From positions 620,001-684,000 of the forward strand of contig NZ_VSMB01000001.1 in NCBI RefSeq assembly GCF_009805705.1: a stretch of 64,000 bases of DNA. The letters are read 5' to 3'. The position numbers were made by a program, and so were the translations under genes. The notes below the pieces were generated by a model, which did not search any database, was not told the DNA's origin, and worked only from the letters and a program-made list of their open reading frames with translations. This document shows, in pieces, positions 1 through 64,000 of this stretch; positions within the stretch are counted from its first letter, which is position 1, and each line of letters begins with the position of its first letter. Origin of the DNA: Ruania rhizosphaerae (GTDB taxonomy: Bacteria > Actinomycetota > Actinomycetes > Actinomycetales > Beutenbergiaceae).

Positions 1-222
1 GCGGACACAGTCCCCGCGGAGCTCGACGTCACCGCGACGACGGCCAACGCCATCGTCATGGGACTCCAGCACCGCACGCTGCCATTGCATGGCGTGCAGT
101 TCCACCCGGAGTCGGTGCTCACCGAGGGTGGGCACCGGTTGCTGGCGAACTGGCTCGCGGTGACCGGGGACGAGACGGCCGTGGAGCGCTCAGCGGGGAT
201 GGCTCCGCTCGTCGCGCGCTGA
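1..222 (+). CDS. pabA: C-terminal end of a class I glutamine amidotransferase (PabA/TrpG type), 5' truncated by the window
   Basis: The first 73 codons in frame 1 end at a TGA at 220-222. They contain the FHPES block (the catalytic His and Glu of the class I amidotransferase triad) preceded by a GLQH segment, as in anthranilate or aminodeoxychorismate synthase component II. The enzyme releases ammonia from glutamine for its chorismate-using partner. The nucleophile Cys lies upstream of the window. It converges on pknB, an arrangement shared with other actinobacterial origin regions, where the gene is called trpG or pabA. Which of the two roles applies cannot be decided from this fragment. Confidence 0.85.
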   Translation, partial: ADTVPAELDVTATTANAIVMGLQHRTLPLHGVQFHPESVLTEGGHRLLANWLAVTGDETAVERSAGMAPLVAR

Positions 223-252
223 CCAAGTGACGTCAGCCGCTGGTTACCTCAC

Positions 253-310
253 CGAGTTGCCCGTCGCGGCCCGTCGGCATGCACTCGAACGGGCCACATC
301 TGGCAACTCG
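253..310. terminator. Nested hairpin between convergent pabA and pknB
   Basis: Outer arms CGAGTTGCC (253-261) and GGCAACTCG (302-310) are perfect complements. Inner arms GGCCCGT (268-274) and ACGGGCC (289-295) pair as well. The structure lies in the gap between two convergent genes, the expected place for a bidirectional terminator. There is no T-run, which is common in high-GC actinobacteria. Confidence 0.55.
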
Positions 311-322
311 CCGAGGGGAGTA

Positions 323-2266
323 TCAGTCGCCTGAGTTCTCGCCGTTCGGGTCGCCTGAGGCGTCCGCACCGTCGGTTCCCGCTCCCGCGTCGGGGCTGCC
401 GCTGGTGTCGCCGCCGCTGTCGGCCCCGTCGGTCGCGTCATCGCTGTCTGCACCGGCATCGTCAGTGGGGTCGTTCGTCGGTTCCTCGGTGGGTTCCTCA
501 GTCGGCTCGGGTGCCGGGATGGAGACGACCAGCTCGACCTCGGAGTCGATCGGGATGGTCCCCTCACGGCTCTGGCTCAGCACCCGTCCCGGTGTGCCGT
601 CGTCCTCCTGCTCGGTCACCCGCCAGCTCAGACCCAGCTCGCGCAGTGTGTTCTGCGCCTGCTCCAGATCCTGATCGGTGAGGTCCTCCAGCACCACATT
701 GCCGGTGCCGACGACGATCACGATCGCACCGTCCGCCGGATGTTCGGTCTGGGCCGCCGGATCGGTCTCGATCACCTCGTCCTCCTCGACCTCCGGTTCG
801 TCGCGGGTCTGCACGCTGAAGTTGGCGGCGTCGAATCCCGCGTCCACCAACTCCTGCCGGGCCTGTTCCTGCGTGAGGCCGGAGACATCCGGGATGGTGA
901 ATGAATCCGGACCGGCCGAGAACACCACGGTGACAGGACTCCCGGCCTCGACCATCGTGTCTGTCTCGGGCGACCAGGAGAGCGCCTCCCCGGCCGGAAC
1001 CTCATCGCTGGCCTCGGGGTCGCCGACCACGAGCTCGAGCCCGTCCTCGCCCTCGACCGGGAGGCCCTCCTCATCCACGGGTACCGTCTCGGCCAGGGTC
1101 GTACGCGCTTCGTCCTGCGTCATTCCGGCCAGGTCTGGTACTGCCACCTGCGGCGGGGCCTCGGGCTCGGCCGGTGGCCGGTTCAGCAGCAGCAGCACGA
1201 TGGCGACGGCGGCGATCACCCCGATCGTCGCAAGAATCCAGATGAGTGCCTTGTTGGAGCGCGGTTCGTCCTCCTCGGCCGGCTCGGCGCGGGCGTCCCT
1301 CCGGCTCGGCGGCGGTTCGGCGCCCATCCCGCCGAGCACCTGTGTGGCACCAGCCGCGCCCGCGGCGGCACCGGCGAGCGCGCCGACGGCCGGCGCGCGG
1401 ACCACACCGTCGGAGACGGCAGCGTCCAGGTCGGAACGGAACTCGGCTGCCGAGGAGTACCGCTGGTCACGGTCCTTGGCGAGCGACTTCATGACGATCC
1501 GGTCAAGAGTCTCCGGGATGTCCGAGGCGAGACTGCTCGGCGGCCGAGCGTCCTCGCTCACGTGCTGGTAGGCCACGGACACCGCTGAATCGCCGGTGAA
1601 CGGCGGCTGCCCGGTGAGCAGCTCATACAGCAGGCAGCCGGTGGAGTAGAGGTCGGAGCGGGCGTCGACCACCTCGCCGCGCGCCTGTTCCGGGGAGAGG
1701 TACTGTGCGGTGCCGACCACGGCCTGGGTCTGCGTCATGGTGGCAGCCGAGTCGGCCATGGCGCGGGCGATGCCGAAATCCATCACCTTCACCGCGCCGG
1801 TGGGGGTGAGCATGACGTTAGCCGGTTTGATGTCGCGGTGGACGATCCCAGCGTGGTGGGAGTACTCCAAGGCGGCCAGGACACCTTGGGTGATCTCGAC
1901 CGCCTCGTCGAGGGGAAGCGCGGACCCATCCCGCAGCAGGTCGCGGACGGTGTGGCCCTCGACATACTCCATCACGATGAACGGGATGGTCGTCTCCGTG
2001 CCGTCGGAGCCGGTGATCGTCTCGTCCCCGGTGTCGTAGACCGACACGATCGCCGGGTGATTGAGCGATGCCGCGGACTGCGCTTCACGCTGGAACCTGG
2101 TGTGGAAGCTGGGGTCCCGGGCGAGGTCGGAACGCAGCACCTTGATGGCCACGGACCGGCCGAGCCGGTTGTCCTTGCCGATGAACACCTCGGCCATGCC
2201 GCCACGGCCGATCGGCTCACCGATCTCGTAGCGACCGGCGAGGACCCGGGGAACGTCGTTGGCCAC
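323..2266 (-). CDS. pknB: PASTA-domain Ser/Thr protein kinase PknB
   Basis: A 647-residue membrane-anchored eukaryotic-type kinase that senses peptidoglycan fragments and phosphorylates cell-wall and division proteins. The N-terminal kinase domain (about 10-275) shows the Gly-rich loop, ATP-binding Lys42, the HRD catalytic loop at 143-145 and DFG at 163-165. A single transmembrane helix lies at about 340-361. Three PASTA repeats follow (about 372-450, 452-520 and 521-587), then a low-complexity Thr/Pro/Glu/Asp/Gly tail. The start is the GTG at 2266, directly next to the pknA stop. It is the last gene of the fhaA-to-pknB operon and matches the usual family length of 600-680 residues. Confidence 0.96.
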   Translation of the reverse strand: MANDVPRVLAGRYEIGEPIGRGGMAEVFIGKDNRLGRSVAIKVLRSDLARDPSFHTRFQREAQSAASLNHPAIVSVYDTGDETITGSDGTETTIPFIVMEYVEGHTVRDLLRDGSALPLDEAVEITQGVLAALEYSHHAGIVHRDIKPANVMLTPTGAVKVMDFGIARAMADSAATMTQTQAVVGTAQYLSPEQARGEVVDARSDLYSTGCLLYELLTGQPPFTGDSAVSVAYQHVSEDARPPSSLASDIPETLDRIVMKSLAKDRDQRYSSAAEFRSDLDAAVSDGVVRAPAVGALAGAAAGAAGATQVLGGMGAEPPPSRRDARAEPAEEDEPRSNKALIWILATIGVIAAVAIVLLLLNRPPAEPEAPPQVAVPDLAGMTQDEARTTLAETVPVDEEGLPVEGEDGLELVVGDPEASDEVPAGEALSWSPETDTMVEAGSPVTVVFSAGPDSFTIPDVSGLTQEQARQELVDAGFDAANFSVQTRDEPEVEEDEVIETDPAAQTEHPADGAIVIVVGTGNVVLEDLTDQDLEQAQNTLRELGLSWRVTEQEDDGTPGRVLSQSREGTIPIDSEVELVVSIPAPEPTEEPTEEPTNDPTDDAGADSDDATDGADSGGDTSGSPDAGAGTDGADASGDPNGENSGD

Positions 2267-3916
2267 TTAGCGTTCCTTCACTCTCTCGGCTGGGGACTCA
2301 GGCCGTTGCACGGGCCGGACCAGGAGGGTCACGACAGCTGCTGACGGCGTTGCTGCAGCGCCCAGCCTACTGAACAACAGCACCAGCAGCGTCGTCAGCA
2401 CCACAGCCGCGACCACCAGAGCGATCCACCGCCCTGTCCGGCCCAGCCGGTCGAGCAGCCCGGCCGGGCCGTGTCGCGGACTGCCGTGAGCACTCCCGTG
2501 GGCGCCGGAACGCAGATCGCGACGGGTCAGTGGATCGCCCGTCACCGACGACCGCGATCGGTTCTGCGGAGGTTCGTGCTGTGCCGAGGCCGGGCGATCG
2601 GAGACCGGGCCATCGGCCGCCGCCGCAGCCGAGTTGCCCGGTGGGGCCACGCGCTGACCGGCGCCCTCGCTGCCGGCCACCGGCCGCCATCGGGGCGGGG
2701 CCAGGTCGTCCTCGTGGGAGTCTGCCTCACCGCGCCCGCTCGCCTCAGAGTTGCCTGAGGAGGTGTGGCGCGCACGTGCCGCGACGAGCGGATTCTGCCG
2801 GGCAGCCTCGGCCAGAGTACGGCGATGCTCACCGGTCGTCGTGGCCGGATCCCCTCGGTGCGACACCGGCGCGTGGGCCGAAGCGGCACCTGCGGAACCC
2901 TTGTCCCGGGCCGGGTCACGGGTCGAGGCAGCATCCGCCGTCGGGCCGGGGTTCTCCCGCAACCGGGAATCTGAGGACGTTCCCCGGGCGGGCGTGCCCG
3001 GGGCGTCCTGCGGCGCCATCGGCGCCTGAATCGGAAGGGGTGCGGCGACGGCGGTCGCCGGCGGTTCGTCGCGGGTGTCGTCCGCGAGCGGTACCCGCAG
3101 CGACTCCGTCAAGGTCTCCAACGCGCGCGCCAGGGACGCCGCTGACCGGGGCCGCTGTTCGGGATCCTTGGCCAGCATCTGCAGCACGATCTCCTGGACG
3201 CGTTCGTCCAGGTGAGAGGGCAGCGGCGGCACCGGCTGGTTCACGTGAGCGAAGGCGATGTCCACCTGCGATGAGCCCGTGAACGGCCGCCGGCCGGCCA
3301 GCGCCTCGAAGGCGACAACGCCGAGGGCATAGATGTCGCCAGCGCCGGTGGCTGCACGACCCATGGCCTGCTCGGGTGGCAGGTACTGGGCGGTGCCCAT
3401 GACCATCCCGGCCGCGGTCATCGGTGCTTGGTTCGCCCCGAGGGAGATCCCGAAGTCGGTGATCTTCACGTAGCCGTCACGCGTGAGCAGGATGTTGGAG
3501 GGCTTCACGTCTCGATGCACCACCCCGGCCATGTGTGCGGTGTGCAGGGCGCGCGCGGTCTGAGCCAGGATCGGCAGCACCTGCGCCGGTTCCAGTGTGC
3601 GCTCGCGTCGCAGCAGGTCTTCCAGGGACTCCCCGATCACCAGCTCCATGATCAGGTAACCGGCACCGCGCTGCTCCCCGTAGTCGTACATCGCGGCGAT
3701 GTTCTGGTGCGAGAGAGCGGCCGAGTTGCGTGCCTCGGTGCGCAACCGCTGCAGGAAATGCGTATCGCCGGCGAACTCCGCCCGCAGCACCTTGGCGGCC
3801 ACATGACGGCGCAGGTGCAGGTCCGTAGCGACCCAGATCTCTCCCATGCCACCGGTGGCGAGCCGTTCGGTCAGCTCGTACCGTTCCCCGAGCAGTAGTC
3901 CGGCCGTGGGTGTCAT
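2267..3916 (-). CDS. pknA: Ser/Thr protein kinase PknA
   Basis: A 549-residue kinase regulating cell shape and division together with PknB. It shows the Gly-rich loop (TGGMGEIW), Lys42, HRD at 134-136 and DFG at 154-156. After the kinase domain there is a long Ala/Pro/Arg-rich linker and one transmembrane helix near the C-terminus. It has no PASTA domains, which separates it from PknB. I use the ATG at 3916, whose ATGA overlaps the pbpA stop. An open frame continues about 50 codons upstream, but only inside pbpA. The linker is unusually long for PknA and rich in Arg and Ser. Confidence 0.94.
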   Translation of the reverse strand: MTPTAGLLLGERYELTERLATGGMGEIWVATDLHLRRHVAAKVLRAEFAGDTHFLQRLRTEARNSAALSHQNIAAMYDYGEQRGAGYLIMELVIGESLEDLLRRERTLEPAQVLPILAQTARALHTAHMAGVVHRDVKPSNILLTRDGYVKITDFGISLGANQAPMTAAGMVMGTAQYLPPEQAMGRAATGAGDIYALGVVAFEALAGRRPFTGSSQVDIAFAHVNQPVPPLPSHLDERVQEIVLQMLAKDPEQRPRSAASLARALETLTESLRVPLADDTRDEPPATAVAAPLPIQAPMAPQDAPGTPARGTSSDSRLRENPGPTADAASTRDPARDKGSAGAASAHAPVSHRGDPATTTGEHRRTLAEAARQNPLVAARARHTSSGNSEASGRGEADSHEDDLAPPRWRPVAGSEGAGQRVAPPGNSAAAAADGPVSDRPASAQHEPPQNRSRSSVTGDPLTRRDLRSGAHGSAHGSPRHGPAGLLDRLGRTGRWIALVVAAVVLTTLLVLLFSRLGAAATPSAAVVTLLVRPVQRPESPAERVKER

Positions 3917-5370
3917 TCGGCCAGCACCGCCTGGATGATCTGCCGTGCCACCGGTGCCGCGACGGACGCCCCGGTGCCCTCCTCGCCGTACGCTCCGCCG
4001 TCCTCGACCACGACGGCCACGGCGATCTGCGGGTCGTCCGCCGGGGCGAAGGCGGTGAACCACGCGTCCGGGGCGACGTCCTCATCCGAGCCGGTCTCCG
4101 CCGTCCCGGTCTTGCCCGCCACCTGGACTCCGGAGATCTGCGCGGGCGATCCGGTCCCGTTGGCGACGACGTTGACCATCAGGTCCCGCATCGTCGCGGC
4201 GGTGCTCGCCGAGATCGGTTCGGCGAAGACCTCCGGCTCAGTCCGCGCCGTCACCTGCAGGTCCGGTCCCCGTTCGGTGGCGATCAGATACGGGCGCATG
4301 ACGTCGCCATCGTTGGCCACTGCCGCCGAGACCATGGCCATCTGCAACGGCGTGACTCGCACGTCGAACTGCCCGATCGCGCTCATCGCGGTCTGCGCGG
4401 GGTCCGGGTCGGCAGGGAAGCGGCTCGGGGTGACCGACATCGGCACATCGAGCGGCTCCCCGAAACCGAAGGCCTCCGCTTGCTCGCGCAGGGCGTCGTC
4501 ACCGTGCTCGACGGCGAGCATCGCGAAGGGCGTATTGCACGAGACCTGCAGGGCGTACTCGAGCGTCACGGTCTCCCCGCCGCACGTACCGCCTCCAGGG
4601 TTGCGCAGCATCGTGTCCTGAGTGCCGGGTAGCAGGTACTCCGTGGGGGCCTCGATCTCGGTCTCGGGGTCGTAGTCGCCCGTCTCGAGCAGCATCGCCA
4701 GGTCGATCAGCTTGAAGGTCGAGCCCGGTGCGTACAGGTTGCCGCCGATGGTGCGGTTGAACAGCGGGTCGCCCTCGTCTTCCAGCAGCCCTGTGTAGGC
4801 GGCGTCCGCGTCGGCACTGGAGTGGGCGGCAAGGGCGTTCGGGTCGTAACTCGGGCGGGAGACCATCGCCAGGATCGCTCCCGTGCGCGGGTCGATCGCC
4901 ACCGCTGCACCCCTGCGTCCATCGAGCGCGTCCCAGGCGGCCTGCTGCGCGGCCGGGTCGATGGTCAGCTCCACCGATCCGCCACCCTGCTCGGCACCGG
5001 TGAACAGGGTCCGCACCCGGGAGAGCAGCAGCGAGTCGTCCGTACCGTTGAGCACGGTGTGCGCGGCACGTTCCATGCCGGTGGCCTGATAGAGCCCGTA
5101 CCAGCCGGTGACCGGGGCGTACAGCGGACCGTCGGCGTAGACGCGCTGGAACCCGAACGGGTCGTCGACCGGCTCGGAGTAGGCGACCGGCTCACCAGCG
5201 ACGACGATCGGGCCACGATCCTGACCGTGGTCGCGGTACAGCGTGCGCACATTCCGTGAGTCGGCGTTCAGGGACGACGCCTGGAAGTACTGCACCCAGG
5301 TGGCGCCGCCCATGAGGGCCACGAACATGAGGATCACGAGTACCGAGAGCCGGCGAAGTGGTGCGTTCAT
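3913..5370 (-). CDS. pbpA: Class B penicillin-binding protein PbpA (transpeptidase)
   Basis: A 485-residue monofunctional transpeptidase that cross-links peptidoglycan outside the membrane. One N-terminal transmembrane anchor (about 8-25) precedes a dimerisation region and the catalytic domain. The three penicillin-binding motifs are visible: STFK at 217-220 (nucleophile Ser217), SCN at 277-279 and KTG at 420-422. It overlaps rodA by the ATGA at 5367-5370 and pknA by four bases, so it is translationally coupled to both. Its presumed partner is the SEDS glycosyltransferase encoded just upstream, the usual SEDS-bPBP pairing. Confidence 0.95.
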   Translation of the reverse strand: MNAPLRRLSVLVILMFVALMGGATWVQYFQASSLNADSRNVRTLYRDHGQDRGPIVVAGEPVAYSEPVDDPFGFQRVYADGPLYAPVTGWYGLYQATGMERAAHTVLNGTDDSLLLSRVRTLFTGAEQGGGSVELTIDPAAQQAAWDALDGRRGAAVAIDPRTGAILAMVSRPSYDPNALAAHSSADADAAYTGLLEDEGDPLFNRTIGGNLYAPGSTFKLIDLAMLLETGDYDPETEIEAPTEYLLPGTQDTMLRNPGGGTCGGETVTLEYALQVSCNTPFAMLAVEHGDDALREQAEAFGFGEPLDVPMSVTPSRFPADPDPAQTAMSAIGQFDVRVTPLQMAMVSAAVANDGDVMRPYLIATERGPDLQVTARTEPEVFAEPISASTAATMRDLMVNVVANGTGSPAQISGVQVAGKTGTAETGSDEDVAPDAWFTAFAPADDPQIAVAVVVEDGGAYGEEGTGASVAAPVARQIIQAVLAE

Positions 5371-6932
5371 GGGCGCTCGACCACCTCGGTGTGCTGGTCA
5401 TCGTCGTCGTCTTGATCGTGGGCGTCGTTCGCGGGCACACGGGGGACGTCGTCGGCGGTGTCGTACACCGCGGCGGAGGTGCCACCTCGACGGCGAGGGC
5501 GAGCTGCGCCGTCGGGACCCTTGCCTGTGCCCTCGTTCTGGGTACTCAGGGCGATCCGCGCGGTCTCGGCGCCGACCACTTCCCCGCCTCCCTCGGCGGC
5601 TGGGCGGCGGGAGGAGTCCGAGATGCGCACGAGAAGGCCGATGATGATCCAGTTCGCGACGAGGGAGGATCCGCCGGCCGCCATGAACGGCATGGTCAGC
5701 CCCGTCAGCGGGATGAGGCGCGTGACACCACCGACGACGACGAAGCACTGGAACGCCAGGGTGAACGCGAGCCCGGAGGCGAGGAGCTTGCCGAAACCGT
5801 CGCGGACCCCGATCGCCATCCGTAGACCGCGCTGGGCGAGCACGAGATAGATCAGCAGGATCGCGATCAACCCGGTGAGGCCGAGCTCCTCGCCGAGGGC
5901 GGAGACGATGAAGTCCGAGTTCGCGTGGGTGGTCAGATGCGGGAAGCCCTCCCCCCAGCCGGCGCCCATGAGACCACCGAGCGCCAGCCCGAAGAGGCCG
6001 CGCACCAGCTGCCCGGAGCCGCCGAACTCCCGGTTGTAGATGTCGCTGTCGAGGGCGTTGAGCCAGATGTCGAAACGATCGGCCACGTGCGGAAACAGAT
6101 TGACCGCGAGCAAGGCGCCGGCGGCGAACATCAGCAGGCCGATGATGATCCAGCTCGCGCGTTCGGTGGCGACGTAGAGCATCGCGACGAACAAACCGAA
6201 GAAGAGCAGTGAGGTGCCCAGGTCCCGCTCCACCACGAGCACGCCGATCGCGACCGCCCACGCCAGCAGCAGCGGGCCGAGGTCGCGGACCCGGGGGAGC
6301 TGCAAGCCGAGGATCTTCGGGCCGGCGAGAGTGAGGACGTCCCGGTTGGTCACCAGGTATCCGGCGAAGAAGATGGCCAGCAGGATCTTGGCGATCTCGG
6401 CCGGCTGGAAGGAGAGCGGGCCCACCTCGATCCACAGCTGAGCTCCGTTGCGGTTGACTCCCAGACCGGGCGTCATCGGGAGCACCAGCAGCACCAGCCC
6501 GGCCACCATCGCGGTGAACGTGTAGCGGCGCAGCGTGCGGTGGTCACGCAGGGCGATGATCACGGCGGCGGCGAGCACCGCCCCCAGGGCCGTCCACATC
6601 AGCTGGCGGGGGCCGGCGGCGAAGGGGATCCCACGGGCCGTCATGCCGATGTCGATGCGGTGGATGATCGCCAGGCCGATACCGTTCAGCGCGAGCACCA
6701 GCGGCACGAGAAGGGGGTCGGCGTAGCGGGCACGCCAGCGCACCACCAGGTGCAGCACCACCGCCACCCCGGCGAGGATGAGCGCGTACCGGCCGAAGTC
6801 CTCGGGCAGGGCGTCACCGGTGTTCAGGCCCACCAGGGCATACCCGCCCACCCCCAGGGCGACGGCGAGCAGCAGCAGCCACACCTCGGCCGCTCGACCG
6901 GTGCGGATTCTGCTCGGTGCCACGGTCGCCAT
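5367..6932 (-). CDS. rodA: SEDS-family peptidoglycan glycosyltransferase (RodA/FtsW)
   Basis: A 521-residue polytopic protein with about ten hydrophobic segments and the SEDS signatures near the C-terminal half (a PHLTTHANSDFIVSALGEELG block and a LTGLTMPFMAAGGSS block). SEDS proteins polymerise lipid II into glycan strands with a class B PBP; here pbpA follows with a 4 bp overlap. The position between pstP and pbpA is that of rodA/ftsW in other actinobacteria. The final 80 residues are hydrophilic and cytoplasmic and could be a target of the cluster's kinases. RodA rather than FtsW is assigned from position only. Confidence 0.94.
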   Translation of the reverse strand: MATVAPSRIRTGRAAEVWLLLLAVALGVGGYALVGLNTGDALPEDFGRYALILAGVAVVLHLVVRWRARYADPLLVPLVLALNGIGLAIIHRIDIGMTARGIPFAAGPRQLMWTALGAVLAAAVIIALRDHRTLRRYTFTAMVAGLVLLVLPMTPGLGVNRNGAQLWIEVGPLSFQPAEIAKILLAIFFAGYLVTNRDVLTLAGPKILGLQLPRVRDLGPLLLAWAVAIGVLVVERDLGTSLLFFGLFVAMLYVATERASWIIIGLLMFAAGALLAVNLFPHVADRFDIWLNALDSDIYNREFGGSGQLVRGLFGLALGGLMGAGWGEGFPHLTTHANSDFIVSALGEELGLTGLIAILLIYLVLAQRGLRMAIGVRDGFGKLLASGLAFTLAFQCFVVVGGVTRLIPLTGLTMPFMAAGGSSLVANWIIIGLLVRISDSSRRPAAEGGGEVVGAETARIALSTQNEGTGKGPDGAARPRRRGGTSAAVYDTADDVPRVPANDAHDQDDDDDQHTEVVERP

Positions 6933-8335
6933 CAGGTGAGCACCGCCGTCAGGGGGGTGGTTTCGGGGCCCGGGCTTCCCGGACGGGGTGCGCCGGTGCC
7001 GGTAGCGGTGGGATCCGGTGAGGGGTCGTCCGTCGGGGGGCCCGATGGATCCTCACCCGGGTCGTCGCTGGGTTCCTCGGCCGGCGGTGCGGTCGGGTCC
7101 TGCGGAAGCTGGTCACGTAGGCCGGAAACGATCTCCTCCGCGTCGGCCAAACTGGTGGCCGCGATGTGGGCCTCAACCCGGGCGCGTGCAAAGGTGGGCA
7201 GATCGGCCAGCGGGACGTCGGTCACCTCATGGACCTCGGAGAGGGCGATCGGCCCCAGCTCCTGCGGGATGCCCTGGTAGATCACCACGTTCTCACCGTC
7301 GGTAGCCACGTAGTACTGGGTCTGCGACCACCGGTAGCCGATGGTGGCGGCGCCGGCGATCAGGGCGAGCAGTACTACGGTGGTGATCCCCCAGCGCAGC
7401 AGCTTGCGGATCGCAGGTTCGGGCGGGTCGAGCTCGGCGAGGGCGTCGCGTTCGGTGCGTCCGACGTCGTCGGTGCCATCCTCGGTGCTCTGAGCCTGGC
7501 GAGCCATGGCCGCGGCACGTGCCGCCGCACCCGTTCCACCCCGTGTGGGACGCTCCCGGTCCACGGCGGCGGCGCCGACGATCTGCGGGGCCATCTCCGG
7601 CAGATCGGTGGCGTCGACCACATCGGCGATGACGACGGTGATGTTGTCCGGTCCGCCGGTACGGAGGGCGAGGTCGACGAGTGCATCCGCGCACCGGCCC
7701 GGGTCGGTGTACTCGCGCAGGCAATCGGCGATGGTGTCGGTGGAGACGTAGGAGGACAATCCGTCCGAGCACAGCAGCCAGCGGTCACCGATCCGCGCCT
7801 CGCGCACGGACTCGTCCAAGGTCGGCGCGTCAGGGTCGTCCCCGAGTACCCGCAACAGCACCGACCGTTGTGGGTGGTGCTCGGCTTCTTCCTCGGTCAG
7901 CTGACCGGTCGTGACGAGGTGGTGGACGAGCGTGTGGTCCTCGGTCACCTGGGTGAGACCGTTCTCGCGCAAGAGGTAGGCACGGGAGTCGCCGACGTGG
8001 ACCATGCCCATCTTCCTGCCCGAACGCAGCAGCGCGATGACGGTGGTGCCGAGCCCGTGGAGCTCGGGCCGGTCGCCGGTGTAGTCGAGCAGGTCGGAGT
8101 GTGCCGCAGAGATGGCCCGGCGCAGTTGGTCGAGCAGATCGTCGCCGCCGTGCGCCTCACCATCGAGAGCGGCCAGATGGGCTACCGCGACCGATGAGGC
8201 GATGTCTCCGCCGGCTGGTCCGCCCATCCCGTCGGCGAGCACGAGTAGCTGGGGCCCGGCGTACCCGGAGTCCTGGTTGACGGTGCGGACCAGCCCCACG
8301 TCGGAGCGGGCCGCGTACCTGAGTGCGACGGACAC
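6932..8335 (-). CDS. pstP: PP2C-family Ser/Thr phosphatase PstP
   Basis: A 467-residue phosphatase that reverses phosphorylation by PknA/PknB. The PP2C domain occupies about residues 1-235, with metal-binding Asp residues in the RTVNQDSGY and LVLADGMGG motifs and later in CSDGLSSY and GGPDNITVV. A transmembrane helix lies at about 305-325, followed by a short extracellular region and a Pro/Asp/Thr-rich tail. The open frame extends 45 codons further upstream inside fhaB. I chose the GTG at 8335, which begins VSVALRYAARSDVG, the usual PstP beginning, 8 bases after the fhaB stop. It shares one base with rodA (TGATG). Confidence 0.94.
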   Translation of the reverse strand: MSVALRYAARSDVGLVRTVNQDSGYAGPQLLVLADGMGGPAGGDIASSVAVAHLAALDGEAHGGDDLLDQLRRAISAAHSDLLDYTGDRPELHGLGTTVIALLRSGRKMGMVHVGDSRAYLLRENGLTQVTEDHTLVHHLVTTGQLTEEEAEHHPQRSVLLRVLGDDPDAPTLDESVREARIGDRWLLCSDGLSSYVSTDTIADCLREYTDPGRCADALVDLALRTGGPDNITVVIADVVDATDLPEMAPQIVGAAAVDRERPTRGGTGAAARAAAMARQAQSTEDGTDDVGRTERDALAELDPPEPAIRKLLRWGITTVVLLALIAGAATIGYRWSQTQYYVATDGENVVIYQGIPQELGPIALSEVHEVTDVPLADLPTFARARVEAHIAATSLADAEEIVSGLRDQLPQDPTAPPAEEPSDDPGEDPSGPPTDDPSPDPTATGTGAPRPGSPGPETTPLTAVLT

Positions 8336-8343
8336 TGCGGGGC

Positions 8344-8826
8344 CTACCGTTGCAGCTCGATGATCGTCTGCCCGATCCGGATGGGAGAGCCGGTCTCGAC
8401 CGGGACCGCCTCGTGCACTCGCGTGGATCCTAGGTAGGTGCCGTTCCGCGAGCCCAGGTCCTCGACCCACCAGCGACCCTGATCGGGGAAGATCCGGGCG
8501 TGCCGGGCCGAGCAGTAGTCGTCCTCGAGGACGAGCGTGGACCCGGGGGCCCTCCCGATGAGGACGGCGGAGCCCCCGAGCTGCAAGGTGGTGCCGCTCA
8601 GTGGTCCGGCGGTCACGCGCAGCCGGGTGGGGGTCTGGCTACCGCGGGCAGATGCGGGGCGCTGCTGTGCTGATGGCCGGGGCTTGCTGCCGGTCAGCAC
8701 GGAGCCTCGTGCCAGGACCCGGGTGCCGAAGACGTCGCGGCGCAGCACGGCGATGGCGGACAGGACGAGCAGCCAGATCAGCGCCAAGTAGCCCAGCCGC
8801 AAGAGGGTGACGATCAGTTCGCTCAC
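8344..8826 (-). CDS. fhaB: Membrane-anchored FHA-domain protein FhaB (FipA)
   Basis: A 160-residue protein with an N-terminal transmembrane helix (about 5-27) and a C-terminal FHA domain (about 70-158) carrying the canonical GR, SARHARI and NGTYLG motifs that bind phosphothreonine. In mycobacteria the homologue links kinase signalling to the cell-wall machinery. Its GTG start overlaps the fhaA stop (GTGA). An uncharged, Ser/Arg-rich linker joins helix and FHA domain. Confidence 0.93.
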   Translation of the reverse strand: MSELIVTLLRLGYLALIWLLVLSAIAVLRRDVFGTRVLARGSVLTGSKPRPSAQQRPASARGSQTPTRLRVTAGPLSGTTLQLGGSAVLIGRAPGSTLVLEDDYCSARHARIFPDQGRWWVEDLGSRNGTYLGSTRVHEAVPVETGSPIRIGQTIIELQR

Positions 8827-9533
8827 GCCGGGGCACCGGAATCCTCGGTGCCGGACCAGAACATGATCCGGGTGCGCCCGATGGTCAGAGTGTTGCCGTC
8901 CACGAGTGTGGCGGCCTCGACGTGGTGGCCCTCGACATAGGTGCCGTTCGTGGAGCCGAGGTCGGTGGCGACGACGCCGTCCGGAGTGATCCGGATCTCC
9001 AGGTGGCGACGGGAGACCCCGGTGTCGTCGACGATGATGTCTGCCTCCGAGCCGCGGCCGATGACGGTGACCGGTCCGGTGAGCAGGTAGCGCTGACCGT
9101 CGATGTCCAGGATGGGGTGTCGCCGGCTCGGACTGTCGGTGGTGGCGGGTGCGACAGCCCCGCGCTTGGAGGAGGAGCGGACGCGGAACCGGCCGGGCTC
9201 GAGGTCCTCGGCCTGGTCGAACTGGACGTCCACGGGTCCGACGAAGACGTAGTGCTGGCTGGTGGCGTGATCGGTCGCCGCGCCGATCATCTCCTCGGCC
9301 ATCGCGTCCTCGCCCCAGTCGAGGACTTGGTCGTAGTCCTTGCGGGCCAGTTCGACGGTGAACGTGTTCGGCACCACGGTGCGGCCACGGGAGAGGGCAG
9401 CGGTGCGCTCATCCATGTCCCGCCGGATGGCGCTGGCGATCTCCACGGGCTTGAGGTCGGAACGGAATGCCTTTGCGAAGGCATTGTTGACCACCCGCTC
9501 GACACCCTTCTCGAACCGGTCGAGGACTCCCAC
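8823..9533 (-). CDS. fhaA: DUF3662 and FHA-domain protein FhaA
   Basis: A 236-residue cytoplasmic protein. The N-terminal DUF3662 region (about 1-115, starting VGVLDRFEKGVERVVNNAF) is followed by a linker and a C-terminal FHA domain (about 145-235) with GRGSEADI, SRRHLEI and GSTNGTYV motifs. FhaA-type proteins bind phosphorylated partners such as MviN/MurJ in mycobacteria. The start is the GTG at 9533, preceded by a strong AGGAGGT six bases upstream; an in-frame extension of 90 codons upstream looks non-coding. It is the first gene of the seven-gene minus-strand operon. Confidence 0.94.
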   Translation of the reverse strand: MGVLDRFEKGVERVVNNAFAKAFRSDLKPVEIASAIRRDMDERTAALSRGRTVVPNTFTVELARKDYDQVLDWGEDAMAEEMIGAATDHATSQHYVFVGPVDVQFDQAEDLEPGRFRVRSSSKRGAVAPATTDSPSRRHPILDIDGQRYLLTGPVTVIGRGSEADIIVDDTGVSRRHLEIRITPDGVVATDLGSTNGTYVEGHHVEAATLVDGNTLTIGRTRIMFWSGTEDSGAPA

Positions 9534-9867
9534 AGCGCACCTCCTGAGGACCTCATCGCTACGGACCCGCCGCCGGTGGCCTATGGGCCTGTGCAGGTCC
9601 CACGAGCCGAGGCGGGCATCGTTCTCCCTTGGAATCGTATGCTCTCGCGCGCGTCGGCGGGGAACGGCGTGCCGGGGAAGGGGCTCGTGATGCAGGGGCC
9701 GGCTCCAGATCACGGCCGGGCGGCGGCCTGGTCGGGCTGGGAAGCCGGGAACGTGGAGCGGTGTGTGCTTGCTGACAGTGACCCGCAGAATTGGCTGGCG
9801 CACGTGGCGATCGTGTAACCTAATCTTCGGTGTTCGCGTCGCCTCGGTGGCGTGGGTCCACCAACTC
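9534..9867. other. Intergenic region between fhaA and tRNA-Leu
   Basis: No gene is seen in these 334 bases. It holds the Shine-Dalgarno and leader of the fhaA operon on the minus strand and the tRNA promoter on the plus strand. Confidence 0.6.
9791..9821 (+). promoter_or_regulatory. Probable promoter of tRNA-Leu
   Basis: TTGGCT at 9791-9796 and TAACCT at 9816-9821 resemble -35 and -10 boxes, spaced by 19 bases and about 45 bases before the mature tRNA. A neighbouring TAATCT at 9821-9826 could serve as an alternative -10. Confidence 0.4.
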
Positions 9868-9951
9868 GCGCGAGTGGCGGAATAGGCAGACGCGCACGGT
9901 TCAGGTCCGTGTGCCCGAAAGGGCGTGGGGGTTCAACTCCCCCCTCGCGCA
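9868..9951 (+). tRNA. tRNA-Leu, anticodon CAG
   Basis: The acceptor stem GCGCGAG (9868-9874) pairs with CTCGCGC (9944-9950), followed by discriminator A9951. The anticodon stem CACGG/CCGTG encloses the loop TTCAGGT with CAG at 9902-9904, reading CUG codons. A long variable arm (class II tRNA) precedes the T arm with GGTTCAACTCC. The CCA end is not encoded. The gene sits upstream of and divergent from fhaA. Confidence 0.96.
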
Positions 9952-9957
9952 CGTGAG

Positions 9958-10006
9958 CGAAGGGCTTCTCACCAGGCAGAACACCGTCTGGTCGAGGGGC
10001 CCTTCG
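9958..10006 (+). terminator. Hairpin downstream of tRNA-Leu
   Basis: Arms CGAAGGGC (9958-9965) and GCCCTTCG (9999-10006) are perfect complements, with an inner ACCAG/CTGGT pairing (9971-9975 with 9988-9992). It begins seven bases after the tRNA and is followed by TCGTCGTTC. It is a likely terminator. Confidence 0.55.
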
Positions 10007-10572
10007 TCGTTCAGCAACGACCGATGCAACAGCGGCCTCCGCGGCAGGAACCCTGGGCCTGGCGTCCGCCCGCGAGCAGCGGTGGACGCAGGGAGCAGCC
10101 CCGACCTCGGACGGCCGGGGATGGCCGGGCTCCGAACGGGGTGCCCGGGCCAGCCAGGCAGCCGGTGCGATCGGGAGAATGGCTATCAGGGTGTTGGCCG
10201 AGAGTGAGCAGGCCGGCACCGGCCGGCCGAGGGTGACCAGACAGCTCGGGCTGGTCGTCAGGCAGGGAAGGGGCGCGCTTGGATTTGCGCTCTGACCTGC
10301 GGAAACGTTGAAGGTGTGTAGTTTGTGTAGCTGGAAACCATAAGGTCTCACGTGCGCGCGTAAGAGACGTTCTGACGAGGTCCTCGCCGACCAGGAGGAC
10401 TACGTCGCCGGCGTCATCGACCTCGACGGGCTCGGCAGGCGTGGGCGCGCCCGGTACGGCGTCGCGGAGCCGCGCGCATGACCGAGCATCCCCATGCCAA
10501 GGATCTCGCCTGGAGGCGATCCCGATCGCCGAGGCAGCCCTCCCGTCAGGCCGCGCCTCCGACGTAGATGTG
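10007..10572. other. Gene-poor stretch with a possible gene remnant
   Basis: No complete gene is supported. An open frame at 10374-10481 on the plus strand reads like real protein (LADQEDYVAGVIDLDGLGR, then RARYGVAEPRA and a TGA) but has no start or upstream continuation, so it looks like the 3' scrap of a lost gene. A short inverted pair GTCTC/GAGAC brackets 10345-10368. The reverse-strand frame over this stretch has a composition typical of antisense shadow. Confidence 0.4.
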
Positions 10573-10728
10573 ATGCTCGTGTCGTCCACGCCCTGGTTCG
10601 GCAGCGAGGTCTATGTCGAGGTCTCCATCCCCGATGGTCCGAGCCTGGCGGTGGAGATTGCCGAGGACGACGATGTCCGGTCGCTGGTGTCGAAGCTCAA
10701 GGCGGCGGTCTCCGAGCTGCTCGACTGA
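10573..10728 (+). CDS. Small acidic hypothetical protein
   Basis: A 51-residue frame from the ATG at 10573 (VSSTPWFGSEVYVEVSIPD, then an acidic AEDDDVRSLVSKLKAAVSELLD end). It has the alternating strand pattern of a small beta domain followed by an amphipathic helix. I do not recognise the family. The frame is open back to a GTG at 10441, but the upstream part reads as non-coding. No clear Shine-Dalgarno is seen, so the start is uncertain and this could be a fragment of a larger lost gene. Confidence 0.4.
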   Translation: MLVSSTPWFGSEVYVEVSIPDGPSLAVEIAEDDDVRSLVSKLKAAVSELLD

Positions 10729-10874
10729 GCGACCAGGTGCTGAACGAGGGGTTGGCCAGAGAACCTGCCCTCAATCGCAGCCGCCTGCGACTTCGGCGTG
10801 GTCGGGGTCGGGAAGCGACAGCACCCGGGTTCACGAATCACCGGACTGCACTCGAATGAGTCTGACTTGTGCTG

Positions 10875-11318
10875 CTACTGCCCGTGATGCACGCGCGTGC
10901 TGTCGGAGGTGAGTACCGCGCCGTCGCTCCCTGTGACTGCGAGCAGAGGAACTCGTTCGCCAGAGCCGTCAACGAGGGTTGAGTGCGACTCGTCCGCCTT
11001 GAAGGCGTGCCGCTCGCCCCACTGCCGAAGTGCCACGATGGCCGGGAAGAGGTCCTTCCCTGAAGGCGTCAGGGCGTACTGCTTCCTCGCGCCGGTGGGG
11101 GGATCGACCTGGGCCATCAGGCCGTGCTCGGTCAGCTTGCGGAGCCGGTCGGTGAGGATATTGCGCGCGATCCCGGTTCGCTCCCGGAAGTCCGTGAACG
11201 AGCGCGCCCCATCCATCGCGTCACGCACGATCAGCAGGCTCCACCGGTCTCCCACGAGGTCGGCGGCCCGCGCGACAGGGCACTCGGGGTCCGTCCAAGC
11301 CTGAGCATCCGCCACCAT
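10875..11318 (-). CDS. HxlR-family winged-helix transcriptional regulator
   Basis: A 147-residue regulator. The N-terminal region has the HxlR signature CPVARAADLVGDRWSLLIVRD, followed by the recognition-helix and wing region (FTDFRERTGIARNILTDRLRKLTEHGLM) and a GARKQYALTPSG wing. Such proteins often repress a divergent gene and respond to reactive or aromatic compounds. I chose the ATG at 11318 because AGGAGG sits six bases upstream; another ATG lies 15 bases earlier. It is divergent from an MFS pump and shares a symmetric operator region with it, so it probably controls that pump. Confidence 0.9.
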   Translation of the reverse strand: MVADAQAWTDPECPVARAADLVGDRWSLLIVRDAMDGARSFTDFRERTGIARNILTDRLRKLTEHGLMAQVDPPTGARKQYALTPSGKDLFPAIVALRQWGERHAFKADESHSTLVDGSGERVPLLAVTGSDGAVLTSDSTRVHHGQ

Positions 11319-11331
11319 CGTGCACCTCCTC

Positions 11332-11393
11332 ATTTGGTTGCAGTTTGAAACTCAACTGCCGTACGCTCCAAGCGTAGCAAATTGCAACCAAAT
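11332..11393. promoter_or_regulatory. Symmetric operator between the HxlR regulator and the MFS gene
   Basis: ATTTGGTTGCA (11332-11342) and TGCAACCAAAT (11383-11393) are a perfect 11 bp inverted repeat flanking the whole divergent promoter. Inside, GTTTGAAAC (11343-11351) is itself palindromic. The outer arms overlap the leader of both genes, fitting co-repression or autoregulation by the HxlR protein. Confidence 0.6.
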
Positions 11394-11401
11394 CGTCGGG
11401 G

Positions 11402-12607
11402 GTGAAGATGAACCGGAAGACGAGGCTGCTGATGGCGGTGGTGTGCGGGACGGCCGTCGCCAGCGTGTACGCAGGCCAGCCGGTGCTGGGACAGATGGGG
11501 CGCGACTTGGGCGTCGCCGCAGACGCCACGGGCTGGTTCATCGCCGTCGGGCAGGTGGGATACCTGTTCGGCCTGGTGCTGCTCGTGCCACTCGGCGACA
11601 TGCTGAACCGGCGGCGACTGATCGCTGGGCATCTGGCGGTGATCGCCCTGGGCCTCACAGTGGCAGCACTCGCGCAGGTTGCCTGGATCGCGTTCGTCGG
11701 GCTCGCCATGGCCGGGGTCTTCGCCGTCGTCGTCCAGATCGCGGTTGCTCTCACGTCCGCTCTGTCGGCTCCGGCCGAACGCGGTCGGAACCTCGGGATC
11801 GTAACCTCCGGCGTGGTCGTCGGCATCCTCGGATCACGGATCCTCGCCGGTGCCCTCGCGGATCTGTGGGGATGGCGCAGCGTCTACGCGGCGATCGCGC
11901 TCCTGTCCGTGCTGCTGTGCGGGCTCGCGCTTCGGGCACTTCCTGAGGAGAGCCGAACCGGAGGCGTCGGCTATGGGCGTCTTCTGCGAACCTTCGCCGG
12001 CCTCTTCGCCGATCCCCTGTTCCTCAGTCGCGGCGTGATCGCGTTCCTCCTCTTCGCGTCCTTCGGTGCGCTGTGGAGCGGCATGGCGCTTCCCCTCGGG
12101 TCCACGCCGTGGCACCTCAGCGAGGCGGCGATCGGGCTCTTCGGTGTAGCAGGTCTCGCCGGTGCGCTCGGAGCTGCCCGCGCCGGGCGGTGGGCCGACC
12201 GGGGGAACTCGAACCGGATCACCGGCGCGGCCGTCGTCCTGCTGCTCTCCTCCTGGGCTGCGATCGCCGGTCTCGGATGGTCGCTGCTGATTCTCGCGTT
12301 CGGCATCCTGCTGCTCGACTTCGCCGTTCAAGCCGCGCACGTCAGCAACCAGCACATCCTCACCACCAGCTATCCAACGATCACGTCCACCGTCATCGGC
12401 GCGTACATGGTGTTCTACTCCACGGGCTCCGCCTTCGGTGCGGTCGCGACCACGGCCGCTTACGGGGTCAGTGGATGGACCGGGTCTTCCGTGCTCGGCG
12501 CAGTGCTTGCCGCCGCTGCTCTGGCCGCGTGGGCGCTCGGCTCTCGAGCGCTGCGACGCGGCCCTGTGCCACGACGGCCCGATGCTGATCGGGTCACGGC
12601 TTCATGA
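11402..12607 (+). CDS. MFS transporter, drug-efflux type
   Basis: A 401-residue polytopic protein with about 12 hydrophobic segments. The loop LVPLGDMLNRRRL between helices 2 and 3 is the MFS motif A, and the sequence resembles purine-nucleoside/arabinose/drug efflux pumps of the DHA1 group. The start may be GTG 11402 or ATG 11408; a GGGGGTGA run precedes the latter. It is divergent from and probably regulated by the HxlR gene. The substrate is not deducible. Confidence 0.88.
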   Translation: MKMNRKTRLLMAVVCGTAVASVYAGQPVLGQMGRDLGVAADATGWFIAVGQVGYLFGLVLLVPLGDMLNRRRLIAGHLAVIALGLTVAALAQVAWIAFVGLAMAGVFAVVVQIAVALTSALSAPAERGRNLGIVTSGVVVGILGSRILAGALADLWGWRSVYAAIALLSVLLCGLALRALPEESRTGGVGYGRLLRTFAGLFADPLFLSRGVIAFLLFASFGALWSGMALPLGSTPWHLSEAAIGLFGVAGLAGALGAARAGRWADRGNSNRITGAAVVLLLSSWAAIAGLGWSLLILAFGILLLDFAVQAAHVSNQHILTTSYPTITSTVIGAYMVFYSTGSAFGAVATTAAYGVSGWTGSSVLGAVLAAAALAAWALGSRALRRGPVPRRPDADRVTAS

Positions 12608-12930
12608 CGCGGCCGCGACGCTGGCTCTGGACAACGCGGAGACATCGGTCCAGGAAGTCGGTCACGCAAGGTCGCGTCTCATCAGAGGGTCTTTGCGGCT
12701 CCCGCATCCGCGGACAGCTTGATCTCGATCGTGGACGCGGTGTCTGCAACTCTGTTGCACGTCAGAGGGATCGCAGACTGCGCTTCGTGATCCGCTCGGT
12801 CGGCTGCCCTCGGAGAAGGTCGTATCGGGACAGGGCGGGGGCTCACTCGGCATTGATCCGGCGCGCGGTCGTCAGCAGCGCCATCACGAGCCGACTGGCG
12901 TCGCCGCTTCGTGGCCGTCTCGTCTGGGGC
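12608..12930. other. Non-coding stretch between the MFS gene and the MerR gene
   Basis: No supported gene. Open frames here lack a start with a ribosome site and have biased Arg/Ser composition. It separates two convergent genes but shows no strong hairpin. Confidence 0.5.
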
Positions 12931-13293
12931 TTAGGCGAGTGCCTTGACAGCGTCGAGGTACTCGTCGATCGCGTCGCGGTTGCGGGCGAGGAAGTCGATG
13001 CGCTCGGTCATGCGGTCGCGCTCGCGCTCGAGCGTCGCGAGCATCTCGGGCGTCGCGTCGACGAAGTGGATCGTCCTCGGCTTGTCGAGGCAGGGGAGGA
13101 TCTGCCTGATGATCCGGGTCGGCAGCCCGGTGTCGATGAGGCCGCGGATCTGAATGACCCGGTCGACAAGGTAGTCGTCGTAGTCCCGGTACCCGTTTGG
13201 CATGCGGCCCGGCACGATCAGCCCCTCGTCCTCGTAGTACCGCAGCGCCCTGGTGGACGTGTCCGTGAGCTTCGCAAGCTCTCCGATTCTCAT
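12931..13293 (-). CDS. MerR-family transcriptional regulator
   Basis: A 120-residue regulator starting MRIGELAKLTDTSTRALRYYEDEGLI, the MerR helix-turn-helix and first wing, then NGYRDYDDYLVDRV and a C-terminal coiled-coil helix (about 75-118). No metal-binding Cys cluster is present, so it is of the drug- or organic-ligand-sensing type. GAGGGG precedes the ATG. It is divergent from an MFS gene and probably controls it by acting on the intergenic palindrome. Confidence 0.9.
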   Translation of the reverse strand: MRIGELAKLTDTSTRALRYYEDEGLIVPGRMPNGYRDYDDYLVDRVIQIRGLIDTGLPTRIIRQILPCLDKPRTIHFVDATPEMLATLERERDRMTERIDFLARNRDAIDEYLDAVKALA

Positions 13294-13326
13294 GCGTGCC
13301 CCTCATCGTTGTCCGCGGTGGTCGAC

Positions 13327-13357
13327 TTGACCTTCACGTTAACGTCAACCTTTGACG
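13327..13357. promoter_or_regulatory. MerR-type promoter with central palindrome
   Basis: TTGACC (13327-13332) is a good -35 for the plus-strand MFS gene. The spacer contains the perfect palindrome ACGTTAACGT (13336-13345). With the 19 bp spacing typical of MerR-controlled promoters the -10 would fall at 13352-13357, only about nine bases before the ATG at 13366, implying a very short or absent leader. Confidence 0.5.
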
Positions 13358-13365
13358 ATGGCGTC

Positions 13366-14586
13366 ATGACACGAATCGACACCCTGCCGCCTGCAGCTCG
13401 ATCTGAACGCCTGCCCCTGGCAGGGCTCCTAGCCCTGTGCACGGCGAGCTTCATCACGATCATGACCGAGGCCCTGCCCGCCGGGATCCTGCCGGCGATG
13501 AGTAGCGATCTCGGGGTGACCGAGTCCGCTGCCGGGCAGACCGTGACCGTCTACGCGATCGGCTCGGCCCTCGCTGCGGTGCCGTTGACCGCGGCGACCA
13601 TCGGCTGGCCGCGTCGGCGACTGCTGCTGCTCGCGATCGGCGGGTTCGCCGTGGCGAACACGGTCACCGCAGTCTCGGACAATTACGTCCTGACGATGGT
13701 TGCGAGGTTCGTGGCCGGCGTGGTCGCGGGCCTGCTGTGGGCGCTGCTGGCCGGCTACGCCCGCCGCATGGTCGCGCCTCACCAGCGCGGTCGGGCGATG
13801 GCGATCGTGATGGCCGGGACGCCGATCGCGCTGTCCATCGGCGTGCCTGCCGGGACGTTTCTCGCCGGGCTCGTCGGCTGGCGCTACACCTTCGGGGTCA
13901 TGACACTGCTGACCCTCGTGCTCGTCGGATGGGCGCTCGCTACGGTCCCGGACTTCCCCGGGCAGAGGAAGGAAGCGCGTCTGCCGTTGCGCCGGACGCT
14001 CGCGATCCCTGGCGTGGTCGCGGTGCTGTTCGTGACCCTCGCCTTCGTCCTGGCACACAACGTCCTGTACACGTTCATTGCACCGTTCCTCGCCCCGCTC
14101 GGGTTGGCCGGGCAGGTGGACGTGCTGCTGCTGGTCTTCGGCGCGCTCTCGCTGGCGAGCATCTGGATCACCGGGGCGCTCATCGACCGCCGCCTGCGCA
14201 CGCTCGTCGTCGCCAGCTGCGCGCTGTTCGCCGTGTCCATGCTCGTGCTCGGCTTGTTCGCGGCGACGCCGTGGCTGGTGTTCCTCAGCGCCGGTGCGTG
14301 GGGGCTGTCCTTCGGCGGTGCGGCGACCCTGCTGCAGACGGCTTCCGCGGAGGTCGCAGGGGCCGCCGGTGACGTCGCGCAGTCGCTCGTGGTCACGTGC
14401 TGGAACGTCGGGATGGCCGGTGGCGGCATCGTCGGCGGGCTGCTCCTGGCCGGCGCTGGTCCTGCGTCCTTGTCGTGGGCCGCTCTCGTGCTGGTCGCCG
14501 CCGCGCTCGTCGTGGCCGTGGCCGCGCGCCGCCACGCGTTCCCCTCGTACGCGGTGCGCAGCGACCGCGAACGCGCCGAAGCATGA
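13366..14586 (+). CDS. MFS transporter, chloramphenicol/multidrug-efflux type
   Basis: A 406-residue protein with 12 predicted membrane helices. It begins MTRIDTLPPAARSERLPLAGLLALCTASFI and resembles Cmx/CmlA/AraJ-type DHA1 pumps. A conserved-type R-rich loop (GWPRRRLL) and a GYARRMVAPHQRGRAMA segment match MFS loop motifs. The frame is open far upstream (to 12604), but that part overlaps the divergent MerR gene and is not coding. The ATG at 13366 is nearly leaderless relative to the MerR-type promoter. Confidence 0.88.
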   Translation: MTRIDTLPPAARSERLPLAGLLALCTASFITIMTEALPAGILPAMSSDLGVTESAAGQTVTVYAIGSALAAVPLTAATIGWPRRRLLLLAIGGFAVANTVTAVSDNYVLTMVARFVAGVVAGLLWALLAGYARRMVAPHQRGRAMAIVMAGTPIALSIGVPAGTFLAGLVGWRYTFGVMTLLTLVLVGWALATVPDFPGQRKEARLPLRRTLAIPGVVAVLFVTLAFVLAHNVLYTFIAPFLAPLGLAGQVDVLLLVFGALSLASIWITGALIDRRLRTLVVASCALFAVSMLVLGLFAATPWLVFLSAGAWGLSFGGAATLLQTASAEVAGAAGDVAQSLVVTCWNVGMAGGGIVGGLLLAGAGPASLSWAALVLVAAALVVAVAARRHAFPSYAVRSDRERAEA

Positions 14587-14591
14587 TGGAA

Positions 14592-15263
14592 TCACCGGGA
14601 TCCGATGCTTCCTGCCGGGCGTCCGATCGGCATGAGGCCGAGGAGGGTCTCGCCCTCGTCGCACAGCGCGGATGTCATGTGTGCTGCCGCCGCACCGTCG
14701 AGTCCCCCGACGAATACGGTGCCGAGTCCGGTTGCGGCCGTCCACAGGTACACGTTCTGGGTGATGAGGCCGGCTTCGAGCCAGGCGAAACGCTCACCCT
14801 GGCCCGGTGGGAGCTCCTCAAAATGCTTGTCGGCACGCTCGATATCGGAACTGAGCATCAGGATGAGCGGGCAGGTCGTGAGCCAGGGTGCGTCGATCGT
14901 CGCCTCGGCGAGGCCGGCGCGGTGGTCGCCGCTGCGGACGAGGGTCAGGTGATGCTCGCGTGCCGAGTACCGGTACGCCCCAGGCGGTAGGCCCTCGACA
15001 TCACCCGAGATCACCGTTGTCGTGACGAGATAGCGGCCGCGAGCCGAGGCGTGGGCGCGCCCGGCGCGCATGCTGGCCGCAGTCCACAACACGCTGCCGA
15101 CGGTGTCCAGATCGACCGGCTCGGCGTCGTACTCCTTCACCGACCGGCGATCCGCCCGGATCTCGGCGAGGCACGGTGGAGCGCTATGCGGCAGTGCGAG
15201 AGGTGTCATCAGTGCCCGATCCTCCCATTCGCGCACTGGCGGAGGCTCGCTTCGGCGAGTCAT
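14592..15263 (-). CDS. SagB/ThcOx-type nitroreductase-fold oxidoreductase
   Basis: A 223-residue FMN-dependent nitroreductase-family protein. The motif RRSVKEYDAEPVDLDTVGSVLW at the N-terminus and the GLITQNVYLWTAATGLGTVFVGG block (helix contacting FMN) identify the family; it is closest in feel to the SagB-like ThcOx group. I use the ATG at 15263 because it overlaps the stop of the LAETG protein (ATGA), implying coupled translation. An alternative ATG at 15209 has GGGAGG upstream and would give 205 residues. The substrate is unknown, and no azoline-peptide precursor or cyclodehydratase is seen nearby. Confidence 0.8.
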   Translation of the reverse strand: MTRRSEPPPVREWEDRALMTPLALPHSAPPCLAEIRADRRSVKEYDAEPVDLDTVGSVLWTAASMRAGRAHASARGRYLVTTTVISGDVEGLPPGAYRYSAREHHLTLVRSGDHRAGLAEATIDAPWLTTCPLILMLSSDIERADKHFEELPPGQGERFAWLEAGLITQNVYLWTAATGLGTVFVGGLDGAAAAHMTSALCDEGETLLGLMPIGRPAGSIGSR

Positions 15264-17692
15264 CCCCGGTGCCGGGCGTGCTGTGCCGGTCCGGCGCGCC
15301 GGGTCCCGTGATGCAACCGCTCCTGCCACGACAGGCTCATCAGGCCGAGCAGGACCAAGAGCGCGGCCACCGCCGTGAGGCGCCACGATTCCTGCGGGCC
15401 GAGCATGGATCCGGTTTCGGCCAGTTCGGGCGCGGGCGGCGTGGGCTGTTCGGGCGCGGGTTCAGCGGACGTGCGGTCTTCCACCGGCGCCTCCGGCTCC
15501 ACCGGCTCCGCAGGCGCGCTCACCGCCGTGGACTCGTTCGGCAGCCCGCACACCCCTTCACCGACGACCTCCCGCCGGTCACCGCGCTCCCGCACCAGGC
15601 GTTCCACCCAGAACACGTTCCCGGGTGTGCTCACGGTGACCGGTTCGGACTCCACCTGGCCACCGCCCTCGATCCGGACGGTCGAGCCGGCCACCGGTTC
15701 CGCCTCGCACACGGCGGCGACCTCCGGGCGTTCGGCGACGACATGGCCGTCGCTATCGAGATCCAAGGGCGCGAGGTCACCGGCCGCATAGGCAGCGAAC
15801 TCCACCGACCACTCCCACCCGTCGTCGGCGCCGATCACTCCGTCGGGGTCGCTCACCTGCGCCACATCGCCGAATGGCTCACCCGGTGCCGCGACCTCCT
15901 GCGCCTGTGTGGTGACCGTCGGTACCTGCGCCACCTGCAGCATCTCGGCCTCGTCGTAGGGGGAGGTCTGCCACGGGTCCACCCGGGCGTCGCCATCGAA
16001 ACTGGTCACGATCACGTAGTGCCCCACGCTCGACGGCGCAGCCTCACCCTCGAACAGCACGCTCACCTCCCCGTTCACGGCAGGTGTGCGTACCTGGCCC
16101 GCGACCTGCGCATTCGGCAGGTCCACCGGGTGGGTCTCCTCATTCGGGCGCTGCTCGAACGGCCCGTACAGGCGGTGCGTCACCATTGGCTCATCACCCG
16201 ACCAGGAGCCGTCGAGTCCGTCGAACTCCGGGTGATCGTCCGGGAATCCGGTGATCACCACCGTGTCGCGCACACTGTCGCCCGGTAGGATCAGTTGGTC
16301 GGCCGGGTCCACCTGCGAGGACGCCATGGCCGGATGGGGCACTGTCGCCGTCTCCGGTCGCTCGAAGAACGGTGTGGTCACGTCCTCGCTCAGGTACTGC
16401 CGGACCTCGGAGCTCTGCGACTCGCGCCGCATCGCCCACACCCACGTGTAGAAGCCTGGCTCGGACGCGACGAAGGCCTCCGATGGGTAGGTGCCTGGAC
16501 CGGTCACCGTAAGCGAGGTCGTCCCGGCGACCGGCTGGTCAGCCGGAACGCTGAGCTGTTCGGGCTGCGGCCGGTCGTACGGGCCGTACAGCGTTCCCTC
16601 GAAGGACACCGGCACGCCTTCACCCGCGCCCTGCTCTTCTCCCTGCCCCTCGGCCTGCCCACCGATCTCCCCGACGGTGGCCCATCCCTCTCCCGTCACG
16701 GTCACCTCGTCCACCAGCTCATCGCCCAGGTCGACCCGTTCCTGCGCGACGACCGTGGAGATCCCGGGATGGAAGCCCACGATCGCCGTCGCTGAAACAC
16801 TGGACTCCACACTCTGCCGACGACCCGCGGGGAATAGCCGCTGGGAGGAGGCATCGCCGTCGAGAGGGTCCATCCGGTGCAAGGCGTCGGGAAGCCCGGT
16901 CACGGTCAGCCGCACCGTCACCTCGCCGTTGCCCGTGACCGCGAGATCCCGGCTTCCGGGCCGAGCCTGTGTGGTTCCTTCGAGAGTCGTGGATCCGTCC
17001 TCCCACGTGGCGGGCCCGCTCAGGCTCGCCTGCCAGGCGTAGCCAGGGAGCCAGTCTCCGTCCGCATCACGTACTCCGATCCCGTTCACCTCGCCGGTGT
17101 CGGTATCCAGCGAGAGGTCGTCGGCGCGGTACGGACCGGCGTTCTCCCGCGCCTCGGCGATCATCGCGTCGGCTCGCGCACTCGCGCCCGCCGCGATGCG
17201 GTCGGCCTCGAACCCCTGCCAGTCGAGCTCGGCACCGGCCAACCGGATCGTCGCGAGGTCGGCCGCCACCGCCTCCCGCAGATCGCTGGTGTCGGCGAAG
17301 ACGGCCATCACATACCCGAGCTCGTGGATCACCTCCCCGCTCACCTGTGGGGCCAGACGTCCGTCATACCGTTGCGGCCTCAGCGAGGAGACGGGATAGG
17401 GGTCGCTGTAGGTCGAGGCGGTCTCACCGTCAGCGTCGGGATGACCGGGGCCGAACTTGGCTCCGTCAAGGGCGCAGACGGCCCGGTCGCCGTCGGCGGC
17501 GATGAAGTTGCCGAAGTAGGAGCCGCCTGGCGTCCACCCGCCGGCGTCGCGCTCCCACCCGCTGGTCTCGGCCACGGCCGCCGGACCGGCACCCAGGAAG
17601 GTCGCGATGATGCAGATGGCGAACGTCACGATCGCGAGCGTGCGTCGCGGGCGGGTTGAGGCGGCATGGGAAGGGTGAGGAGAAGTCGTCAT
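15260..17692 (-). CDS. Large LAETG sortase-anchored surface protein
   Basis: An 810-residue secreted protein. An N-terminal signal sequence (RPRRTLAIVTFAICIIATFLGAGPAAVAETS) precedes a region with a single Cys (AVCALDGAKFG) followed by a helical stretch, reminiscent of Gram-positive thioester-type adhesin heads, though I cannot identify the partner Gln. Several beta-sandwich repeats follow, two beginning with LYGPY or LYGPF and rich in Gly/Thr/Val. The C-terminus has LAETG at 757-761, a hydrophobic helix and Arg/His residues, a sortase signal of the LAXTG kind recognised by class E sortases. The ATG at 17692 has GAGG upstream. The function is probably adhesion or aerial surface structure; this is inferred. 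Confidence 0.82.
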   Translation of the reverse strand: MTTSPHPSHAASTRPRRTLAIVTFAICIIATFLGAGPAAVAETSGWERDAGGWTPGGSYFGNFIAADGDRAVCALDGAKFGPGHPDADGETASTYSDPYPVSSLRPQRYDGRLAPQVSGEVIHELGYVMAVFADTSDLREAVAADLATIRLAGAELDWQGFEADRIAAGASARADAMIAEARENAGPYRADDLSLDTDTGEVNGIGVRDADGDWLPGYAWQASLSGPATWEDGSTTLEGTTQARPGSRDLAVTGNGEVTVRLTVTGLPDALHRMDPLDGDASSQRLFPAGRRQSVESSVSATAIVGFHPGISTVVAQERVDLGDELVDEVTVTGEGWATVGEIGGQAEGQGEEQGAGEGVPVSFEGTLYGPYDRPQPEQLSVPADQPVAGTTSLTVTGPGTYPSEAFVASEPGFYTWVWAMRRESQSSEVRQYLSEDVTTPFFERPETATVPHPAMASSQVDPADQLILPGDSVRDTVVITGFPDDHPEFDGLDGSWSGDEPMVTHRLYGPFEQRPNEETHPVDLPNAQVAGQVRTPAVNGEVSVLFEGEAAPSSVGHYVIVTSFDGDARVDPWQTSPYDEAEMLQVAQVPTVTTQAQEVAAPGEPFGDVAQVSDPDGVIGADDGWEWSVEFAAYAAGDLAPLDLDSDGHVVAERPEVAAVCEAEPVAGSTVRIEGGGQVESEPVTVSTPGNVFWVERLVRERGDRREVVGEGVCGLPNESTAVSAPAEPVEPEAPVEDRTSAEPAPEQPTPPAPELAETGSMLGPQESWRLTAVAALLVLLGLMSLSWQERLHHGTRRAGPAQHARHRG

Positions 17693-17746
17693 GTCCGGGA
17701 TCCTCACGCGGCCCGGTCTCACTGCGCTGAGCACCTGGGTGGGGGC

Positions 17747-17784
17747 TGTGGACAGAGGTTCCAGCGCGGAACACCTGTGGATAG
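17747..17784. promoter_or_regulatory. Paired TGTGGA(C/T)AG boxes around an inverted repeat
   Basis: TGTGGACAG (17747-17755) and TGTGGATAG (17776-17784), both one or two changes from a DnaA box, flank the perfect inverted repeat GTTCC-AGCGC-GGAAC (17758-17772). It lies in the divergent region between the surface-protein gene and the redoxin gene. Confidence 0.35.
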
Positions 17785-17854
17785 CCCGCCACTGTCCGTA
17801 CTTCGTAATCCCTGACGCCCGCAGCGCGCACGGCCGCGCGGCAATGATGGGAGC

Positions 17855-18478
17855 ATGCGAACCCGATGGATGGCCACCGCGGCCCTGGCCGGACTCTTGC
17901 TCACGAGCTGTGCCGGGACCGACGAGAACACGTCCGCCGATGACGAGGATGGAATGACGCCGGACGAGATGATGACCGAACCGGAGGAGACGTCCTCCGA
18001 CATGGCCGGCGAGGAGACGCCGTCGGGGGAGACGGAGGGGACGCCGTCGGAAGACATGGCCGGCGAAGCCGAACCGATGGACGTGCCGGAGACGCTCGCA
18101 TTCACCGCCACCACCCTCGACGGCGAACCCTTCGACGGGGCCACGCTGGCGGGAGCACCCGCGGTCCTGTGGTTCTGGGCACCATGGTGCCCCACCTGCC
18201 GGGCACAGATCCCGAACATGACCAGCCTCGGCGAGCAGTACGCAGGGGAGGTGAACGTCGTCGGGGTCGGCGGACTCGACACCACGGAGGCGATCGCCGA
18301 TCTCGCCGGCGACATCCCCGACGTCCAGCACCTCGTGGACGATGACGGCGAGGTGTGGTCCCACTTCGGCATCACCTACCAGAGCACGTACGTGGTGCTC
18401 GATTCCCACGGTGAGATCGTGGACGAGGGCGCCCTCTCCGACGAGGAGTTGAACGCGGCCGTCGCCGAGCTGACATGA
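17855..18478 (+). CDS. TlpA/redoxin-type thiol-disulfide lipoprotein
   Basis: A 207-residue exported lipoprotein. The signal ends in the lipobox LTSC (Cys19), followed by an acidic Met/Glu/Asp/Thr-rich linker (about 20-80). A thioredoxin-fold domain follows, with WFWAPWCPTCRAQIP holding the CxxC active site at about residues 113-116. It probably transfers electrons to exported proteins, fed by the CcdA-like membrane protein that starts at its stop codon (ATGA). The long Met-rich acidic linker is unusual. Confidence 0.9.
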   Translation: MRTRWMATAALAGLLLTSCAGTDENTSADDEDGMTPDEMMTEPEETSSDMAGEETPSGETEGTPSEDMAGEAEPMDVPETLAFTATTLDGEPFDGATLAGAPAVLWFWAPWCPTCRAQIPNMTSLGEQYAGEVNVVGVGGLDTTEAIADLAGDIPDVQHLVDDDGEVWSHFGITYQSTYVVLDSHGEIVDEGALSDEELNAAVAELT

Positions 18479-19332
18479 TCGACTCCTCGGCTGCCGCCCT
18501 CGCCCTCGGCGCGGGCCTGGTCGCGGCCGTCAACCCGTGCGGTTTCGCCCTGCTGCCGGCCTATCTCAGCTTGTTCGTCATCAAGGACGCCCCACCCACC
18601 CGGCGCGGCGCGGTCCTACGGGCGCTGCGCGCGAGCCTGGCCCTGACGATCGGCTTCTCGGCCGTGTTCGTGACGTTCGGCCTCGTGGTCGCTCCGGTCG
18701 CGGCCGGCGTCCAGGCCTACCTGCCGGTGTTCACGGCTGGGCTCGGTCTTGCGCTGCTCGGCGTGGGCGTGTGGGTGGCGCTCGGGCGGAGCCTTCCCAG
18801 CATCCGCCTGCCACGGCGGAAAGGACCCGTGAAGCCTGTCACCGCCACTTGGCGCTCGATGATCGGATTCGGCGCCTCGTACGCGGTGGCCTCGATCGGC
18901 TGCACCATCGCCCCCTTCCTGGCCGTCGTCGTCACGGCATTCCGTGCCGACTCCGCCGTGAGCGGGATCGTCCTATTCACCCTCTACGCGCTCGGGATGG
19001 GGCTCACGGTTGCGGTGGCCGCGACGGCGACCGCCCTCGCTCGGCGAGGCATCATCGGCGCGATGCGCCGCACCGGTGGAGGGTTGCCACGAATCGCCGG
19101 CGGTGTGCTCGCCCTGGCAGGGGCGTACGTGGCCTGGTACGGCATCTGGGAACTGCGGGTCCTGCACGCCGGCGCAGGGCCGGACCCGATCGTGGAGGCC
19201 GCTGCGTTGGTGCAGCGGTGGCTCGCGGAAGCGGCCGGGGCTCTCGGGGTGGCTGGGCTGGGTGTGGCGCTCGCGGTGCTGCTCGTGCTCGCTCTGATCC
19301 GACGACGGCGCAACGCACCCGCGCGGGACTGA
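18475..19332 (+). CDS. ccdA: CcdA/DsbD-family thiol-disulfide transporter
   Basis: A 285-residue membrane protein with about seven hydrophobic helices and the family Cys residues in AAVNPCGFALLPAYL (Cys22) and VASIGCTIAPF, which pass electrons from cytoplasmic thioredoxin across the membrane. The ATG overlaps the stop of the redoxin gene, so the two form a reducing module. Cytochrome c maturation genes are not adjacent, so the targets may be other exported thiol proteins. Confidence 0.9.
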   Translation: MIDSSAAALALGAGLVAAVNPCGFALLPAYLSLFVIKDAPPTRRGAVLRALRASLALTIGFSAVFVTFGLVVAPVAAGVQAYLPVFTAGLGLALLGVGVWVALGRSLPSIRLPRRKGPVKPVTATWRSMIGFGASYAVASIGCTIAPFLAVVVTAFRADSAVSGIVLFTLYALGMGLTVAVAATATALARRGIIGAMRRTGGGLPRIAGGVLALAGAYVAWYGIWELRVLHAGAGPDPIVEAAALVQRWLAEAAGALGVAGLGVALAVLLVLALIRRRRNAPARD

Positions 19333-19645
19333 CTGGCCTTTCGACACTTCGGGTGGCCCCGCATCCTGCACGCGTACCCGTTCGAATCCACTTCCAGCGC
19401 TCGAATCCACCTACGGGTAGCCGGACCGGGATTCGAATGCTGCAGCGAGAGGTGCCGGCGTGCCGGTGGAGCGTGGCCATTCCCCGACGGCGGAGCGTGG
19501 CGTCACGTTCACGGACGTTTGCCTTCGCGTCGACCACTGTTCACCTCCCGGTGGGCAATCCGTCCACGATGCCTCACTAGCGTGGCCGTGACGTCCAGAG
19601 GGGCGCTCTCCCACCCCCGCAAGCCCACCCGAAAGGCACCGGCCC
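19333..19645. other. Intergenic region upstream of the phosphonate operon
   Basis: No gene is seen. GTTCACG (19507-19513), GTTTGCC (19517-19523) and GTTCACC (19539-19545) resemble PhoP half-sites of actinobacteria, but the spacing is not the clean 11 bases of a classical box. Repeated TCGAATCCAC motifs occur at about 19382-19415. The region must carry the phnD promoter. Confidence 0.4.
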
Positions 19646-20722
19646 ATGCGCCAGAACATGCGACAGACCCCGCGTCGTCTCTCCCACAAGACCACGCTCG
19701 TGACCGCGCTCGCCGCGACGACGGCCCTTGCCCTCGCAGGCTGCGGCGCCGAAGCATCCGGTTCCGATTCCGACGGCGGCAGCGACTCCGCCGGGACCAC
19801 CGACTCGGACGCGACCGAGTGGCCGGAAGAGATCACCATCTCCCTCGTCCCCTCCGTCGAGGGTGAAGACCTGGCCGAGGCGCTCGACCCGCTCACCACC
19901 TACCTTTCCGACGGCCTCGGCATCACGGTCGAGGGCGTGGTCGCGACCGACTACGCCGCCACCGTGGAAGCGCTCGGCGCCGACCAGGCGCAGGTGCTCA
20001 TCACCGACGCCGGCTCCCTCTACAACGCGATGGAGCAGTACGACGCCGAGCTGATCCTGCGTGACGTGCGTTTCGGGGCCACCTCCTACGCCTCGATCGC
20101 GATGACCAATGACCCCGGCACGTACTGCGCCGACGAGGTGGTCACCGCGACCTACGGCGCGACGGGAGACGAGCTCTCCTACTGCAACGGCACCGAGGCC
20201 GGTCCGGACGCCACCGGTCAGGGCCCCGCGGGCCTCGACACGCTCGGGAGCATCGCCGAGGGCACCCCGGTCGCGCTGCAGGCGGCCACCTCCCCGGCCG
20301 GGTACCAGTACCCGGTAGTGGCGATGCGTGAGCAGGGCATCGACACCGACGCCGGCATCCAGCAGATCCCGGTCGAGGGCAACAACAACGCCGTGCTCGC
20401 CGTAGCGAATGGTGACGCCGAGGTCGGCTTCGCCTACTGGGATGCCCGCTCCACGGTGACCGAGGAGGTCCCCACGGTCGGTGAGGACGTCGTGGTGTTC
20501 GCCTACACCGAGATGATCCCCAACGGCGGCGTCGCCGTCGCCCCGAGCCTGCCGGAGGACCTGGTGGCCGAGCTCACCACCCTCATGGACGACTACGCCG
20601 ACTCCTCCGAGGAGGCCGCCACGGTCATGTTCGACCTGGTCGGACTCTCGGACTGGAGCGCCGACACCGCCGAGGACGAGATCACCCGCTACGGCGAGAT
20701 CCTCGCTGAGTTTAGCCAGTGA
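19646..20722 (+). CDS. phnD: Phosphonate-type ABC transporter substrate-binding lipoprotein
   Basis: A 358-residue exported lipoprotein with lipobox LAGC (Cys33) and an acidic Ser/Asp linker. The body matches the PhnD/PtxB family ([33 protein letters not shown] at the start, later [14 protein letters not shown] and [25 protein letters not shown]). It binds phosphonate, phosphite or a related oxyanion outside the membrane. A conserved GxxC pair (TYCADEV and LSYCNGT) may form a disulfide. It is the first gene of an operon with phnC and two phnE genes. The exact ligand is unresolved. Confidence 0.9.
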
Positions 20723-20795
20723 GCCCAGTTCAGCCAGTGAGCCCAGTTCAGTCAGTGAACGCAGCTCATCCAGTGACGGAGCCCAGCCAGTGACG
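20714..20795 (+). repeat. 18-bp tandem repeat across the phnD stop and phnC start
   Basis: Units AGCCAGTGAGCCCAGTTC at 20714-20731 and 20732-20749 are identical. Degenerate copies start at 20750 and 20768, and a last partial copy starts at 20785. Four TGA stops in the phnD frame (20720, 20738, 20756, 20774) recur once per unit, and the final CAGTGA supplies the GTG of phnC at 20790. The fourth unit is 17 bp. Confidence 0.85.
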
Positions 20796-21611
20796 ATCCA
20801 GTCCACGACCGGGGGCGCGGCGGCCGAGACCGCCGCGCCCTGGGCCCTCTCGCTCACCGACGTCTCGGTCACCTACCCGAATGGGACCCGGGCGCTGAAG
20901 AACGTGTCGGTGCACATCGAGCCCGGTGAGATCGTCTCGATCGTGGGCCTGTCGGGCTCGGGGAAGTCGACGCTCATCCGCACGATCAACGGCCTGGTTC
21001 CGGTCACCTCGGGCTGGGTCACCGCCGGCGGTCACGACGTCACGCGTGCTCGGGGGCGGGCCCTGCGCGAGCTGCGCGGCCACGTCGGCATGATCTTCCA
21101 GGGCTTCAACCTGGCCGACCGGGTCAGCGTGCTCGACAACGTGCTCGTGGGCCGGTTCGCGCACACCCCCACCATTCGCACCGTGCTCGGCCTGAACCGC
21201 GCCGCCGACCGCGAACTGGCGCTGCGCGCACTGGACTCGGTGGGCATGCTCGAGAAGGTCTGGACCCGCGCGGGTGCTCTCTCCGGTGGTCAGAAGCAGC
21301 GCGTCGCGATCGCGCGTGCGCTCTCGCAGGAGCCGTCGGTGATGCTGGCCGATGAACCCGTGGCGAGCCTCGACCCGCCGACCGCGCACGCCGTCATGAA
21401 CGATCTGGCCCGCACCAGCAGCGAACGCGGCCTGACGGTGCTGATCAACATTCACCTGATGGACCTGGCGCGCCAGTACACCCAGCGCATGATCGGCCTG
21501 CGTGACGGGGAGCTGGTCTACGACGGCCCGGCGGCTGAGGCCACCGACGCCGACTTCGAGCAGATCTACGGTCGCCCGATCCAGGGCCGGGACCGCCTGG
21601 GGAGCGTGTGA
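20790..21611 (+). CDS. phnC: Phosphonate-type ABC transporter ATP-binding protein
   Basis: A 273-residue ATPase with Walker [10 protein letters not shown] (53-61), a Q-loop in [13 protein letters not shown], the signature [15 protein letters not shown] and Walker [13 protein letters not shown]. It powers uptake with PhnD and the two PhnE proteins. The GTG start lies inside the last copy of the tandem repeat; no separate Shine-Dalgarno is obvious. It shares one base with the next gene (TGATG at 21609-21613). Confidence 0.93.
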
Positions 21612-22456
21612 TGCCTCCGACGGCGTCCCCTCCCGGTGCGGCCGCCTCACCTGAGGCTGTCCTTGAGCGGAGTCTCCCACCTCGCCCGCGCCATGCCGGG
21701 CGTAGAGCGGCAGTGGTGGTGGCCCTGTGCGCCTTCACCGCTCTCACCTGCTGGCCCGCGATCGGCGGTGTGGAGATCGACCTGGCCGGGCTGGTGCGGA
21801 ACTGGTCCAACGGGGCGGACAAGATCGCTCAGCTGCTGCGACCGGACCTGACGTTCCTGCCGCGCACCGTGGCCCCGATGTTGGAGACTCTCGCGATGGC
21901 CGTGGCGGGGGCGGCGTTCGCGGCGATCATCTCCATCCCGCTCACCCTTGCCGCCGCCCGGCCCAGCAACCCGAACCCCCTCACGCGCCAGCTGGTGCGC
22001 TTCTGCATCAACGTCAACCGGGCCGTCCCGGACCTCGTCTTCGCCACGGTGCTCGTCGCAATGGTGGGAGTCGGGACCCTGCCCGGCTTCCTCACCCTCT
22101 TCCTGTTCGACCTCGGCGTCGTGGTCAAGCTGGTTTCCGAGGCGGTCGACTCCGCCGACCATCCCTACCTGGAGGCAGGTACCGCCGCGGGCGGCACGCA
22201 GGCGCAGATCAACCGCGCGACGGTGCTGCCACAGTCCTGGCCGTTGTTCGCGAACCAGTGGCTCTACTCCCTGGAGCTGAACGTGCGCATCTCGGCGATC
22301 CTCGGGATCGTCGGTGCCGGCGGGATCGGCCGGCTGCTGGATGAACGCCGCGGTTTCTTCGCCTACGACGACGTTTCGGTGATCATCCTGGAGATCCTCG
22401 TGGTGGTCGTGGTCATCGAAGTCATCTCGAACGCGCTGCGCAGGAGACTGCGATGA
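21611..22456 (+). CDS. phnE: Phosphonate-type ABC transporter permease (first)
   Basis: A 281-residue permease with about five or six membrane helices and the cytoplasmic EAA-like loop (LEAGTAAGGTQAQINRATVLPQSWP) that contacts the ATPase. It starts with the ATG overlapping the phnC stop; a GTG three bases earlier is also possible. It pairs with the second permease as a heterodimer, the usual design where two phnE genes are present. Confidence 0.91.
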   Translation: MPPTASPPGAAASPEAVLERSLPPRPRHAGRRAAVVVALCAFTALTCWPAIGGVEIDLAGLVRNWSNGADKIAQLLRPDLTFLPRTVAPMLETLAMAVAGAAFAAIISIPLTLAAARPSNPNPLTRQLVRFCINVNRAVPDLVFATVLVAMVGVGTLPGFLTLFLFDLGVVVKLVSEAVDSADHPYLEAGTAAGGTQAQINRATVLPQSWPLFANQWLYSLELNVRISAILGIVGAGGIGRLLDERRGFFAYDDVSVIILEILVVVVVIEVISNALRRRLR

Positions 22457-23379
22457 GCCGGCGCGAGGTGGCGCAGCGCCACGGTGAGGTGGCGCCGGGC
22501 CCAGACGAGCCCGTACCCAGCCCCGGTGCCGTGGAGCAGACCACGGTAACGTCCACACCGGCAAGCACCCCGGCCCTCCCGCCCAAACCCTCTCGCGTGA
22601 CGGCGACGCTTGCCGCCGTGGCGACGGGCGCCGTCGTGCTGGCTGCGACAGCCGGGCTGAACATCAGCTGGACCGAACTCGGCGACGTCCCCGGGCGGGT
22701 GGTGGAGTACCTACTCCTGATGTTCGCCGACCCGAACTGGGAGAAGCTGCCCCGGGCGCTGTTCGAGACCTGGCGCTCGATCTCGATGGCGTGGCTCGGG
22801 GCGATCGGCTGCGTCGTCGTCTCGATCCCGTTGGGGATGCTGGCCGCGAGCGGGATGGGCCCGGCGTGGCTGCGCGTGGGGTTGCGCGCGATCTTCGCCG
22901 TCATCCGGGCCGTGCCTGAGGTGATCATCGCCCTGGTGCTGCTGACCGTCACCGGTCTGACGCCGTTCACCGGTGCCCTGGCGCTCGGCATCGCCGGTAT
23001 CGGGACGCAGTCCAAGTGGGTGTACGAGGCGGTCGAGTCGGCCCCGACCGGAGCCACCGAGGCCGTGCGCGCCGCTGGGGGATCCACCGCTGAGATCGCG
23101 CGCTGGGCGATCTGGCCCGCGGTCGCGCCCGTGCTGATGTCGTTCGCCCTGTACCGGTGCGAGATCAACATCCGCACCTCGGCCGTGCTCGGACTGGTCG
23201 GTGCCGGAGGGATCGGTTCGATGCTGTCGAACTACACCAACTACCGCGAGTGGGACACGGTGGGCATGTTGCTCATCGTGGTCGTGGTGATCACCATGGT
23301 CTTCGACCTGATCTCCGGGTCGATCCGCCGGCGCATCATGGAGGGAGCGCGTGTCCGTGACGTGGACAGGACCCGCTGA
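22453..23379 (+). CDS. phnE: Phosphonate-type ABC transporter permease (second)
   Basis: A 308-residue permease with an extended hydrophilic N-terminus (about 45 residues) before the membrane helices. The EAA-like loop (AVRAAGGSTAEIARWAIWPAVAP) is present. It overlaps the first permease by ATGA and the following regulator by 29 bases. It is paralogous to the upstream permease. Confidence 0.91.
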   Translation: MSRREVAQRHGEVAPGPDEPVPSPGAVEQTTVTSTPASTPALPPKPSRVTATLAAVATGAVVLAATAGLNISWTELGDVPGRVVEYLLLMFADPNWEKLPRALFETWRSISMAWLGAIGCVVVSIPLGMLAASGMGPAWLRVGLRAIFAVIRAVPEVIIALVLLTVTGLTPFTGALALGIAGIGTQSKWVYEAVESAPTGATEAVRAAGGSTAEIARWAIWPAVAPVLMSFALYRCEINIRTSAVLGLVGAGGIGSMLSNYTNYREWDTVGMLLIVVVVITMVFDLISGSIRRRIMEGARVRDVDRTR

Positions 23380-24214
23380 GGCTCCAGTGTCCGCGCGGAT
23401 CGCCGCGCTGGCACCCTCGCTGCAGCCGAGTGAGCGACGAGTGGTCGATGCGATCGCGGCCGACCTGATCGCCGCGGTGGAGTGCACCGCGCAGGAGATC
23501 GCCGACCGGGTCGGGGTGGGCCGGGCGTCGGTGATCCGCACCGCGCAGAGCCTTGGCTACGACGGCTACCCGCAGCTACGGGTAGCGCTGGCACGCGAGG
23601 TCGCACTGGCCCCCGCTGCCGCGACCGCCGACGACTCACCCATCGGCAGCCTGCGCGCCGCGGTCGACCGGTTCGCGCGCACCCTGCCCCACCTGACGGC
23701 GGCCCTCACCCCCGCGGACGTCGAACGGTTCGTCGCGGCTGTCGACGTGGCTCCCCGGGTGGTGCTCGTGGCCGCCGGTCTCTCCGCACCGCTCGGGCTG
23801 AGTATGGCGATGCGGCTCAGTGCCGCCGGCCGCCCGGCCGAGTACCTGCCGGACACGCTCTCCCAGCTGATCGCGGCGCGCAGCCTGGAGCCGGGTTCGG
23901 TGTGCCTGGTGATCTCCGGCTCCGGAGCGAACCAGCCCAGTCTCGACGCGGCCGCCGCCGCACACGAGGCCGGGGCGCAGGTGCTGGTGCTGACCTCGTT
24001 CGCGCGGGCCCCGATCGTCGAGCACGCCGACACGGCGCTGGTGATTCCCGCCGTCAGCGACTCCTTCTCCGATGAGCTGGTGCACACCTCCCGTGCGGCG
24101 CTCGCACTCGTGATCGAGGCACTGGTGGACCAGGTGGTGACCCGGCGCGGGAGCCGGGGGCGGGAAGCGCGTGATGCTGCGCTGCGCCTGATCGGCGGGC
24201 GGTTGCGCGAGTAG
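23351..24214 (+). CDS. RpiR/MurR-family regulator with SIS domain
   Basis: A 287-residue regulator: N-terminal RpiR-type helix-turn-helix (about 12-85, with SERRVVDAIAADLIA and IADRVGVGRASVIRTAQSLGY) and a SIS sugar-phosphate-binding domain (about 110-250, with LVISGSGANQPSLDAA and QVLVLTSFARAPIVEHAD). Such proteins sense phosphosugars. Its GTG start overlaps the second phnE by 29 bases, so it is co-translated with the transporter, unusual for a phosphonate locus and a clue that the imported compound may be sugar-linked or that control is metabolic. Confidence 0.87.
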   Translation: MSVTWTGPAEAPVSARIAALAPSLQPSERRVVDAIAADLIAAVECTAQEIADRVGVGRASVIRTAQSLGYDGYPQLRVALAREVALAPAAATADDSPIGSLRAAVDRFARTLPHLTAALTPADVERFVAAVDVAPRVVLVAAGLSAPLGLSMAMRLSAAGRPAEYLPDTLSQLIAARSLEPGSVCLVISGSGANQPSLDAAAAAHEAGAQVLVLTSFARAPIVEHADTALVIPAVSDSFSDELVHTSRAALALVIEALVDQVVTRRGSRGREARDAALRLIGGRLRE

Positions 24215-24221
24215 TAGCCTA

Positions 24222-24245
24222 CACATGTGGATGTGCAGGTGTATG
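24222..24245. promoter_or_regulatory. Palindromic leader of the VapBC-like pair
   Basis: TACAC at the left and GTGTA at the right bracket an inner CACATGTG palindrome (about 24222-24229). Autoregulation by the antitoxin dimer at such a site is typical, but no footprint can be inferred. Confidence 0.35.
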
Positions 24246-24523
24246 ATGGAGGTGTGGGATCGAAGTTGGAGCGGCGCATGCAGGTGCTGGTCGACGACGA
24301 GCGGTTCCGGCGACTTGAGGCCGAGGCTGCCGCTGCCGGCTCCTCGGTGGCGTCGGTCGTGCGCATGGCGATCGACGAGCACTTCCTGGCGAACCGCGAT
24401 TCCCGAGCGGACGCGGGGCGCCAGCTCATGGCCGAGTTCGGCGATGGTGACGAGGCCACCGAACCGGACTGGGTCGAGTCGAAAACTGCCCTGATGCACG
24501 ATCTGGACGCGAAGCTCCCGTGA
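24227..24523 (+). CDS. Ribbon-helix-helix antitoxin (VapB-like)
   Basis: A protein of up to 98 residues with a ribbon-helix-helix core (KLERRMQVLVDDERFRRLEAEAAAAGSSVASVVRMAIDEHF) and a variable C-terminal tail that would bind the toxin. In-frame GTG codons at 24227, 24233, 24239 and 24254 are all possible starts; 24254 gives the tightest RHH protein (89 residues). Its TGA overlaps the toxin GTG (GTGA). Confidence 0.8.
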   Translation: MDVQVYDGGVGSKLERRMQVLVDDERFRRLEAEAAAAGSSVASVVRMAIDEHFLANRDSRADAGRQLMAEFGDGDEATEPDWVESKTALMHDLDAKLP

Positions 24524-24930
24524 CGCCGTACCTCGTCGATACCGCAGTGTTCGCCTATGCCCTGGGCGCCGCGCATGTTCGACGCGAGGCGTGCCGGGCC
24601 GTCGTGGCGCGCGCGACCGCGGGCGAGTTCGAGTTGCATGCGAGCGTCGAGATGGTCCAGGCGCTGCTGCACCATCGCATGCGCCGGACCGACCGCGCCT
24701 CCGCGCTCCGGCAGGCGCGCGCCGCTGGCGGACTCTGCGTGCTGCACCCATTCGATATGCCCGTTCTCGAGCGAGCGCTGAGCCTCGTGGAGACGACGGC
24801 CCTACGGGGGCGCGATGCCGTCCACGCCGCCACTGCCGACTGTCACGGACTGGATTCCATCATCAGTCCGGATGGCGATTTCGACGGCATCGCCGGCCTG
24901 AGACGCGTGGCACCGGAGCAGGTCGCCTGA
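24520..24930 (+). CDS. PIN-domain ribonuclease toxin (VapC-like)
   Basis: A 136-residue PIN protein. The acidic catalytic residues are in place: Asp7 (YLVDTAVFAYA), Glu44 (ASVEMVQALLHHR), Asp99 (LRGRDAVHAATA) and Asp118/Asp120 near SPDGDFD. VapC toxins cleave tRNA or rRNA. It is coupled to the upstream antitoxin by a 4 bp overlap and converges on the rlmC-like gene. Confidence 0.88.
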   Translation: MTPYLVDTAVFAYALGAAHVRREACRAVVARATAGEFELHASVEMVQALLHHRMRRTDRASALRQARAAGGLCVLHPFDMPVLERALSLVETTALRGRDAVHAATADCHGLDSIISPDGDFDGIAGLRRVAPEQVA

Positions 24931-25039
24931 TCTGCGGAGCCATCAACCACCGACCAAACTTCCAGGCAAGGACATGGGGTGGAACGTGGGTCCATGCGTC
25001 GGAACCTGTGTCGAGCGCCATCACCGCGTTGGCGAGGCC

Positions 25040-26152
25040 TCACCGCTCCAGCAGCACCAGCGTCTCGAAGTGCTCGGTGTGCGGGAACATGTCCAGCACC
25101 CGGGCGCGCACCGGTCGCAGTGACGCCATCGCAGTGAGGTCACGTGCGAGGGAATCCACGTTGCAGCTGGAGTAGAGCACGTGCCGCACCCCAGAGCCTT
25201 CTAGCCACCCGGCGAGATCCGCCCCGATACCGCGACGTGGGGGATTGACCACCACCAGATCAGGCTCCTGTGCAGCGCCAAGCGCGAAGGCGGTCGCATC
25301 ACCGGCCTCGAACCGCACCCCGGTACCGACCCCCGCGGCGCTCGCAGTCGCGGCCGCGACCGCTTCGTGGCTCGACTCGACACCGATCACCTCGACCCCG
25401 GGCCGCGCCAGGTGTAGTGCGAAGCCGCCCACGCCGCAGTACAAGTCCCAGGCCGTGCGGTAGGTGAGCTTCGCTGTCCAGGATGCTGCGAGCGTGTACA
25501 GCGCACCGGCCATCTGCGAACTGGTCTGGAAGAAGCCCTGCGGCCGCAGGTACATCTCCGCGTCCCCGACGTGCATCGGCAGTAGCGCCCGCTCGGTGAG
25601 CACGATCTCCTCAGCGCCCTCGAGAACCGCGCTGTGGGTGGGATGCAGGTTCACCGACGCCACGGCCAGGTGCGGCAACCGGTCAGTGAGCCACGGAAGA
25701 TGTTTGCGGATACGGGGCACCGACTCGGTGGACCGCAGCACGAATCGCACCAGCAGCTCACCGGCGGGTGAGGCCGTCACCAGCACGTACTTCAGCTCGC
25801 CGCGGCGGGAGGTCACGTCATAGGGCACCAGACGGGCCGCCGTCATGAACTCCGCCAGCACCGGCAATGCTGCCGCCACCGCCGGCTCGTGCAGCGGGCA
25901 GTCCCGCAGATCCTGCACGGACCCGCCGGCACCGAGGATTCCGAGCCGCGGCTCGTCGACAGATCCGCCCGCGACCATCTTGGCCTTGTTCCGGAAGCCG
26001 CTCTCGGCCGAGGCGAGCGGGTCGTCCCACGCAGGGCCCTCGCCCACTGCAGCGCGAGCCCGTTCGTGCTTCGCCGCGAGCTGGGCGTCGTACGGCGTCT
26101 CGATCAGCGTGCAGGAGCGGCATCGCCCGGCGTCGTAGTAGTCGCACTGCAC
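25040..26152 (-). CDS. rlmC: 23S rRNA (uracil-5-)-methyltransferase RlmC/TrmA family
   Basis: A 370-residue SAM-dependent methyltransferase. The N-terminus CDYYDAGRCRSC plus a later CPLH supplies the four Cys of the [4Fe-4S] cluster in RumA-type enzymes. The Rossmann part has DLYCGVGGFALHLA and VVNPPRRGI, and the catalytic Cys is in YSSCNVDSLARDL. The length fits RlmC (m5U747) better than the longer RlmD. I start at the GTG at 26152; the frame remains open 90 codons upstream, through a tandem repeat that looks non-coding. There is no clear Shine-Dalgarno. Confidence 0.86.
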   Translation of the reverse strand: MQCDYYDAGRCRSCTLIETPYDAQLAAKHERARAAVGEGPAWDDPLASAESGFRNKAKMVAGGSVDEPRLGILGAGGSVQDLRDCPLHEPAVAAALPVLAEFMTAARLVPYDVTSRRGELKYVLVTASPAGELLVRFVLRSTESVPRIRKHLPWLTDRLPHLAVASVNLHPTHSAVLEGAEEIVLTERALLPMHVGDAEMYLRPQGFFQTSSQMAGALYTLAASWTAKLTYRTAWDLYCGVGGFALHLARPGVEVIGVESSHEAVAAATASAAGVGTGVRFEAGDATAFALGAAQEPDLVVVNPPRRGIGADLAGWLEGSGVRHVLYSSCNVDSLARDLTAMASLRPVRARVLDMFPHTEHFETLVLLER

Positions 26153-26222
26153 ATGAGTGAGGGTACGCGCGCCGGTCGCGTGGCGGTGTGTGAGCGCGAG
26201 CATCGCCAGATGGCGCGGCACG

Positions 26223-26314
26223 CGCATCAAGGGGGAGGGTTGATGTGCCTCGTCCCGCATCAAGGGGGAGGGCCGATGTGTCTGAGCCCGCACGAAAGGG
26301 AGGGTTGGTGTGGG
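26223..26314 (+). repeat. Three tandem 33-bp units, each resembling a ribosome site plus start
   Basis: Units begin at 26223, 26256 and 26289. The first two share CGCATCAAGGGGGAGGG followed four bases later by ATG; the third has CGCACGAAAGGGAGGG followed by GTG. The first unit also contains ATCAA...TTGAT. They lie in the 202-base divergent gap between rlmC and the first lacI-type gene. Read in frame they would encode an 11-residue repeat beginning MCLVPHQGGGP. Confidence 0.8.
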
Positions 26315-26354
26315 ATGCCCCGGTCGGAGCGGCATGGGCCTACGCTTGTCGCTC

Positions 26355-27314
26355 ATGCGGGTCACCATGCGCGACGTCGCCGAACGCGCCGGCGTCTCGG
26401 TCAAGACCGTCTCGCGCGTGGTCAACGGCGAACCTCACATCCGCCCCGAGACGCAGACGCAGGTGCGCACCGCCATCGCCGAGCTCGGTTGGCACCCGAA
26501 TGCCTCCGCTCGCACCCTGCGCACCGGCCGGACGGGCGTGATCGCCATCATGGTGGCCGAGCTGCGCCGGCCGCTGCTCGCGGCGATGGTGGAGGCGCTG
26601 GTCACCGAGGTCGACCGGCACGGCCTTCATGCTGCCGTCGAGCCGATTCACGACGACGCAGCTCGCCTTCGCGAGGTCCTCGCCTCACGTGGACGAACCT
26701 TCGACGCGCTGCTGGCGGTGGATGCTCCCGAGTTGCCTGAGGTCACTGATGACGACGGCCCTGTCGTCCGCGTCGACCTCACCGCCGTCGTGCCCACCTC
26801 GGGTCATGATCGCGTCTACGTCGACCGCGAGCAGGCCGCCGACCTGGTGCTGCGTCACCTGCGATTGATGGGGCGTTCCCGGATCGTGCGGCTCGGCCCT
26901 GGGCCGCTGGACTTCCATCCCGAGGCAGCGGCAATCCCGGCCCTCTCCCTGGAGGGGCCGGACCGGCGTGCGGGCTACCGCGGCGCGCAACGGGCGATCG
27001 TCGATCAACCGCAGGTGGACTCCCTGGTGTGCGGAACGGATGAGATCGCCCTCGGGGCGCTCGCCGGCTTGTATGCGGCGGGGATCGAGGTGCCGGGCCG
27101 GATCGCCGTGACCGGCTTCGGTGACCTGGAGGACGGCAGGTTCGCGACGCCGTCGTTGACCACACTCGATCCGGACCCGGCGGGTATGGCGCGTGCTGCG
27201 GTGGATCTGGTTCGGGGCCGGCTGCGTGGGGCCGCCGATGAGCAGGGACATGACCTGGCTGTCCCCGTATCCCTGATCCGGCGCGAGTCCACGATGGGGG
27301 CGAGCCCGCGATGA
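26355..27314 (+). CDS. LacI-family transcriptional regulator (first of two)
   Basis: A 319-residue regulator with the LacI helix-turn-helix (VTMRDVAERAGVSVKTVSRVVNGEPHIRPETQTQV) and a periplasmic-binding-protein-like ligand domain. The ligand domain is slightly short in the middle, where the first subdomain is reduced. The likely start is the ATG at 26355; TACGCT at 26341-26346 suggests a nearly leaderless transcript. It overlaps the second lacI gene by ATGA. Confidence 0.88.
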   Translation: MRVTMRDVAERAGVSVKTVSRVVNGEPHIRPETQTQVRTAIAELGWHPNASARTLRTGRTGVIAIMVAELRRPLLAAMVEALVTEVDRHGLHAAVEPIHDDAARLREVLASRGRTFDALLAVDAPELPEVTDDDGPVVRVDLTAVVPTSGHDRVYVDREQAADLVLRHLRLMGRSRIVRLGPGPLDFHPEAAAIPALSLEGPDRRAGYRGAQRAIVDQPQVDSLVCGTDEIALGALAGLYAAGIEVPGRIAVTGFGDLEDGRFATPSLTTLDPDPAGMARAAVDLVRGRLRGAADEQGHDLAVPVSLIRRESTMGASPR

Positions 27315-28321
27315 ACGGCAAGCCCACCCTCGATGACGTCGCCGCGGTGGCGGGCGTCTCGGCGAAGACAGTCTCGAACGTGCTGCTCGAGCGCCCACAT
27401 GTCGCCGAAGCGACCCGTGCGCGGGTGCGTGCGGCGGTGCAGAAGGTCGGCTATCAGGTGAACCGCGCCGGCCGTGGGCTGGCGTCGGGCCGCAGCGGGC
27501 GTATCGCCGTCGTGGTGCCCAAGCTGTACCAGCCCTACTTCGCCGAGATCGCCGAACGGCTGATCGTGGCCCTCGGCGACGCCGGCTTCAGCTCGACCCT
27601 GCGCATCGCCCCGGACGCCCACGCGGAGCGGGATGCCGTGCTCGGGGTGACCACCGCCGACGCGGACGGCGTCATCATCTGCCCGCACCGCCTCACCACC
27701 GAGCTGCTGGGAGGTCACGTGCCGAGCCGGCCGGTCGTCCAGGTCGGCGGTGGCCGTACCGGCCTGATCGATGTGGTCGTGATGGGCGAGAGCACGGGGT
27801 TCGAGGCCGTCACCCGGCACCTGCTCGACTCCGGGCGGCAGCGCCTGGCGCTGGTGTCGAACTCCACCAGGAGTGGCCGCCCCGAGGGTGCGCGGTACGA
27901 CGCCTTCGTGGCAGCGCACCGCGCCCGTGGGATGGAGCCGGACCCGGCCCTCATGGTGGCCGGTTCGGACTGGGACCGGCGCGTCTCCGGCTACGAGGCC
28001 ATGACGGGCCTGCTGCGTTCCGGCGCCGAGTTCGACGCTGCGGTCGGGATCAACGACGCCGTCGCGGTAGGAGCGATGCGGGCGTTGCGCAGCCATGGCC
28101 TGCGGGTGCCGGAGGACGTCGCGGTGACCGGCTTCGACGACACCGACGAAGCCGGCTTCACCGTGCCGCCGCTGACCTCGGTCAGTCCTGAGCAGCGGGA
28201 GATGGTTGCCGCCGCCGTGCAGATGCTGGTGGAGCGGCTGGACGGTCTTGACGTCGCGCCGCGTGAGCACCTCACCGGTGCTCACCTGGTGCCGCGGGCA
28301 TCCTCGGGCGCTCGCAGCTGA
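27311..28321 (+). CDS. LacI-family transcriptional regulator (second of two)
   Basis: A 336-residue LacI regulator (TLDDVAAVAGVSAKTVSNVLLERPHVAEATRARV, then a full sugar-binding domain with LVVQ-like strands and AVTGFDDTDEAGFTVPPLTS). It lies directly upstream of the glycoside hydrolase/ABC operon and probably represses it through the two palindromes just after its stop codon. It is coupled to the first regulator; the two might form a heteromeric or hierarchical switch. Confidence 0.91.
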   Translation: MNGKPTLDDVAAVAGVSAKTVSNVLLERPHVAEATRARVRAAVQKVGYQVNRAGRGLASGRSGRIAVVVPKLYQPYFAEIAERLIVALGDAGFSSTLRIAPDAHAERDAVLGVTTADADGVIICPHRLTTELLGGHVPSRPVVQVGGGRTGLIDVVVMGESTGFEAVTRHLLDSGRQRLALVSNSTRSGRPEGARYDAFVAAHRARGMEPDPALMVAGSDWDRRVSGYEAMTGLLRSGAEFDAAVGINDAVAVGAMRALRSHGLRVPEDVAVTGFDDTDEAGFTVPPLTSVSPEQREMVAAAVQMLVERLDGLDVAPREHLTGAHLVPRASSGARS

Positions 28322-28327
28322 CGCGAT

Positions 28328-28353
28328 GAACGTTCGCGAAAGTGAACGCTCAC
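28328..28353. promoter_or_regulatory. Two LacI-type operator candidates
   Basis: The perfect palindrome GAACGTTC (28328-28335) and the near-palindrome GTGAACGCTCAC (28342-28353), both with the central CG typical of LacI-family operators. They lie 14-18 bases apart centre to centre and upstream of the operon's -35 box. Confidence 0.55.
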
Positions 28354-28372
28354 ATCTGAACCTGTCTTGCTA

Positions 28373-28403
28373 TTGACAACGCTGAATGATGGCGCCTACT
28401 GTC
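28373..28403 (+). promoter_or_regulatory. Probable promoter of the polysaccharide-utilisation operon
   Basis: A consensus TTGACA at 28373-28378 followed by TACTGT at 28398-28403. The spacing of 19 is long; CCTACT at 28395-28400 gives 16. The leader to the GTG at 28431 would be about 20-25 bases. Confidence 0.5.
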
Positions 28404-28430
28404 GACCGCAGTTCACGCAAAGGAGCACAT

Positions 28431-30380
28431 GTGACGCAGCAGCAGGTGGCGCCCACACCCACCTCCCCGCCCTCGCCGGCTTTCGTCCGCCCGGCCGAGG
28501 TGGCCCCCGCCATCCCTCACGGCACACCGGTGTATCGTCCGCTCGACCTGCGCTCCGTCCGGCTCAGCCCGGAAGGCGCCCTTGGCGCCTGGCAGCGCCG
28601 CAATGCCGAGGCGACGATCGGCCACTGCATCGCCCACCTGGAGACCTCCGGGGTGATCGACAACTTCCGCCGGGTGATCGGCGAGTCCGGTGCCGACTAC
28701 CGCGGCTTCGTCTTCGCTGACTCCGACCTGTACAAGACGATCGAGGCCGTCGCATGGGAGATCGGCCGCACGGGTACCCACGAGTGGGACCCCTGGCTCG
28801 ACGAGGTGATCGGCCTGGTGGCCCGGGTGCAGGAGCCGTCCGGCTATGTGATGACCTGGATCCAGGGCGTGCACCCGGAGAGGAAGTTCGCTGAGCTCGA
28901 GTGGACGCACGAGATGTATGTGGCCGGCCACATGATCCAGGCCGCGGTGGCACTGGCCCGTGCGGCCGGCCGGGACGAGCTGCTCATCGTCGCCCGGCAT
29001 TTCGCCGATCTGCTCGACCGGCGATTCGGACCCGGGCGCGAGGAGGGCATCTGCGGGCACCCGGAGATCGAGACCGCCCTCGTGGAGCTGTACCGCCACA
29101 CGGGCGAACGCCGCTACCTCACCCTCGCCCAGCGGATGGTCGACTTGCGCGGTACCGGTCTGCTCAAGGTCGGTGGCCTGGGCGCCACCTACTTCCAGGA
29201 CCACGCGCCCGTACGGGAGGCGAGGGACGCCGTCGGGCATGCCGTGCGCCAGCTGTACCTGAACGCCGGGGTGACCGACGTGCAGCTGGAGACCGGCGAC
29301 GCGACCCTGATGCAGGCGATGCGCGCACAGTGGAGCAGCGCCCACCACCGCAAGATGTACCTGACCGGCGCGTTCGGATCCCGGCACCGGGACGAGGCCT
29401 TCGGCGACGACTACGAGCTTCCCTCCGATCGTGCCTACGCCGAGACCTGTGCCTCCATCGCCGACGTGCACTGGACCTGGCGGATGATGTTGGCCAGCCC
29501 GGATCTCCTGCCGGAGTACGCCGAGACGATCGAGCGCGAACTGCACAACGCCCTCGCCGCCGCCGTGGACTCCACCGGCACCCGGTTCTTCTACGCGAAC
29601 CCCTTGCAACTGCGACCGGACCGATTCAGCGAGGAGAACGCCCCGCGCGACCGGCAGCACTGGTACGCCTGCGCCTGCTGCCCGCCGAATCTGGCGCGCC
29701 TGGTGGCCCAGCTCAGTTCCTACGTGGCCACGGCGAGTGAGCAGGAGCTGGCGCTGCACCTGTACGCCGACGCCGAGATCGACGTACCCGCTCACCTGGG
29801 TGGGGGCACGCTGCGCGTGTCCACCCGCTACCCCGACGACGGTCAGGTCATCGTCAGCCTGGAGGGCGCGCCGAGCTTGCGCTTGGCTATGCGGGTGCCG
29901 AGCTGGTCCGGCACCACCACTCTCGACGGCGGATCGGTCACCCTGGACGACGACGGCTACCTGCGTGTGGACCTGCAGTCTGCGACGCCCGTCACGCTCT
30001 CCCTCGACTTCACCCCCCGGTGGACCCGAGCCCACCACCGCGCAGACGCCCTCCGCGGAGCCCGCGCCATCGAGGTCGGCCCCCGGGTGTACTGCCTGGA
30101 GCAGGTGGACCTGCCCGAGGGTGTGGCCGTCGACGACATCCGCGTGGCCGCCGACGCCGAGCTGGAGACAGTTGCCGGCCCGGACCACACGCGGGTGCGG
30201 GTCGAAGGCGTGGCGAGGGACGCCGTCGACGGCCTCTACCCGGCAGCAGGCCGCGGCGAGGCGGGGGATTCGGTGGTGACCCGCGAGGTGGCCCGAGAGG
30301 TGACCCTGACCGCCGTCCCGTTCTCGACCTGGGGAAACCGGGGCAGCACCGCCATGCGGGTGTGGCTGCCGATCGTCTGA
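28431..30380 (+). CDS. GH127 beta-L-arabinofuranosidase
   Basis: A 649-residue enzyme of the DUF1680/GH127 family. The zinc and catalytic residues of the family are all present: Glu322 (DEAFGDDYELP), Glu338 and Cys340 (YAETCAS) and the Cys pair in CACCPPN (416-417); this family uses a Cys nucleophile. It removes beta-L-arabinofuranose from plant glycoproteins or glycans. The (alpha/alpha)6 barrel is followed by beta-sandwich domains. No signal peptide is seen, so it acts in the cytoplasm on imported oligosaccharides. The GTG at 28431 has AAAGGAG upstream. It is the first gene of the operon. Confidence 0.92.
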   Translation: MTQQQVAPTPTSPPSPAFVRPAEVAPAIPHGTPVYRPLDLRSVRLSPEGALGAWQRRNAEATIGHCIAHLETSGVIDNFRRVIGESGADYRGFVFADSDLYKTIEAVAWEIGRTGTHEWDPWLDEVIGLVARVQEPSGYVMTWIQGVHPERKFAELEWTHEMYVAGHMIQAAVALARAAGRDELLIVARHFADLLDRRFGPGREEGICGHPEIETALVELYRHTGERRYLTLAQRMVDLRGTGLLKVGGLGATYFQDHAPVREARDAVGHAVRQLYLNAGVTDVQLETGDATLMQAMRAQWSSAHHRKMYLTGAFGSRHRDEAFGDDYELPSDRAYAETCASIADVHWTWRMMLASPDLLPEYAETIERELHNALAAAVDSTGTRFFYANPLQLRPDRFSEENAPRDRQHWYACACCPPNLARLVAQLSSYVATASEQELALHLYADAEIDVPAHLGGGTLRVSTRYPDDGQVIVSLEGAPSLRLAMRVPSWSGTTTLDGGSVTLDDDGYLRVDLQSATPVTLSLDFTPRWTRAHHRADALRGARAIEVGPRVYCLEQVDLPEGVAVDDIRVAADAELETVAGPDHTRVRVEGVARDAVDGLYPAAGRGEAGDSVVTREVAREVTLTAVPFSTWGNRGSTAMRVWLPIV

Positions 30381-30425
30381 CACGTGTGCGGCCGAGTGGC
30401 CGTACCGGACTCGAGGAGGAGTCGT

Positions 30426-32048
30426 ATGTACCGCATCAGGAAGAGCCGGTCCATGCCGGCAGTGGCCGCTGTGATGGCGGGGGCGCTGGCATTGAGTGCC
30501 TGCTCCGGTGGGGACGGGGATGAAGGCGGCAGTGGTGGCGACACCATCCAGATCCTGGTTCTCAAGCACGCACTGACCGGGGCGATGGCCGATATGGGCT
30601 GGGTAGCCGATCTGGAGGAGGCGGCTGGGGTCACCATCGAGTGGGAAGAGGTCTCAGCCGACTGGGACCAGAAGAAGTCCACGATGCTCGCCGCCGGCGA
30701 CATCCCGGACCTGGTGGTCGGGACCAACGCGATCACCAACGCTGACCTGGCCACTTTCACCGGCCTGTTCGAGGACCTCAGCGACGATATGGACGCCCTG
30801 CCGAATGTGGCAGAGATGTTCGATGCGGTGCCCGTCACGCAGGAGATGGCCACCATGCCGAGCGGTGCGGTGTACTCCCTGCCCAGCTACCGGCGCTTCT
30901 GGCCGGAGACGGGAACCCGCCAGTTCATCAACCAGCAGTGGCTGGACACCCTCGGCCTCGAGCAGCCGACCACCTGGGACGAACTGCACGAGGTGCTGCT
31001 GGCCTTCAAGGAGGAGGACGCCAACGGCAACGGCGACCCCGACGACGAGATTCCGATGGACTGGGCACCGGCCGGTGATGACGGGTTCGGGCTGTTCCAG
31101 CCGACGGTGCTGCTCGGCAGCCTCGGCCTGCCGATCGCCGACGGCGGCGCGCAGGGCTACTTCGTCGAGGACGGCCAGGTGGGCAACTTCCTCATCGACG
31201 AGCGCTACCGCGAGCTCATCTCCTTCCTGCACGAGCTCTACGCCGACGGATTGATCAGCCAGGACGTGATGACGCAGGACTATTCGGCCTACCAATCCGT
31301 GGCCCGCGGCGACGGCGACAGCGCACGCGTCGGCTTCACCTGGGGTTGGACCGGTTCCGATCGCGTCGGCGCCCAGCTGGTCGAACAGTATGCGCCGCTC
31401 GCACCGCTGCAGGCCGATACCTCCATCGGCGCGGACGAGCTCACCTGGTCCTTCGACTCCTACCTGCTGAATTACGGCGTCAACTCCATCACGATGTCCG
31501 CGCAGTCGGACAACCGCGAGGGAGCGCTCGCGGTCATCGACGCCTTCTACGACCAGGACATCTCGATCCAGGCGCTCTGGGGTGAGCTGGGCGAGAACCT
31601 CGAATCCACTGGGGAGGACGCCTATGAGGTGCTGCCACCCGCGGACGGCGAGTCCGATCCCTCCACGTGGAAGTGGACCACCACCCTCGCCGACAACAGC
31701 CCCGGCTGGATCCGGGAGGACATCGACGTGGTCCTGCCCACGGATCTGCAGGAGGCGGCCGATCAGTCCGAGCCCTTGGATGCCGCGATCGCGAACGTGG
31801 ACCCGGCCACCGACATCTTCCCGTCTCAACTCATCCGCATGAGCGAGGAGGATCTGAACCAGCTCTCACTCAACAACACCGCCGTCTTCGGAATCGCGAT
31901 GCAGCGGTGGGCCACCTGGATCACCGAAGGTGGCGCAGACTCCGGCTGGGACGCCTACGTGGCCGAGGTCGAAGGCGCCGGTTTGGCGCAGAACCTCGAG
32001 ATCCACCAGCGCTACTACGACGAGTTCGCCGCCTCGCAGGGGTCGTGA
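30426..32048 (+). CDS. CUT1-type sugar ABC transporter substrate-binding lipoprotein (LplA-like)
   Basis: A 540-residue lipoprotein with signal and lipobox LSAC followed by a Gly/Asp linker. The length and blocks such as WEEVSADWDQKKSTMLAAGDIPDLVVG match the large LplA/YtcQ group, which imports plant-cell-wall oligosaccharides. Its ATG at 30426 has GAGGAGGAG upstream. Two permeases follow. No ATPase gene is in the operon, so a shared MsiK-like ATPase encoded elsewhere is expected. Confidence 0.9.
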   Translation: MYRIRKSRSMPAVAAVMAGALALSACSGGDGDEGGSGGDTIQILVLKHALTGAMADMGWVADLEEAAGVTIEWEEVSADWDQKKSTMLAAGDIPDLVVGTNAITNADLATFTGLFEDLSDDMDALPNVAEMFDAVPVTQEMATMPSGAVYSLPSYRRFWPETGTRQFINQQWLDTLGLEQPTTWDELHEVLLAFKEEDANGNGDPDDEIPMDWAPAGDDGFGLFQPTVLLGSLGLPIADGGAQGYFVEDGQVGNFLIDERYRELISFLHELYADGLISQDVMTQDYSAYQSVARGDGDSARVGFTWGWTGSDRVGAQLVEQYAPLAPLQADTSIGADELTWSFDSYLLNYGVNSITMSAQSDNREGALAVIDAFYDQDISIQALWGELGENLESTGEDAYEVLPPADGESDPSTWKWTTTLADNSPGWIREDIDVVLPTDLQEAADQSEPLDAAIANVDPATDIFPSQLIRMSEEDLNQLSLNNTAVFGIAMQRWATWITEGGADSGWDAYVAEVEGAGLAQNLEIHQRYYDEFAASQGS

Positions 32049-32127
32049 CCTCGATATCTGATCAGGTGCGGCCGGCCGGGTCGGGTGACCCCACCGGCCG
32101 CACCACCACCGATCGAAGGAGATCGCT

Positions 32128-33114
32128 GTGACTGTGACGAGGACCGGGCCCGCCCAGGAGGCGGCCGTGGCGCCCTCACGCGGCACCAGTCGCCCGCGGC
32201 CGAAGGGAGTCGCTGGGCTGCGCCGGCACGTGCATCGGTACTGGCAGTTGTGGGTGATGGCCCTTCCGGCCATCGGCTTCGTGGTCCTGTTCGCCTACGT
32301 GCCGATGTATGGGCTGCAGCTCGCCTTCCGGGAGTTCGACTTCACCGCCGGGCTCACCGGGGGCGAGTGGGTCGGGCTGAAGTACTTCCGGCAGTTCTTC
32401 GAGAGCCCGCAGTTCTGGACTCTCATGCGCAACACGGTGGTCATCAGCGTCACCACACTGGTGGTCGGGTTCATCGCACCGATCGCTCTGGCGCTACTGG
32501 TCAATCAGGTGATCGGACGACGGCGCAAGCGATTCCTGCAGACCGCGACCTACCTGCCGCACTTCATCTCCATCGTGGTGATCGTCGGCATGCTGCAGGT
32601 CTTCCTTTCCCCCTCCTCAGGGCTCATCACCCGGGTGGCCGAGATGGTGGGGGTCTCAGGAGCGAACTTCCTGGGAGACACCAGCGCCTTCGTGCCCGTC
32701 TACGTGATCTCCGAGGTGTGGCAGCACGCCGGATGGAACAGCATCATCTACCTGGCGGCGCTCGCCAGCGTTGACCCCCAGCTCTACGAGGCTGCCCGAA
32801 TTGATGGGGCGGGCCGGTTCACGATCATCCGCCACATCGACCTACCCGCGCTGGTGCCGACGATGATCGTGCTGTTCATCCTGAACATGGGCACGGTGCT
32901 GAGCACCGGCTTCGAGAAGATCTTCCTGATGCAGAACCCCCTGAACCTGGGGGTTTCCGAGGTGCTGGCCACCTACGTGTACAAGATCGGCATCCTGTCG
33001 AACCAGTTCAGCTATGGCACCGCGATCGGGCTGTTCAACACTCTGATCAACTTCACGTTCCTGGTGATCACGAACCAGGTGGCCAAGCGCGTCTCCAACA
33101 CGAGCCTGTGGTGA
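32128..33114 (+). CDS. CUT1 ABC transporter permease (LplB/YteP-like)
   Basis: A 328-residue permease with six membrane helices, an N-terminal basic region and the EAA loop YEAARIDGAGRFTIIRHIDLP. It starts with a GTG preceded by GAAGGAGAT. It forms a heterodimer with the next gene's product for oligosaccharide import. Confidence 0.92.
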   Translation: MTVTRTGPAQEAAVAPSRGTSRPRPKGVAGLRRHVHRYWQLWVMALPAIGFVVLFAYVPMYGLQLAFREFDFTAGLTGGEWVGLKYFRQFFESPQFWTLMRNTVVISVTTLVVGFIAPIALALLVNQVIGRRRKRFLQTATYLPHFISIVVIVGMLQVFLSPSSGLITRVAEMVGVSGANFLGDTSAFVPVYVISEVWQHAGWNSIIYLAALASVDPQLYEAARIDGAGRFTIIRHIDLPALVPTMIVLFILNMGTVLSTGFEKIFLMQNPLNLGVSEVLATYVYKIGILSNQFSYGTAIGLFNTLINFTFLVITNQVAKRVSNTSLW

Positions 33115-33118
33115 TCCC

Positions 33119-34027
33119 ATGAGTCTGTCAGCCCTCAAGTACCGCACCCCCGGCGACATCGCCTTCACGGTCGGTCTCGTCCTCACATGCGCCCTGGTGC
33201 TGTTCCTGACGCTGTATCCGATCTACTTCGTCGTGATCGCCTCCGTCAGCGATCCCACGATGGTTGCTACCGGGCGCGTGTGGTTCATCCCGCAGGGGAT
33301 CTCCTGGTTCGGGTACGAGCAGATCCTCGCCGATGAGCGCATCTGGACCGGGTACCGGAACACGATCCTGTACACCGTGGTGGGGACAGCAGTGAACCTG
33401 CTGGTGACGCTTCCCGCCGCCTACGCCCTCTCCCGGCGCGAGTTCAAGCCGCGGAGGGTGCTGATGTTCTTCTTCGCCTTCACGATGTTCTTCAACGGCG
33501 GGCTCATCCCCATGTACCTGCTGTTGCGGGACCTGAACCTGCTCGACAACTGGCTGGTGTTCATCCTGCCCACGGCGGTCAACGTGTACAACCTGATCAT
33601 CGCCCGGGCGTTCTTCGAGAACTCCCTGCCCGAGGAGTTGTATGAGGCCGCCACGATCGATGGGTCGAACTACTTCCAGTTCTTCCTCCGCATGGCGCTG
33701 CCGCTGTCCATGGCGATCATCTCGGTGATCGGTCTGTACTACCTGGTGCAGCATTGGAACGACTTCTTCACCGGTCTGGTGTTCGTCCGCGACTATGACA
33801 AGCAACCGCTGCAGATCGTGCTGCGCGACATCCTCATCTCCAACCAGGCCTTCTCCGGCGGCGCCGGGGGCTCGGGCGGCTCCGGTGGCGGAAGTTACGC
33901 GCAGCAATATGCCGACCAGATCAAGTACGGCGTGATCGTGGTCTCCACCCTGCCGGTGATCGTGCTCTACCCCTTCCTGCAGCGGTACTTCGAGAAGGGC
34001 GTGATGATCGGGTCGGTGAAGGGCTGA
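33119..34027 (+). CDS. CUT1 ABC transporter permease (LplC/YtcP-like)
   Basis: A 302-residue permease with six helices and the EAA loop YEAATIDGSNYFQFFLRMALP. Near the C-terminus there is a Gly/Ser-rich insertion (SGGAGGSGGSGGGS, about residues 245-258) between membrane segments, unusual for this family. It shares one base with the yesL-like gene (TGATG). Confidence 0.92.
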   Translation: MSLSALKYRTPGDIAFTVGLVLTCALVLFLTLYPIYFVVIASVSDPTMVATGRVWFIPQGISWFGYEQILADERIWTGYRNTILYTVVGTAVNLLVTLPAAYALSRREFKPRRVLMFFFAFTMFFNGGLIPMYLLLRDLNLLDNWLVFILPTAVNVYNLIIARAFFENSLPEELYEAATIDGSNYFQFFLRMALPLSMAIISVIGLYYLVQHWNDFFTGLVFVRDYDKQPLQIVLRDILISNQAFSGGAGGSGGSGGGSYAQQYADQIKYGVIVVSTLPVIVLYPFLQRYFEKGVMIGSVKG

Positions 34028-34770
34028 TGCACCACCTGCTCGACTGGCACCAGCGGCTCGGGCGCCTCGGCCTGCGGCTGCTATACCTGCACTTGCTCTG
34101 GGTGGCATGGACGTTGCGCGGGGGCATCATTGCCGGGATCTTTCCCGCCATAGCCGCCCTGCACGGGGTGCTGCGCGATGACATCCGGCACGTGCTCCAC
34201 TATCCGGGCGAGCCCCTCGGACTCGACCGGGCCGGCCGCCGTGCCGTGCGCACCCGGTTCGCCGGGCTGTGGCGCACCGAGTTCGGGCCGGCGAACCGGC
34301 TCGGCGCCGTGCTCACCGTGGCCTGGGCGCTGGTGATCGTGGACAGGATCGTGGTGGGAACCCTCGACCTCGGCGGCCTGGGCCCCGTGCTCGCCGGCGG
34401 CCTGACGGTGGCCGGGGCGATGCTCGGTGTGTTGACCGTGCTCGTGTGGCCGCTCCAGGCGCACTTCGACGACGGAGCGTTCGCGCTGCTTCGCCGCAGC
34501 GCCGTGCTGGTCGGTGGGCGCCCGGCCGCGGCGGCGCTCGCGGGCCTCGGCGTCGGGGTCATCCTGTGCGCCTACTACGTGATACCCGGGCTGATCCCGG
34601 TGCTGGGCGTGGCGGCCCCCGCCGCGCTGGCCACCAGTGCGCTGTGGCGCACCGGGGTGCTGGCTGCGCCGCCGAGCACGCCAGACGCCGGCACCACCAC
34701 ACACGGCAAGGACCGGATCGACCCGAGTGACCGGAGTGAACGGACCGGCCGAACCCTGCAGCACGCCTGA
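34027..34770 (+). CDS. YesL-family (DUF624) membrane protein
   Basis: A 247-residue protein with about five membrane helices, starting MHHLLDWHQRLGRLGLRLLYLHLLWVAWTLRGGI, the YesL N-terminal pattern. In Bacillus yesL is found in the rhamnogalacturonan cluster next to a CUT1 importer; its exact role is unknown. The hydrophilic C-terminal tail is species specific. Confidence 0.85.
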   Translation: MHHLLDWHQRLGRLGLRLLYLHLLWVAWTLRGGIIAGIFPAIAALHGVLRDDIRHVLHYPGEPLGLDRAGRRAVRTRFAGLWRTEFGPANRLGAVLTVAWALVIVDRIVVGTLDLGGLGPVLAGGLTVAGAMLGVLTVLVWPLQAHFDDGAFALLRRSAVLVGGRPAAAALAGLGVGVILCAYYVIPGLIPVLGVAAPAALATSALWRTGVLAAPPSTPDAGTTTHGKDRIDPSDRSERTGRTLQHA

Positions 34771-34795
34771 CGCACGCCAGACCGAGAGGACATCG

Positions 34796-36589
34796 ATGTC
34801 CACCACCCCTGCGACCGACCGAGCCGCCACCGCGCCCGTGCTGCGCTCACTCGCCTACGACGGGCGGGTGCGCCTGACGGGCGCCCTCGGCGAGCGAATC
34901 GCCGATGCCGCCCAGACCTACCTCGGTATGGACCCCGTCGACATCCTGCACGGCTTCCGGCAACAGGCCGGCCTTCCCGCCCCCGGGCGACCCATGACCG
35001 GCTGGTCGCGGACCACTACCCAGCCCACCTTTGGGCAGTGGGTCTCGGGTCTGGCCCGGCTCGGCGTCACGGCAGGCATCCCGGAAGCCTCGGACCGCGC
35101 CGTGGAGCTTGTCGACGGCTATGCCGAGACCGTCGGCCCCGACGGCGATACCCGGATGTCGCTCTACGGCTACGAGAAGCTCGCCTGCGGGCTTGTCGAC
35201 ACCGCGCTCTACGCCCAGCACCAGCCGGCTCTGGACCTGCTGGACCGTACCGTGGACTGGGCGGCACGCACCCTGGAGCAGGACCGGCCCGCCGCCCACG
35301 CCGCCAACTTCGCCGGCGGCATCATCACCCCGACCTCACATGCCCGCACCATCGAGTGGTACACCCTCGCCGAGAACCTGCACCGTGGGTACCTGGCCGG
35401 CGCCGCCCCCGCCGTCGAGGACTTCGCCAGGCTGTGGCACTACGACTCCTACTGGGACGCCTTCGCCGAGGCGCCCGCGCCCGGCCGCCCGTGGGACGTG
35501 CCCGTCTGGTTGCACGCCTACTCTCACGTGAACACCTTCGCCTCCGCGGCCGCCGCCTACGAGGTGACCGGGCACCAGCACTACCTGGACGTCCTGCGCA
35601 ACGCCCACGACTACCTCACCACCACGCAGGCGTATGCCACCGGTGGGTATGGTCCGAGCGAGTTCACCCTCCCCGAGGACGGGTCGCTCGGGCGCAGCCT
35701 GGAGTGGCGCACCGACACCGCCGAGATCGTCTGCGGCTCCTGGGCGGCGTTCAAGCTGTGCACCGCCCTGCTGCGCTTCACCGGGGATGCCCGGTACGCC
35801 GACTGGGTCGAACAGCTGGTCTTCTCCGGCATCGGTGCCGTCACGCCGGTGCGGCCCGGCGGGCGCTCGCCGTACTACCAGGATTACCGGCTCGGGATCG
35901 CCACGAAATTGCCGCACTGGGACGACTGGCCGTGCTGCTCAGGGACGTATCTGCAGTGCGTGGCCCATCTGCCGGATCTGGTCTACCACGCCCACGACGG
36001 CGGAGTGTCGGTCGCCCTGTACGTCCCCTCCTCCGTGAGGTGGGCCCAGGACGGGCGCGAGGTCACCCTGGACCAGCGCACTGACTTTCCGGCCGGGGAC
36101 ACCACGACCTTGACGCTTGGTCTCCCGGACTGTCCGGCGACCTTCACGTTGCGTCTGCGGGTACCGCCGTGGAGTGAGCGATTCACGGTGACCGTCAACG
36201 GGGAGGCGACCTCCGCCGTCGTGGGGGAGGGCGGGTGGCGTGAGCTGAGGCGTGAGTGGCACCACCGGGACGAGGTGCGCATCACCCTGGGAGCGGGGCT
36301 GCGGGTGCTGCCGGTGGATCGCTGGCACCCGAACCGGGTGGCGTTCGCGCACGGGCCGGTGGCGCTGGCGCAGAATGCGGACTGGACGATGCCGATCTCG
36401 CTGCCCACACCGTGGGAGATGGTGGACCTGGATGCTGCCTTCACCCGCGACGACGACGGTCTGACCTACCGTCCGGTGGGCGTGGGCACCGCCCGCCTGC
36501 CCCTTGGGCAGATGGGACCGCTCGCTGATGTGCCCGACCGTATCCCCTATCGCATGTACCACGACCTCGACGATCCCCGGATCGTGTAG
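34796..36589 (+). CDS. GH127/GH146-like beta-L-arabinofuranosidase (second, divergent)
   Basis: A 597-residue DUF1680-family protein. Glu310 and Cys313 (EIVCGSWAAFKL) and the Cys pair at 380-381 (WPCCSGT) correspond to the metal/catalytic positions, but spacing differs from the first enzyme (E-x2-C instead of E-x-C), which places it in another branch (GH146-like). The two enzymes may attack different arabinofuranosides. No signal peptide. The ATG at 34796 has GAGAGGA upstream. Confidence 0.8.
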   Translation: MSTTPATDRAATAPVLRSLAYDGRVRLTGALGERIADAAQTYLGMDPVDILHGFRQQAGLPAPGRPMTGWSRTTTQPTFGQWVSGLARLGVTAGIPEASDRAVELVDGYAETVGPDGDTRMSLYGYEKLACGLVDTALYAQHQPALDLLDRTVDWAARTLEQDRPAAHAANFAGGIITPTSHARTIEWYTLAENLHRGYLAGAAPAVEDFARLWHYDSYWDAFAEAPAPGRPWDVPVWLHAYSHVNTFASAAAAYEVTGHQHYLDVLRNAHDYLTTTQAYATGGYGPSEFTLPEDGSLGRSLEWRTDTAEIVCGSWAAFKLCTALLRFTGDARYADWVEQLVFSGIGAVTPVRPGGRSPYYQDYRLGIATKLPHWDDWPCCSGTYLQCVAHLPDLVYHAHDGGVSVALYVPSSVRWAQDGREVTLDQRTDFPAGDTTTLTLGLPDCPATFTLRLRVPPWSERFTVTVNGEATSAVVGEGGWRELRREWHHRDEVRITLGAGLRVLPVDRWHPNRVAFAHGPVALAQNADWTMPISLPTPWEMVDLDAAFTRDDDGLTYRPVGVGTARLPLGQMGPLADVPDRIPYRMYHDLDDPRIV

Positions 36590-36599
36590 AAGGAGATCT

Positions 36600-37715
36600 G
36601 TGAGACTCGAACCGCTCGCCACCACCACCATCCACCGCGGCACCGTCGGGGAGATGGGCTCCCTGTACACCCGCCTCCTGGTGACCGACCCTGACGGCCC
36701 GAATGCTGGAGCCCTCTTCCTCACCTGGGAGCTGCGGCTCGGGGTTGCCGACGACGGCGGGCCCTCCTTCCCGATCTGGCGCAGCCTGGACGGGGGGCAC
36801 AGCTGGGAGCACCTCACGGACGTGGCCGATGCCCTCGGGCAGGGGAACCGGTACCAGCCGATGATGATCGAGCTCGCCGAGGACCTCGCGCACCTGCACC
36901 GCGGGGATCTGCTGCTCGCCGGGAACTCCATCCCCGCCGACGGCTCGTCCACCACGCTGGCGCTGTACTCCTCTTCCGACGGCGGAGCCTCCTGGGCGTA
37001 TGAGTCGACCATCGACTGGGGTGGTCCGGCGATCTACTCCCCGCGCAGCGATGCCGACACCACGTCGGTGTGGGAGCCGGACCTGCAGGTCGTGGATGGC
37101 GCCCTGCACTGCTATCTGGCCGACGAGCGGGACAAGTCGGCCGGGATGCTGCAGACGATCGCGCGACGTTCCAGTACCGATCTGCGCGCCTGGTCCGAGA
37201 AGGACCTGATCTGCGGGATCGCCGACCGGCACCATCGGCCTGGCATGTTCGTGGGCACCGGCCAGATGCCCGACGGCGTCCACCGCGCCGTGATCGAGGT
37301 GGTGGGACCGCCCGAGGTGCCGATCCATCTGCTCACCAGCGACGACGGGATCGACTGGGGCGATCCGTCCGCGATCGGGCTCGCGTTGGTGGCCACCGAC
37401 GGCACCAGCATCTCCGGGACCCCGAACCTCGCCTGGCGCGAGGTGGGCGGTGAGGTCGAGATGATCGCGACCGGCCGGCACAGCCTGCGCGACGGGGTGG
37501 CGGGCAACCGGGCACTGCGCAGCCTCGACCTGGGCCGCACGTGGACCTCCTTCGAGCTACCCACCCCGGCCGAGCGTTCACTCACCGGCGACGGGTCCGG
37601 CTACTCCCAGTCGGTGCGGTGGAACGCCGAAGGGGATCTGGTGCACGCCACCACGGTCCGTTCGCCCAGCGGCAGCCACGATGTGGTGGTCACGGTGGCA
37701 GCGCAGCAGGACTGA
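36600..37715 (+). CDS. Asp-box beta-propeller hydrolase, GH93-like exo-arabinanase
   Basis: A 371-residue protein with repeated Asp boxes (SLDGGHSWEH, SSDGGASWAY, SDDGIDWGD, SLDLGRTWTS), the mark of six-bladed sialidase-type propellers. The block VWEPDLQVVDGALHCYLADERD followed by SSTDLRAW and RPGMF resembles GH93 exo-alpha-1,5-L-arabinanase, which would fit the operon. No signal peptide. The GTG at 36600 has AAGGAGAT upstream. GH33 or an uncharacterised propeller are alternatives. Confidence 0.65.
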   Translation: MRLEPLATTTIHRGTVGEMGSLYTRLLVTDPDGPNAGALFLTWELRLGVADDGGPSFPIWRSLDGGHSWEHLTDVADALGQGNRYQPMMIELAEDLAHLHRGDLLLAGNSIPADGSSTTLALYSSSDGGASWAYESTIDWGGPAIYSPRSDADTTSVWEPDLQVVDGALHCYLADERDKSAGMLQTIARRSSTDLRAWSEKDLICGIADRHHRPGMFVGTGQMPDGVHRAVIEVVGPPEVPIHLLTSDDGIDWGDPSAIGLALVATDGTSISGTPNLAWREVGGEVEMIATGRHSLRDGVAGNRALRSLDLGRTWTSFELPTPAERSLTGDGSGYSQSVRWNAEGDLVHATTVRSPSGSHDVVVTVAAQQD

Positions 37716-37890
37716 ACGGCTGGCCCGCTGGTATCGCAACTGGGGGCGTTGGGCGGGTATCAGGGGCGGGGCGGTCACCGGGTCAACAGTGGGTCCGGCA
37801 CCGCATCGGCGCCGCGGTTTTGTCGGACCTGACAGCGCGCCGCCGTGCGGGCGCTCGCAACACTGGGAGGAACCGAGACCTGGAGGATGC

Positions 37891-38496
37891 ATGACGATCG
37901 CCGCAGCCGCTCCCCGTGACTACCTGGTGCGCCCATGGGCCGGTACCTGGGTCCGCGACCTTGCCCTGATCGGCGGGGCCGTCGCACTGACGGCGCTGCT
38001 CGCCCAGGTCTCCATCCCGGTGCCCGGATCACCGGTACCGGTCACCGGCCAGACACTCGCCGTCGTCCTCGTCGGAGCGACCATGGGGTTGCGGCGCGGT
38101 GTGGCAGCGATGGGCGCCTACGTCCTGCTCGGTGGGCTGGGCCTGCCGATCTACTCCGACGGTGCCGGGGGCGTGGCAGTCGTGGTGGGTCCGACGGGAG
38201 GCTACCTGCTCGGCTTCATCCTCGCGGCCGCCGTCATGGGCCATCTTGCTGAACGCGGCTGGGACCGCACGCCGCTGCGCACCTTGGCACTGGGGCTGAC
38301 GGGCCAGGTGCTCGTGTTCGCCGTCGGCGTGCCCTGGCTCGCGCTGGTGGCCGGGTTCGGCCCGGCCGAAGCGATCGCGGCAGGGTTCACCCCGTTCATC
38401 GTCGGGGGACTGGTCAAGGGGGCGATTGCCGGGATGCTGGTCCCGGCCGCGTGGCGGGTGGTCAGGCGAGGTCAGCGCCCGGCTGAGCAGGGATAG
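37891..38496 (+). CDS. bioY: Biotin transporter substrate-binding component BioY
   Basis: A 201-residue membrane protein with about six helices and the BioY signatures PVPVTGQTLAVVLVGATMG and GPTGGYLLGFILAA. It binds biotin as the S-component of an ECF transporter or works alone; no bioM/bioN is adjacent. TGGAGG precedes the ATG. The 175 bases before it show no BirA- or BioQ-type operator I can recognise. Confidence 0.92.
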   Translation: MTIAAAAPRDYLVRPWAGTWVRDLALIGGAVALTALLAQVSIPVPGSPVPVTGQTLAVVLVGATMGLRRGVAAMGAYVLLGGLGLPIYSDGAGGVAVVVGPTGGYLLGFILAAAVMGHLAERGWDRTPLRTLALGLTGQVLVFAVGVPWLALVAGFGPAEAIAAGFTPFIVGGLVKGAIAGMLVPAAWRVVRRGQRPAEQG

Positions 38497-38532
38497 GACG
38501 GAGCACACATGGGGCTCGGCGACAGACACCAC

Positions 38533-38538
38533 TAGGCT
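38533..38538 (+). promoter_or_regulatory. Candidate -10 box for leaderless thrE
   Basis: TAGGCT lies eight bases before the GTG at 38546, so transcription would begin at the start codon. No Shine-Dalgarno is present, which supports a leaderless mRNA. Confidence 0.4.
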
Positions 38539-38545
38539 CTGCCAT

Positions 38546-40156
38546 GTGAACGATCGCCCTGCTCCTGGTCGCCGGTTGCGCCCTGGGCGGCGCCCGGCGA
38601 ATCGGCCCCGGAAGGGACCGGAGCCCGAGGTTCCCACCGTCGACACCGACGGCGTTCCGGAAGCCTCCCAGGTACCGCCGCTGCGGCCTGCCGTACCCCT
38701 GCGGGCCCGCGAGCAGACCGGGCCCTCCGCCGTCGTGCGCCCGTGGTCGCTGCGGGAACAGGCACGGCGGATGGTCGCCGGGAAGGGGCCGCCCACGCTG
38801 CCGTTCCCCGGCTCCCGTTTCCTCTCCTCCCTCAGCGCCGAGGAGGAGCGGTCGGTACTGGACCTGGTGCTGCGTGCCGGGGAGGCGATGGTCGCCACCG
38901 GTGCGCCGGTGGGTGATGCCACCGCCGAGATGCTCCGGATGGCTGACGGACTCGGTGTGAAGAACCTGAGCGTCGACATCACCTTCATCTCGGTCACGGC
39001 CACGATCGACCGGGACGACGACCCCGTGACCAAGGTACGTGTGATCAGCACTCGCACGTCCGACTACAGCCGGCTGACCGACATCAGTCGCCTGATCGCG
39101 GAGATCACCCGGAAGCAGCTGAGCATCAACGAGGCCCATGAGCGGCTGACGGAGATCCTCACCGCCCCTCACCCCTACCGGCGGGCCGTGGTGACCGGGG
39201 CGCTCGGGATGATGGCGGCATCGGTGGCGGTGCTGCTCGGCGGCGGCTGGGCGGTCGCCCTGCTGGCCGCGTCGACCACCATGGTGATCGACCGGGTGCA
39301 GCGGTTCCTGCGCCACCGGGGATTGCCGTACCTGTTCCAGCAGGTGGTCGGCTCGGGGATTGCGACCCTGGTGGCCGTGGTGCTGCTGTGGGGTCAGAAC
39401 ACGTGGGGGTGGGATCGTTCGATACTTCCGCCCTCCCTCGTGGTCGCCTCCGGGATCGTGGTGCTGCTGGCCGGCCTGGCGCTCGTGGGGTCGGCCGAGG
39501 ACGCGATCGCGGGCTTCCCGCTCACAGCCGCGGCCCGCACGTTCGAGGTCGGCCTGTACACCGTGGGGATCGTGGCAGGAATCGGTATCGTGCTCGAGGT
39601 GGGGCGCCAGTTCGGGGTCCCGTTGAGCATCGGTGAGGCCGGAGCTGGTGTGCATGTGCACCCGCTGCTGTTCATCGGCGCTGGTGCGGCGATCGCCGCG
39701 GCCTGGGCAGTGGCGAGCTACACCCGGATCCGCACTGTGGGTCTGGTCGCACTGGTGGCCGGGGTCGCCTCCGCTGCGTACGCGGGAGTGACCGCTCTCG
39801 GGGTGAGCCCGTCGGAGAACCAGTTCGGTGCCGCGACGGCCGCATTCTCGGCGGCTTTGGCGATCGGGCTGCTCGCCGGCGTGCTGAGTGAGCGGGTGCG
39901 GGTGCCGACGATGGTCATCTCGGTGTGCGCGGTCACGCCGTTCCTGCCCGGCCTGACGATCTACCGGGCGATGTACAACATCGTCGACACCGGCTTCATC
40001 CTCGAAGGGCTCGACCTGCTGGTGCGGGCCGGCTCGATCGGCTTGGCGCTCGCGGCCGGCGTGACCCTCGGGGAGTACCTGGCCACGCCGCTGACGTCCG
40101 AGGCCGACAAGTGGCAGAAGCGCATGATGGCCCGCGCCCGTGGCTCCCGCATCTGA
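38546..40156 (+). CDS. thrE: Threonine/serine exporter family protein ThrE
   Basis: A 536-residue protein. After an Arg/Pro-rich disordered N-terminus (about 1-85), the cytoplasmic ThrE domain (about 90-205, with VLDLVLRAGEAMVATGAPVGDATAEMLRMA) is followed by ten membrane helices in two halves. ThrE exports threonine and serine in corynebacteria. The GTG at 38546 is chosen from the leaderless -10; the frame opens 40 codons further upstream but overlaps bioY. Confidence 0.9.
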   Translation: MNDRPAPGRRLRPGRRPANRPRKGPEPEVPTVDTDGVPEASQVPPLRPAVPLRAREQTGPSAVVRPWSLREQARRMVAGKGPPTLPFPGSRFLSSLSAEEERSVLDLVLRAGEAMVATGAPVGDATAEMLRMADGLGVKNLSVDITFISVTATIDRDDDPVTKVRVISTRTSDYSRLTDISRLIAEITRKQLSINEAHERLTEILTAPHPYRRAVVTGALGMMAASVAVLLGGGWAVALLAASTTMVIDRVQRFLRHRGLPYLFQQVVGSGIATLVAVVLLWGQNTWGWDRSILPPSLVVASGIVVLLAGLALVGSAEDAIAGFPLTAAARTFEVGLYTVGIVAGIGIVLEVGRQFGVPLSIGEAGAGVHVHPLLFIGAGAAIAAAWAVASYTRIRTVGLVALVAGVASAAYAGVTALGVSPSENQFGAATAAFSAALAIGLLAGVLSERVRVPTMVISVCAVTPFLPGLTIYRAMYNIVDTGFILEGLDLLVRAGSIGLALAAGVTLGEYLATPLTSEADKWQKRMMARARGSRI

Positions 40157-40281
40157 CTCGCGCGCCATCTGACCCGCCCGCTGTCAGCGCATACTCCCGG
40201 TGCCGCGGCGTGGCGGCTTGGCGTGCAGATGGGCGCGGGCCACGATGGGAGTAGTTCCGACGAACGGCGAGGAGGCCAGGC

Positions 40282-41043
40282 GTGCGGATCGTGGTGACAG
40301 GTGGATCGGGTCGGCTCGGCACCCAGGTGGTGCGGCGTGTCCGTGAACTCGGGCACGTGGCCGTGCCGGTCAGTCGCCGGTGGGGCATCAACCTCACCAC
40401 CGGGCAAGGGCTCGGCACCGCTCTCGCTGAAGCCGACGCTGTGGTCCACTGCGCCAGCAACCCGTGGCGGCCTCGCGGCACCGACGTGGAGGGCACGGCG
40501 CAGCTACTCGCCGCCGTCGCAGCACAGGAGCGGCCGATGCACCTGGTGTATGTCTCGATCGTCGGGTGCGATGCGAACCCCTACACCTACTACCGGGCCA
40601 AGGCCGCAGCAGAGCGCCTGGTCATGGCCTCCGGGCTCCCGGCGACGATCGTTCGCGCCACCCAGTTCCACACCCTCGTCGCTGCTCTCGCCCGGCGTGC
40701 GGCCATCGGACGCACCGACGTCGGGCTGGATGCCGCCGCCCAGCCGGTGGATGCAGGATGGGTGGCCACCGAGCTGGCCGACCACGCGCTCGGACGCGCC
40801 CCCGACGGTCCGGTCCGCGCCCTCGACCTCGCCGGCCCCGATGTCCTCTCCGTCTCCGATGCGCTGACCGCGGTCCGGGCACACGACGGCCGGCCGGCTA
40901 CGCACCACCTCCGGGTGCCGGCCATCGGAGGAACGCTCAAGGCTTTCGCCCGCCGGACCAACCTGCCGGGCCCGCGGGCCCGCATCGGTGGATGCGGCTT
41001 CTCCAGCTGGCTGACGCGGCAACCGGTGCCCTCCGGGCACTGA
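40282..41043 (+). CDS. NAD(P)-binding NmrA/SDR-like protein
   Basis: A 253-residue atypical short-chain dehydrogenase starting MRIVVTGGSGRLGTQVVRRVRELG (Rossmann GxxGxxG). A YYRAKAAAE segment holds the Tyr-x3-Lys pair. The family includes redox sensors and nucleoside-diphosphate-sugar epimerase relatives. The GTG has GAGGAGG upstream. The function is not deducible. Confidence 0.82.
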   Translation: MRIVVTGGSGRLGTQVVRRVRELGHVAVPVSRRWGINLTTGQGLGTALAEADAVVHCASNPWRPRGTDVEGTAQLLAAVAAQERPMHLVYVSIVGCDANPYTYYRAKAAAERLVMASGLPATIVRATQFHTLVAALARRAAIGRTDVGLDAAAQPVDAGWVATELADHALGRAPDGPVRALDLAGPDVLSVSDALTAVRAHDGRPATHHLRVPAIGGTLKAFARRTNLPGPRARIGGCGFSSWLTRQPVPSGH

Positions 41044-41060
41044 TGACGAGGTCCCAACCC

Positions 41061-41396
41061 CTAGCCCACGACGACGTCCCCCGGCTCAACCATGGTCCGG
41101 TCGACGCCCTCCAGCAACAGCCCGGCCTGCGCGCCCGCCTCGGCGACCGTGCCGCGTTGCCGGAACATCTCGACGCCAGTGATGCGTGACGCCACGACGA
41201 CCTGGCCCGAGCGCAGAAGGGTGACGTGCTGCCCCTCGGCGAGGCTGCCCGAGTCGACGGTGCCCGCGACCACGGTGCCCCGCCCCGTGATCGTGAACAC
41301 CGATTCCACGGTGAGCGAGCCGGCCGTGAAACCGGCAGGCCCCGTCGTTGAAGTGGCCGGGTCGGTGGACTTGCGCCTACGCCAGAACATGACCAC
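41061..41396 (-). CDS. Free-standing EF-Tu domain II-like protein
   Basis: A 111-residue protein. After a basic N-terminus (FWRRRKSTDPATS) the rest matches domain II of EF-Tu: VESVFTITGRGTVVAGTVDSGSLAEGQHVTLL, then ITGVEMFRQRGTVAEAGAQAGLLLEGVDRTMVEPGDVV. The GTPase domain and domain III are absent. In EF-Tu this beta barrel contacts aminoacyl-tRNA. The start is either ATG 41396 or ATG 41390. It follows the phosphotransferase gene by 39 bases and is probably the last gene of that operon. Role unknown. Confidence 0.8.
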   Translation of the reverse strand: MVMFWRRRKSTDPATSTTGPAGFTAGSLTVESVFTITGRGTVVAGTVDSGSLAEGQHVTLLRSGQVVVASRITGVEMFRQRGTVAEAGAQAGLLLEGVDRTMVEPGDVVVG

Positions 41397-41435
41397 GACG
41401 GTACAGCGACGGCGCCAGAGACTGCTGACGAATCG

Positions 41436-42362
41436 TCAGCGCACGTCGGCCGCGTCCAGCAGCTCCGACCTCGCGTGCTCGGCGATCGCGGCCATCGACG
41501 GGTCATCGTCGGCATGTGCCGCGAACACGCCCGCGAGGCTCGCTGCCCACGCCCGGGCACGCGACCACAGGGCGTCGTCACCGCCGTAGCCGTCCGGAAG
41601 GCTGGTCCCGGTGCGGTCAGCCGTCGCATAGGCGACCACGAACGCCGCCCGACCCCGGGCCGTGAAGGTGAGCCACGCTGTCGCCAGATCCGTCGCCGGA
41701 TCGCCGGCCGTGACATCGCCGAAGTCGAGGACCGCCGTCAACCGGTGCCGGTGCGTCAGCAGATTCAGCGGGTGCGGATCGCCGTGCACCCACACCGGCG
41801 GGCCGCCATAGGCGGTCACATGCGCGTGCCGCTCGAAGACGGCGGCCAGCTCCTCGCGGCGCGGTACTGCCGGGTCGGCCAGTCTCGCCCGGATGACCTC
41901 AGCCCGCTCCGCCAGCGGTACTCCACGCACCGGGTTGGCCGGCGCGTCCGGATCGGCCGGGCGATGCAGGGCTGCGAAGAACTTCCCCAGCCGTGCGGCC
42001 CAGGCATCGCGTGCCAGCGCGGGATCGTGCGCAGCCGGCCGGCCCTCGATCCACCGCACGATCGACCACGCCCACGGGTAGTAGGCAGTCGGTCGTCCGA
42101 CCCGGACGGGCTCGGGGACCGGCACCGGCAGGAGTGATGCCAGGCGCGGCAGCACGAGCTGCTCGTGTTCCACCAGCCGGGCCGCCGCCTCGCGACGCGG
42201 CAGGCGCGCCAGCAGCGTCGAGCCCAGGCGAACCATCACGTTGTCCCAGCCGCTGGCCACCACCCGCAGCGGTCGTTCGGCGAGCTCGGGATGCTGATCG
42301 GCCAGCAGACGGCGCACCAGATCCTCATCGATGTGGACCTCGGCCGCCGGTGTGCCCGCCAT
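41436..42362 (-). CDS. Aminoglycoside phosphotransferase-family (APH) kinase
   Basis: A 308-residue small-molecule kinase. The Brenner motif is HGDPHPLN (193-200) with catalytic Asp195, and the metal-binding DFG equivalent is at 213-215 (VLDFGDVTAGDPATDLA). It may phosphorylate an antibiotic, a sugar or an amine; context gives no clear substrate. It shares one base with the epimerase gene (TGATG). Confidence 0.87.
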   Translation of the reverse strand: MAGTPAAEVHIDEDLVRRLLADQHPELAERPLRVVASGWDNVMVRLGSTLLARLPRREAAARLVEHEQLVLPRLASLLPVPVPEPVRVGRPTAYYPWAWSIVRWIEGRPAAHDPALARDAWAARLGKFFAALHRPADPDAPANPVRGVPLAERAEVIRARLADPAVPRREELAAVFERHAHVTAYGGPPVWVHGDPHPLNLLTHRHRLTAVLDFGDVTAGDPATDLATAWLTFTARGRAAFVVAYATADRTGTSLPDGYGGDDALWSRARAWAASLAGVFAAHADDDPSMAAIAEHARSELLDAADVR

Positions 42363-43306
42363 CAGGAAGTGCCTTCGTGCAGAGCCGCCAGTGCCTGGCC
42401 CAGGTGCGGGTACCGGAACGTGAAGCCGGTGCCGCCCAGTCGCTCCGACGTCGCGTGGCGGCCGGTCAATGCCAGCTGCGGATCGGTGCGCAGCACCACC
42501 GCGGCCGCCCGGAGCAGCAGGGCCGGCGTGGGCGGAGCCCAGGCAGGACGGCGCAGCGTCCGCCGCATCCCGGCCATCAGCTCCGCATTGGTCACCGGAT
42601 GAGGGGACGCCGAAACCAGCACACCCTCAGGAAGGTTCACCGTCTCCTCCAGGCCGAGTGCGGCACAGGCCATCGTGAGCCAGTCGGTGAGGTGGATCCA
42701 GGAGAACCACTGCCGCCCGTCGGCGATGGGACCGCCGAGCCCCAGCTTGACGGGCAGCAGCAGCCGGTTCAGCACGGGTGAGTTGCCACCGAGCACGATC
42801 GAGGTGCGCAGGATCCGGACCTGCTCGGCCCGGGCGCCCTCGACCGCGGCCTCCCACGGGGCGGCCACACCGGTCATCTGCGGCAGCCCTGGCGGGACGT
42901 CCGGCACAGGTGAGGACTCGGTGAGGCGAGCATCCGCGCCATCGGACCAGATCGCCGTCGTGGATGCCTGCAGCCAGTGCCGGACGGCGCCGCTCGCCTG
43001 GTGTGAGGCGGCCACCAGCGCTCTCGTGGCGTTCACCCGGGACGAGCGCAGCTCGGCGATGTTCGCCTCGGTGGGGCGGCAGTCGACCAGCCGGCCGGCC
43101 AGGTTCGCCACCCGGACGTCCTCGCCGTCCAACTCACGGGCCCACGGGCCTATGGTGTGGCCGTCCCAGGCAACCTGCCGGACGTCGAGGTCCTCGCGCG
43201 GGGAGCGGGTCAGCACCACCACCTCGGCACCACGCGCGGCCGCGGCACCGGCGAGAGCCCGGCCGAGATAGCCGGTGCCGCCGGCGATCACCACGCGCGC
43301 CGGCAT
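42362..43306 (-). CDS. TIGR01777-family NAD-dependent epimerase (SulA-like)
   Basis: A 314-residue SDR-fold protein (VVIAGGTGYLGRALAGAAAARGAEVVVLTRSP) with a C-terminal DUF1731-like segment (PAWAPPTPALLLRAAAVVLRTDPQLALTGRHATSERLGGTGFTFRYP). These features identify the TIGR01777 cell-division-inhibitor/epimerase group, whose function is unclear. The ATG at 43306 shares one base with the upstream gene. Confidence 0.88.
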   Translation of the reverse strand: MPARVVIAGGTGYLGRALAGAAAARGAEVVVLTRSPREDLDVRQVAWDGHTIGPWARELDGEDVRVANLAGRLVDCRPTEANIAELRSSRVNATRALVAASHQASGAVRHWLQASTTAIWSDGADARLTESSPVPDVPPGLPQMTGVAAPWEAAVEGARAEQVRILRTSIVLGGNSPVLNRLLLPVKLGLGGPIADGRQWFSWIHLTDWLTMACAALGLEETVNLPEGVLVSASPHPVTNAELMAGMRRTLRRPAWAPPTPALLLRAAAVVLRTDPQLALTGRHATSERLGGTGFTFRYPHLGQALAALHEGTS

Positions 43307-43863
43307 CACGCCTCCGTGTTGTGCGTGTTCGCCGCATCCGGACCCGCGGTGACCGGGGGGAGCGCGGACCACGGGAAGGAGATCCACCGGTCGGTCCGCC
43401 GCCAGGTGTAGTCCGGTTCGATCACCGAGCGGGGTTTGGTGTAGAGCACCGCGCTGCGGGCTTGCGCGGGCAGGTGCTCCGATGCCGGACCACCAGGAGC
43501 GGATGAGCCGGTTCGCAGCAACCGCATCACCACCTCCAGCGTGCGGCCGGAGTCGGCGACGTCATCCACCACCAGCACCTTCGCACCCGCGAGCACCGAG
43601 GTGTCCAGCAGCGGCGGCAGCACCTGCGGTTCGGCGAGTGTCTGCTCGACGTCGGTGTAGAACTCGACGTTCATGGTGCCCATGGCCTTCACCCCGAGGG
43701 CGTAGGCGACGGACCCCGCGGGGACGAGGCCTCCGCGGGCGACGGCGACGACGAAATCAGGGAGCCACCCGCTGTCGGCGACCATCTGCGCGAGCTCGCG
43801 GGTCGCGTCTCCGAACCTGTTCCATGGCAACACTTCGCGCGGCGGCGGGGCAGTGGCACTCAT
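43306..43863 (-). CDS. Phosphoribosyltransferase (type I PRTase)
   Basis: A 185-residue enzyme with the PRPP-binding motif VLVVDDVADSGRTL and a VAVARGGLVPAGSVAYALG loop. It resembles xanthine/hypoxanthine salvage-type PRTases found free-standing in actinobacteria. It begins the minus-strand operon PRTase-epimerase-APH-(EF-Tu domain II). The base specificity is not evident. Confidence 0.88.
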   Translation of the reverse strand: MSATAPPPREVLPWNRFGDATRELAQMVADSGWLPDFVVAVARGGLVPAGSVAYALGVKAMGTMNVEFYTDVEQTLAEPQVLPPLLDTSVLAGAKVLVVDDVADSGRTLEVVMRLLRTGSSAPGGPASEHLPAQARSAVLYTKPRSVIEPDYTWRRTDRWISFPWSALPPVTAGPDAANTHNTEA

Positions 43864-44011
43864 GGGCCCGACCTTATCCGCCGTGAACCCGGGCCGGCCC
43901 CACCCGCCTGAACCTGCCGGCAGCCTGACACACGTTCAGCTGCCTGAGCCGGTAGGTCAGTCTGCCGAGGGTGGTTCAGACGCGTGTGCAGCCGGCGATA
44001 CCGTGAGGCGC

Positions 44012-44824
44012 ATGCCCCTGCGCCTCATCGCCACCGATCTCGACGGCACCCTGCTGACGCCGGACCTGTCGGTGAGCCGCCGCACCCGCCGGGCGCTGGA
44101 TGCGGTCCGTGCTGCCGGGATCGACGTCGTGCCCGTGACGGCGCGCCAGCCGATCGGGTTGCGGGAGATCGCCGAGGACGCGGGGTTCACCGGGTGGGCG
44201 TTGTGCGGGAACGGGGCACGCGCCTATCACCTGGATCGTGGTGAGACGCTGTTCGAGGCCTACCTGACCGTCGCCGCTCAGACCGAGCTCGCGCGGGCGC
44301 TACTCGACGTCGTCCCGGACGCCGTCTTCGTCTCGGTGCGCCAGGGTGGTGAGCAGTTCGTGGCGCAGGAGGGCTACGCCGATCTCGCCGAGTTCGCCGA
44401 CCACAAGCGTGACCCGGCCACCATGGGCGCCGTGAGCCTGGCGGAGGTGCTGGCCGAACCGAGCTTGAAACTGGTGGTGCGCCGGCCCGGGCTCGACAAC
44501 GATGAGCTCGTCGCCACCATCCGCGGCCTCGGGGTGACCGGGTTCGAGGTCACCCACTCGGGCGCGCCCTTCGTGGAGGTGCTGGCCGAAGGAGTGACCA
44601 AGGCATGGGGTCTGGCCCGGCTCTGCACGCATCTGGGCCTGGCCCCCGCTGACGTGCTGGCCTTCGGCGACGCTCCGAACGATGCCGAGATGCTCGCCTG
44701 GGCGGGGCGCGGGATCGCGGTGGCGAACGCTGCTCCGGTGACCCGGGAGGCGGCGGACGAGATCACCGGGGCCAACGATGAGGACGGCGTGGCCGCTGTG
44801 CTCGAGGCTGTCCTGCGGGAGTGA
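44012..44824 (+). CDS. Cof-type HAD-IIB phosphatase
   Basis: A 270-residue HAD hydrolase starting MPLRLIATDLDGTLL (motif I Asp9/Asp11), with VTARQ (motif II), a Lys before GLARLCTHLG (motif III) and AFGDAPNDAEML (motif IV). A C2-type cap lies between motifs II and III. Such enzymes dephosphorylate sugar phosphates or flavin intermediates. The ATG at 44012 has GAGG upstream; the frame is open about 50 codons earlier without coding character. Confidence 0.9.
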   Translation: MPLRLIATDLDGTLLTPDLSVSRRTRRALDAVRAAGIDVVPVTARQPIGLREIAEDAGFTGWALCGNGARAYHLDRGETLFEAYLTVAAQTELARALLDVVPDAVFVSVRQGGEQFVAQEGYADLAEFADHKRDPATMGAVSLAEVLAEPSLKLVVRRPGLDNDELVATIRGLGVTGFEVTHSGAPFVEVLAEGVTKAWGLARLCTHLGLAPADVLAFGDAPNDAEMLAWAGRGIAVANAAPVTREAADEITGANDEDGVAAVLEAVLRE

Positions 44825-44825
44825 G

Positions 44826-44854
44826 GTGCTGGTGCGGCCGGGCCGCACCAGCAC
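44826..44854. terminator. Strong hairpin between convergent HAD and csbD genes
   Basis: GTGCTGGTGCGG (44826-44837) pairs perfectly with CCGCACCAGCAC (44843-44854) around a five-base loop. It starts two bases after the HAD stop codon and faces the end of the csbD gene, so it can serve both directions. Confidence 0.75.
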
Positions 44855-44890
44855 GCGTGGCTCACGCCAGGCGAGGCCGGCGCCAGGGCG

Positions 44891-45064
44891 CTACTTGTCG
44901 AAGGCGTCCTTGACGTTCTCCCCGGCCTGCTTGAGGTTGGCCGCCGCTTGGTCCTTGCGACCCTCGGTGGCGAGGTCGGAGTTGTCGGTCGCGTCGCCGA
45001 TGGCCTCCTTCGCCTTGCCGGCCGTCTCCTGAGCGGTGTTCTTGATCTTGTCCCCGATTCCCAT
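44891..45064 (-). CDS. CsbD-family stress protein
   Basis: A 57-residue hydrophilic protein (MGIGDKIKNTAQETAGKAKEA, then QAAANLKQAGENVKDAFDK) typical of the CsbD family, which is induced by general stress and has no known activity. AAGGAG lies ten bases before the ATG at 45064; the 24-codon upstream extension is not coding. It sits next to the Asp23 cluster and may belong to the same stress response. Confidence 0.92.
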   Translation of the reverse strand: MGIGDKIKNTAQETAGKAKEAIGDATDNSDLATEGRKDQAAANLKQAGENVKDAFDK

Positions 45065-45148
45065 TTCTTCTTCTCCTTTCGATACCCGTGTACACGGGTG
45101 GGGCGGAGTGCCCCGGCGGGCGGCGGTGCCACCCACGACTGTGGTGGT

Positions 45149-45727
45149 TCACCCGATGCGGCGTGGAGCCTCCCGCCCGGTGAGGGCGAGCCGGATATCC
45201 CCGACGGCGTTCTCGGCGCCGAGCATGTCGCGCGCCTGGGTCGCCACCTGCTCTACGAGGTCTGCCACGCGCGCCAGATCTGCTGTCGCGGCCACGGTGA
45301 CAGTGCCTTCGAGCACGGTGCGGCGCCGTCGGCGGACGAAGGCGAAATGGGCGCGGACCACCTGAGGGTCGTCAGTGCAGACATGCGCGGCGGCAGCGGT
45401 CACGGCGCTCGGCTCGACGCCGACGCGGACGGATGCATCGCGTGTCACCGTGTGTGCCGGGCGGCTCAGCAGACGCAGGCGGCGTGCGATCCAGCCGACC
45501 ACCAACACCAGCAGGATCGCGGCGGCGACTGCAGCGGCGACGGGCGCATTCGGCTGCGCGAGTGCCGCTGCGGCCTGGCCGGTCACGTCCCATGGCACGT
45601 CCAGTCGTCCCCAGGGCCACCGATCCAGGACGGCGGGGGTGAGCACCAGCGCGCCCGCGAGTACCAACAGCAGACCGGCCACCGCCGTGACCACACGTGT
45701 GATGAGAGTTCCGGGGCGGCGCCTCAT
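45149..45727 (-). CDS. Alkaline-shock membrane-anchor-like protein (AmaP/Asp23 type)
   Basis: A 192-residue protein with two N-terminal membrane helices (about 8-30 and 65-88) and a cytoplasmic domain (about 100-190) with weak resemblance to Asp23-like folds (TRDASVRVGVEPSAVTAAAAHV, then LEGTVTVAATADLARVADLVEQVATQAR). In Gram-positive bacteria AmaP anchors Asp23 to the membrane. It is the last gene of a six-gene operon and overlaps the preceding gene by ATGA. Confidence 0.75.
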   Translation of the reverse strand: MRRRPGTLITRVVTAVAGLLLVLAGALVLTPAVLDRWPWGRLDVPWDVTGQAAAALAQPNAPVAAAVAAAILLVLVVGWIARRLRLLSRPAHTVTRDASVRVGVEPSAVTAAAAHVCTDDPQVVRAHFAFVRRRRRTVLEGTVTVAATADLARVADLVEQVATQARDMLGAENAVGDIRLALTGREAPRRIG

Positions 45728-46311
45728 CGCTGGTCTCCCGTGGGCCCCGTTCCGTCCGGTGTCCGCACCTGCGGCCGGATGCGGAACGACCCTGCGACCA
45801 GGGCGAGCTGTCGCTGCACCGCAGCGTGGACGTCCTCGCTGATCCCATCGAGCCCGGTAGCGGTCACCTGAACGCGGAGGCGGCGGCCGGAGACGGTGGT
45901 GGTCGCGGCCAGCACGCCGTCCACGTCTCGTGCGGCCGCCGAGGCGAGGCGGGCCAGATCGACGGTGCGCAGGTACAGGGCCGGCGCCGCGCTCAACCGG
46001 TGCACGCGCTGCCGATGTGGCCAGGCGAGCACCAGGAGCAGGACACCCAGCGCGACCGCCGCCGCTGCCGCGATCAGCACCCACCGGCTCTGCGCACTGA
46101 TCAACTCGATCCCATGCTCGAGCCAGGACGGTTCCGGTATGACGTCCCAGGCGGCCAGGGCATGCTGGGTCAGGAGGGCGGCCGCACCGGTGAGCATGAG
46201 CAGCACCAGGACCACGGCCACCCGCAGCCCGACACGTCGGCTCGTCCCCGGGGCCGCGGCGAGCTGCGGTACGTCGGCGGTGAGCGTCTCCGAGGTGGCC
46301 GGACCGCTCAT
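45724..46311 (-). CDS. AmaP-like (DUF6286-like) membrane protein
   Basis: A 195-residue protein with two membrane helices (about 28-50 and 76-98) followed by a cytoplasmic Asp23-like domain (LYLRTVDLARLASAAARDVDGVLAATTTVSGRRLRVQVTATG). It shares topology with the downstream gene, so the two probably arose by duplication. It overlaps both neighbours by ATGA. Naming is from context and pattern. Confidence 0.75.
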   Translation of the reverse strand: MSGPATSETLTADVPQLAAAPGTSRRVGLRVAVVLVLLMLTGAAALLTQHALAAWDVIPEPSWLEHGIELISAQSRWVLIAAAAAVALGVLLLVLAWPHRQRVHRLSAAPALYLRTVDLARLASAAARDVDGVLAATTTVSGRRLRVQVTATGLDGISEDVHAAVQRQLALVAGSFRIRPQVRTPDGTGPTGDQR

Positions 46312-46634
46312 CGAATCACCCTCGCGATAGGAGCCGGTGGCGGCAGGACCGTGACGACCTTCACCTCGACGTGGTCGGCGCGGACCTGGGCCAGCTCGGC
46401 CAGGTCGCGCTGCACGCGTGCAGCGATCCGGGCGCCTGCCGTGGCCACCGGCTCGGGCCAGTACGTGGAGGTCTCCACCTGTACCCGCGCGCGCCGACCG
46501 GCGATATCGGCGCGCGCCCGGGCCTTCGGAAGGTCGCCGGTACGCCCGTCCCGGGAAGCGTCGGCAGCTGCGCGCTCAGCGAGCCGTACGATCACCCGGT
46601 CGGCGATCGTGGTCGTACCGGGCACCTCAGCCAC
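46308..46634 (-). CDS. Asp23/Gls24-family protein
   Basis: A 108-residue protein beginning VAEVPGTTTIADRVIVRLAERAAADA, the Asp23 pattern, with RARVQVETSTYWPEPVATAGARIAARVQRDLAELA. The GTG at 46634 is inside the end of the small membrane-protein gene; a longer open frame upstream has Arg/Ser/Cys-rich non-coding composition. Asp23 proteins coat the inner membrane during envelope stress. Confidence 0.75.
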   Translation of the reverse strand: MAEVPGTTTIADRVIVRLAERAAADASRDGRTGDLPKARARADIAGRRARVQVETSTYWPEPVATAGARIAARVQRDLAELAQVRADHVEVKVVTVLPPPAPIARVIR

Positions 46635-46803
46635 GGCGGCGCCCCAGCAGGCTGCGTAGGTCAAGCGTGCCGTCGAGCTGAGCGCCGAGCACAGTGCCCA
46701 CGGCGCCCAGCACGAGGGCGAGCAGGAAACCGGTGAAGCCGCCCGTGATCGCCGCAATCGCGATCAGCAGGCCGGCGATGAGGCCGATAGCGGTCGCGTT
46801 CAT
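46627..46803 (-). CDS. Small membrane protein of the Gls24 cluster (DUF2273-like)
   Basis: A 58-residue protein starting MNATAIGLIAGLLIAIAAITGG, with two hydrophobic segments and a basic end (LRSLLGRRRG). Its ATG overlaps the previous stop (ATGA) and its stop overlaps the next GTG by eight bases, so it is part of the operon. Small DUF2273 proteins occupy this place in Gls24 operons of Gram-positive bacteria. Confidence 0.8.
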   Translation of the reverse strand: MNATAIGLIAGLLIAIAAITGGFTGFLLALVLGAVGTVLGAQLDGTLDLRSLLGRRRG

Positions 46804-47144
46804 GATGTGCTCCTGAGGGGTCGCTCCGTCGTGGCCACGTCGTCCACGTGGACCACCACCTCGAATCCAGTGGCCGCCGCGACGGCCGTGTGGACGAGGC
46901 CAGTTGTGGCAGGGATGTCGCGGTCAGGGGTGAGCACGACGTGCACATGCACGACGCCGTCCTCGACGCGGACGCCGGGAACGGTCGCCCCGGGAAGGTA
47001 GGTACGAACCTCGGCGAACTTCCCGGCGTGCAGCTCCGCGACCCCGTCGGTCCCCAGCGCCGCCGTCCGGGCGCGGGTGGCCGCCTCGGCCATGGTGGGC
47101 GGGTCGAGGCGGCCGGCAGCGGGCGGGCGATCGTCAGTGGACAC
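46800..47144 (-). CDS. Asp23-like small protein
   Basis: A 114-residue protein with the alternating strand/helix arrangement of Asp23-like proteins (GVAELHAGKFAEVRTYLPGATVPGVRVEDGVVHVHVVL, then TGLVHTAVAAATGFEVVVHVDDVATTE). The GTG at 47144 overlaps the preceding Asp23 gene by 11 bases. Likely a partner or variant of the main Asp23 protein. Confidence 0.75.
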   Translation of the reverse strand: MSTDDRPPAAGRLDPPTMAEAATRARTAALGTDGVAELHAGKFAEVRTYLPGATVPGVRVEDGVVHVHVVLTPDRDIPATTGLVHTAVAAATGFEVVVHVDDVATTERPLRSTS

Positions 47145-47601
47145 GGGCCTCGGCCGGTTCCTGCTCGGACTCCTCCTCCTGCTCGCCCTGCAGGTGCACG
47201 TCGGTGACGGCGACGTTCACCTCGACGACCTTCAGCCCGGTCATCCGTTCGATGGACGTGGCGATGTTCTGCCGGACGCTGGTGGCGACGTCGGCGATCG
47301 CGACCCCGTACTCGGCCACGAACTCCACATCGACTGCGCACTCGACGGCTCCGACCTCGACCTGCACGCCTTGGCTGTAGTTGGTGGAGCCGCCGGGGAT
47401 GCGCTCGCGGATGGCGCTGAACGCGCGCGCGGCGCCCCCGCCGATCGCATACACGCCGGTCACCTCCCGGGCGGCGATCCCGGCGATCTTGCTCACCACC
47501 TGGTCAGCGATGGTGGTCGAACCCAGATCGGAGTTGAGCGGGCCCTGCGGGCGCTCCACCTCGGTGGATGCGGACTGGTTGGTTCCGGACTTCTCGGCCA
47601 T
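47134..47601 (-). CDS. Asp23/Gls24-family envelope stress protein (main)
   Basis: A 155-residue protein with the clearest Asp23 sequence: STTIADQVVSKIAGIAAREVTGVYAIGG, VECAVDVEFVAEYGVAIADVATSVRQNIATSIERMTGLKVVEVNVAVTDVHL. The N- and C-terminal tails are acidic and disordered. It begins the minus-strand operon; AGGAGAGG precedes the ATG at 47601. It is divergent from an ECF sigma factor that probably controls it. Confidence 0.92.
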   Translation of the reverse strand: MAEKSGTNQSASTEVERPQGPLNSDLGSTTIADQVVSKIAGIAAREVTGVYAIGGGAARAFSAIRERIPGGSTNYSQGVQVEVGAVECAVDVEFVAEYGVAIADVATSVRQNIATSIERMTGLKVVEVNVAVTDVHLQGEQEEESEQEPAEARVH

Positions 47602-47696
47602 GGGGGTCGCCTCTCCTGTGATGGGATGTGTCGTCTGGTGAGTTCCGCCTGCCACCCCAGACGTCACGGTCCACTGTATGTGTTCTGTCTCACACG

Positions 47697-47702
47697 TATG
47701 CT
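47697..47702 (+). promoter_or_regulatory. Candidate -10 of a leaderless ECF sigma gene
   Basis: TATGCT lies six bases before the GTG at 47709, suggesting transcription starts at the start codon. There is no Shine-Dalgarno. It lies in the short divergent gap shared with the Asp23 operon. Confidence 0.4.
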
Positions 47703-47708
47703 GTGGGT

Positions 47709-48254
47709 GTGCCCGATCCTGCTGACGCCGAGCTCGTGCGGCGAGCCCGGAACGGGGAGAAGGTCGCCTTTGAGGAGATCGTGCGCCGACACGGACCGGC
47801 GATGTACCGTTTCGGCTTGCGGATGCTGCGGGACGAGCACGCGGTCCGCGACTGCGTGCAGGAAGCGTTCGCCTCGGCATGGGAAGCCCTGGACCAATAC
47901 CGCGGGGATGCGGCGGTCAAGACCTGGTTGTTCTCGATCCTGGCCAACAAGGTGCGCCGCTATCTACGCAGCCAGGCTCGCAGCGTTCCCACCGAGATCG
48001 ATGAGGGCGTGATCCACAGCCCCGCCCAGCACGAGCCCGAGCGCCGGGCGATCGCCGGCACGATGATGGCTGCGTTGGAAGAGGCGCTTGACGAGCTCCC
48101 GCTGGCGCAGCGTGCATGCTGGATCCTGTACGAGGTGGAGGGGCTGAGTTATCGGCGCATCGCGCAGATTCAAGGGATGTCGGTGGACGCCGTGCGCGGG
48201 GCCATCTACCGTGCTCGCCAAGGCCTGGAACGGAGGCTCGAGGCATGGAGATGA
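47709..48254 (+). CDS. ECF-type RNA polymerase sigma factor
   Basis: A 181-residue sigma factor. Region 2 (about 8-75) has GEKVAFEEIVRRHGPAMYRFGLRMLRDEHAVRDCVQEAFASAWEALDQYRGDAAVKTWLFSILANKVRRYLR; region 4 (about 115-175) has ALDELPLAQRACWILYEVEGLSYRRIAQIQGMSVDAVRGAIYRARQGLERRL. It overlaps the next gene by ATGA. No standard anti-sigma factor is adjacent; the coupled Asp23-like protein may take that role (inference). Confidence 0.92.
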   Translation: MPDPADAELVRRARNGEKVAFEEIVRRHGPAMYRFGLRMLRDEHAVRDCVQEAFASAWEALDQYRGDAAVKTWLFSILANKVRRYLRSQARSVPTEIDEGVIHSPAQHEPERRAIAGTMMAALEEALDELPLAQRACWILYEVEGLSYRRIAQIQGMSVDAVRGAIYRARQGLERRLEAWR

Positions 48255-48745
48255 GTCCCGAACGTGATCTCGGCCCGCCCTCGGACCTTCTCGCGCGTGC
48301 TGCGGGGGAATTGAGGCAGCTCACCGACGACGGGTGGGTGCGCGCCGAGCAGGGTGTGCTGGACCGGGTGGCGCGCGCCCTGCGCAGCGCGCGCCCGGTA
48401 CGCGGCCGGCACGAGGGCGGGGACTTCTTCCTCTCCTCGACGGTGCTGTGCGCCCAGGTGGGGACGCGGGTGGACTTGATCCCGGGGGTGCGAGCGTCGT
48501 CGGTGCGGATCGTCACCGACGACGTCGATCACCTCGATGCGGTGACGCTCACCGTGAGCGTGGCCTACGGGCAAGCGATCGCCGACGTCGGCTCGCGAGC
48601 GCGAGGAGAAGCCGCGGCGGCCGCCACCGCGGCACTCGGGGTGCAGGTGCGAACCGATCAGGTCACCGTCGACGTGCTGGTGGAGGACGTGTTCGTCGAC
48701 GAGGCCCGCGATGACGGCGGGGCTGACGATGCCGGCGAGGACTGA
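48251..48745 (+). CDS. Asp23-like protein co-translated with the sigma factor
   Basis: A 164-residue protein with an Asp23-like C-terminal half (LTVSVAYGQAIADVGSRARGEAAAAATAALGVQVRTDQVTVDVLVEDV) and an N-terminal helical part (LLARAAGELRQLTDDGWVRAEQGVLDRVARALRSA). The ATG at 48251 overlaps the sigma stop; an ATG six bases earlier is possible. It occupies the place of an anti-sigma factor, and could sense the Asp23 assembly. Confidence 0.75.
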   Translation: MSPERDLGPPSDLLARAAGELRQLTDDGWVRAEQGVLDRVARALRSARPVRGRHEGGDFFLSSTVLCAQVGTRVDLIPGVRASSVRIVTDDVDHLDAVTLTVSVAYGQAIADVGSRARGEAAAAATAALGVQVRTDQVTVDVLVEDVFVDEARDDGGADDAGED

Positions 48746-49766
48746 CGAAGTCGCCGCATGTGCGATCACCGCCCTGGAGCGGGTGGCCTTCCTGCTGGAG
48801 CGGCGGCTCGCCGACACGCATCGGGTGCAGGCGTTCCGCCGCGCTGCCCGCCGGCTGCGTGCCGCCGATGCGGCGGAGCTGAGCGAGCGGATCGCCGCCG
48901 GAACCCTGACCGAGCTGCCGGACGTCGGCCCTCGCACAGCGCAGGTGGCCTCCGCGGCCGCCAGGGGATCGGCGAACCCCTACCTGGAGGAACTTGAGGC
49001 CGGTGCGGGGCCGCTGACCGAGGGCGGAGAGGAGGTACGCGGGTGGCTGCAGGGGGACCTGCACACCCACTCCGACGCATCCGACGGCGGGAGTCCGGTG
49101 CGGGAGATGGCCTCGGCTGCGATCGCCCTCGGTCATGCCTACCTCGCACTCACCGATCACTCCCCGAGCCTGACTGTGGCCCGCGGACTGACGGCGGACC
49201 GGCTGCAGGACCAGCTGTCCCAGGTGGCTGATCTCAACGCCGAGCTGGCACCGCTGCGGATCCTGACCGGTATCGAGGTCGACATCCTGCCCGACGGATC
49301 GCTGGACCAGGATCCGGATCTGCTGGACCAGCTCGACATCGTGGTCGCGAGCGTGCACTCCAAGCTGGCCATGCCGGCCGAGGCCATGACCCGCCGGATG
49401 GTGCGAGCGATCGCGAATCCGCGCGTGGACCTCCTGGGGCACTGCACCGGGCGTAAGGTCGCGGGCCCGAGGCGACGGCCGCCGTCGGAGTTCGACGCCG
49501 AGATCGTGTTCGAGGCGTGCCGGCGGTTCGACGTCGCGGTCGAGATCAACAGCCGCCCCGAACGGGTGGACCCGCCGCAGGATCTGCTCGAGCTCGCCCT
49601 CGACATCGGGGTCCTGGTCGCGATCGACTCCGATGCTCACGCGCCTGGCCAGTTGGACTTCCTCGACTACGGTTGCGCGCGGGCGGCTGAGCTGCCGATC
49701 GCGCGCGATCGGATCCTCAACACCTGGGATGCCGACGCCCTCCTGGAGTTCACCAGGGCTTCGTGA
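48711..49766 (+). CDS. PHP-domain metal-dependent phosphoesterase with N-terminal HhH domain
   Basis: A 351-residue protein. The N-terminal DNA-polymerase-X-like helix-hairpin-helix part (AFRRAARRLRAADAAEL, TLTELPDVGPRTAQVA) precedes a PHP domain (about 110-340) with the metal motifs GDLHTHSDASDG, ALTDHSPSL, GIEVDI, VASVHSKL, LLGHCTGR and AIDSDAHAP. It looks like the C-terminal half of bacterial PolX without the polymerase. Histidinol-phosphatase-like or DNA-end-processing activity is possible. Its start overlaps the previous gene; an ATG at 48729 is an alternative. Confidence 0.86.
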   Translation: MTAGLTMPARTDEVAACAITALERVAFLLERRLADTHRVQAFRRAARRLRAADAAELSERIAAGTLTELPDVGPRTAQVASAAARGSANPYLEELEAGAGPLTEGGEEVRGWLQGDLHTHSDASDGGSPVREMASAAIALGHAYLALTDHSPSLTVARGLTADRLQDQLSQVADLNAELAPLRILTGIEVDILPDGSLDQDPDLLDQLDIVVASVHSKLAMPAEAMTRRMVRAIANPRVDLLGHCTGRKVAGPRRRPPSEFDAEIVFEACRRFDVAVEINSRPERVDPPQDLLELALDIGVLVAIDSDAHAPGQLDFLDYGCARAAELPIARDRILNTWDADALLEFTRAS

Positions 49767-49883
49767 GGTCGTCACGACCGTCGTGGCCCACCAGCAGCCA
49801 TCCGCCAGCCCTGCCCCGCGGAACCTGAGGGCCTGACTGCACGTTAGATTGGGCACCCAGGCTCACCATGACGAAGGACCTCC

Positions 49884-50150
49884 ATGGCCACACGTACCGC
49901 CACGATCGCCTCACCCGTGGGACTGCACGCGCGACCTGCCGCCGTCTTCACGCGCGCCGTCGAGGACACCGGACTGCCGGTCCGGATATCGAAAGCAGGG
50001 TCCGTCCCGCAGGACGCCACGAGCATCCTGGGCGTCATGAGCCTCGGTGTCGAGCACGGTGACGAGGTCACCCTCCACGCCGACGGACCGGAGGCGGACT
50101 CCGTGCTGGAGGACCTGGCTTCCCTGCTCTCCCGCGACCTGACGGCCTAG
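49884..50150 (+). CDS. ptsH: HPr phosphocarrier protein
   Basis: An 88-residue HPr. The active-site His15 is in SPVGLHARPAA, and Ser47 (ATSILGVMSLG) is the regulatory-serine position. It carries phosphate from EI to PTS sugar permeases, or acts in regulation. GAAGGAC precedes the ATG. No ptsI or EII genes are in the window. Confidence 0.93.
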   Translation: MATRTATIASPVGLHARPAAVFTRAVEDTGLPVRISKAGSVPQDATSILGVMSLGVEHGDEVTLHADGPEADSVLEDLASLLSRDLTA

Positions 50151-50154
50151 CGGC

Positions 50155-50706
50155 GTGGCGCGCGGCGGAGAGGTGGATCGCCGGATCCACGAGGCTGCGC
50201 TGGAGCTGCTGCGCTCCCGGGGGCCGGCGGCTGTGACCGTGGAGGCCGTCGCCGCCGAGTCCGGGGTGGCGCGCACGACGATCTACCGGCGTCACCGGGA
50301 CCGGGACGAGGTGCTGGAGTCCGCGCTGAAGGAGATCGCGGCGACCAATCTCCTCACGCCGACCGAGGACGTCTGGGCCGATATGCGGCAGGCGATCGAG
50401 CTGCTGATCGCGACCTTCCAGCAGAACCAGGGCGTCGGGGTGTTCCTCGGTCTGGTCACCGGAGGCGACCCCGAGCTGGTCGAGCTCATCCGCGCCAAAC
50501 TGCTCCGCCCTCGTATCGAGCTCGGGATCATGCGGATGCGCGCAGGGGTGGCGACCGGCCAGATCAGGCAGGATGCCGACGTGGAGACGGCCGCCGACCT
50601 GGTGCTCGGGGCGGTGGCGGCACGTTTCGCACACGCGGGGACGTTCCCACCGGAGTGGATCGACTCCGTGGTGGACCTGGTCAGGAGCGCGCTCGAGGTG
50701 CGCTGA
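50155..50706 (+). CDS. TetR-family transcriptional regulator
   Basis: A 183-residue repressor: helix-turn-helix at about 8-55 (GEVDRRIHEAALELLRSRGPAAVTVEAVAAESGVARTTIYRRHRDRDEVL) and a ligand-binding C-terminus with a TetR_C-type end. Its GTG is five bases after the ptsH stop. It is upstream of and in the same direction as the lipid-gene run, whose promoter contains a perfect 10+10 bp palindrome. It is likely the repressor of that run, sensing a fatty acyl-CoA or related lipid (inference). Confidence 0.9.
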   Translation: MARGGEVDRRIHEAALELLRSRGPAAVTVEAVAAESGVARTTIYRRHRDRDEVLESALKEIAATNLLTPTEDVWADMRQAIELLIATFQQNQGVGVFLGLVTGGDPELVELIRAKLLRPRIELGIMRMRAGVATGQIRQDADVETAADLVLGAVAARFAHAGTFPPEWIDSVVDLVRSALEVR

Positions 50707-50849
50707 GGGTGATGCGCCGACGTCGGAGCTCACCTCGTGAGATCCGCCTCATCGCCGGTGATCACGACCCATCCGGATCCGGCTGTGCTGCGAATCTCTC
50801 CCGAGCGCTGGTACGCGCAGGGCGAACCGCGTAGAGTCGGGCCAGGGTC

Positions 50850-50874
50850 GAACGCTACAGTCTGTGTAGCGTTC
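50850..50874. promoter_or_regulatory. Perfect palindrome upstream of the lipid operon (TetR operator candidate)
   Basis: GAACGCTACA (50850-50859) and TGTAGCGTTC (50865-50874) are exact inverted copies around GTCTG. TACAGT inside it (50856-50861) resembles a -10 box, so binding would block RNA polymerase. It ends 37 bases before the ATG at 50912. Confidence 0.75.
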
Positions 50875-50911
50875 CAGTGGCGCATCGCATACGAACTCCG
50901 AACGAGGAACC

Positions 50912-51706
50912 ATGGCCTTCAACATCGACCGCTTCACCCGGGACTCAGTCCGGGTGAACTGGGAAGACCTCGACCTCGACGTCTTCCGTGAGGACCCGCT
51001 GCCGGCGGAGTCGCTGCGCACGCTGCGGTACATGTGCGACGTGGAATATCACACCGTCTGCTACCTGCGGGACATGCTCGTGACCCCCTCCCGCGGTGAG
51101 GGCGAGGTCAACGCGTTCATGACGATGTGGAACCGCGAGGAGTTCTGGCACGGAGAGGCGCTGGCGCACGTGCTGGACCTGCACGGCATCACGGTCTCTT
51201 ACGACGAGCTGAAGGCCAAGCGGGTCAAGCTTGGGTGGCGGGACCGGATCGCTCCCGTGAAGCAGGCGATGCTCTCCAACATCATCGGCAAGGACTTCGT
51301 GGCGGTTCACATGATCTGGGGTGCGGTCAATGAGTGGTCGGCCTCGGCCGCGTACAAGCGGCTGGCGGCGCTCGAGGGGCATCCGGCGCTTGCGGTGCTG
51401 CTGAAGCGGATCGCGGCCCAGGAGGCGCGCCACGTGGCCTTCTACGCCACCCAGGCGCGCCAGCGGCTCGAGGGCAACCGGAAGGCGCAGAAGCTGGCAC
51501 GACTGGCGTTGTCGACCGCGTGGCGGCCCGTCGGTTCAGGGATCGCCTCGGACGAGGAGGTCACCCATGTGATGGGTCAGCTGTTCGGCGGTGCGGACGG
51601 GCGCAAGGAGATCCGCGCCATCGACGCCCACATCGCGAAGCTCCCGGGGATGGAGGGTCTGACGATCGTGTCGGACTCGCTGGACGCCCGCGGGATTTCG
51701 GCCTAA
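50912..51706 (+). CDS. Ferritin-like di-iron protein (acyl desaturase/oxygenase-like)
   Basis: A 264-residue four-helix-bundle protein with a complete carboxylate-bridged di-iron set: Glu45 (VEYHT), Glu77 and His80 (REEFWHGE), Glu141 (GAVNEWSASAAY) and Glu171 and His174 (QEARHVAFY). This E, ExxH, E, ExxH order is that of acyl-ACP desaturases and related oxygen-activating enzymes; it has no signal peptide. It is the first gene of the lipid run. It may desaturate or hydroxylate an acyl or ether chain. Function is inferred from motif and context. Confidence 0.85.
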   Translation: MAFNIDRFTRDSVRVNWEDLDLDVFREDPLPAESLRTLRYMCDVEYHTVCYLRDMLVTPSRGEGEVNAFMTMWNREEFWHGEALAHVLDLHGITVSYDELKAKRVKLGWRDRIAPVKQAMLSNIIGKDFVAVHMIWGAVNEWSASAAYKRLAALEGHPALAVLLKRIAAQEARHVAFYATQARQRLEGNRKAQKLARLALSTAWRPVGSGIASDEEVTHVMGQLFGGADGRKEIRAIDAHIAKLPGMEGLTIVSDSLDARGISA

Positions 51707-51724
51707 CTGGTGAGGAGCCACGGA

Positions 51725-52558
51725 GTGAGCGCCTCATCGCCCGCCTTCGACGTGCGCGCCTACGTGCGCGAGCCGGTCGACCTGCGTCCGGACCAGCTGG
51801 ACCTGGAGGCCATGGCGAACCTGCCTGCTCCGGTGGTCGGCGCCGTCGGTCATCTGTGGAGCGTGGAGCGGACGATCCTGGACCTGATGCGGGACCTGCT
51901 GGTCACGCCTACGCACGCCGAGGCGCGGGTGACGGCGTTCCTGGGGACGTGGGCCTACGAGCAGTTCTGGATCACCGAATCGCTGGCCGCGGTGCTCAGG
52001 CCCGGGGGAGAGCCCACTGACCCGCCTGATTCCGGTGTGGGCGCGCTGCGAAGGATGTGGGACGAGCGAGTACGGCCGACGGTGGACGCGGTCCGGACGA
52101 ACCTACTCGGGAGCGATGTGGTGGCGGCCCACATGGTCACTGGCTGGCTGAACACGGCCGTGGTCGCGCTGGCGTACGAACGACTGGGCGCGATCGACCC
52201 GCGGTTGCGGCCCCTGACGGCGGCCGTCGCCCCGATCAAGTCGCGGCACCTGGCCTTCTACGAGGACGAGGCACATGCTCGGCTGAGTGGGTCCGCCGGA
52301 GCTATCCGGCTCGCGCGGCGTACCGTCACCCGATGGCAGTGGCCCGGGGTGCGCTATTGCGGGCATGATGCGGCATCCGGCCCGGTGCGGACGTTGCTGG
52401 CCGACCCTGCCGCGCGGCCCGGTGTGCGGGCCGTCGACGCGGGCGTTGCGGCGCTGACCGGGCAGGCGGATGCGGCGCCGCTGCGGGTGGCCTTGGGCGG
52501 ATTCGTCCAGCATTCACCCGTGGGTGGCACCGTAAGGGCCTCGACCCGCGTACAGTAA
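51725..52558 (+). CDS. Degenerate paralogue of the ferritin-like di-iron protein
   Basis: A 277-residue relative of the preceding protein: the same blocks align (RDMLVTPS with RDLLVTPT, EEFWHGEALAHVL with EQFWITESLAAVL, RHVAFY with RHLAFY). Of the six iron ligands only Glu48 and His175 remain; the others are Gln80, Ile83, Thr144 and Lys172. It is therefore unlikely to bind two irons. It may be a partner subunit of the intact protein. The GTG at 51725 has GAGGAG upstream. Confidence 0.8.
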   Translation: MSASSPAFDVRAYVREPVDLRPDQLDLEAMANLPAPVVGAVGHLWSVERTILDLMRDLLVTPTHAEARVTAFLGTWAYEQFWITESLAAVLRPGGEPTDPPDSGVGALRRMWDERVRPTVDAVRTNLLGSDVVAAHMVTGWLNTAVVALAYERLGAIDPRLRPLTAAVAPIKSRHLAFYEDEAHARLSGSAGAIRLARRTVTRWQWPGVRYCGHDAASGPVRTLLADPAARPGVRAVDAGVAALTGQADAAPLRVALGGFVQHSPVGGTVRASTRVQ

Positions 52559-52563
52559 CCGGG

Positions 52564-54873
52564 GTGTCGGACCCTCTGAAGAACGCCCACGTCCTGGTGA
52601 CCGGTGCCACCGGATTCGTCGGTCAAGCCGTCGTGGAGAAGCTGCTCGCGACCTACCCGACGACGCGGATCACGCTGCTCGTGCGCCCGCGCGGCGCCCT
52701 GACCGCCGAGGACCGGGTACGCAAGCTGCTGAAGAAGCCCGTCTTCGGGCCGTGGCGTGAGCGCATAGGTGCTGACACCGCCGAGGCCCAGCTGGCCGAG
52801 CGGATCACCGTCCTGGCCGGCGACCTGGGCGACGTGCCCCCGCTTCCCACGGACCTGACCCACGTGGTGCATTCCGCCTCCACGGTCTCCTTCGACCTGC
52901 CGATCGACGAGGCCTTCGCCGCCAATGTGGGCGGGCCGGTGAGCCTGTATGAGGCGCTCGAAGCGACCGGTGCGGATCCACACGTGGTGCACGTCTCCAC
53001 GTGCTACGTGGCGGGCCTGCGCAAGGGACTGGCCGAGGAGCGCAGCCTCGACCACGATGTGGACCGTCGCGTCGAGACCACGCGCGCGTTGCGGGCTCGC
53101 GAGTCCGCCGAGGCTGCCTCGCGTCGCCCGCAGGTGCTCGACAAGATCGTCGCCAAGGCTCGCGCGACCCACCGTCGCGCCGGGGCCCAGGCCGTGGCGC
53201 AGGCAGCGGAGGAAGCGCGCCGGGCGTGGGTGAACGATCAGCTCGTCACCGCCGGCCGGACCCGCGCCACCTCGCTCGGGTGGCCGGATGTGTACACCTT
53301 CACCAAGGCACTCGGTGAGCGGGTGGCCGAGGATCTGTGGGCCGGTGCCGGGCACCGCCTGTCGATCGTGCGCCCGACCATCATCGAGAGTTCGTTGCAG
53401 CACCCGTTTCCCGGCTGGATCGACGGGTTCAAGGTGGCCGACCCGCTGATTGCCGCCTACGGGCGCGGCATGCTGCCGGAGTTCCCGGCGCTCGCGGACT
53501 CCATCCTGGACGTCATCCCTGTCGATCATGTGGTGAACGCGATCCTCGCCGCGGCGGCGAGCCCGCCGGAGGTCGCGGAGGAGCCCGACGAGGCTGCGGC
53601 CACGAGCGTGGCTCCGCACACGAGGGCCGCCTACTATCAGGTGGCCTCCGGCAGCCGGAACCCGCTGCGGTTCGGCACGATCCTGCGGCTGCTGCGGGAG
53701 TATTTCGAGCAGCACCCGCTCACCGGTGATGACGGGTCGTTCGTGCAGGTGCCGAACTGGACCTTCCCGCACGGGCCGGCGGTGCAGCGGTCGCTGCGTC
53801 GCCGGGAGATGGCGGTCGATCTCGCGGACTCGCTGGTGGGCAAGTTGCCGCCGAACGAGACCACCCGGTCCTGGATCTCCTCGGTGTACAAGGCCAAGCG
53901 CGACCTCGGCACCCTGCGCAAGTTCACCGATCTGTACCAGGCGTACACGCAGACCGAGGTGGTCTTCGACGACACCCACACGCACGCCTTGCATGAGGCT
54001 GTCCCGGCGGAGCGGAGCGAGGAGCACGGCTTCGACGTGTCCGCGATCGACTGGACGTACTACATGAAGGAGGTGCACGTCCCGAAGGTGCCGGGGCTGA
54101 TGCGCGCACGCCGGCCGCACAACAAGCCGAGCACGAGCGCGAAGAGCCTGCCGCAGCGAGAGGACGTGCTCGCCGTCTTCGACCTGCACGGCACGGTCGC
54201 GTCCGCGAGCCTGATCGAGCACTACGTGTGGGTCGAGCTCGCCGCCAAGGGAGCAGTGCCCGCGCTGCGCGGGCTGGGCGGCATGGTCGCCTCCTCGGGC
54301 ACCTACCTGCAGGCCGAGTGGCGTGACCGTGGTGATTTCATCCGCTCGTTCATGCGCCGCTACGCCGGGGTGGACGAGGCGGTGCTGCGCGAGGTCATCG
54401 CTACCAAGGTGACGCCGTCGCTACGGGCGCGGTTGCTGGCCGAGGCCACCGAGCGGATCGCGCTGCACCGCGCCGCCGGTCACCGGACGGTGCTGGTCAG
54501 TGGCCAGATCGACGTGTTCGTGGAACCGCTCGCTGACATGTTCGATGTGATCGTGGCCGGGCAGATGGAGAAGGATTCCGGCGGTCGCTGGACCGGCCAC
54601 CTGGCGACCTCGCCGCTCGTGGACGAGGCGCGCGCCTCGTGGCTGCGCCGGTACGCCCGCGAGGAGGGGATGGATCTGGCCGGCTCCTACGCCTACGGCG
54701 ACACCTACGCCGACCGGCCCTGGCTGGAGGTGGCGGGAAAGCCGAACGTGGTCAACCCGGACGCCACTCTGTACCGCTACGCCCGTGAGAAGCGCTGGCC
54801 GGTCCACTCGTGGACCACGACGGCGGAAGGTAGGTTTTCGCCCGTCCTCCGTTCGCTGGGGTCGCGTCGATGA
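52564..54873 (+). CDS. Fatty acyl-CoA reductase fused to a HAD-IB domain
   Basis: A 769-residue protein. The N-terminal two thirds are a NAD(P)-binding male-sterility-type reductase: VLVTGATGFVGQAVVEKLL, VVHSASTVSFDLP, an active-site Tyr244-x3-Lys248 (VYTFTKALGE) and RPTIIESSLQHPFPGWIDG. It would reduce acyl-CoA to aldehyde or fatty alcohol. The C-terminal HAD-IB domain (about 530-740) has motif I as FDLHGT (Asp540, but His542 where Asp is usual), SGQIDVFV and AYGDTYAD. The HAD part may be altered in activity. No membrane segment. It ends overlapping the SDR start by ATGA. Confidence 0.87.
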   Translation: MSDPLKNAHVLVTGATGFVGQAVVEKLLATYPTTRITLLVRPRGALTAEDRVRKLLKKPVFGPWRERIGADTAEAQLAERITVLAGDLGDVPPLPTDLTHVVHSASTVSFDLPIDEAFAANVGGPVSLYEALEATGADPHVVHVSTCYVAGLRKGLAEERSLDHDVDRRVETTRALRARESAEAASRRPQVLDKIVAKARATHRRAGAQAVAQAAEEARRAWVNDQLVTAGRTRATSLGWPDVYTFTKALGERVAEDLWAGAGHRLSIVRPTIIESSLQHPFPGWIDGFKVADPLIAAYGRGMLPEFPALADSILDVIPVDHVVNAILAAAASPPEVAEEPDEAAATSVAPHTRAAYYQVASGSRNPLRFGTILRLLREYFEQHPLTGDDGSFVQVPNWTFPHGPAVQRSLRRREMAVDLADSLVGKLPPNETTRSWISSVYKAKRDLGTLRKFTDLYQAYTQTEVVFDDTHTHALHEAVPAERSEEHGFDVSAIDWTYYMKEVHVPKVPGLMRARRPHNKPSTSAKSLPQREDVLAVFDLHGTVASASLIEHYVWVELAAKGAVPALRGLGGMVASSGTYLQAEWRDRGDFIRSFMRRYAGVDEAVLREVIATKVTPSLRARLLAEATERIALHRAAGHRTVLVSGQIDVFVEPLADMFDVIVAGQMEKDSGGRWTGHLATSPLVDEARASWLRRYAREEGMDLAGSYAYGDTYADRPWLEVAGKPNVVNPDATLYRYAREKRWPVHSWTTTAEGRFSPVLRSLGSRR

Positions 54874-55673
54874 GGGGCAGGTCTCACACCACGCCGGTTC
54901 CGATCGCCGGGACTGCGATGGTGACGGGCGGGACTTCGGGGATCGGCTTGGCGTTCGCGCGGGCACTGGCCGCACGTGGATGCGACCTGGTGCTGGTGGC
55001 GCGGAACCGCCAGCGCCTTGACGCCACGGCCGAGGCGCTGCGCTCCGAGCACGGTGTGGCTGTGGAGACGCTCGTGGCCGACCTGGGCAGGCGCGGGGAC
55101 GTCGACGTCGTCGCCCGGCGTCTCGAGGACGCGAGCGCGCCGGTGGATATCCTGGTCAACAACGCCGGGATGGGCGTGCACACGCCGCTGACGTCCACCG
55201 AGATCGCAGTGCACGACGAGGCGATCGACGTGATGATCCGGGCGGTGCTCGTACTCGGCGGTGCGGCGGCGCGGACGATGGAGCAACGCGGTAGCGGCAT
55301 CATCGTGAACGTGGCCTCGGTGGCCGGCCAGGTGGCGATGGGCTCCTACTCGGCGATCAAGTCCTGGGTGGCGACGTACTCGGAGTCCCTCAGCCTCGAC
55401 ATGGAGGGCAGTGGGGTGCAGGTGATGACCCTGATGCCCGGGTGGGTGCGTACGGAGTTCCACGAACGCGCGAAGATCCGGACGAGCTCGATCCCGGACG
55501 CGCTGTGGTTGGACGCGGACGATCTGGTGACCGACTGCCTGGCCGACCTGGAACGGGGGCGGACCAGGTCGATACCATCCAAGCGGTTCCGGGTGATCTC
55601 GTGGCTTGCGCAGCGCCTGCCTCGCGCCCTGGTCCGCAGAGCGACGGCACGGATCAAGAAGGGGCGCCGATGA
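54870..55673 (+). CDS. Short-chain dehydrogenase, candidate alkyl/acyl-DHAP reductase
   Basis: A 267-residue classical SDR with TGGTSGIGLAFARAL (NADP-type Rossmann), NNAGMGV, the Ser of NVASVAG and Tyr160-x3-Lys164 (SYSAIKS). A basic, hydrophobic C-terminus (ISWLAQRLPRALVRRATARIKKGRR) suggests membrane association. By position between the reductase and acyltransferase it is a candidate for ketone reduction of alkyl-dihydroxyacetone phosphate. The ATG overlaps both neighbours. Confidence 0.86.
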   Translation: MRGRSHTTPVPIAGTAMVTGGTSGIGLAFARALAARGCDLVLVARNRQRLDATAEALRSEHGVAVETLVADLGRRGDVDVVARRLEDASAPVDILVNNAGMGVHTPLTSTEIAVHDEAIDVMIRAVLVLGGAAARTMEQRGSGIIVNVASVAGQVAMGSYSAIKSWVATYSESLSLDMEGSGVQVMTLMPGWVRTEFHERAKIRTSSIPDALWLDADDLVTDCLADLERGRTRSIPSKRFRVISWLAQRLPRALVRRATARIKKGRR

Positions 55674-56431
55674 GCACGAGGGACGAGCGCAAGCGCACCT
55701 CGCGCTACCACTCTGCCGTGCACCGGTGGGCCCGGTACATCGCGCAGCGATTCATCTTGCGCCCGATCGTGTTCTCGAACGTGCGGGTGACCGTCGAGGG
55801 TGAACGGCACGTGGCGGACCTCGACGGTCCCTTCATCGTGGTGGCCAACCACTCCAGTCACCTGGACGCCCCACTGTGCATCACGGCGCTGCCGTATTCG
55901 GTGACCAAGCACGTCGCGACGGCGGTGGCGGCCGACTACTTCTATCGCTCGACCTGGCGCAGCTCGCTGACGTCGCTGTTCTTCAACTCCTACCCGGTCG
56001 AACGCGGTAAGGCGCGCGGGAAGTCGTCTGGACTGTCGGTCTCGCTGTTGCGGCAGGGGGTGCCGTTGCTGATCTTCCCGGAGGGGACGCGTTCGCGCAC
56101 CGGTGAGATGGCCGACTTCACGCCCGGTGCGGCAGCCCTGGGCCGGGCGTTGCGGGTGCCGATCGTGCCGGTGGCACTGGTGGGTGCTCACGATGCGATG
56201 CCGCCGGGCACGTTCTGGCCCAAGACTGGCCGGATGCCGGTGAAGGTGCTGATCGGCAAGCCGGTGCGGGTGCGCCCTCGGGAGGCGCTTGCTGACCTGA
56301 ACGCACGACTGACGGCACGGGTACGGGCGATGCACACGATGCAGACGTCGTACGTGCTGGTCACCGATGACGACCGTCCGTCCAACTCTGGTGAGTCGGA
56401 GCTGCCGGACGCACAGGAAGGGATCTCATGA
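55670..56431 (+). CDS. PlsC-type 1-acylglycerol-3-phosphate acyltransferase
   Basis: A 253-residue acyltransferase with the catalytic motif NHSSHLD (60-66) and the substrate-binding FPEGTRS (136-142), followed by VPVALVGAHDAMPPG. It transfers acyl chains to a glycerolipid precursor, possibly dihydroxyacetone phosphate or the ether lysolipid. The ATG at 55670 overlaps the SDR stop. It overlaps the next gene by ATGA. Confidence 0.9.
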   Translation: MSTRDERKRTSRYHSAVHRWARYIAQRFILRPIVFSNVRVTVEGERHVADLDGPFIVVANHSSHLDAPLCITALPYSVTKHVATAVAADYFYRSTWRSSLTSLFFNSYPVERGKARGKSSGLSVSLLRQGVPLLIFPEGTRSRTGEMADFTPGAAALGRALRVPIVPVALVGAHDAMPPGTFWPKTGRMPVKVLIGKPVRVRPREALADLNARLTARVRAMHTMQTSYVLVTDDDRPSNSGESELPDAQEGIS

Positions 56432-58110
56432 GCGACGTCGTTCACCAGAAGTGGTGGGGCTGGGGTGTGGAAGGTGTGGCCTTCAACCCTGACAACAAGC
56501 CGGGCTTCGCCCCGTTCGTCCGCAAGGTGATCGGGATCGATGTGACCGGGCCCGCTGGGAGCCCGCCCTCGTTCGATGAGTTGGACGTTCCGGCCTCGCG
56601 CCTTCCGGATGAGCTGGGCGCGACGTTGCGTCGGCTGGTGGGCGACCACCAGGTCACCACGGACGACATGGATCGCGTGGTGCACACCTACGGCAAGGGT
56701 TTGCGCGACCTGGTGCGGGTGCGTGCCGGTGACCTGCCGCGGGTACCGGATGTGATCGTGTACCCGGCGAACGAAGACGAGGTCCGCGCGATTGTCGACG
56801 CCGTGGTGGATGCCGACGCCGTGATCATCCCGTTCGGTGGCGGCTCGAACATCTCCGGGTCGCTGACGCCGGAGGCGGACGAGGACCGCACCGTGGTCTC
56901 GCTCGACCTGGGGCGGTTGAACCGGGTGCTCGAGATCGACTCCGATGCCGGGCTGGCACGGGTGCAGGCCGGTGGCCTGGGCCCGGACCTGGAGGAGCAG
57001 CTCACTGAGCGCGGCTGGACGATGGGGCACCAGCCGGACTCGTTCAAGCACTCCACTCTCGGTGGCTGGATCGCAACCCGGTCCTCGGGCATGCAGTCCG
57101 ACAAGTATGGCGATATTGCCGAGATCGTGCGTGGCATGACGGTGGTGCTGCCGGGCAAGGTCGTGACGCTGCGCCCGCTGCCGAGCACGTCCACCGGTCC
57201 GAGCGTGCGAGAGATGATCCTCGGTTCGGAGGGTCGCCTCGGGGTGATCACCGAGGCGTGGGTGCATGTGCACCGGCTGCCGGAGAACCGCGAGGTCATC
57301 GCTTACCTCTTCCCGAACTGGGCCGCGGGGATCGCTGCGATGCGCGACATCTCGGTCTCGGATGCGACGCCGTCGATCACCCGCGTCTCGGACGCGAATG
57401 AGACGGCCTTCTCGCTGGCTACCCGCAAGGAGTCCAAGGGCTTGTCCTCCAAGGTGGGCGAGGGGCTGTTCGAGCTGCTCCGCCGCCGCGGATGGGACCT
57501 GGAGAAGGTCTGCATCTCCTACATCGGCTACGAGGGCGGTTCGGCGAAGGTCCGTGCCGACAAGTCCGAGGTCGGGAGAATCGTCGGCAAGCACGGCGGT
57601 ATCAAGCTCGGCAAGGGCCCGGGCGCGATGTACGACCAGAAGAAGTTCGACACTCCGTACCTGCGGGACTTCCTGCTCGACCGGGGCGCCCTCGGCGACG
57701 TCTCCGAGACTGCTGCCCCGTGGTCACGCCTGGGTGAGGTCTACGTCTCCACCGTGCGCGCGGCGAAGAAGGCGTACGAGGAGGTGGGCGTCCAGGGGTT
57801 CATCATGTGCCACCTCTCGCACTCCTACCACTCGGGTGCGTGCCTGTACTTCACGTTCGCCTTCCCGCCGCGCGAGGATACTCCGGAGCTGGAGCAGTAC
57901 GACGTGGTGAAGTCGGCGATCCAGCAGTCCTTCATCGACCACGGCGGGACCCTCTCCCACCACCACGGGGTGGGCACCGACCACGCCCCGTGGATGGAGC
58001 AGGACATCTCCGAAGCCGGTGTGGACCTGATGGTGGGACTGCTTTCCTCGGCCGACCCGGGCCGCAACCTGAACCCGGGCACGCTGCTTCCGCCCGAGCG
58101 GGAGTGGTGA
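56428..58110 (+). CDS. agpS: Alkylglycerone-phosphate synthase-like FAD enzyme
   Basis: A 560-residue FAD-linked oxidase/transferase. The N-terminus QKWWGWG is a signature of the alkyl-DHAP synthase family, the FAD PP-loop is FGGGSNISG (136-144), and the catalytic His cluster is in SHHHGVG (His511-His513). In animals and myxobacteria this enzyme swaps the acyl chain of acyl-DHAP for a fatty alcohol, forming the ether bond. It has no peroxisomal or membrane signal. The length fits bacterial AgpS. It ends the lipid run and is followed by a long perfect hairpin. Confidence 0.88.
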   Translation: MSDVVHQKWWGWGVEGVAFNPDNKPGFAPFVRKVIGIDVTGPAGSPPSFDELDVPASRLPDELGATLRRLVGDHQVTTDDMDRVVHTYGKGLRDLVRVRAGDLPRVPDVIVYPANEDEVRAIVDAVVDADAVIIPFGGGSNISGSLTPEADEDRTVVSLDLGRLNRVLEIDSDAGLARVQAGGLGPDLEEQLTERGWTMGHQPDSFKHSTLGGWIATRSSGMQSDKYGDIAEIVRGMTVVLPGKVVTLRPLPSTSTGPSVREMILGSEGRLGVITEAWVHVHRLPENREVIAYLFPNWAAGIAAMRDISVSDATPSITRVSDANETAFSLATRKESKGLSSKVGEGLFELLRRRGWDLEKVCISYIGYEGGSAKVRADKSEVGRIVGKHGGIKLGKGPGAMYDQKKFDTPYLRDFLLDRGALGDVSETAAPWSRLGEVYVSTVRAAKKAYEEVGVQGFIMCHLSHSYHSGACLYFTFAFPPREDTPELEQYDVVKSAIQQSFIDHGGTLSHHHGVGTDHAPWMEQDISEAGVDLMVGLLSSADPGRNLNPGTLLPPEREW

Positions 58111-58123
58111 ACCGCCTCCACCC

Positions 58124-58184
58124 GCGCGAACGCTGACTTGTTCGGCATCTGACGCACGGATGCCGAACAAGTCAGCGTTCGCGC
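58124..58184. repeat. Perfect 26-bp inverted repeat, terminator or mobile palindrome
   Basis: Arms at 58124-58149 and 58159-58184 are exact complements (beginning GCGCGAACGCTGACTTG) around a nine-base loop TGACGCACG. It starts 14 bases after the agpS stop. No T-run follows. It can end transcription of the lipid run, and its length and perfection also suit an interspersed palindromic element. Confidence 0.8.
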
Positions 58185-58233
58185 AGCAGCGGGCCCCTTG
58201 CCTCCTGGGCCGTGGTGCTCTTGACTGCGTGAT

Positions 58234-59571
58234 GTGACCTCACCGGACGTGGACCACGACCCGAAAGCCACGGTGGGCCCCAACCCTCCCTGGCGCTACG
58301 CCGTCGGGATGTTCGGGACCTCGATCCCGATCAACCTGATCAAGGGCTCGATGATCCTCTACTACGTGGACATCCTGGGCCTGGATGTGCGGGCGTACGG
58401 GGTGGTGATGGTGATCTACGCGATCATCGACGCCCTCGACAACCCGCTGCTCGGCTTTCTCTCCGATCGCACGCGTACCCGCTTCGGCCGCCGTCGGCCG
58501 TGGCTGCTGATCGGCGCGCCGCTGCTGGCCGCGTGCATGATCGCGTTCTTCTCCGCACCCACCTCGCTGGAGGGGATGGGCCTGGTGCTGTGGTTCGCGG
58601 TGTTCGCGATTCTGTGCGAGGCCTTCGACTCGATGCTCAACGCCAACTACGGCGCCCTGCTGCCGGAACTGTTCCCGGCCGAGCGCCGCCGGGCGGTGGC
58701 GAACTCGCTGCGGCAGGGATTCCAACTGGTGGCTCTGGTGATCTCCCTCGCCGTCACGCCGCTGCTGACCACCAGCGTGTTCGGCACTGAGACCACCACC
58801 GAGGGCTTCACCACCACGGCGATCATCTACGGCGCGATCGCGGTGGTGGTGATCTCCTTCATGGCCCTCTCGGTCCGGGAGAACCCGCGCTACTCCACCC
58901 GCGAACGCCCCCGCTTCCTGCCCGCGATCGGCTCCGTGCTGCGCAACCCGCTGTTCTGGCAGGTGGGCCTGGTGGGCGCCTGCTACGGCATCGCGATGGC
59001 GCTGGTGCTCAGCGGTGTGCAGTTGTACGTGCGCTACAGCCTCGGCCTACCCGTGGCCAACGCGCTGTACCTGCAGGGTGCCGTGATTGGTGTGACGGCC
59101 CTCGCGCTGCTCGCCTGGACGCGGCTCGTCGCGCGGTTCGGGGCGCCGCGGATGTGGCGGATCGCGTTCCTTGTCCTCGCCGGCGGATTCGTCGCCCTGT
59201 TCTTCGCTACGGATCTACTCACCGGAATCCTCGCCGGGGTCGTGCTGGGCCTGGGCTGGTCCGGCATGCTCGCCACCAACGACCTCATCGTCGCGCGTGT
59301 GCTCGATGGCGACGCCGCCCGCCATGGGGAGCATCGCGAGGGTCTGTTCCTCTCCGCGTTCGGGTTCTTCGGCCGCCTCAACGGCGTGGTCACCGGGCTG
59401 GCGCTGACCTCACTGGGCGTGTTCTTCGGCTACAACTCCGGCGACGATCCCGGCACCGACCCGGGCTTCGCGTTCCGCGTCTACCTCACCGTGTATCCGT
59501 TCGCGCTCACGGTGATCGGCGCCGTCGCCTCCCGCTTCGTGCGGCTCCCCGAGGCCGGTGCGCCGCGATGA
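58234..59571 (+). CDS. GPH-family sugar:cation symporter (MelB-like MFS)
   Basis: A 445-residue 12-helix transporter with the GPH pattern YVDILGLDVRAYGVVMVIYAIIDALDNPLLGFLSDRTRTRFGRRRPWLLIGAPLLA. This group imports glycosides and oligosaccharides with Na+ or H+. The GTG at 58234 follows the long hairpin and is likely nearly leaderless. It overlaps the deacetylase gene by ATGA, so the imported compound may be an N-acetylated or esterified sugar. Confidence 0.9.
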   Translation: MTSPDVDHDPKATVGPNPPWRYAVGMFGTSIPINLIKGSMILYYVDILGLDVRAYGVVMVIYAIIDALDNPLLGFLSDRTRTRFGRRRPWLLIGAPLLAACMIAFFSAPTSLEGMGLVLWFAVFAILCEAFDSMLNANYGALLPELFPAERRRAVANSLRQGFQLVALVISLAVTPLLTTSVFGTETTTEGFTTTAIIYGAIAVVVISFMALSVRENPRYSTRERPRFLPAIGSVLRNPLFWQVGLVGACYGIAMALVLSGVQLYVRYSLGLPVANALYLQGAVIGVTALALLAWTRLVARFGAPRMWRIAFLVLAGGFVALFFATDLLTGILAGVVLGLGWSGMLATNDLIVARVLDGDAARHGEHREGLFLSAFGFFGRLNGVVTGLALTSLGVFFGYNSGDDPGTDPGFAFRVYLTVYPFALTVIGAVASRFVRLPEAGAPR

Positions 59572-60386
59572 GACGCCTGGTCATCACCGCTGACGACCTG
59601 GGGCGGGACGCCGCCACCACCGCAGAGATCGTCGCCCTGGCGCGCGAGGGACTAATCACCGCCACCACGGTGATCGCCGTCGCTCCCGCCTCCGCCCAGG
59701 CAGCCGAGCAGATCACGACGGCGCAGGTCGCCACCCGTGTCCACCTCACGTTGACGAGTGAGACCAGCGAGACCAGCGAGTCGGGCGTGGCTGCGTGGCG
59801 ACCGCTCGCCGACGTCCCGAGCCTGGTCGAGGCCGACGGGAGCCTGACGACCGATCCGTACCGGCTCGGCGGGCGCGGCGAGACCGAGGATGTGCGCACG
59901 GAGCTCGAGGCGCAGCTGGCGTGGGCCCGCGCTCAGGGTCTGCGTGTCACGGCCGCCGACTCCCATGCCGGCGCCCTTTACGGTCTGCACGGACGGTCCT
60001 GGCTGGAGCCGGCGCTGCGCTGGTGTGCCCGGCATGGCCTCGGCTTCCGGCTGCCGCGGCAGCTGACCCCGTACCTCGGCGGTCCTGCGCCTGAACCCCT
60101 GCGCTCCGCCCACGCGGCTGCCGTGACCCTGGCCGACGAGCTCGGCGTGCCGATCCCGCAGACGATGATCACCAACAACCGCACCGCCAGCGACTGGGGC
60201 ACCTATGCCGCCTTCCGTGCCGGGATGCTCGCCCGGGTCGCCACCCTGGGTGAGGGCACGAGCGAACTGTTTCTTCACCCCTCGCCGGTATCGCAGATCC
60301 GGTCCTGGGAGGCCCGGTTGCTGCGCGATCCGGCCCTACGGGAGACGATCCGTTCCGAAGGCATCACCCTCGTGGCAGGCTGGTGA
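59568..60386 (+). CDS. ChbG/HpnK (YdjC) family deacetylase
   Basis: A 272-residue metal-dependent carbohydrate deacetylase. ITADDLG gives Asp9/Asp10, and HLTL and ADSHAGAL give the metal-binding His residues; LHPSP is near the end. The family removes acetyl groups from chitooligosaccharides or hopanoid sugars. Between the GPH symporter and PHP hydrolase it most likely acts on an imported glycoside. It overlaps the next gene by GTGA. Confidence 0.87.
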   Translation: MRRLVITADDLGRDAATTAEIVALAREGLITATTVIAVAPASAQAAEQITTAQVATRVHLTLTSETSETSESGVAAWRPLADVPSLVEADGSLTTDPYRLGGRGETEDVRTELEAQLAWARAQGLRVTAADSHAGALYGLHGRSWLEPALRWCARHGLGFRLPRQLTPYLGGPAPEPLRSAHAAAVTLADELGVPIPQTMITNNRTASDWGTYAAFRAGMLARVATLGEGTSELFLHPSPVSQIRSWEARLLRDPALRETIRSEGITLVAGW

Positions 60387-61618
60387 GCGTGGCTCGCACC
60401 GTGCACCGCCGGCACCTCGGCCTGGCCGATCTGCTCACGACGCCGTACCTCGCCCTGCCGTTCGACGTGGCACCTGGGTGCGCCTCGCTCGAGGTGAGGC
60501 TCGAGTATGACCGGACGGCCGCCGTCGTGGATCTGGGGTGCGAAGGGCCCGTCGGCTGGCGGGGGTGGTCCGGTGGGGCGCGGGAATCGTTCGTGATCGG
60601 GACCGGCCGTGCGACCCCCGGATACCTGCCCGGGGAACTGGAGGCCGGGGAGTGGACCGTGCAGCTGGGGCTGTACCGGTTGCCCGCCGAACCGATCGAG
60701 GTGACGGTTACGGTGCTCACCCCAGCCGAGTCCGACGTGGAGCCGGATCCCGCCCCGGTCGCTCCGGCGCAGGCAGCCCCGCGTGGCAGCACCCGCGGCC
60801 TGCCCGCCGAGCCCGGGCTGACCTGGTACGCCGGGGACCTGCACGCCCATAGCACCCACTCCGACGGCGAGCAGTCCCTGGCCGAGCTGGCGGCCCTCGG
60901 GGTGCAGGCGGGACTGGACTTCCTCGCGGTCACCGAGCACAACACCGTCTCCCACCACCGGCTGCTACCGAACGTGGGACGGGCGCTGGGGATCTCGCTG
61001 TTGCCCGGGCAGGAGGTGACCACCGCCCGCGGGCATGCGAACGTCGTCGGGGAGGTGGGTTGGATCGACTTCCGCCGCCCGGCGGCCGAGTGGATCGCCG
61101 ACGCGCAGGCACGTGGTGGACTGGTGAGCATCAACCATCCGCTGGAGGGGGAGTGGGCGTGGCAGCACCGGCTGGATGCGTGGCCGGAGGCGGTGGAACT
61201 GTGGCACGTCACGTGGTTTCGGAATCTGCGTTCCACCGAACCCTGGGGGCTGTGGCCGCACTGGCGCCAAGATGCGGTGCTGCTCGGCGGCAGCGACTAC
61301 CACCACCCCCGCCACGGGTACCTCCCCGGTACTCCGACCACGTGGGTGGCGGCCGAGTCGCCTGAGCCGGAGGCGATCCTCGCAGCGATCCGGGCGGGGC
61401 GGACGGCGATCTCGCATCCGGGTCCGAACTCCGCGGTGCTACTGCGGGTGGGGGAGGAGCTGGTGGCCCAGGGTGCCGAGGGGGCGGTGCTGACCGATGC
61501 CGACGGCCGGGCGCAGGTGATCGGGCACGATCGCGCCCGGGTGAGCCTGGACCGGGCGGGGCGGGGACCGTTCCGGCTGACCTCACCGGATCGGGAGCTG
61601 CTGGCGATCAGTCCGTGA
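60383..61618 (+). CDS. CehA/McbA-family PHP metallohydrolase
   Basis: A 411-residue protein with an N-terminal beta-sandwich (about 1-125) and a PHP catalytic domain with GDLHAHSTHSDG (about 151-162), AVTEHNTVS, PGQEVTT, SINHP and LGGSDYHHPRHGY. CehA/McbA enzymes include a carbaryl hydrolase and phosphoesterases. The final enzyme of the symporter-deacetylase-hydrolase operon; its substrate is not known. Confidence 0.87.
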   Translation: MSVARTVHRRHLGLADLLTTPYLALPFDVAPGCASLEVRLEYDRTAAVVDLGCEGPVGWRGWSGGARESFVIGTGRATPGYLPGELEAGEWTVQLGLYRLPAEPIEVTVTVLTPAESDVEPDPAPVAPAQAAPRGSTRGLPAEPGLTWYAGDLHAHSTHSDGEQSLAELAALGVQAGLDFLAVTEHNTVSHHRLLPNVGRALGISLLPGQEVTTARGHANVVGEVGWIDFRRPAAEWIADAQARGGLVSINHPLEGEWAWQHRLDAWPEAVELWHVTWFRNLRSTEPWGLWPHWRQDAVLLGGSDYHHPRHGYLPGTPTTWVAAESPEPEAILAAIRAGRTAISHPGPNSAVLLRVGEELVAQGAEGAVLTDADGRAQVIGHDRARVSLDRAGRGPFRLTSPDRELLAISP

Positions 61619-61718
61619 CGCACTGCACTGTGACCCGGCACGCTGTGGGCAGGACCACCCGGCTGTGCACGGACCAGGGGATTCGTTACCTCCCGGACAC
61701 CCGCTCCGCCGTCGGGGA

Positions 61719-61845
61719 TGTGGACAGGAGGCACCCGTTCTGTGGACAACTCCTCCGTGCCGTGGTGTACCCACACGTCGGTCCCCAGTCCGTACACAGG
61801 AGAGGCTCAGAAGTCCACAGCAACACGCCGTCTGCCTGTGGATGA
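61719..61845. promoter_or_regulatory. Cluster of four DnaA-box-like sites
   Basis: TGTGGACAG (61719-61727), TGTGGACAA (61741-61749, the exact complement of TTGTCCACA, the preferred actinobacterial DnaA box), AAGTCCACA (61811-61819) and TGTGGATGA (61837-61845). Four in 127 bases is far above chance for this GC content. Confidence 0.5.
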
Positions 61846-61901
61846 CACGCGTGTAACTCGACACGCCAACACAACCCCTTGGGGTCTGCCGCACCAGCCA
61901 C

Positions 61902-61915
61902 CACTAGGTGTAGTG
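61902..61915. promoter_or_regulatory. NrdR-box-like palindrome
   Basis: CACTAGGTGTAGTG has the CACTA...TAGTG symmetry of NrdR boxes, which repress ribonucleotide reductase genes according to ATP/dATP. A second palindrome ACCCCTTGGGGT lies about 28 bases upstream (61874-61885) and may be its partner, though it fits the consensus poorly. Confidence 0.5.
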
Positions 61916-62050
61916 TCTTATCTGTCGCTCACGATCGAGGCCGACGTAGCGGCACGAGCGAATCACACGGTTGTAGTTACAGTGCAGGAACTTAGCGGGG
62001 CGAGACCGGGTGAGGACGAGACGAAGGATGAGGAAGGGACGCGGAGAACA

Positions 62051-62308
62051 ATGACCATCACCGTCTTCAGCAAGCCGGCGTGCGTGCAGTGCGATGCCAC
62101 CTACCGTGCGCTCAAGAAGCACGGCCTGGAGTACGACGTGGTGGACATCTCCACCGACGCCGAAGCACTCGAGTCCGTCAAGGCGCTCGGGTACCAGCAG
62201 GCACCCGTCGTGTTCGCCGGCGGCGACCACTGGTCCGGTTTCCGGCCGGACAAGATCAAGGCGCTCGCCGCGGCGAACGTCACGCAGTCCTCGGCCGCGC
62301 TGGCCTGA
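62051..62308 (+). CDS. nrdH: NrdH glutaredoxin-like redoxin
   Basis: An 85-residue redoxin with active-site CVQC (Cys11, Cys14) and GYQQAPVVFAGGDHWSGFRPDKI, the NrdH C-terminal pattern. It reduces NrdE using thioredoxin reductase. First gene of nrdHIE. Confidence 0.95.
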   Translation: MTITVFSKPACVQCDATYRALKKHGLEYDVVDISTDAEALESVKALGYQQAPVVFAGGDHWSGFRPDKIKALAAANVTQSSAALA

Positions 62309-62363
62309 TCGCACTGATCTGATCGGCCCGACTGGCTGATCGGCTCGAAAGGGGGCCCGCACC

Positions 62364-62765
62364 GTGCCGGGCATCGTGTATTTCTCCTCCGTATCGGAGA
62401 ACACGCGCCGATTCGTGGACCGGCTCGAGTTGCCGGCCGCGCGGATCCCGCTGCGGCCGGTGGATGCACCCCTGCACGTGAAGAACCCGTACGTGCTCTT
62501 CACGCCGACCTACGGGGGCGGCGACGGCCAGGGCGCGGTACCCAAGCAGGTGATCCGGTTCCTCAACGATGAGCACAACCGGTCCCTGATCCGTGGGGTG
62601 GTGGCCGCAGGGAACACCAACTTCGGGTCCGCGTACTGCCTGGCCGGGAGCATCGTGGCACGCAAGTGCAAGGTGCCCCATCTGTACAACTTCGAACTAC
62701 TAGGAACCGCTGAGGACGTCACGCGCGTCCGTGAAGGATTGGGACAGTTGTGGCTGCAACAGTGA
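62364..62765 (+). CDS. nrdI: NrdI flavodoxin-like protein
   Basis: A 133-residue flavodoxin fold ([58 protein letters not shown]). It supplies the oxidant that builds the dimanganese-tyrosyl cofactor of NrdF. The GTG at 62364 follows a GAAAGGGGG ribosome site. Confidence 0.95.
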
Positions 62766-64000
62766 CCGAGGACGCCATCGAGGTGGCAGCACCGGACGAG
62801 TCCGGGATGGACTATCACGCGCTCAACGCGATGCTGAATCTCTACGGCCCGAACGGCGAGATCCAGTTCGACAAGGACCGGGAGGCGGCGCGGCAGTACT
62901 TCCTGCAGCACGTCAACCAGAACACGGTCTTCTTCCACAACCTCGCCGAGAAGCTCGACTACCTGGTCGAGCACGGCTACTACGAGACCGAGGTGCTCGA
63001 GAAGTACTCCCGGGAGTTCGTGCAGCGGCTCTTCGACCACGCCTACGGCAAGAAGTTCCGCTTTCAGACCTTCCTCGGCGCCTTCAAGTACTACACCTCG
63101 TACACGCTGAAGACCTTCGACGGGAAGCGGTACCTGGAGCGGTTCGAGGACCGGGTCGCGATGGTGGCGCTGACGCTCGCCGACGGTGACGAGGACTTCG
63201 CGATCTCCATGGTCGACGAGATCGTCTCCGGCCGGTTCCAGCCGGCCACCCCGACGTTCCTGAACTCGGGTAAGAAGCAGCGCGGAGAGCCGGTCTCCTG
63301 CTTCCTGCTGCGCATCGAGGACAACATGGAGTCGATCGCGCGGGCGATCAACTCGGCACTGCAGCTGTCCAAGCGTGGCGGTGGGGTGGCGTTGCTGCTG
63401 AGCAACGTGCGTGAGCACGGGGCGCCGATCAAGAAGATCGAGAACCAGTCCTCCGGGGTGATCCCGGTGATGAAGCTGCTGGAGGACTCCTTCTCCTACG
63501 CCAACCAGCTCGGGGCGCGTCAGGGTGCGGGCGCGGTGTATCTGCACGCCCACCACCCCGACATCTACCGGTTCCTCGACACCAAGCGCGAGAATGCGGA
63601 CGAGAAGATCCGCATCAAGACGCTCTCCCTGGGTGTGGTGATCCCGGACATCACCTTCGAGCTGGCGAAGAACAACGAGGACATGTACCTGTTCTCGCCG
63701 TACGACGTCGAGCGCGTGTACGGGGTGCCCTTCGCGGAGGTGAACGTCACCGAGAAGTACCGCGAGATGGTCGACGACGGGCGGATCAAGAAGAAGAAGA
63801 TCAACGCCCGGGAGTTCTTCCAGACTCTCGCCGAGATCCAGTTCGAGTCCGGCTACCCGTACGTGATGTTCGAGGACACGGTGAACCGGGCGAACCCGAT
63901 CAAGGGCAAGATCACTCACTCGAACCTGTGCTCGGAGATCCTGCAGGTCTCCACCGCGTCGACCTACAAGGACGACCTGTCCTATGACCACGTCGGCAAG
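62750..64000 (+). CDS. nrdE: Class Ib ribonucleotide reductase alpha subunit NrdE, 3' truncated by the window
   Basis: The first 417 codons of NrdE (usually about 700-720). [38 protein letters not shown] is the family start; [13 protein letters not shown] and NLCSEI carry active-site Cys residues, and [15 protein letters not shown] is typical. It reduces ribonucleoside diphosphates, with NrdF presumably beyond the edge. The GTG at 62750 overlaps nrdI by 16 bases; the GTG at 62762 in a GTGA overlap is an equally possible start. Confidence 0.94.

Follow-up and report, generated by a model that had tools for sequence, protein, structure and literature searches.

A 64-kb stretch of the Ruania rhizosphaerae genome (here called the window, meaning the whole stretch analysed) carries a TetR-family regulator gene and, running in the same direction, six genes for a ferritin-like di-iron protein (DI1), a degenerate DI1 paralogue (DI2), a fatty acyl-CoA reductase fused to a HAD domain (FAR-HAD), an SDR, a PlsC-family acyltransferase and a FAD enzyme resembling alkyl-DHAP synthase (AGPS). 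This arrangement raises the question whether the locus directs ether-lipid biosynthesis and, if so, whether the products are plasmalogens. Ether-lipid biosynthesis by the operon is strongly supported by the sequence comparisons described here, and our reading, held with moderate confidence, is that TetR controls an operon for making ether phospholipids aerobically and that these are most probably plasmalogens.

Organization and probable regulation of the locus

All genes of the cluster lie on the + strand at the positions first noted, and re-examination of the tight one-direction run reported in the preliminary description gave agreement in coordinates, overlaps and motifs; ATGA overlaps join FAR to SDR, SDR to PlsC and PlsC to AGPS. 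The regulator (50155..50706) matches PF00440 and PF16859 above cut-off and is followed by a perfect 10-5-10 palindrome (50850..50874), situated between TetR and DI1, which contains CGCTACA-N5-TGTAGCG at 50853-50871. This 19-bp form is exact in the window and in 10/10 other TetR-DI1 gaps (9 distinct Ruania/Occultella genomes), and its 12 matches among the 224 loci searched all fall at the TetR-DI1 site. In all 10 Ruania/Occultella loci (9 distinct genomes) where TetR and DI1 precede AGPS, the gene order is ptsH-TetR-DI1. On these sequence grounds the palindrome is likely to be the TetR operator and TetR the likely repressor of the operon.

A 26-bp perfect inverted repeat 3' of AGPS (58124..58184) is a possible end-of-operon hairpin, although it has no T run. 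The segment 58105-58215 has a folding energy of -71.9 kcal/mol (z -8.35), equalled by 0/200 shuffles; the arms span 58126-58149 and 58159-58182, with two more pairs read off the sequence, and the exact core is absent from the relatives' loci in a comparison of the window with the retrieved loci. A GPH/MFS symporter gene (58234-59571) was considered as an operon member and rejected, since no relatives other than the closest ones (L005/L064, L006, L008/L065) have it downstream.

The FAD enzyme and its partners

The last gene (56428..58110) encodes a protein with FAD_binding_4 and FAD-oxidase_C domains, whose closest solved relatives are the Dictyostelium and guinea-pig AGPS (PDB 2uuu, 5.5e-113; 4bby, 3.9e-93). 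The motifs initially read in it, including the FAD loop, were all recovered (QKWWGWG at 7, PFGGGSNI at 135, SHHHGVG at 510), as were those of the reductase and PlsC given below. Guinea-pig positions D303, T309, R419, R515, Y578 and H615-617, which we take to be AGPS active-site residues, are identical in 13/13 members of the window clade, and guinea-pig L469 is Gly there, as it is in Dictyostelium. In a tree that includes only two eukaryotic rows and drew a long-branch warning, the window protein clusters with the AGPS of eukaryotes (support 91/91) and away from the remaining bacterial FAD oxidases. PDB scores, kept residues and tree agree with the initial alkyl-DHAP-synthase-like reading, making a convincing sequence-based case that the enzyme is an alkyl-DHAP synthase.

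FAR-HAD (52564..54873) carries TGATGFVG at 13 and Y244xxxK248 in its NAD_binding_4 domain, matches PF07993 (1.2e-46) as well as the PDB fatty acyl-CoA reductase 7eoz (2.9e-46), and has a C-terminal HAD domain (PF12710, 4.9e-30). Phosphatase activity of the latter is doubtful, the usual second Asp being lost: D540 is present in 76/76 rows and position 542 is H, E or Q in 75 of the 76. The SDR (54870..55673; PF00106, 4.3e-39), a putative alkyl-DHAP and/or acyl-DHAP reductase, shows TGGTSGIG at 19 and Y160xxxK164, with S150, Y160, K164 and R45 kept in 94/94 rows. PlsC (55670..56431; PF01553, 1.2e-21 in a domain scan started at 55667), a putative DHAP or 1-alkyl-G3P sn-2 acyltransferase, has NHSSHLD at 60 and FPEGTRS at 136, and H61, D66, E138 and R141 are kept in 96/96 rows.

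In the proposed pathway, FAR would convert ordinary (branched) acyl-CoA to fatty alcohol, and DHAP would be acylated by PlsC or another acyltransferase. AGPS would then exchange the acyl group for the alcohol to give alkyl-DHAP, the SDR would reduce the ketone to 1-alkyl-G3P, and an acyltransferase (PlsC or a housekeeping one) would fill sn-2. Lastly DI1, possibly paired with the metal-less DI2, would carry out an O2-dependent C1'-C2' desaturation of the alkyl chain, yielding a vinyl ether.

Conservation of the gene set

Neighbours were counted in 80 named loci retrieved with the AGPS profile: an SDR occurs near AGPS in 77, PlsC in 79, FAR in 59, and DI1 and DI2 in 39 each, with FAR and DI2 both present in 39/39 loci with linked DI1. 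The co-occurrence of the gene set is far beyond chance. A genome search for the order FAR-SDR-PlsC-AGPS, suggested in the preliminary description, found it again in Jiangella, Georgenia, Occultella, Pseudactinotalea and others, so that conservation of the operon extends across families; together with the AGPS placement, this recurrence bears out the ether-lipid reading of the operon. Among 249 Microbacteriaceae genomes, AGPS is present in 69 and DI1 in 75 (both in 67, AGPS only in 2, DI1 only in 8, neither in 172), and the two genes lie within 15 kb of each other in 66 of the 67 genomes having both. In plasmids, DI1 and a close AGPS were each found in a single record, in both cases from Streptomyces sp. 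NBC_01450, whereas the more distant FAD clade accounted for about 47 records.

The di-iron pair and the possible origin of actinobacterial dimethylacetals

DI1 (50912..51706), a candidate vinyl-ether-forming desaturase, has the full E-ExxH-E-ExxH set (E45, E77/H80, E141, E171/H174), invariant in 50/50 rows (46 distinct sequences). DI2 (51710..52558) was initially called a degenerate paralogue, and ligand positions are indeed lost in every one of the 50 DI2-like rows (47 distinct): the H80 position in 50/50, the E171 position, which is K, R or N in 50/50, and the E77 position, which is K, Q or R in 46/50. This pattern makes DI2 a likely non-catalytic partner of DI1. The structure model of DI1, a helical bundle, is nearest to soluble acyl-ACP desaturases (Foldseek, E 1.3e-3 and weaker), and families absent from that structural listing, such as aldehyde-deformylating oxygenase, are possible for the modelled fold. 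PF03405 scores the window DI1 at 18.7 bits against a cut-off of 22.7 and reaches E <=0.01 in 23/40 relatives (best 1.5e-5).

Dimethylacetals (DMA) are a marker of plasmalogens. PMC5945732 lists i-16:0 and a-15:0 DMA at 17.0% and 3.2% in Subtercola vilae, 11.9 and 11.0 in S. boreus, and 6.9 and 9.7 in S. lobariae, with iso-15:0 DMA at <=4% in Agreia. The full gene set is present in the matching loci, namely L129 (from DB165, the S. vilae strain used for the measurement), L102, L108 and L110 (other S. boreus strains), L101 and L100. Published reports give dimethylacetals for some Frigoribacterium, D8 included, and two other species of the genus without acetal; Frigoribacterium loci L139, L144 and L146 carry the gene set. 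Herbiconiux carries the operon, and the accessible portion of its 2023 description does not mention acetals. Kineococcus rubinsiae is another aerobic acetal maker, and Frondihabitans is reported without acetals. Reports of dimethylacetals in aerobic actinobacteria go back to 2000 (Mannisto et al. 2000, via PMC5945732 and PMC7472656), and PMC7472656 describes them as surprising at first sight. The literature searched, mostly at listing level, names no gene for them, and the same kind of search, PMC8878594 included, returned no lipid data for Ruania.

Two known vinyl-ether enzymes were considered as the acetal source and rejected for the 24 AGPS carriers tested, as neither domain is present. The CarF/PEDS1 family PF10520 was found in 0/24 AGPS-carrying genomes, the window's own included, and 14 controls were equally silent; the family is detectable in 9/246 Actinomycetota genomes. 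PF09989 (DUF2229), presumably the PlsA domain, was found in 0/24 carriers and in 4/14 controls. At a threshold of 1e-30, eight of the nine CarF-bearing actinobacteria show nothing AGPS-like. In the ninth, G576, the AGPS-like gene is full-length, belongs to a second bacterial clade and has Gln at 303, a residue seen in four members of that clade; on this account the clade may hold AGPS too, and for one of its members AGPS is likewise the nearest protein of solved structure (215.3 bits). Because the G576 gene is of this other clade and most CarF-bearers are without AGPS, our confidence in the plasmalogen and DI1 readings is slightly lower. A locus from a different actinobacterial family (L223) has CarF next to FAR and an AGPS-like fragment, in the position that DI1 occupies here, which speaks for the plasmalogen reading.

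The suggestion that the di-iron protein could desaturate the product gains support because operon-bearing Subtercola has acetals, because the 24 carriers lack a CarF or PlsA domain and because the DI1 fold is desaturase-like; it is weakened by the occurrence of DI1 without the pathway, and we infer the reaction only conditionally. With confidence a shade short of even, we tentatively propose that DI1 with metal-less DI2 could be a second, independently evolved aerobic plasmanyl desaturase, soluble, ferritin-like and unrelated to CarF/PEDS1. Such an enzyme, distributed among several actinobacterial families, would account for the presence of plasmalogens in aerobic members of the group like Subtercola. 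Counting against the plasmalogen reading are the DI1-only genomes, the many DI1-less AGPS carriers, G576, one CarF-bearer in which FAR is paired with an AGPS-like protein of a different clade, the small contribution of the M. xanthus AGPS homologue to ether lipids, Herbiconiux and the Frigoribacterium without acetal; a soluble desaturase working on a membrane ether lipid would also be unusual.

Alternative readings

An operon for alkyl (plasmanyl) ethers only, made by FAR, AGPS, SDR and PlsC, is a rather unlikely alternative; DI1 and DI2 would then act elsewhere, for example by desaturating or hydroxylating the chain away from the ether bond, and the Subtercola acetals would stem from another enzyme. 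The core without linked DI1 in 20 of the 80 named loci favours it, and AGPS occurs without DI1 in 5/5 Georgenia and 5/6 Propionibacteriaceae genomes (13/27 overall in that test) and in 15/37 AGPS-clade genomes of the class sample. In turn, eight Microbacteriaceae genomes of three genera (G117, G389, G140, G707, G781, G886, G738, G900) have DI1 but neither window-clade AGPS nor FAR, and DI2 adjoins DI1 in the three of them that were inspected. DI1 also resembles acyl-ACP desaturases, which act mid-chain. Yet DI1, DI2 and FAR are nearly always linked to AGPS in Microbacteriaceae, and vinyl-ether markers have been published for such genomes without a CarF or PlsA domain.

We consider it improbable that the DI1 module acts on a FAR-derived aldehyde or alcohol (towards an alkane, wax or other neutral lipid) with AGPS as a side partner. 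G113 and G187 do have FAR and DI1 and no AGPS-clade match at 1e-30, and in G113 the two sit in one cluster with PlsC and a Lar_N protein; however, 0/8 window proteins scanned match a wax-synthase or alkane-forming family, and the SDR adjoins AGPS in nearly all named loci. A reading of the FAD enzyme as a D-2-hydroxyacid dehydrogenase or some other oxidase, in an operon unconnected to ethers, is scarcely credible: the enzyme's top NCBIfam match is GlcD (1e-40), yet its 139.9 bits fall short of the cut-off, which is 567.9, whereas PDB AGPS score 381.8 and 316.3 bits and dehydrogenases <=76.6, and the AGPS residues and the phylogeny, which had been named as a check, place it with eukaryotic AGPS instead.

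Relation to known systems

With the plasmalogen reading preferred, the operon supplies candidate genes for the dimethylacetals of aerobic actinobacteria. Should DI1 prove to be the desaturase, a soluble di-iron enzyme would represent one more invention of the plasmalogen double bond, which would be of use in studies of lipid evolution and in biocatalysis and would make genomes minable for plasmalogen makers.

The animal peroxisomal ether-lipid/plasmalogen pathway consists of FAR1, GNPAT, AGPS, alkyl-DHAP reductase and PEDS1. It has in common with the operon a FAR, an acyltransferase, AGPS and an SDR reductase, as well as the O2-dependent last step proposed here; it differs in that here the genes form one bacterial operon, PlsC stands in place of GNPAT, PF10520 is absent from the 24 carriers tested, and the desaturase proposed is a soluble protein of ferritin-like type. 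Soluble acyl-ACP desaturases share with DI1 the di-iron ligand pattern E-ExxH-E-ExxH and the helical-bundle fold, but DI1 comes paired with a metal-less paralogue, has 14-20% identity to them (PF03405, DesA2) and lies below the PF03405 cut-off.

Bacteria were already known to have the ether-lipid route in itself, since a related Myxococcus xanthus operon has been described and AGPS homologues have been noted in metagenome bins of actinobacteria (PMC11868695). In M. xanthus, PMC9131029 describes a three-gene operon (MXAN_1676-1674) for AGPS, a FAR with an acyltransferase domain and an NAD-epimerase-like protein, the AGPS homologue contributing just a small part of the ether lipids and ElbD being the main route. 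Both cases are of an aerobic bacterium with an AGPS homologue adjoining FAR-like and NAD-dependent genes; in M. xanthus, however, FAR is fused to a GNPAT-like domain and CarF makes the vinyl ether, whereas here FAR is fused to HAD, PlsC is separate and DI1/DI2 belong to the operon. The clostridial plsA-plsR operon, for which PMC9702350 names orthologues in some Actinobacteria, is likewise a bacterial operon giving vinyl ethers, but it works by anaerobic reduction of a diacyl lipid, with no alcohol or DHAP, and its DUF2229 domain is found in none of the 24 AGPS carriers tested.

Organization of the operon

The operon-bearing window sits on contig C11 of the 4.4 Mb genome. Six genes running in one direction behind a TetR gene had been claimed at 50155–58110, and this layout was borne out: a di-iron protein (DI1), its degenerate paralogue (DI2), a fatty acyl-CoA reductase fused C-terminally to a HAD domain (FAR; 52564–54873), an SDR, PlsC and an FAD enzyme, with ATGA overlaps at the FAR/SDR, SDR/PlsC and PlsC/FAD enzyme junctions and every motif listed in the preliminary description found in the window proteins. 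That these genes form an ether-lipid operon, as proposed there, is very likely. In the HAD domain, the nucleophile Asp540 is kept in 76/76 rows and the second Asp is replaced in 75/76, suggesting a pseudo-phosphatase or altered activity.

The closest named genome among the AGPS matches listed, from which very near records may be omitted, is Ruania albidiflava (84%, L070); one same-genus genome stands at 98%. A ptsH-like gene, which we take to encode HPr, lies directly upstream of TetR (49884–50150) and recurs 5′ of TetR in all 10 Ruania/Occultella loci having TetR and DI1. The TetR–DI1 gap contains CGCTACA-N5-TGTAGCG inside a perfect 10-5-10 palindrome; this 19-bp form is shared without mismatch by the window and 10/10 other Ruania/Occultella loci with both genes (nine distinct genomes), in most of which the surrounding sequence has diverged. 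No exact copy occurs in the remaining loci compared, so other families use a different signal. A 26-bp hairpin follows AGPS, and its exact core was not found in the relatives' loci compared.

The FAD enzyme is a putative AGPS

Judged by sequence, the FAD enzyme is a putative alkyl-DHAP synthase (AGPS), and solved-relative scores, residues and phylogeny all uphold the AGPS-like identity first suggested. Its best solved relatives are the alkyl-DHAP synthases of Dictyostelium (381.8 bits) and guinea pig (316.3 bits), whereas lactate/glycolate-type dehydrogenases reach at most 76.6 bits; its reading as a D-2-hydroxyacid dehydrogenase was rejected. Residues D303, T309, R419, R515, Y578 and H615–617 of the guinea-pig chain, presumably the catalytic positions, are identical in 13/13 proteins of the window clade. 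A second, widespread bacterial FAD clade is ~32–38% identical and has Gln at 303 in the four members examined; the best solved relative of one member is also AGPS, but at 215.3 bits. A 20-row tree grouped the window clade with two eukaryotic AGPS rows (support 91/91, with a long-branch warning).

Conservation of the gene neighborhood

Searching named genomes with an AGPS profile turned up 365 relatives, and neighborhoods were counted in the best 80 of them (SDR, 45% identity within 6 kb; PlsC, 38% within 3.5 kb; FAR, 45%, and DI1, 55%, both within 10 kb). SDR was found at 77 loci, PlsC at 79, FAR at 59 and DI1 at 39; a DI2-like gene occurred at exactly the 39 with DI1, all of which hold the whole set, frequently with FAR, DI1 and DI2 on the opposite strand. 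Three loci lack SDR, two truncated by a contig end (L113, L136) and one, Nonomuraea L119, not truncated.

The FAR-SDR-PlsC-AGPS order recurs in Jiangella, Georgenia and Pseudactinotalea, there without linked DI1. DI1 lies elsewhere in the genome in Jiangella (3/3) and Pseudactinotalea (2/2 tested), is absent from 5/5 Georgenia genomes tested, and is present in the Georgenia relative Oceanitalea (G439). Among Propionibacteriaceae, DI1 was found in one of six tested (G451); FAR is unlinked, yet present in 4/4 tested (G438, G449, G450, G451). Two genomes of genus g61 (G111, G061; loci L053, L054) carry a window-clade AGPS at 62% with neither SDR nor PlsC nearby, FAR elsewhere and no DI1. Separately, the clusters of Subtercola lobariae and G113 have, in the interval from FAR to DI1, genes for a Lar_N (lactate-racemase N-domain) protein and a member of the PlsC family (L101:3499–5034 and L190:10900–12966, both on the minus strand).

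Co-occurrence of AGPS and DI1

Among 249 Microbacteriaceae genomes (cut-offs: AGPS, E 1e-150; DI1, E 1e-60), 69 carry AGPS, 75 DI1 and 67 both, leaving 2 with AGPS only, 8 with DI1 only and 172 with neither (Fisher value 7e-49, ignoring relatedness of the genomes). The two genes lie within 15 kb in 66/67 pairs, the remaining pair being split over two contigs. Both AGPS-only assemblies are incomplete (G780, 85%; G791, 77%), and in the DI1-only G785, FAR adjoins DI1 near a contig start, so assembly could account for the missing AGPS.

A class-wide sample of 394 genomes (window-clade AGPS at E <1e-190, our choice; DI1 at 1e-8, distant relatives included) gave 37 with AGPS, 41 with DI1, 22 with both, 15 with AGPS only and 19 with DI1 only. 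Eight DI1-carrying Microbacteriaceae genomes (G117, G389, G140, G707, G781, G886, G738, G900) have neither a FAR match at 1e-60 nor a window-clade AGPS; the AGPS-like gene that G140 does carry belongs to the other clade. Such genomes are the main difficulty for the proposed pathway: either DI1 is used outside the route, or ether lipid is obtained another way there. G113 and G187 have FAR and DI1 and no AGPS-clade match. At L184 and L185, a DI1–DI2 pair has neither FAR nor AGPS nearby; an mfd/TRCF-type gene lies 3′ of both pairs, and a peptidyl-tRNA hydrolase gene lies 5′ of the L185 pair.

Published lipid data

On balance, a plasmalogen product with DI1 as desaturase is probable. Subtercola vilae, S. 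boreus, S. frigoramans and S. lobariae are rich in dimethylacetal (DMA), a plasmalogen marker (i-16:0 DMA 6.9–17.0%, a-15:0 DMA 3.2–11.0%), and Agreia has at most 4% iso-15:0 DMA (PMC5945732). The full gene set is present at L129, from S. vilae DB165, the very strain measured, at L101 (S. lobariae), L100 (A. pratensis) and in three S. boreus strains (L102, L108, L110), none the measured one; S. frigoramans is absent from the loci compared. a-15:0 aldehyde/DMA is reported for Frigoribacterium D8 and F. faeni, and two other species are reported to lack it (PMC12823222); our Frigoribacterium loci (L139, L144, L146) are from other strains. Aerobic Kineococcus rubinsiae has 2.9% a-15:0 DMA (PMC7472656). 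Counting against the plasmalogen reading, Herbiconiux loci carry the operon, and the available portion of a Herbiconiux paper leaves acetal unmentioned. Likewise counted against it, Frondihabitans is said to be without acetals (PMC5945732). For Ruania, our literature search found no lipid data in the text available, including that of PMC8878594.

Comparison with known ether-lipid systems

PF10520, the family of the aerobic plasmanyl desaturase CarF/PEDS1, matched none of 24 AGPS-carrying genomes, among them the window's own genome and those of S. vilae, S. lobariae, three S. boreus strains and A. pratensis. Because 14 control genomes were also silent, the search was widened to the phylum, where 9/246 genomes matched. 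PF09989, which we take to be the PlsA domain, was likewise absent from the same 24 genomes and matched 4/14 controls. According to a review (PMC9131029), very few bacteria possess CarF, and Actinomycetota are not among the holders named in its available text.

In G576, an actinobacterium from a different family, CarF at locus L223 adjoins FAR and an AGPS-like fragment at a contig end, as if filling the place of DI1, making a CarF-type ether-lipid locus in Actinomycetota possible. This comparison is limited by the full-length AGPS-like gene of G576, which lies on another contig, belongs to the other clade and has Gln at 303, and by the other eight CarF genomes, which have no AGPS-like match at 1e-30.

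The small contribution of the M. xanthus AGPS homologue (PMC9131029) cautions against assuming flux. AGPS homologues were previously noted in actinobacterial bins (PMC11868695), and, consistent with the preliminary description, the literature available to our search held no earlier account of such an actinobacterial operon. The AGPS–FAR route itself is already known in animals and has been sketched in Myxococcus.
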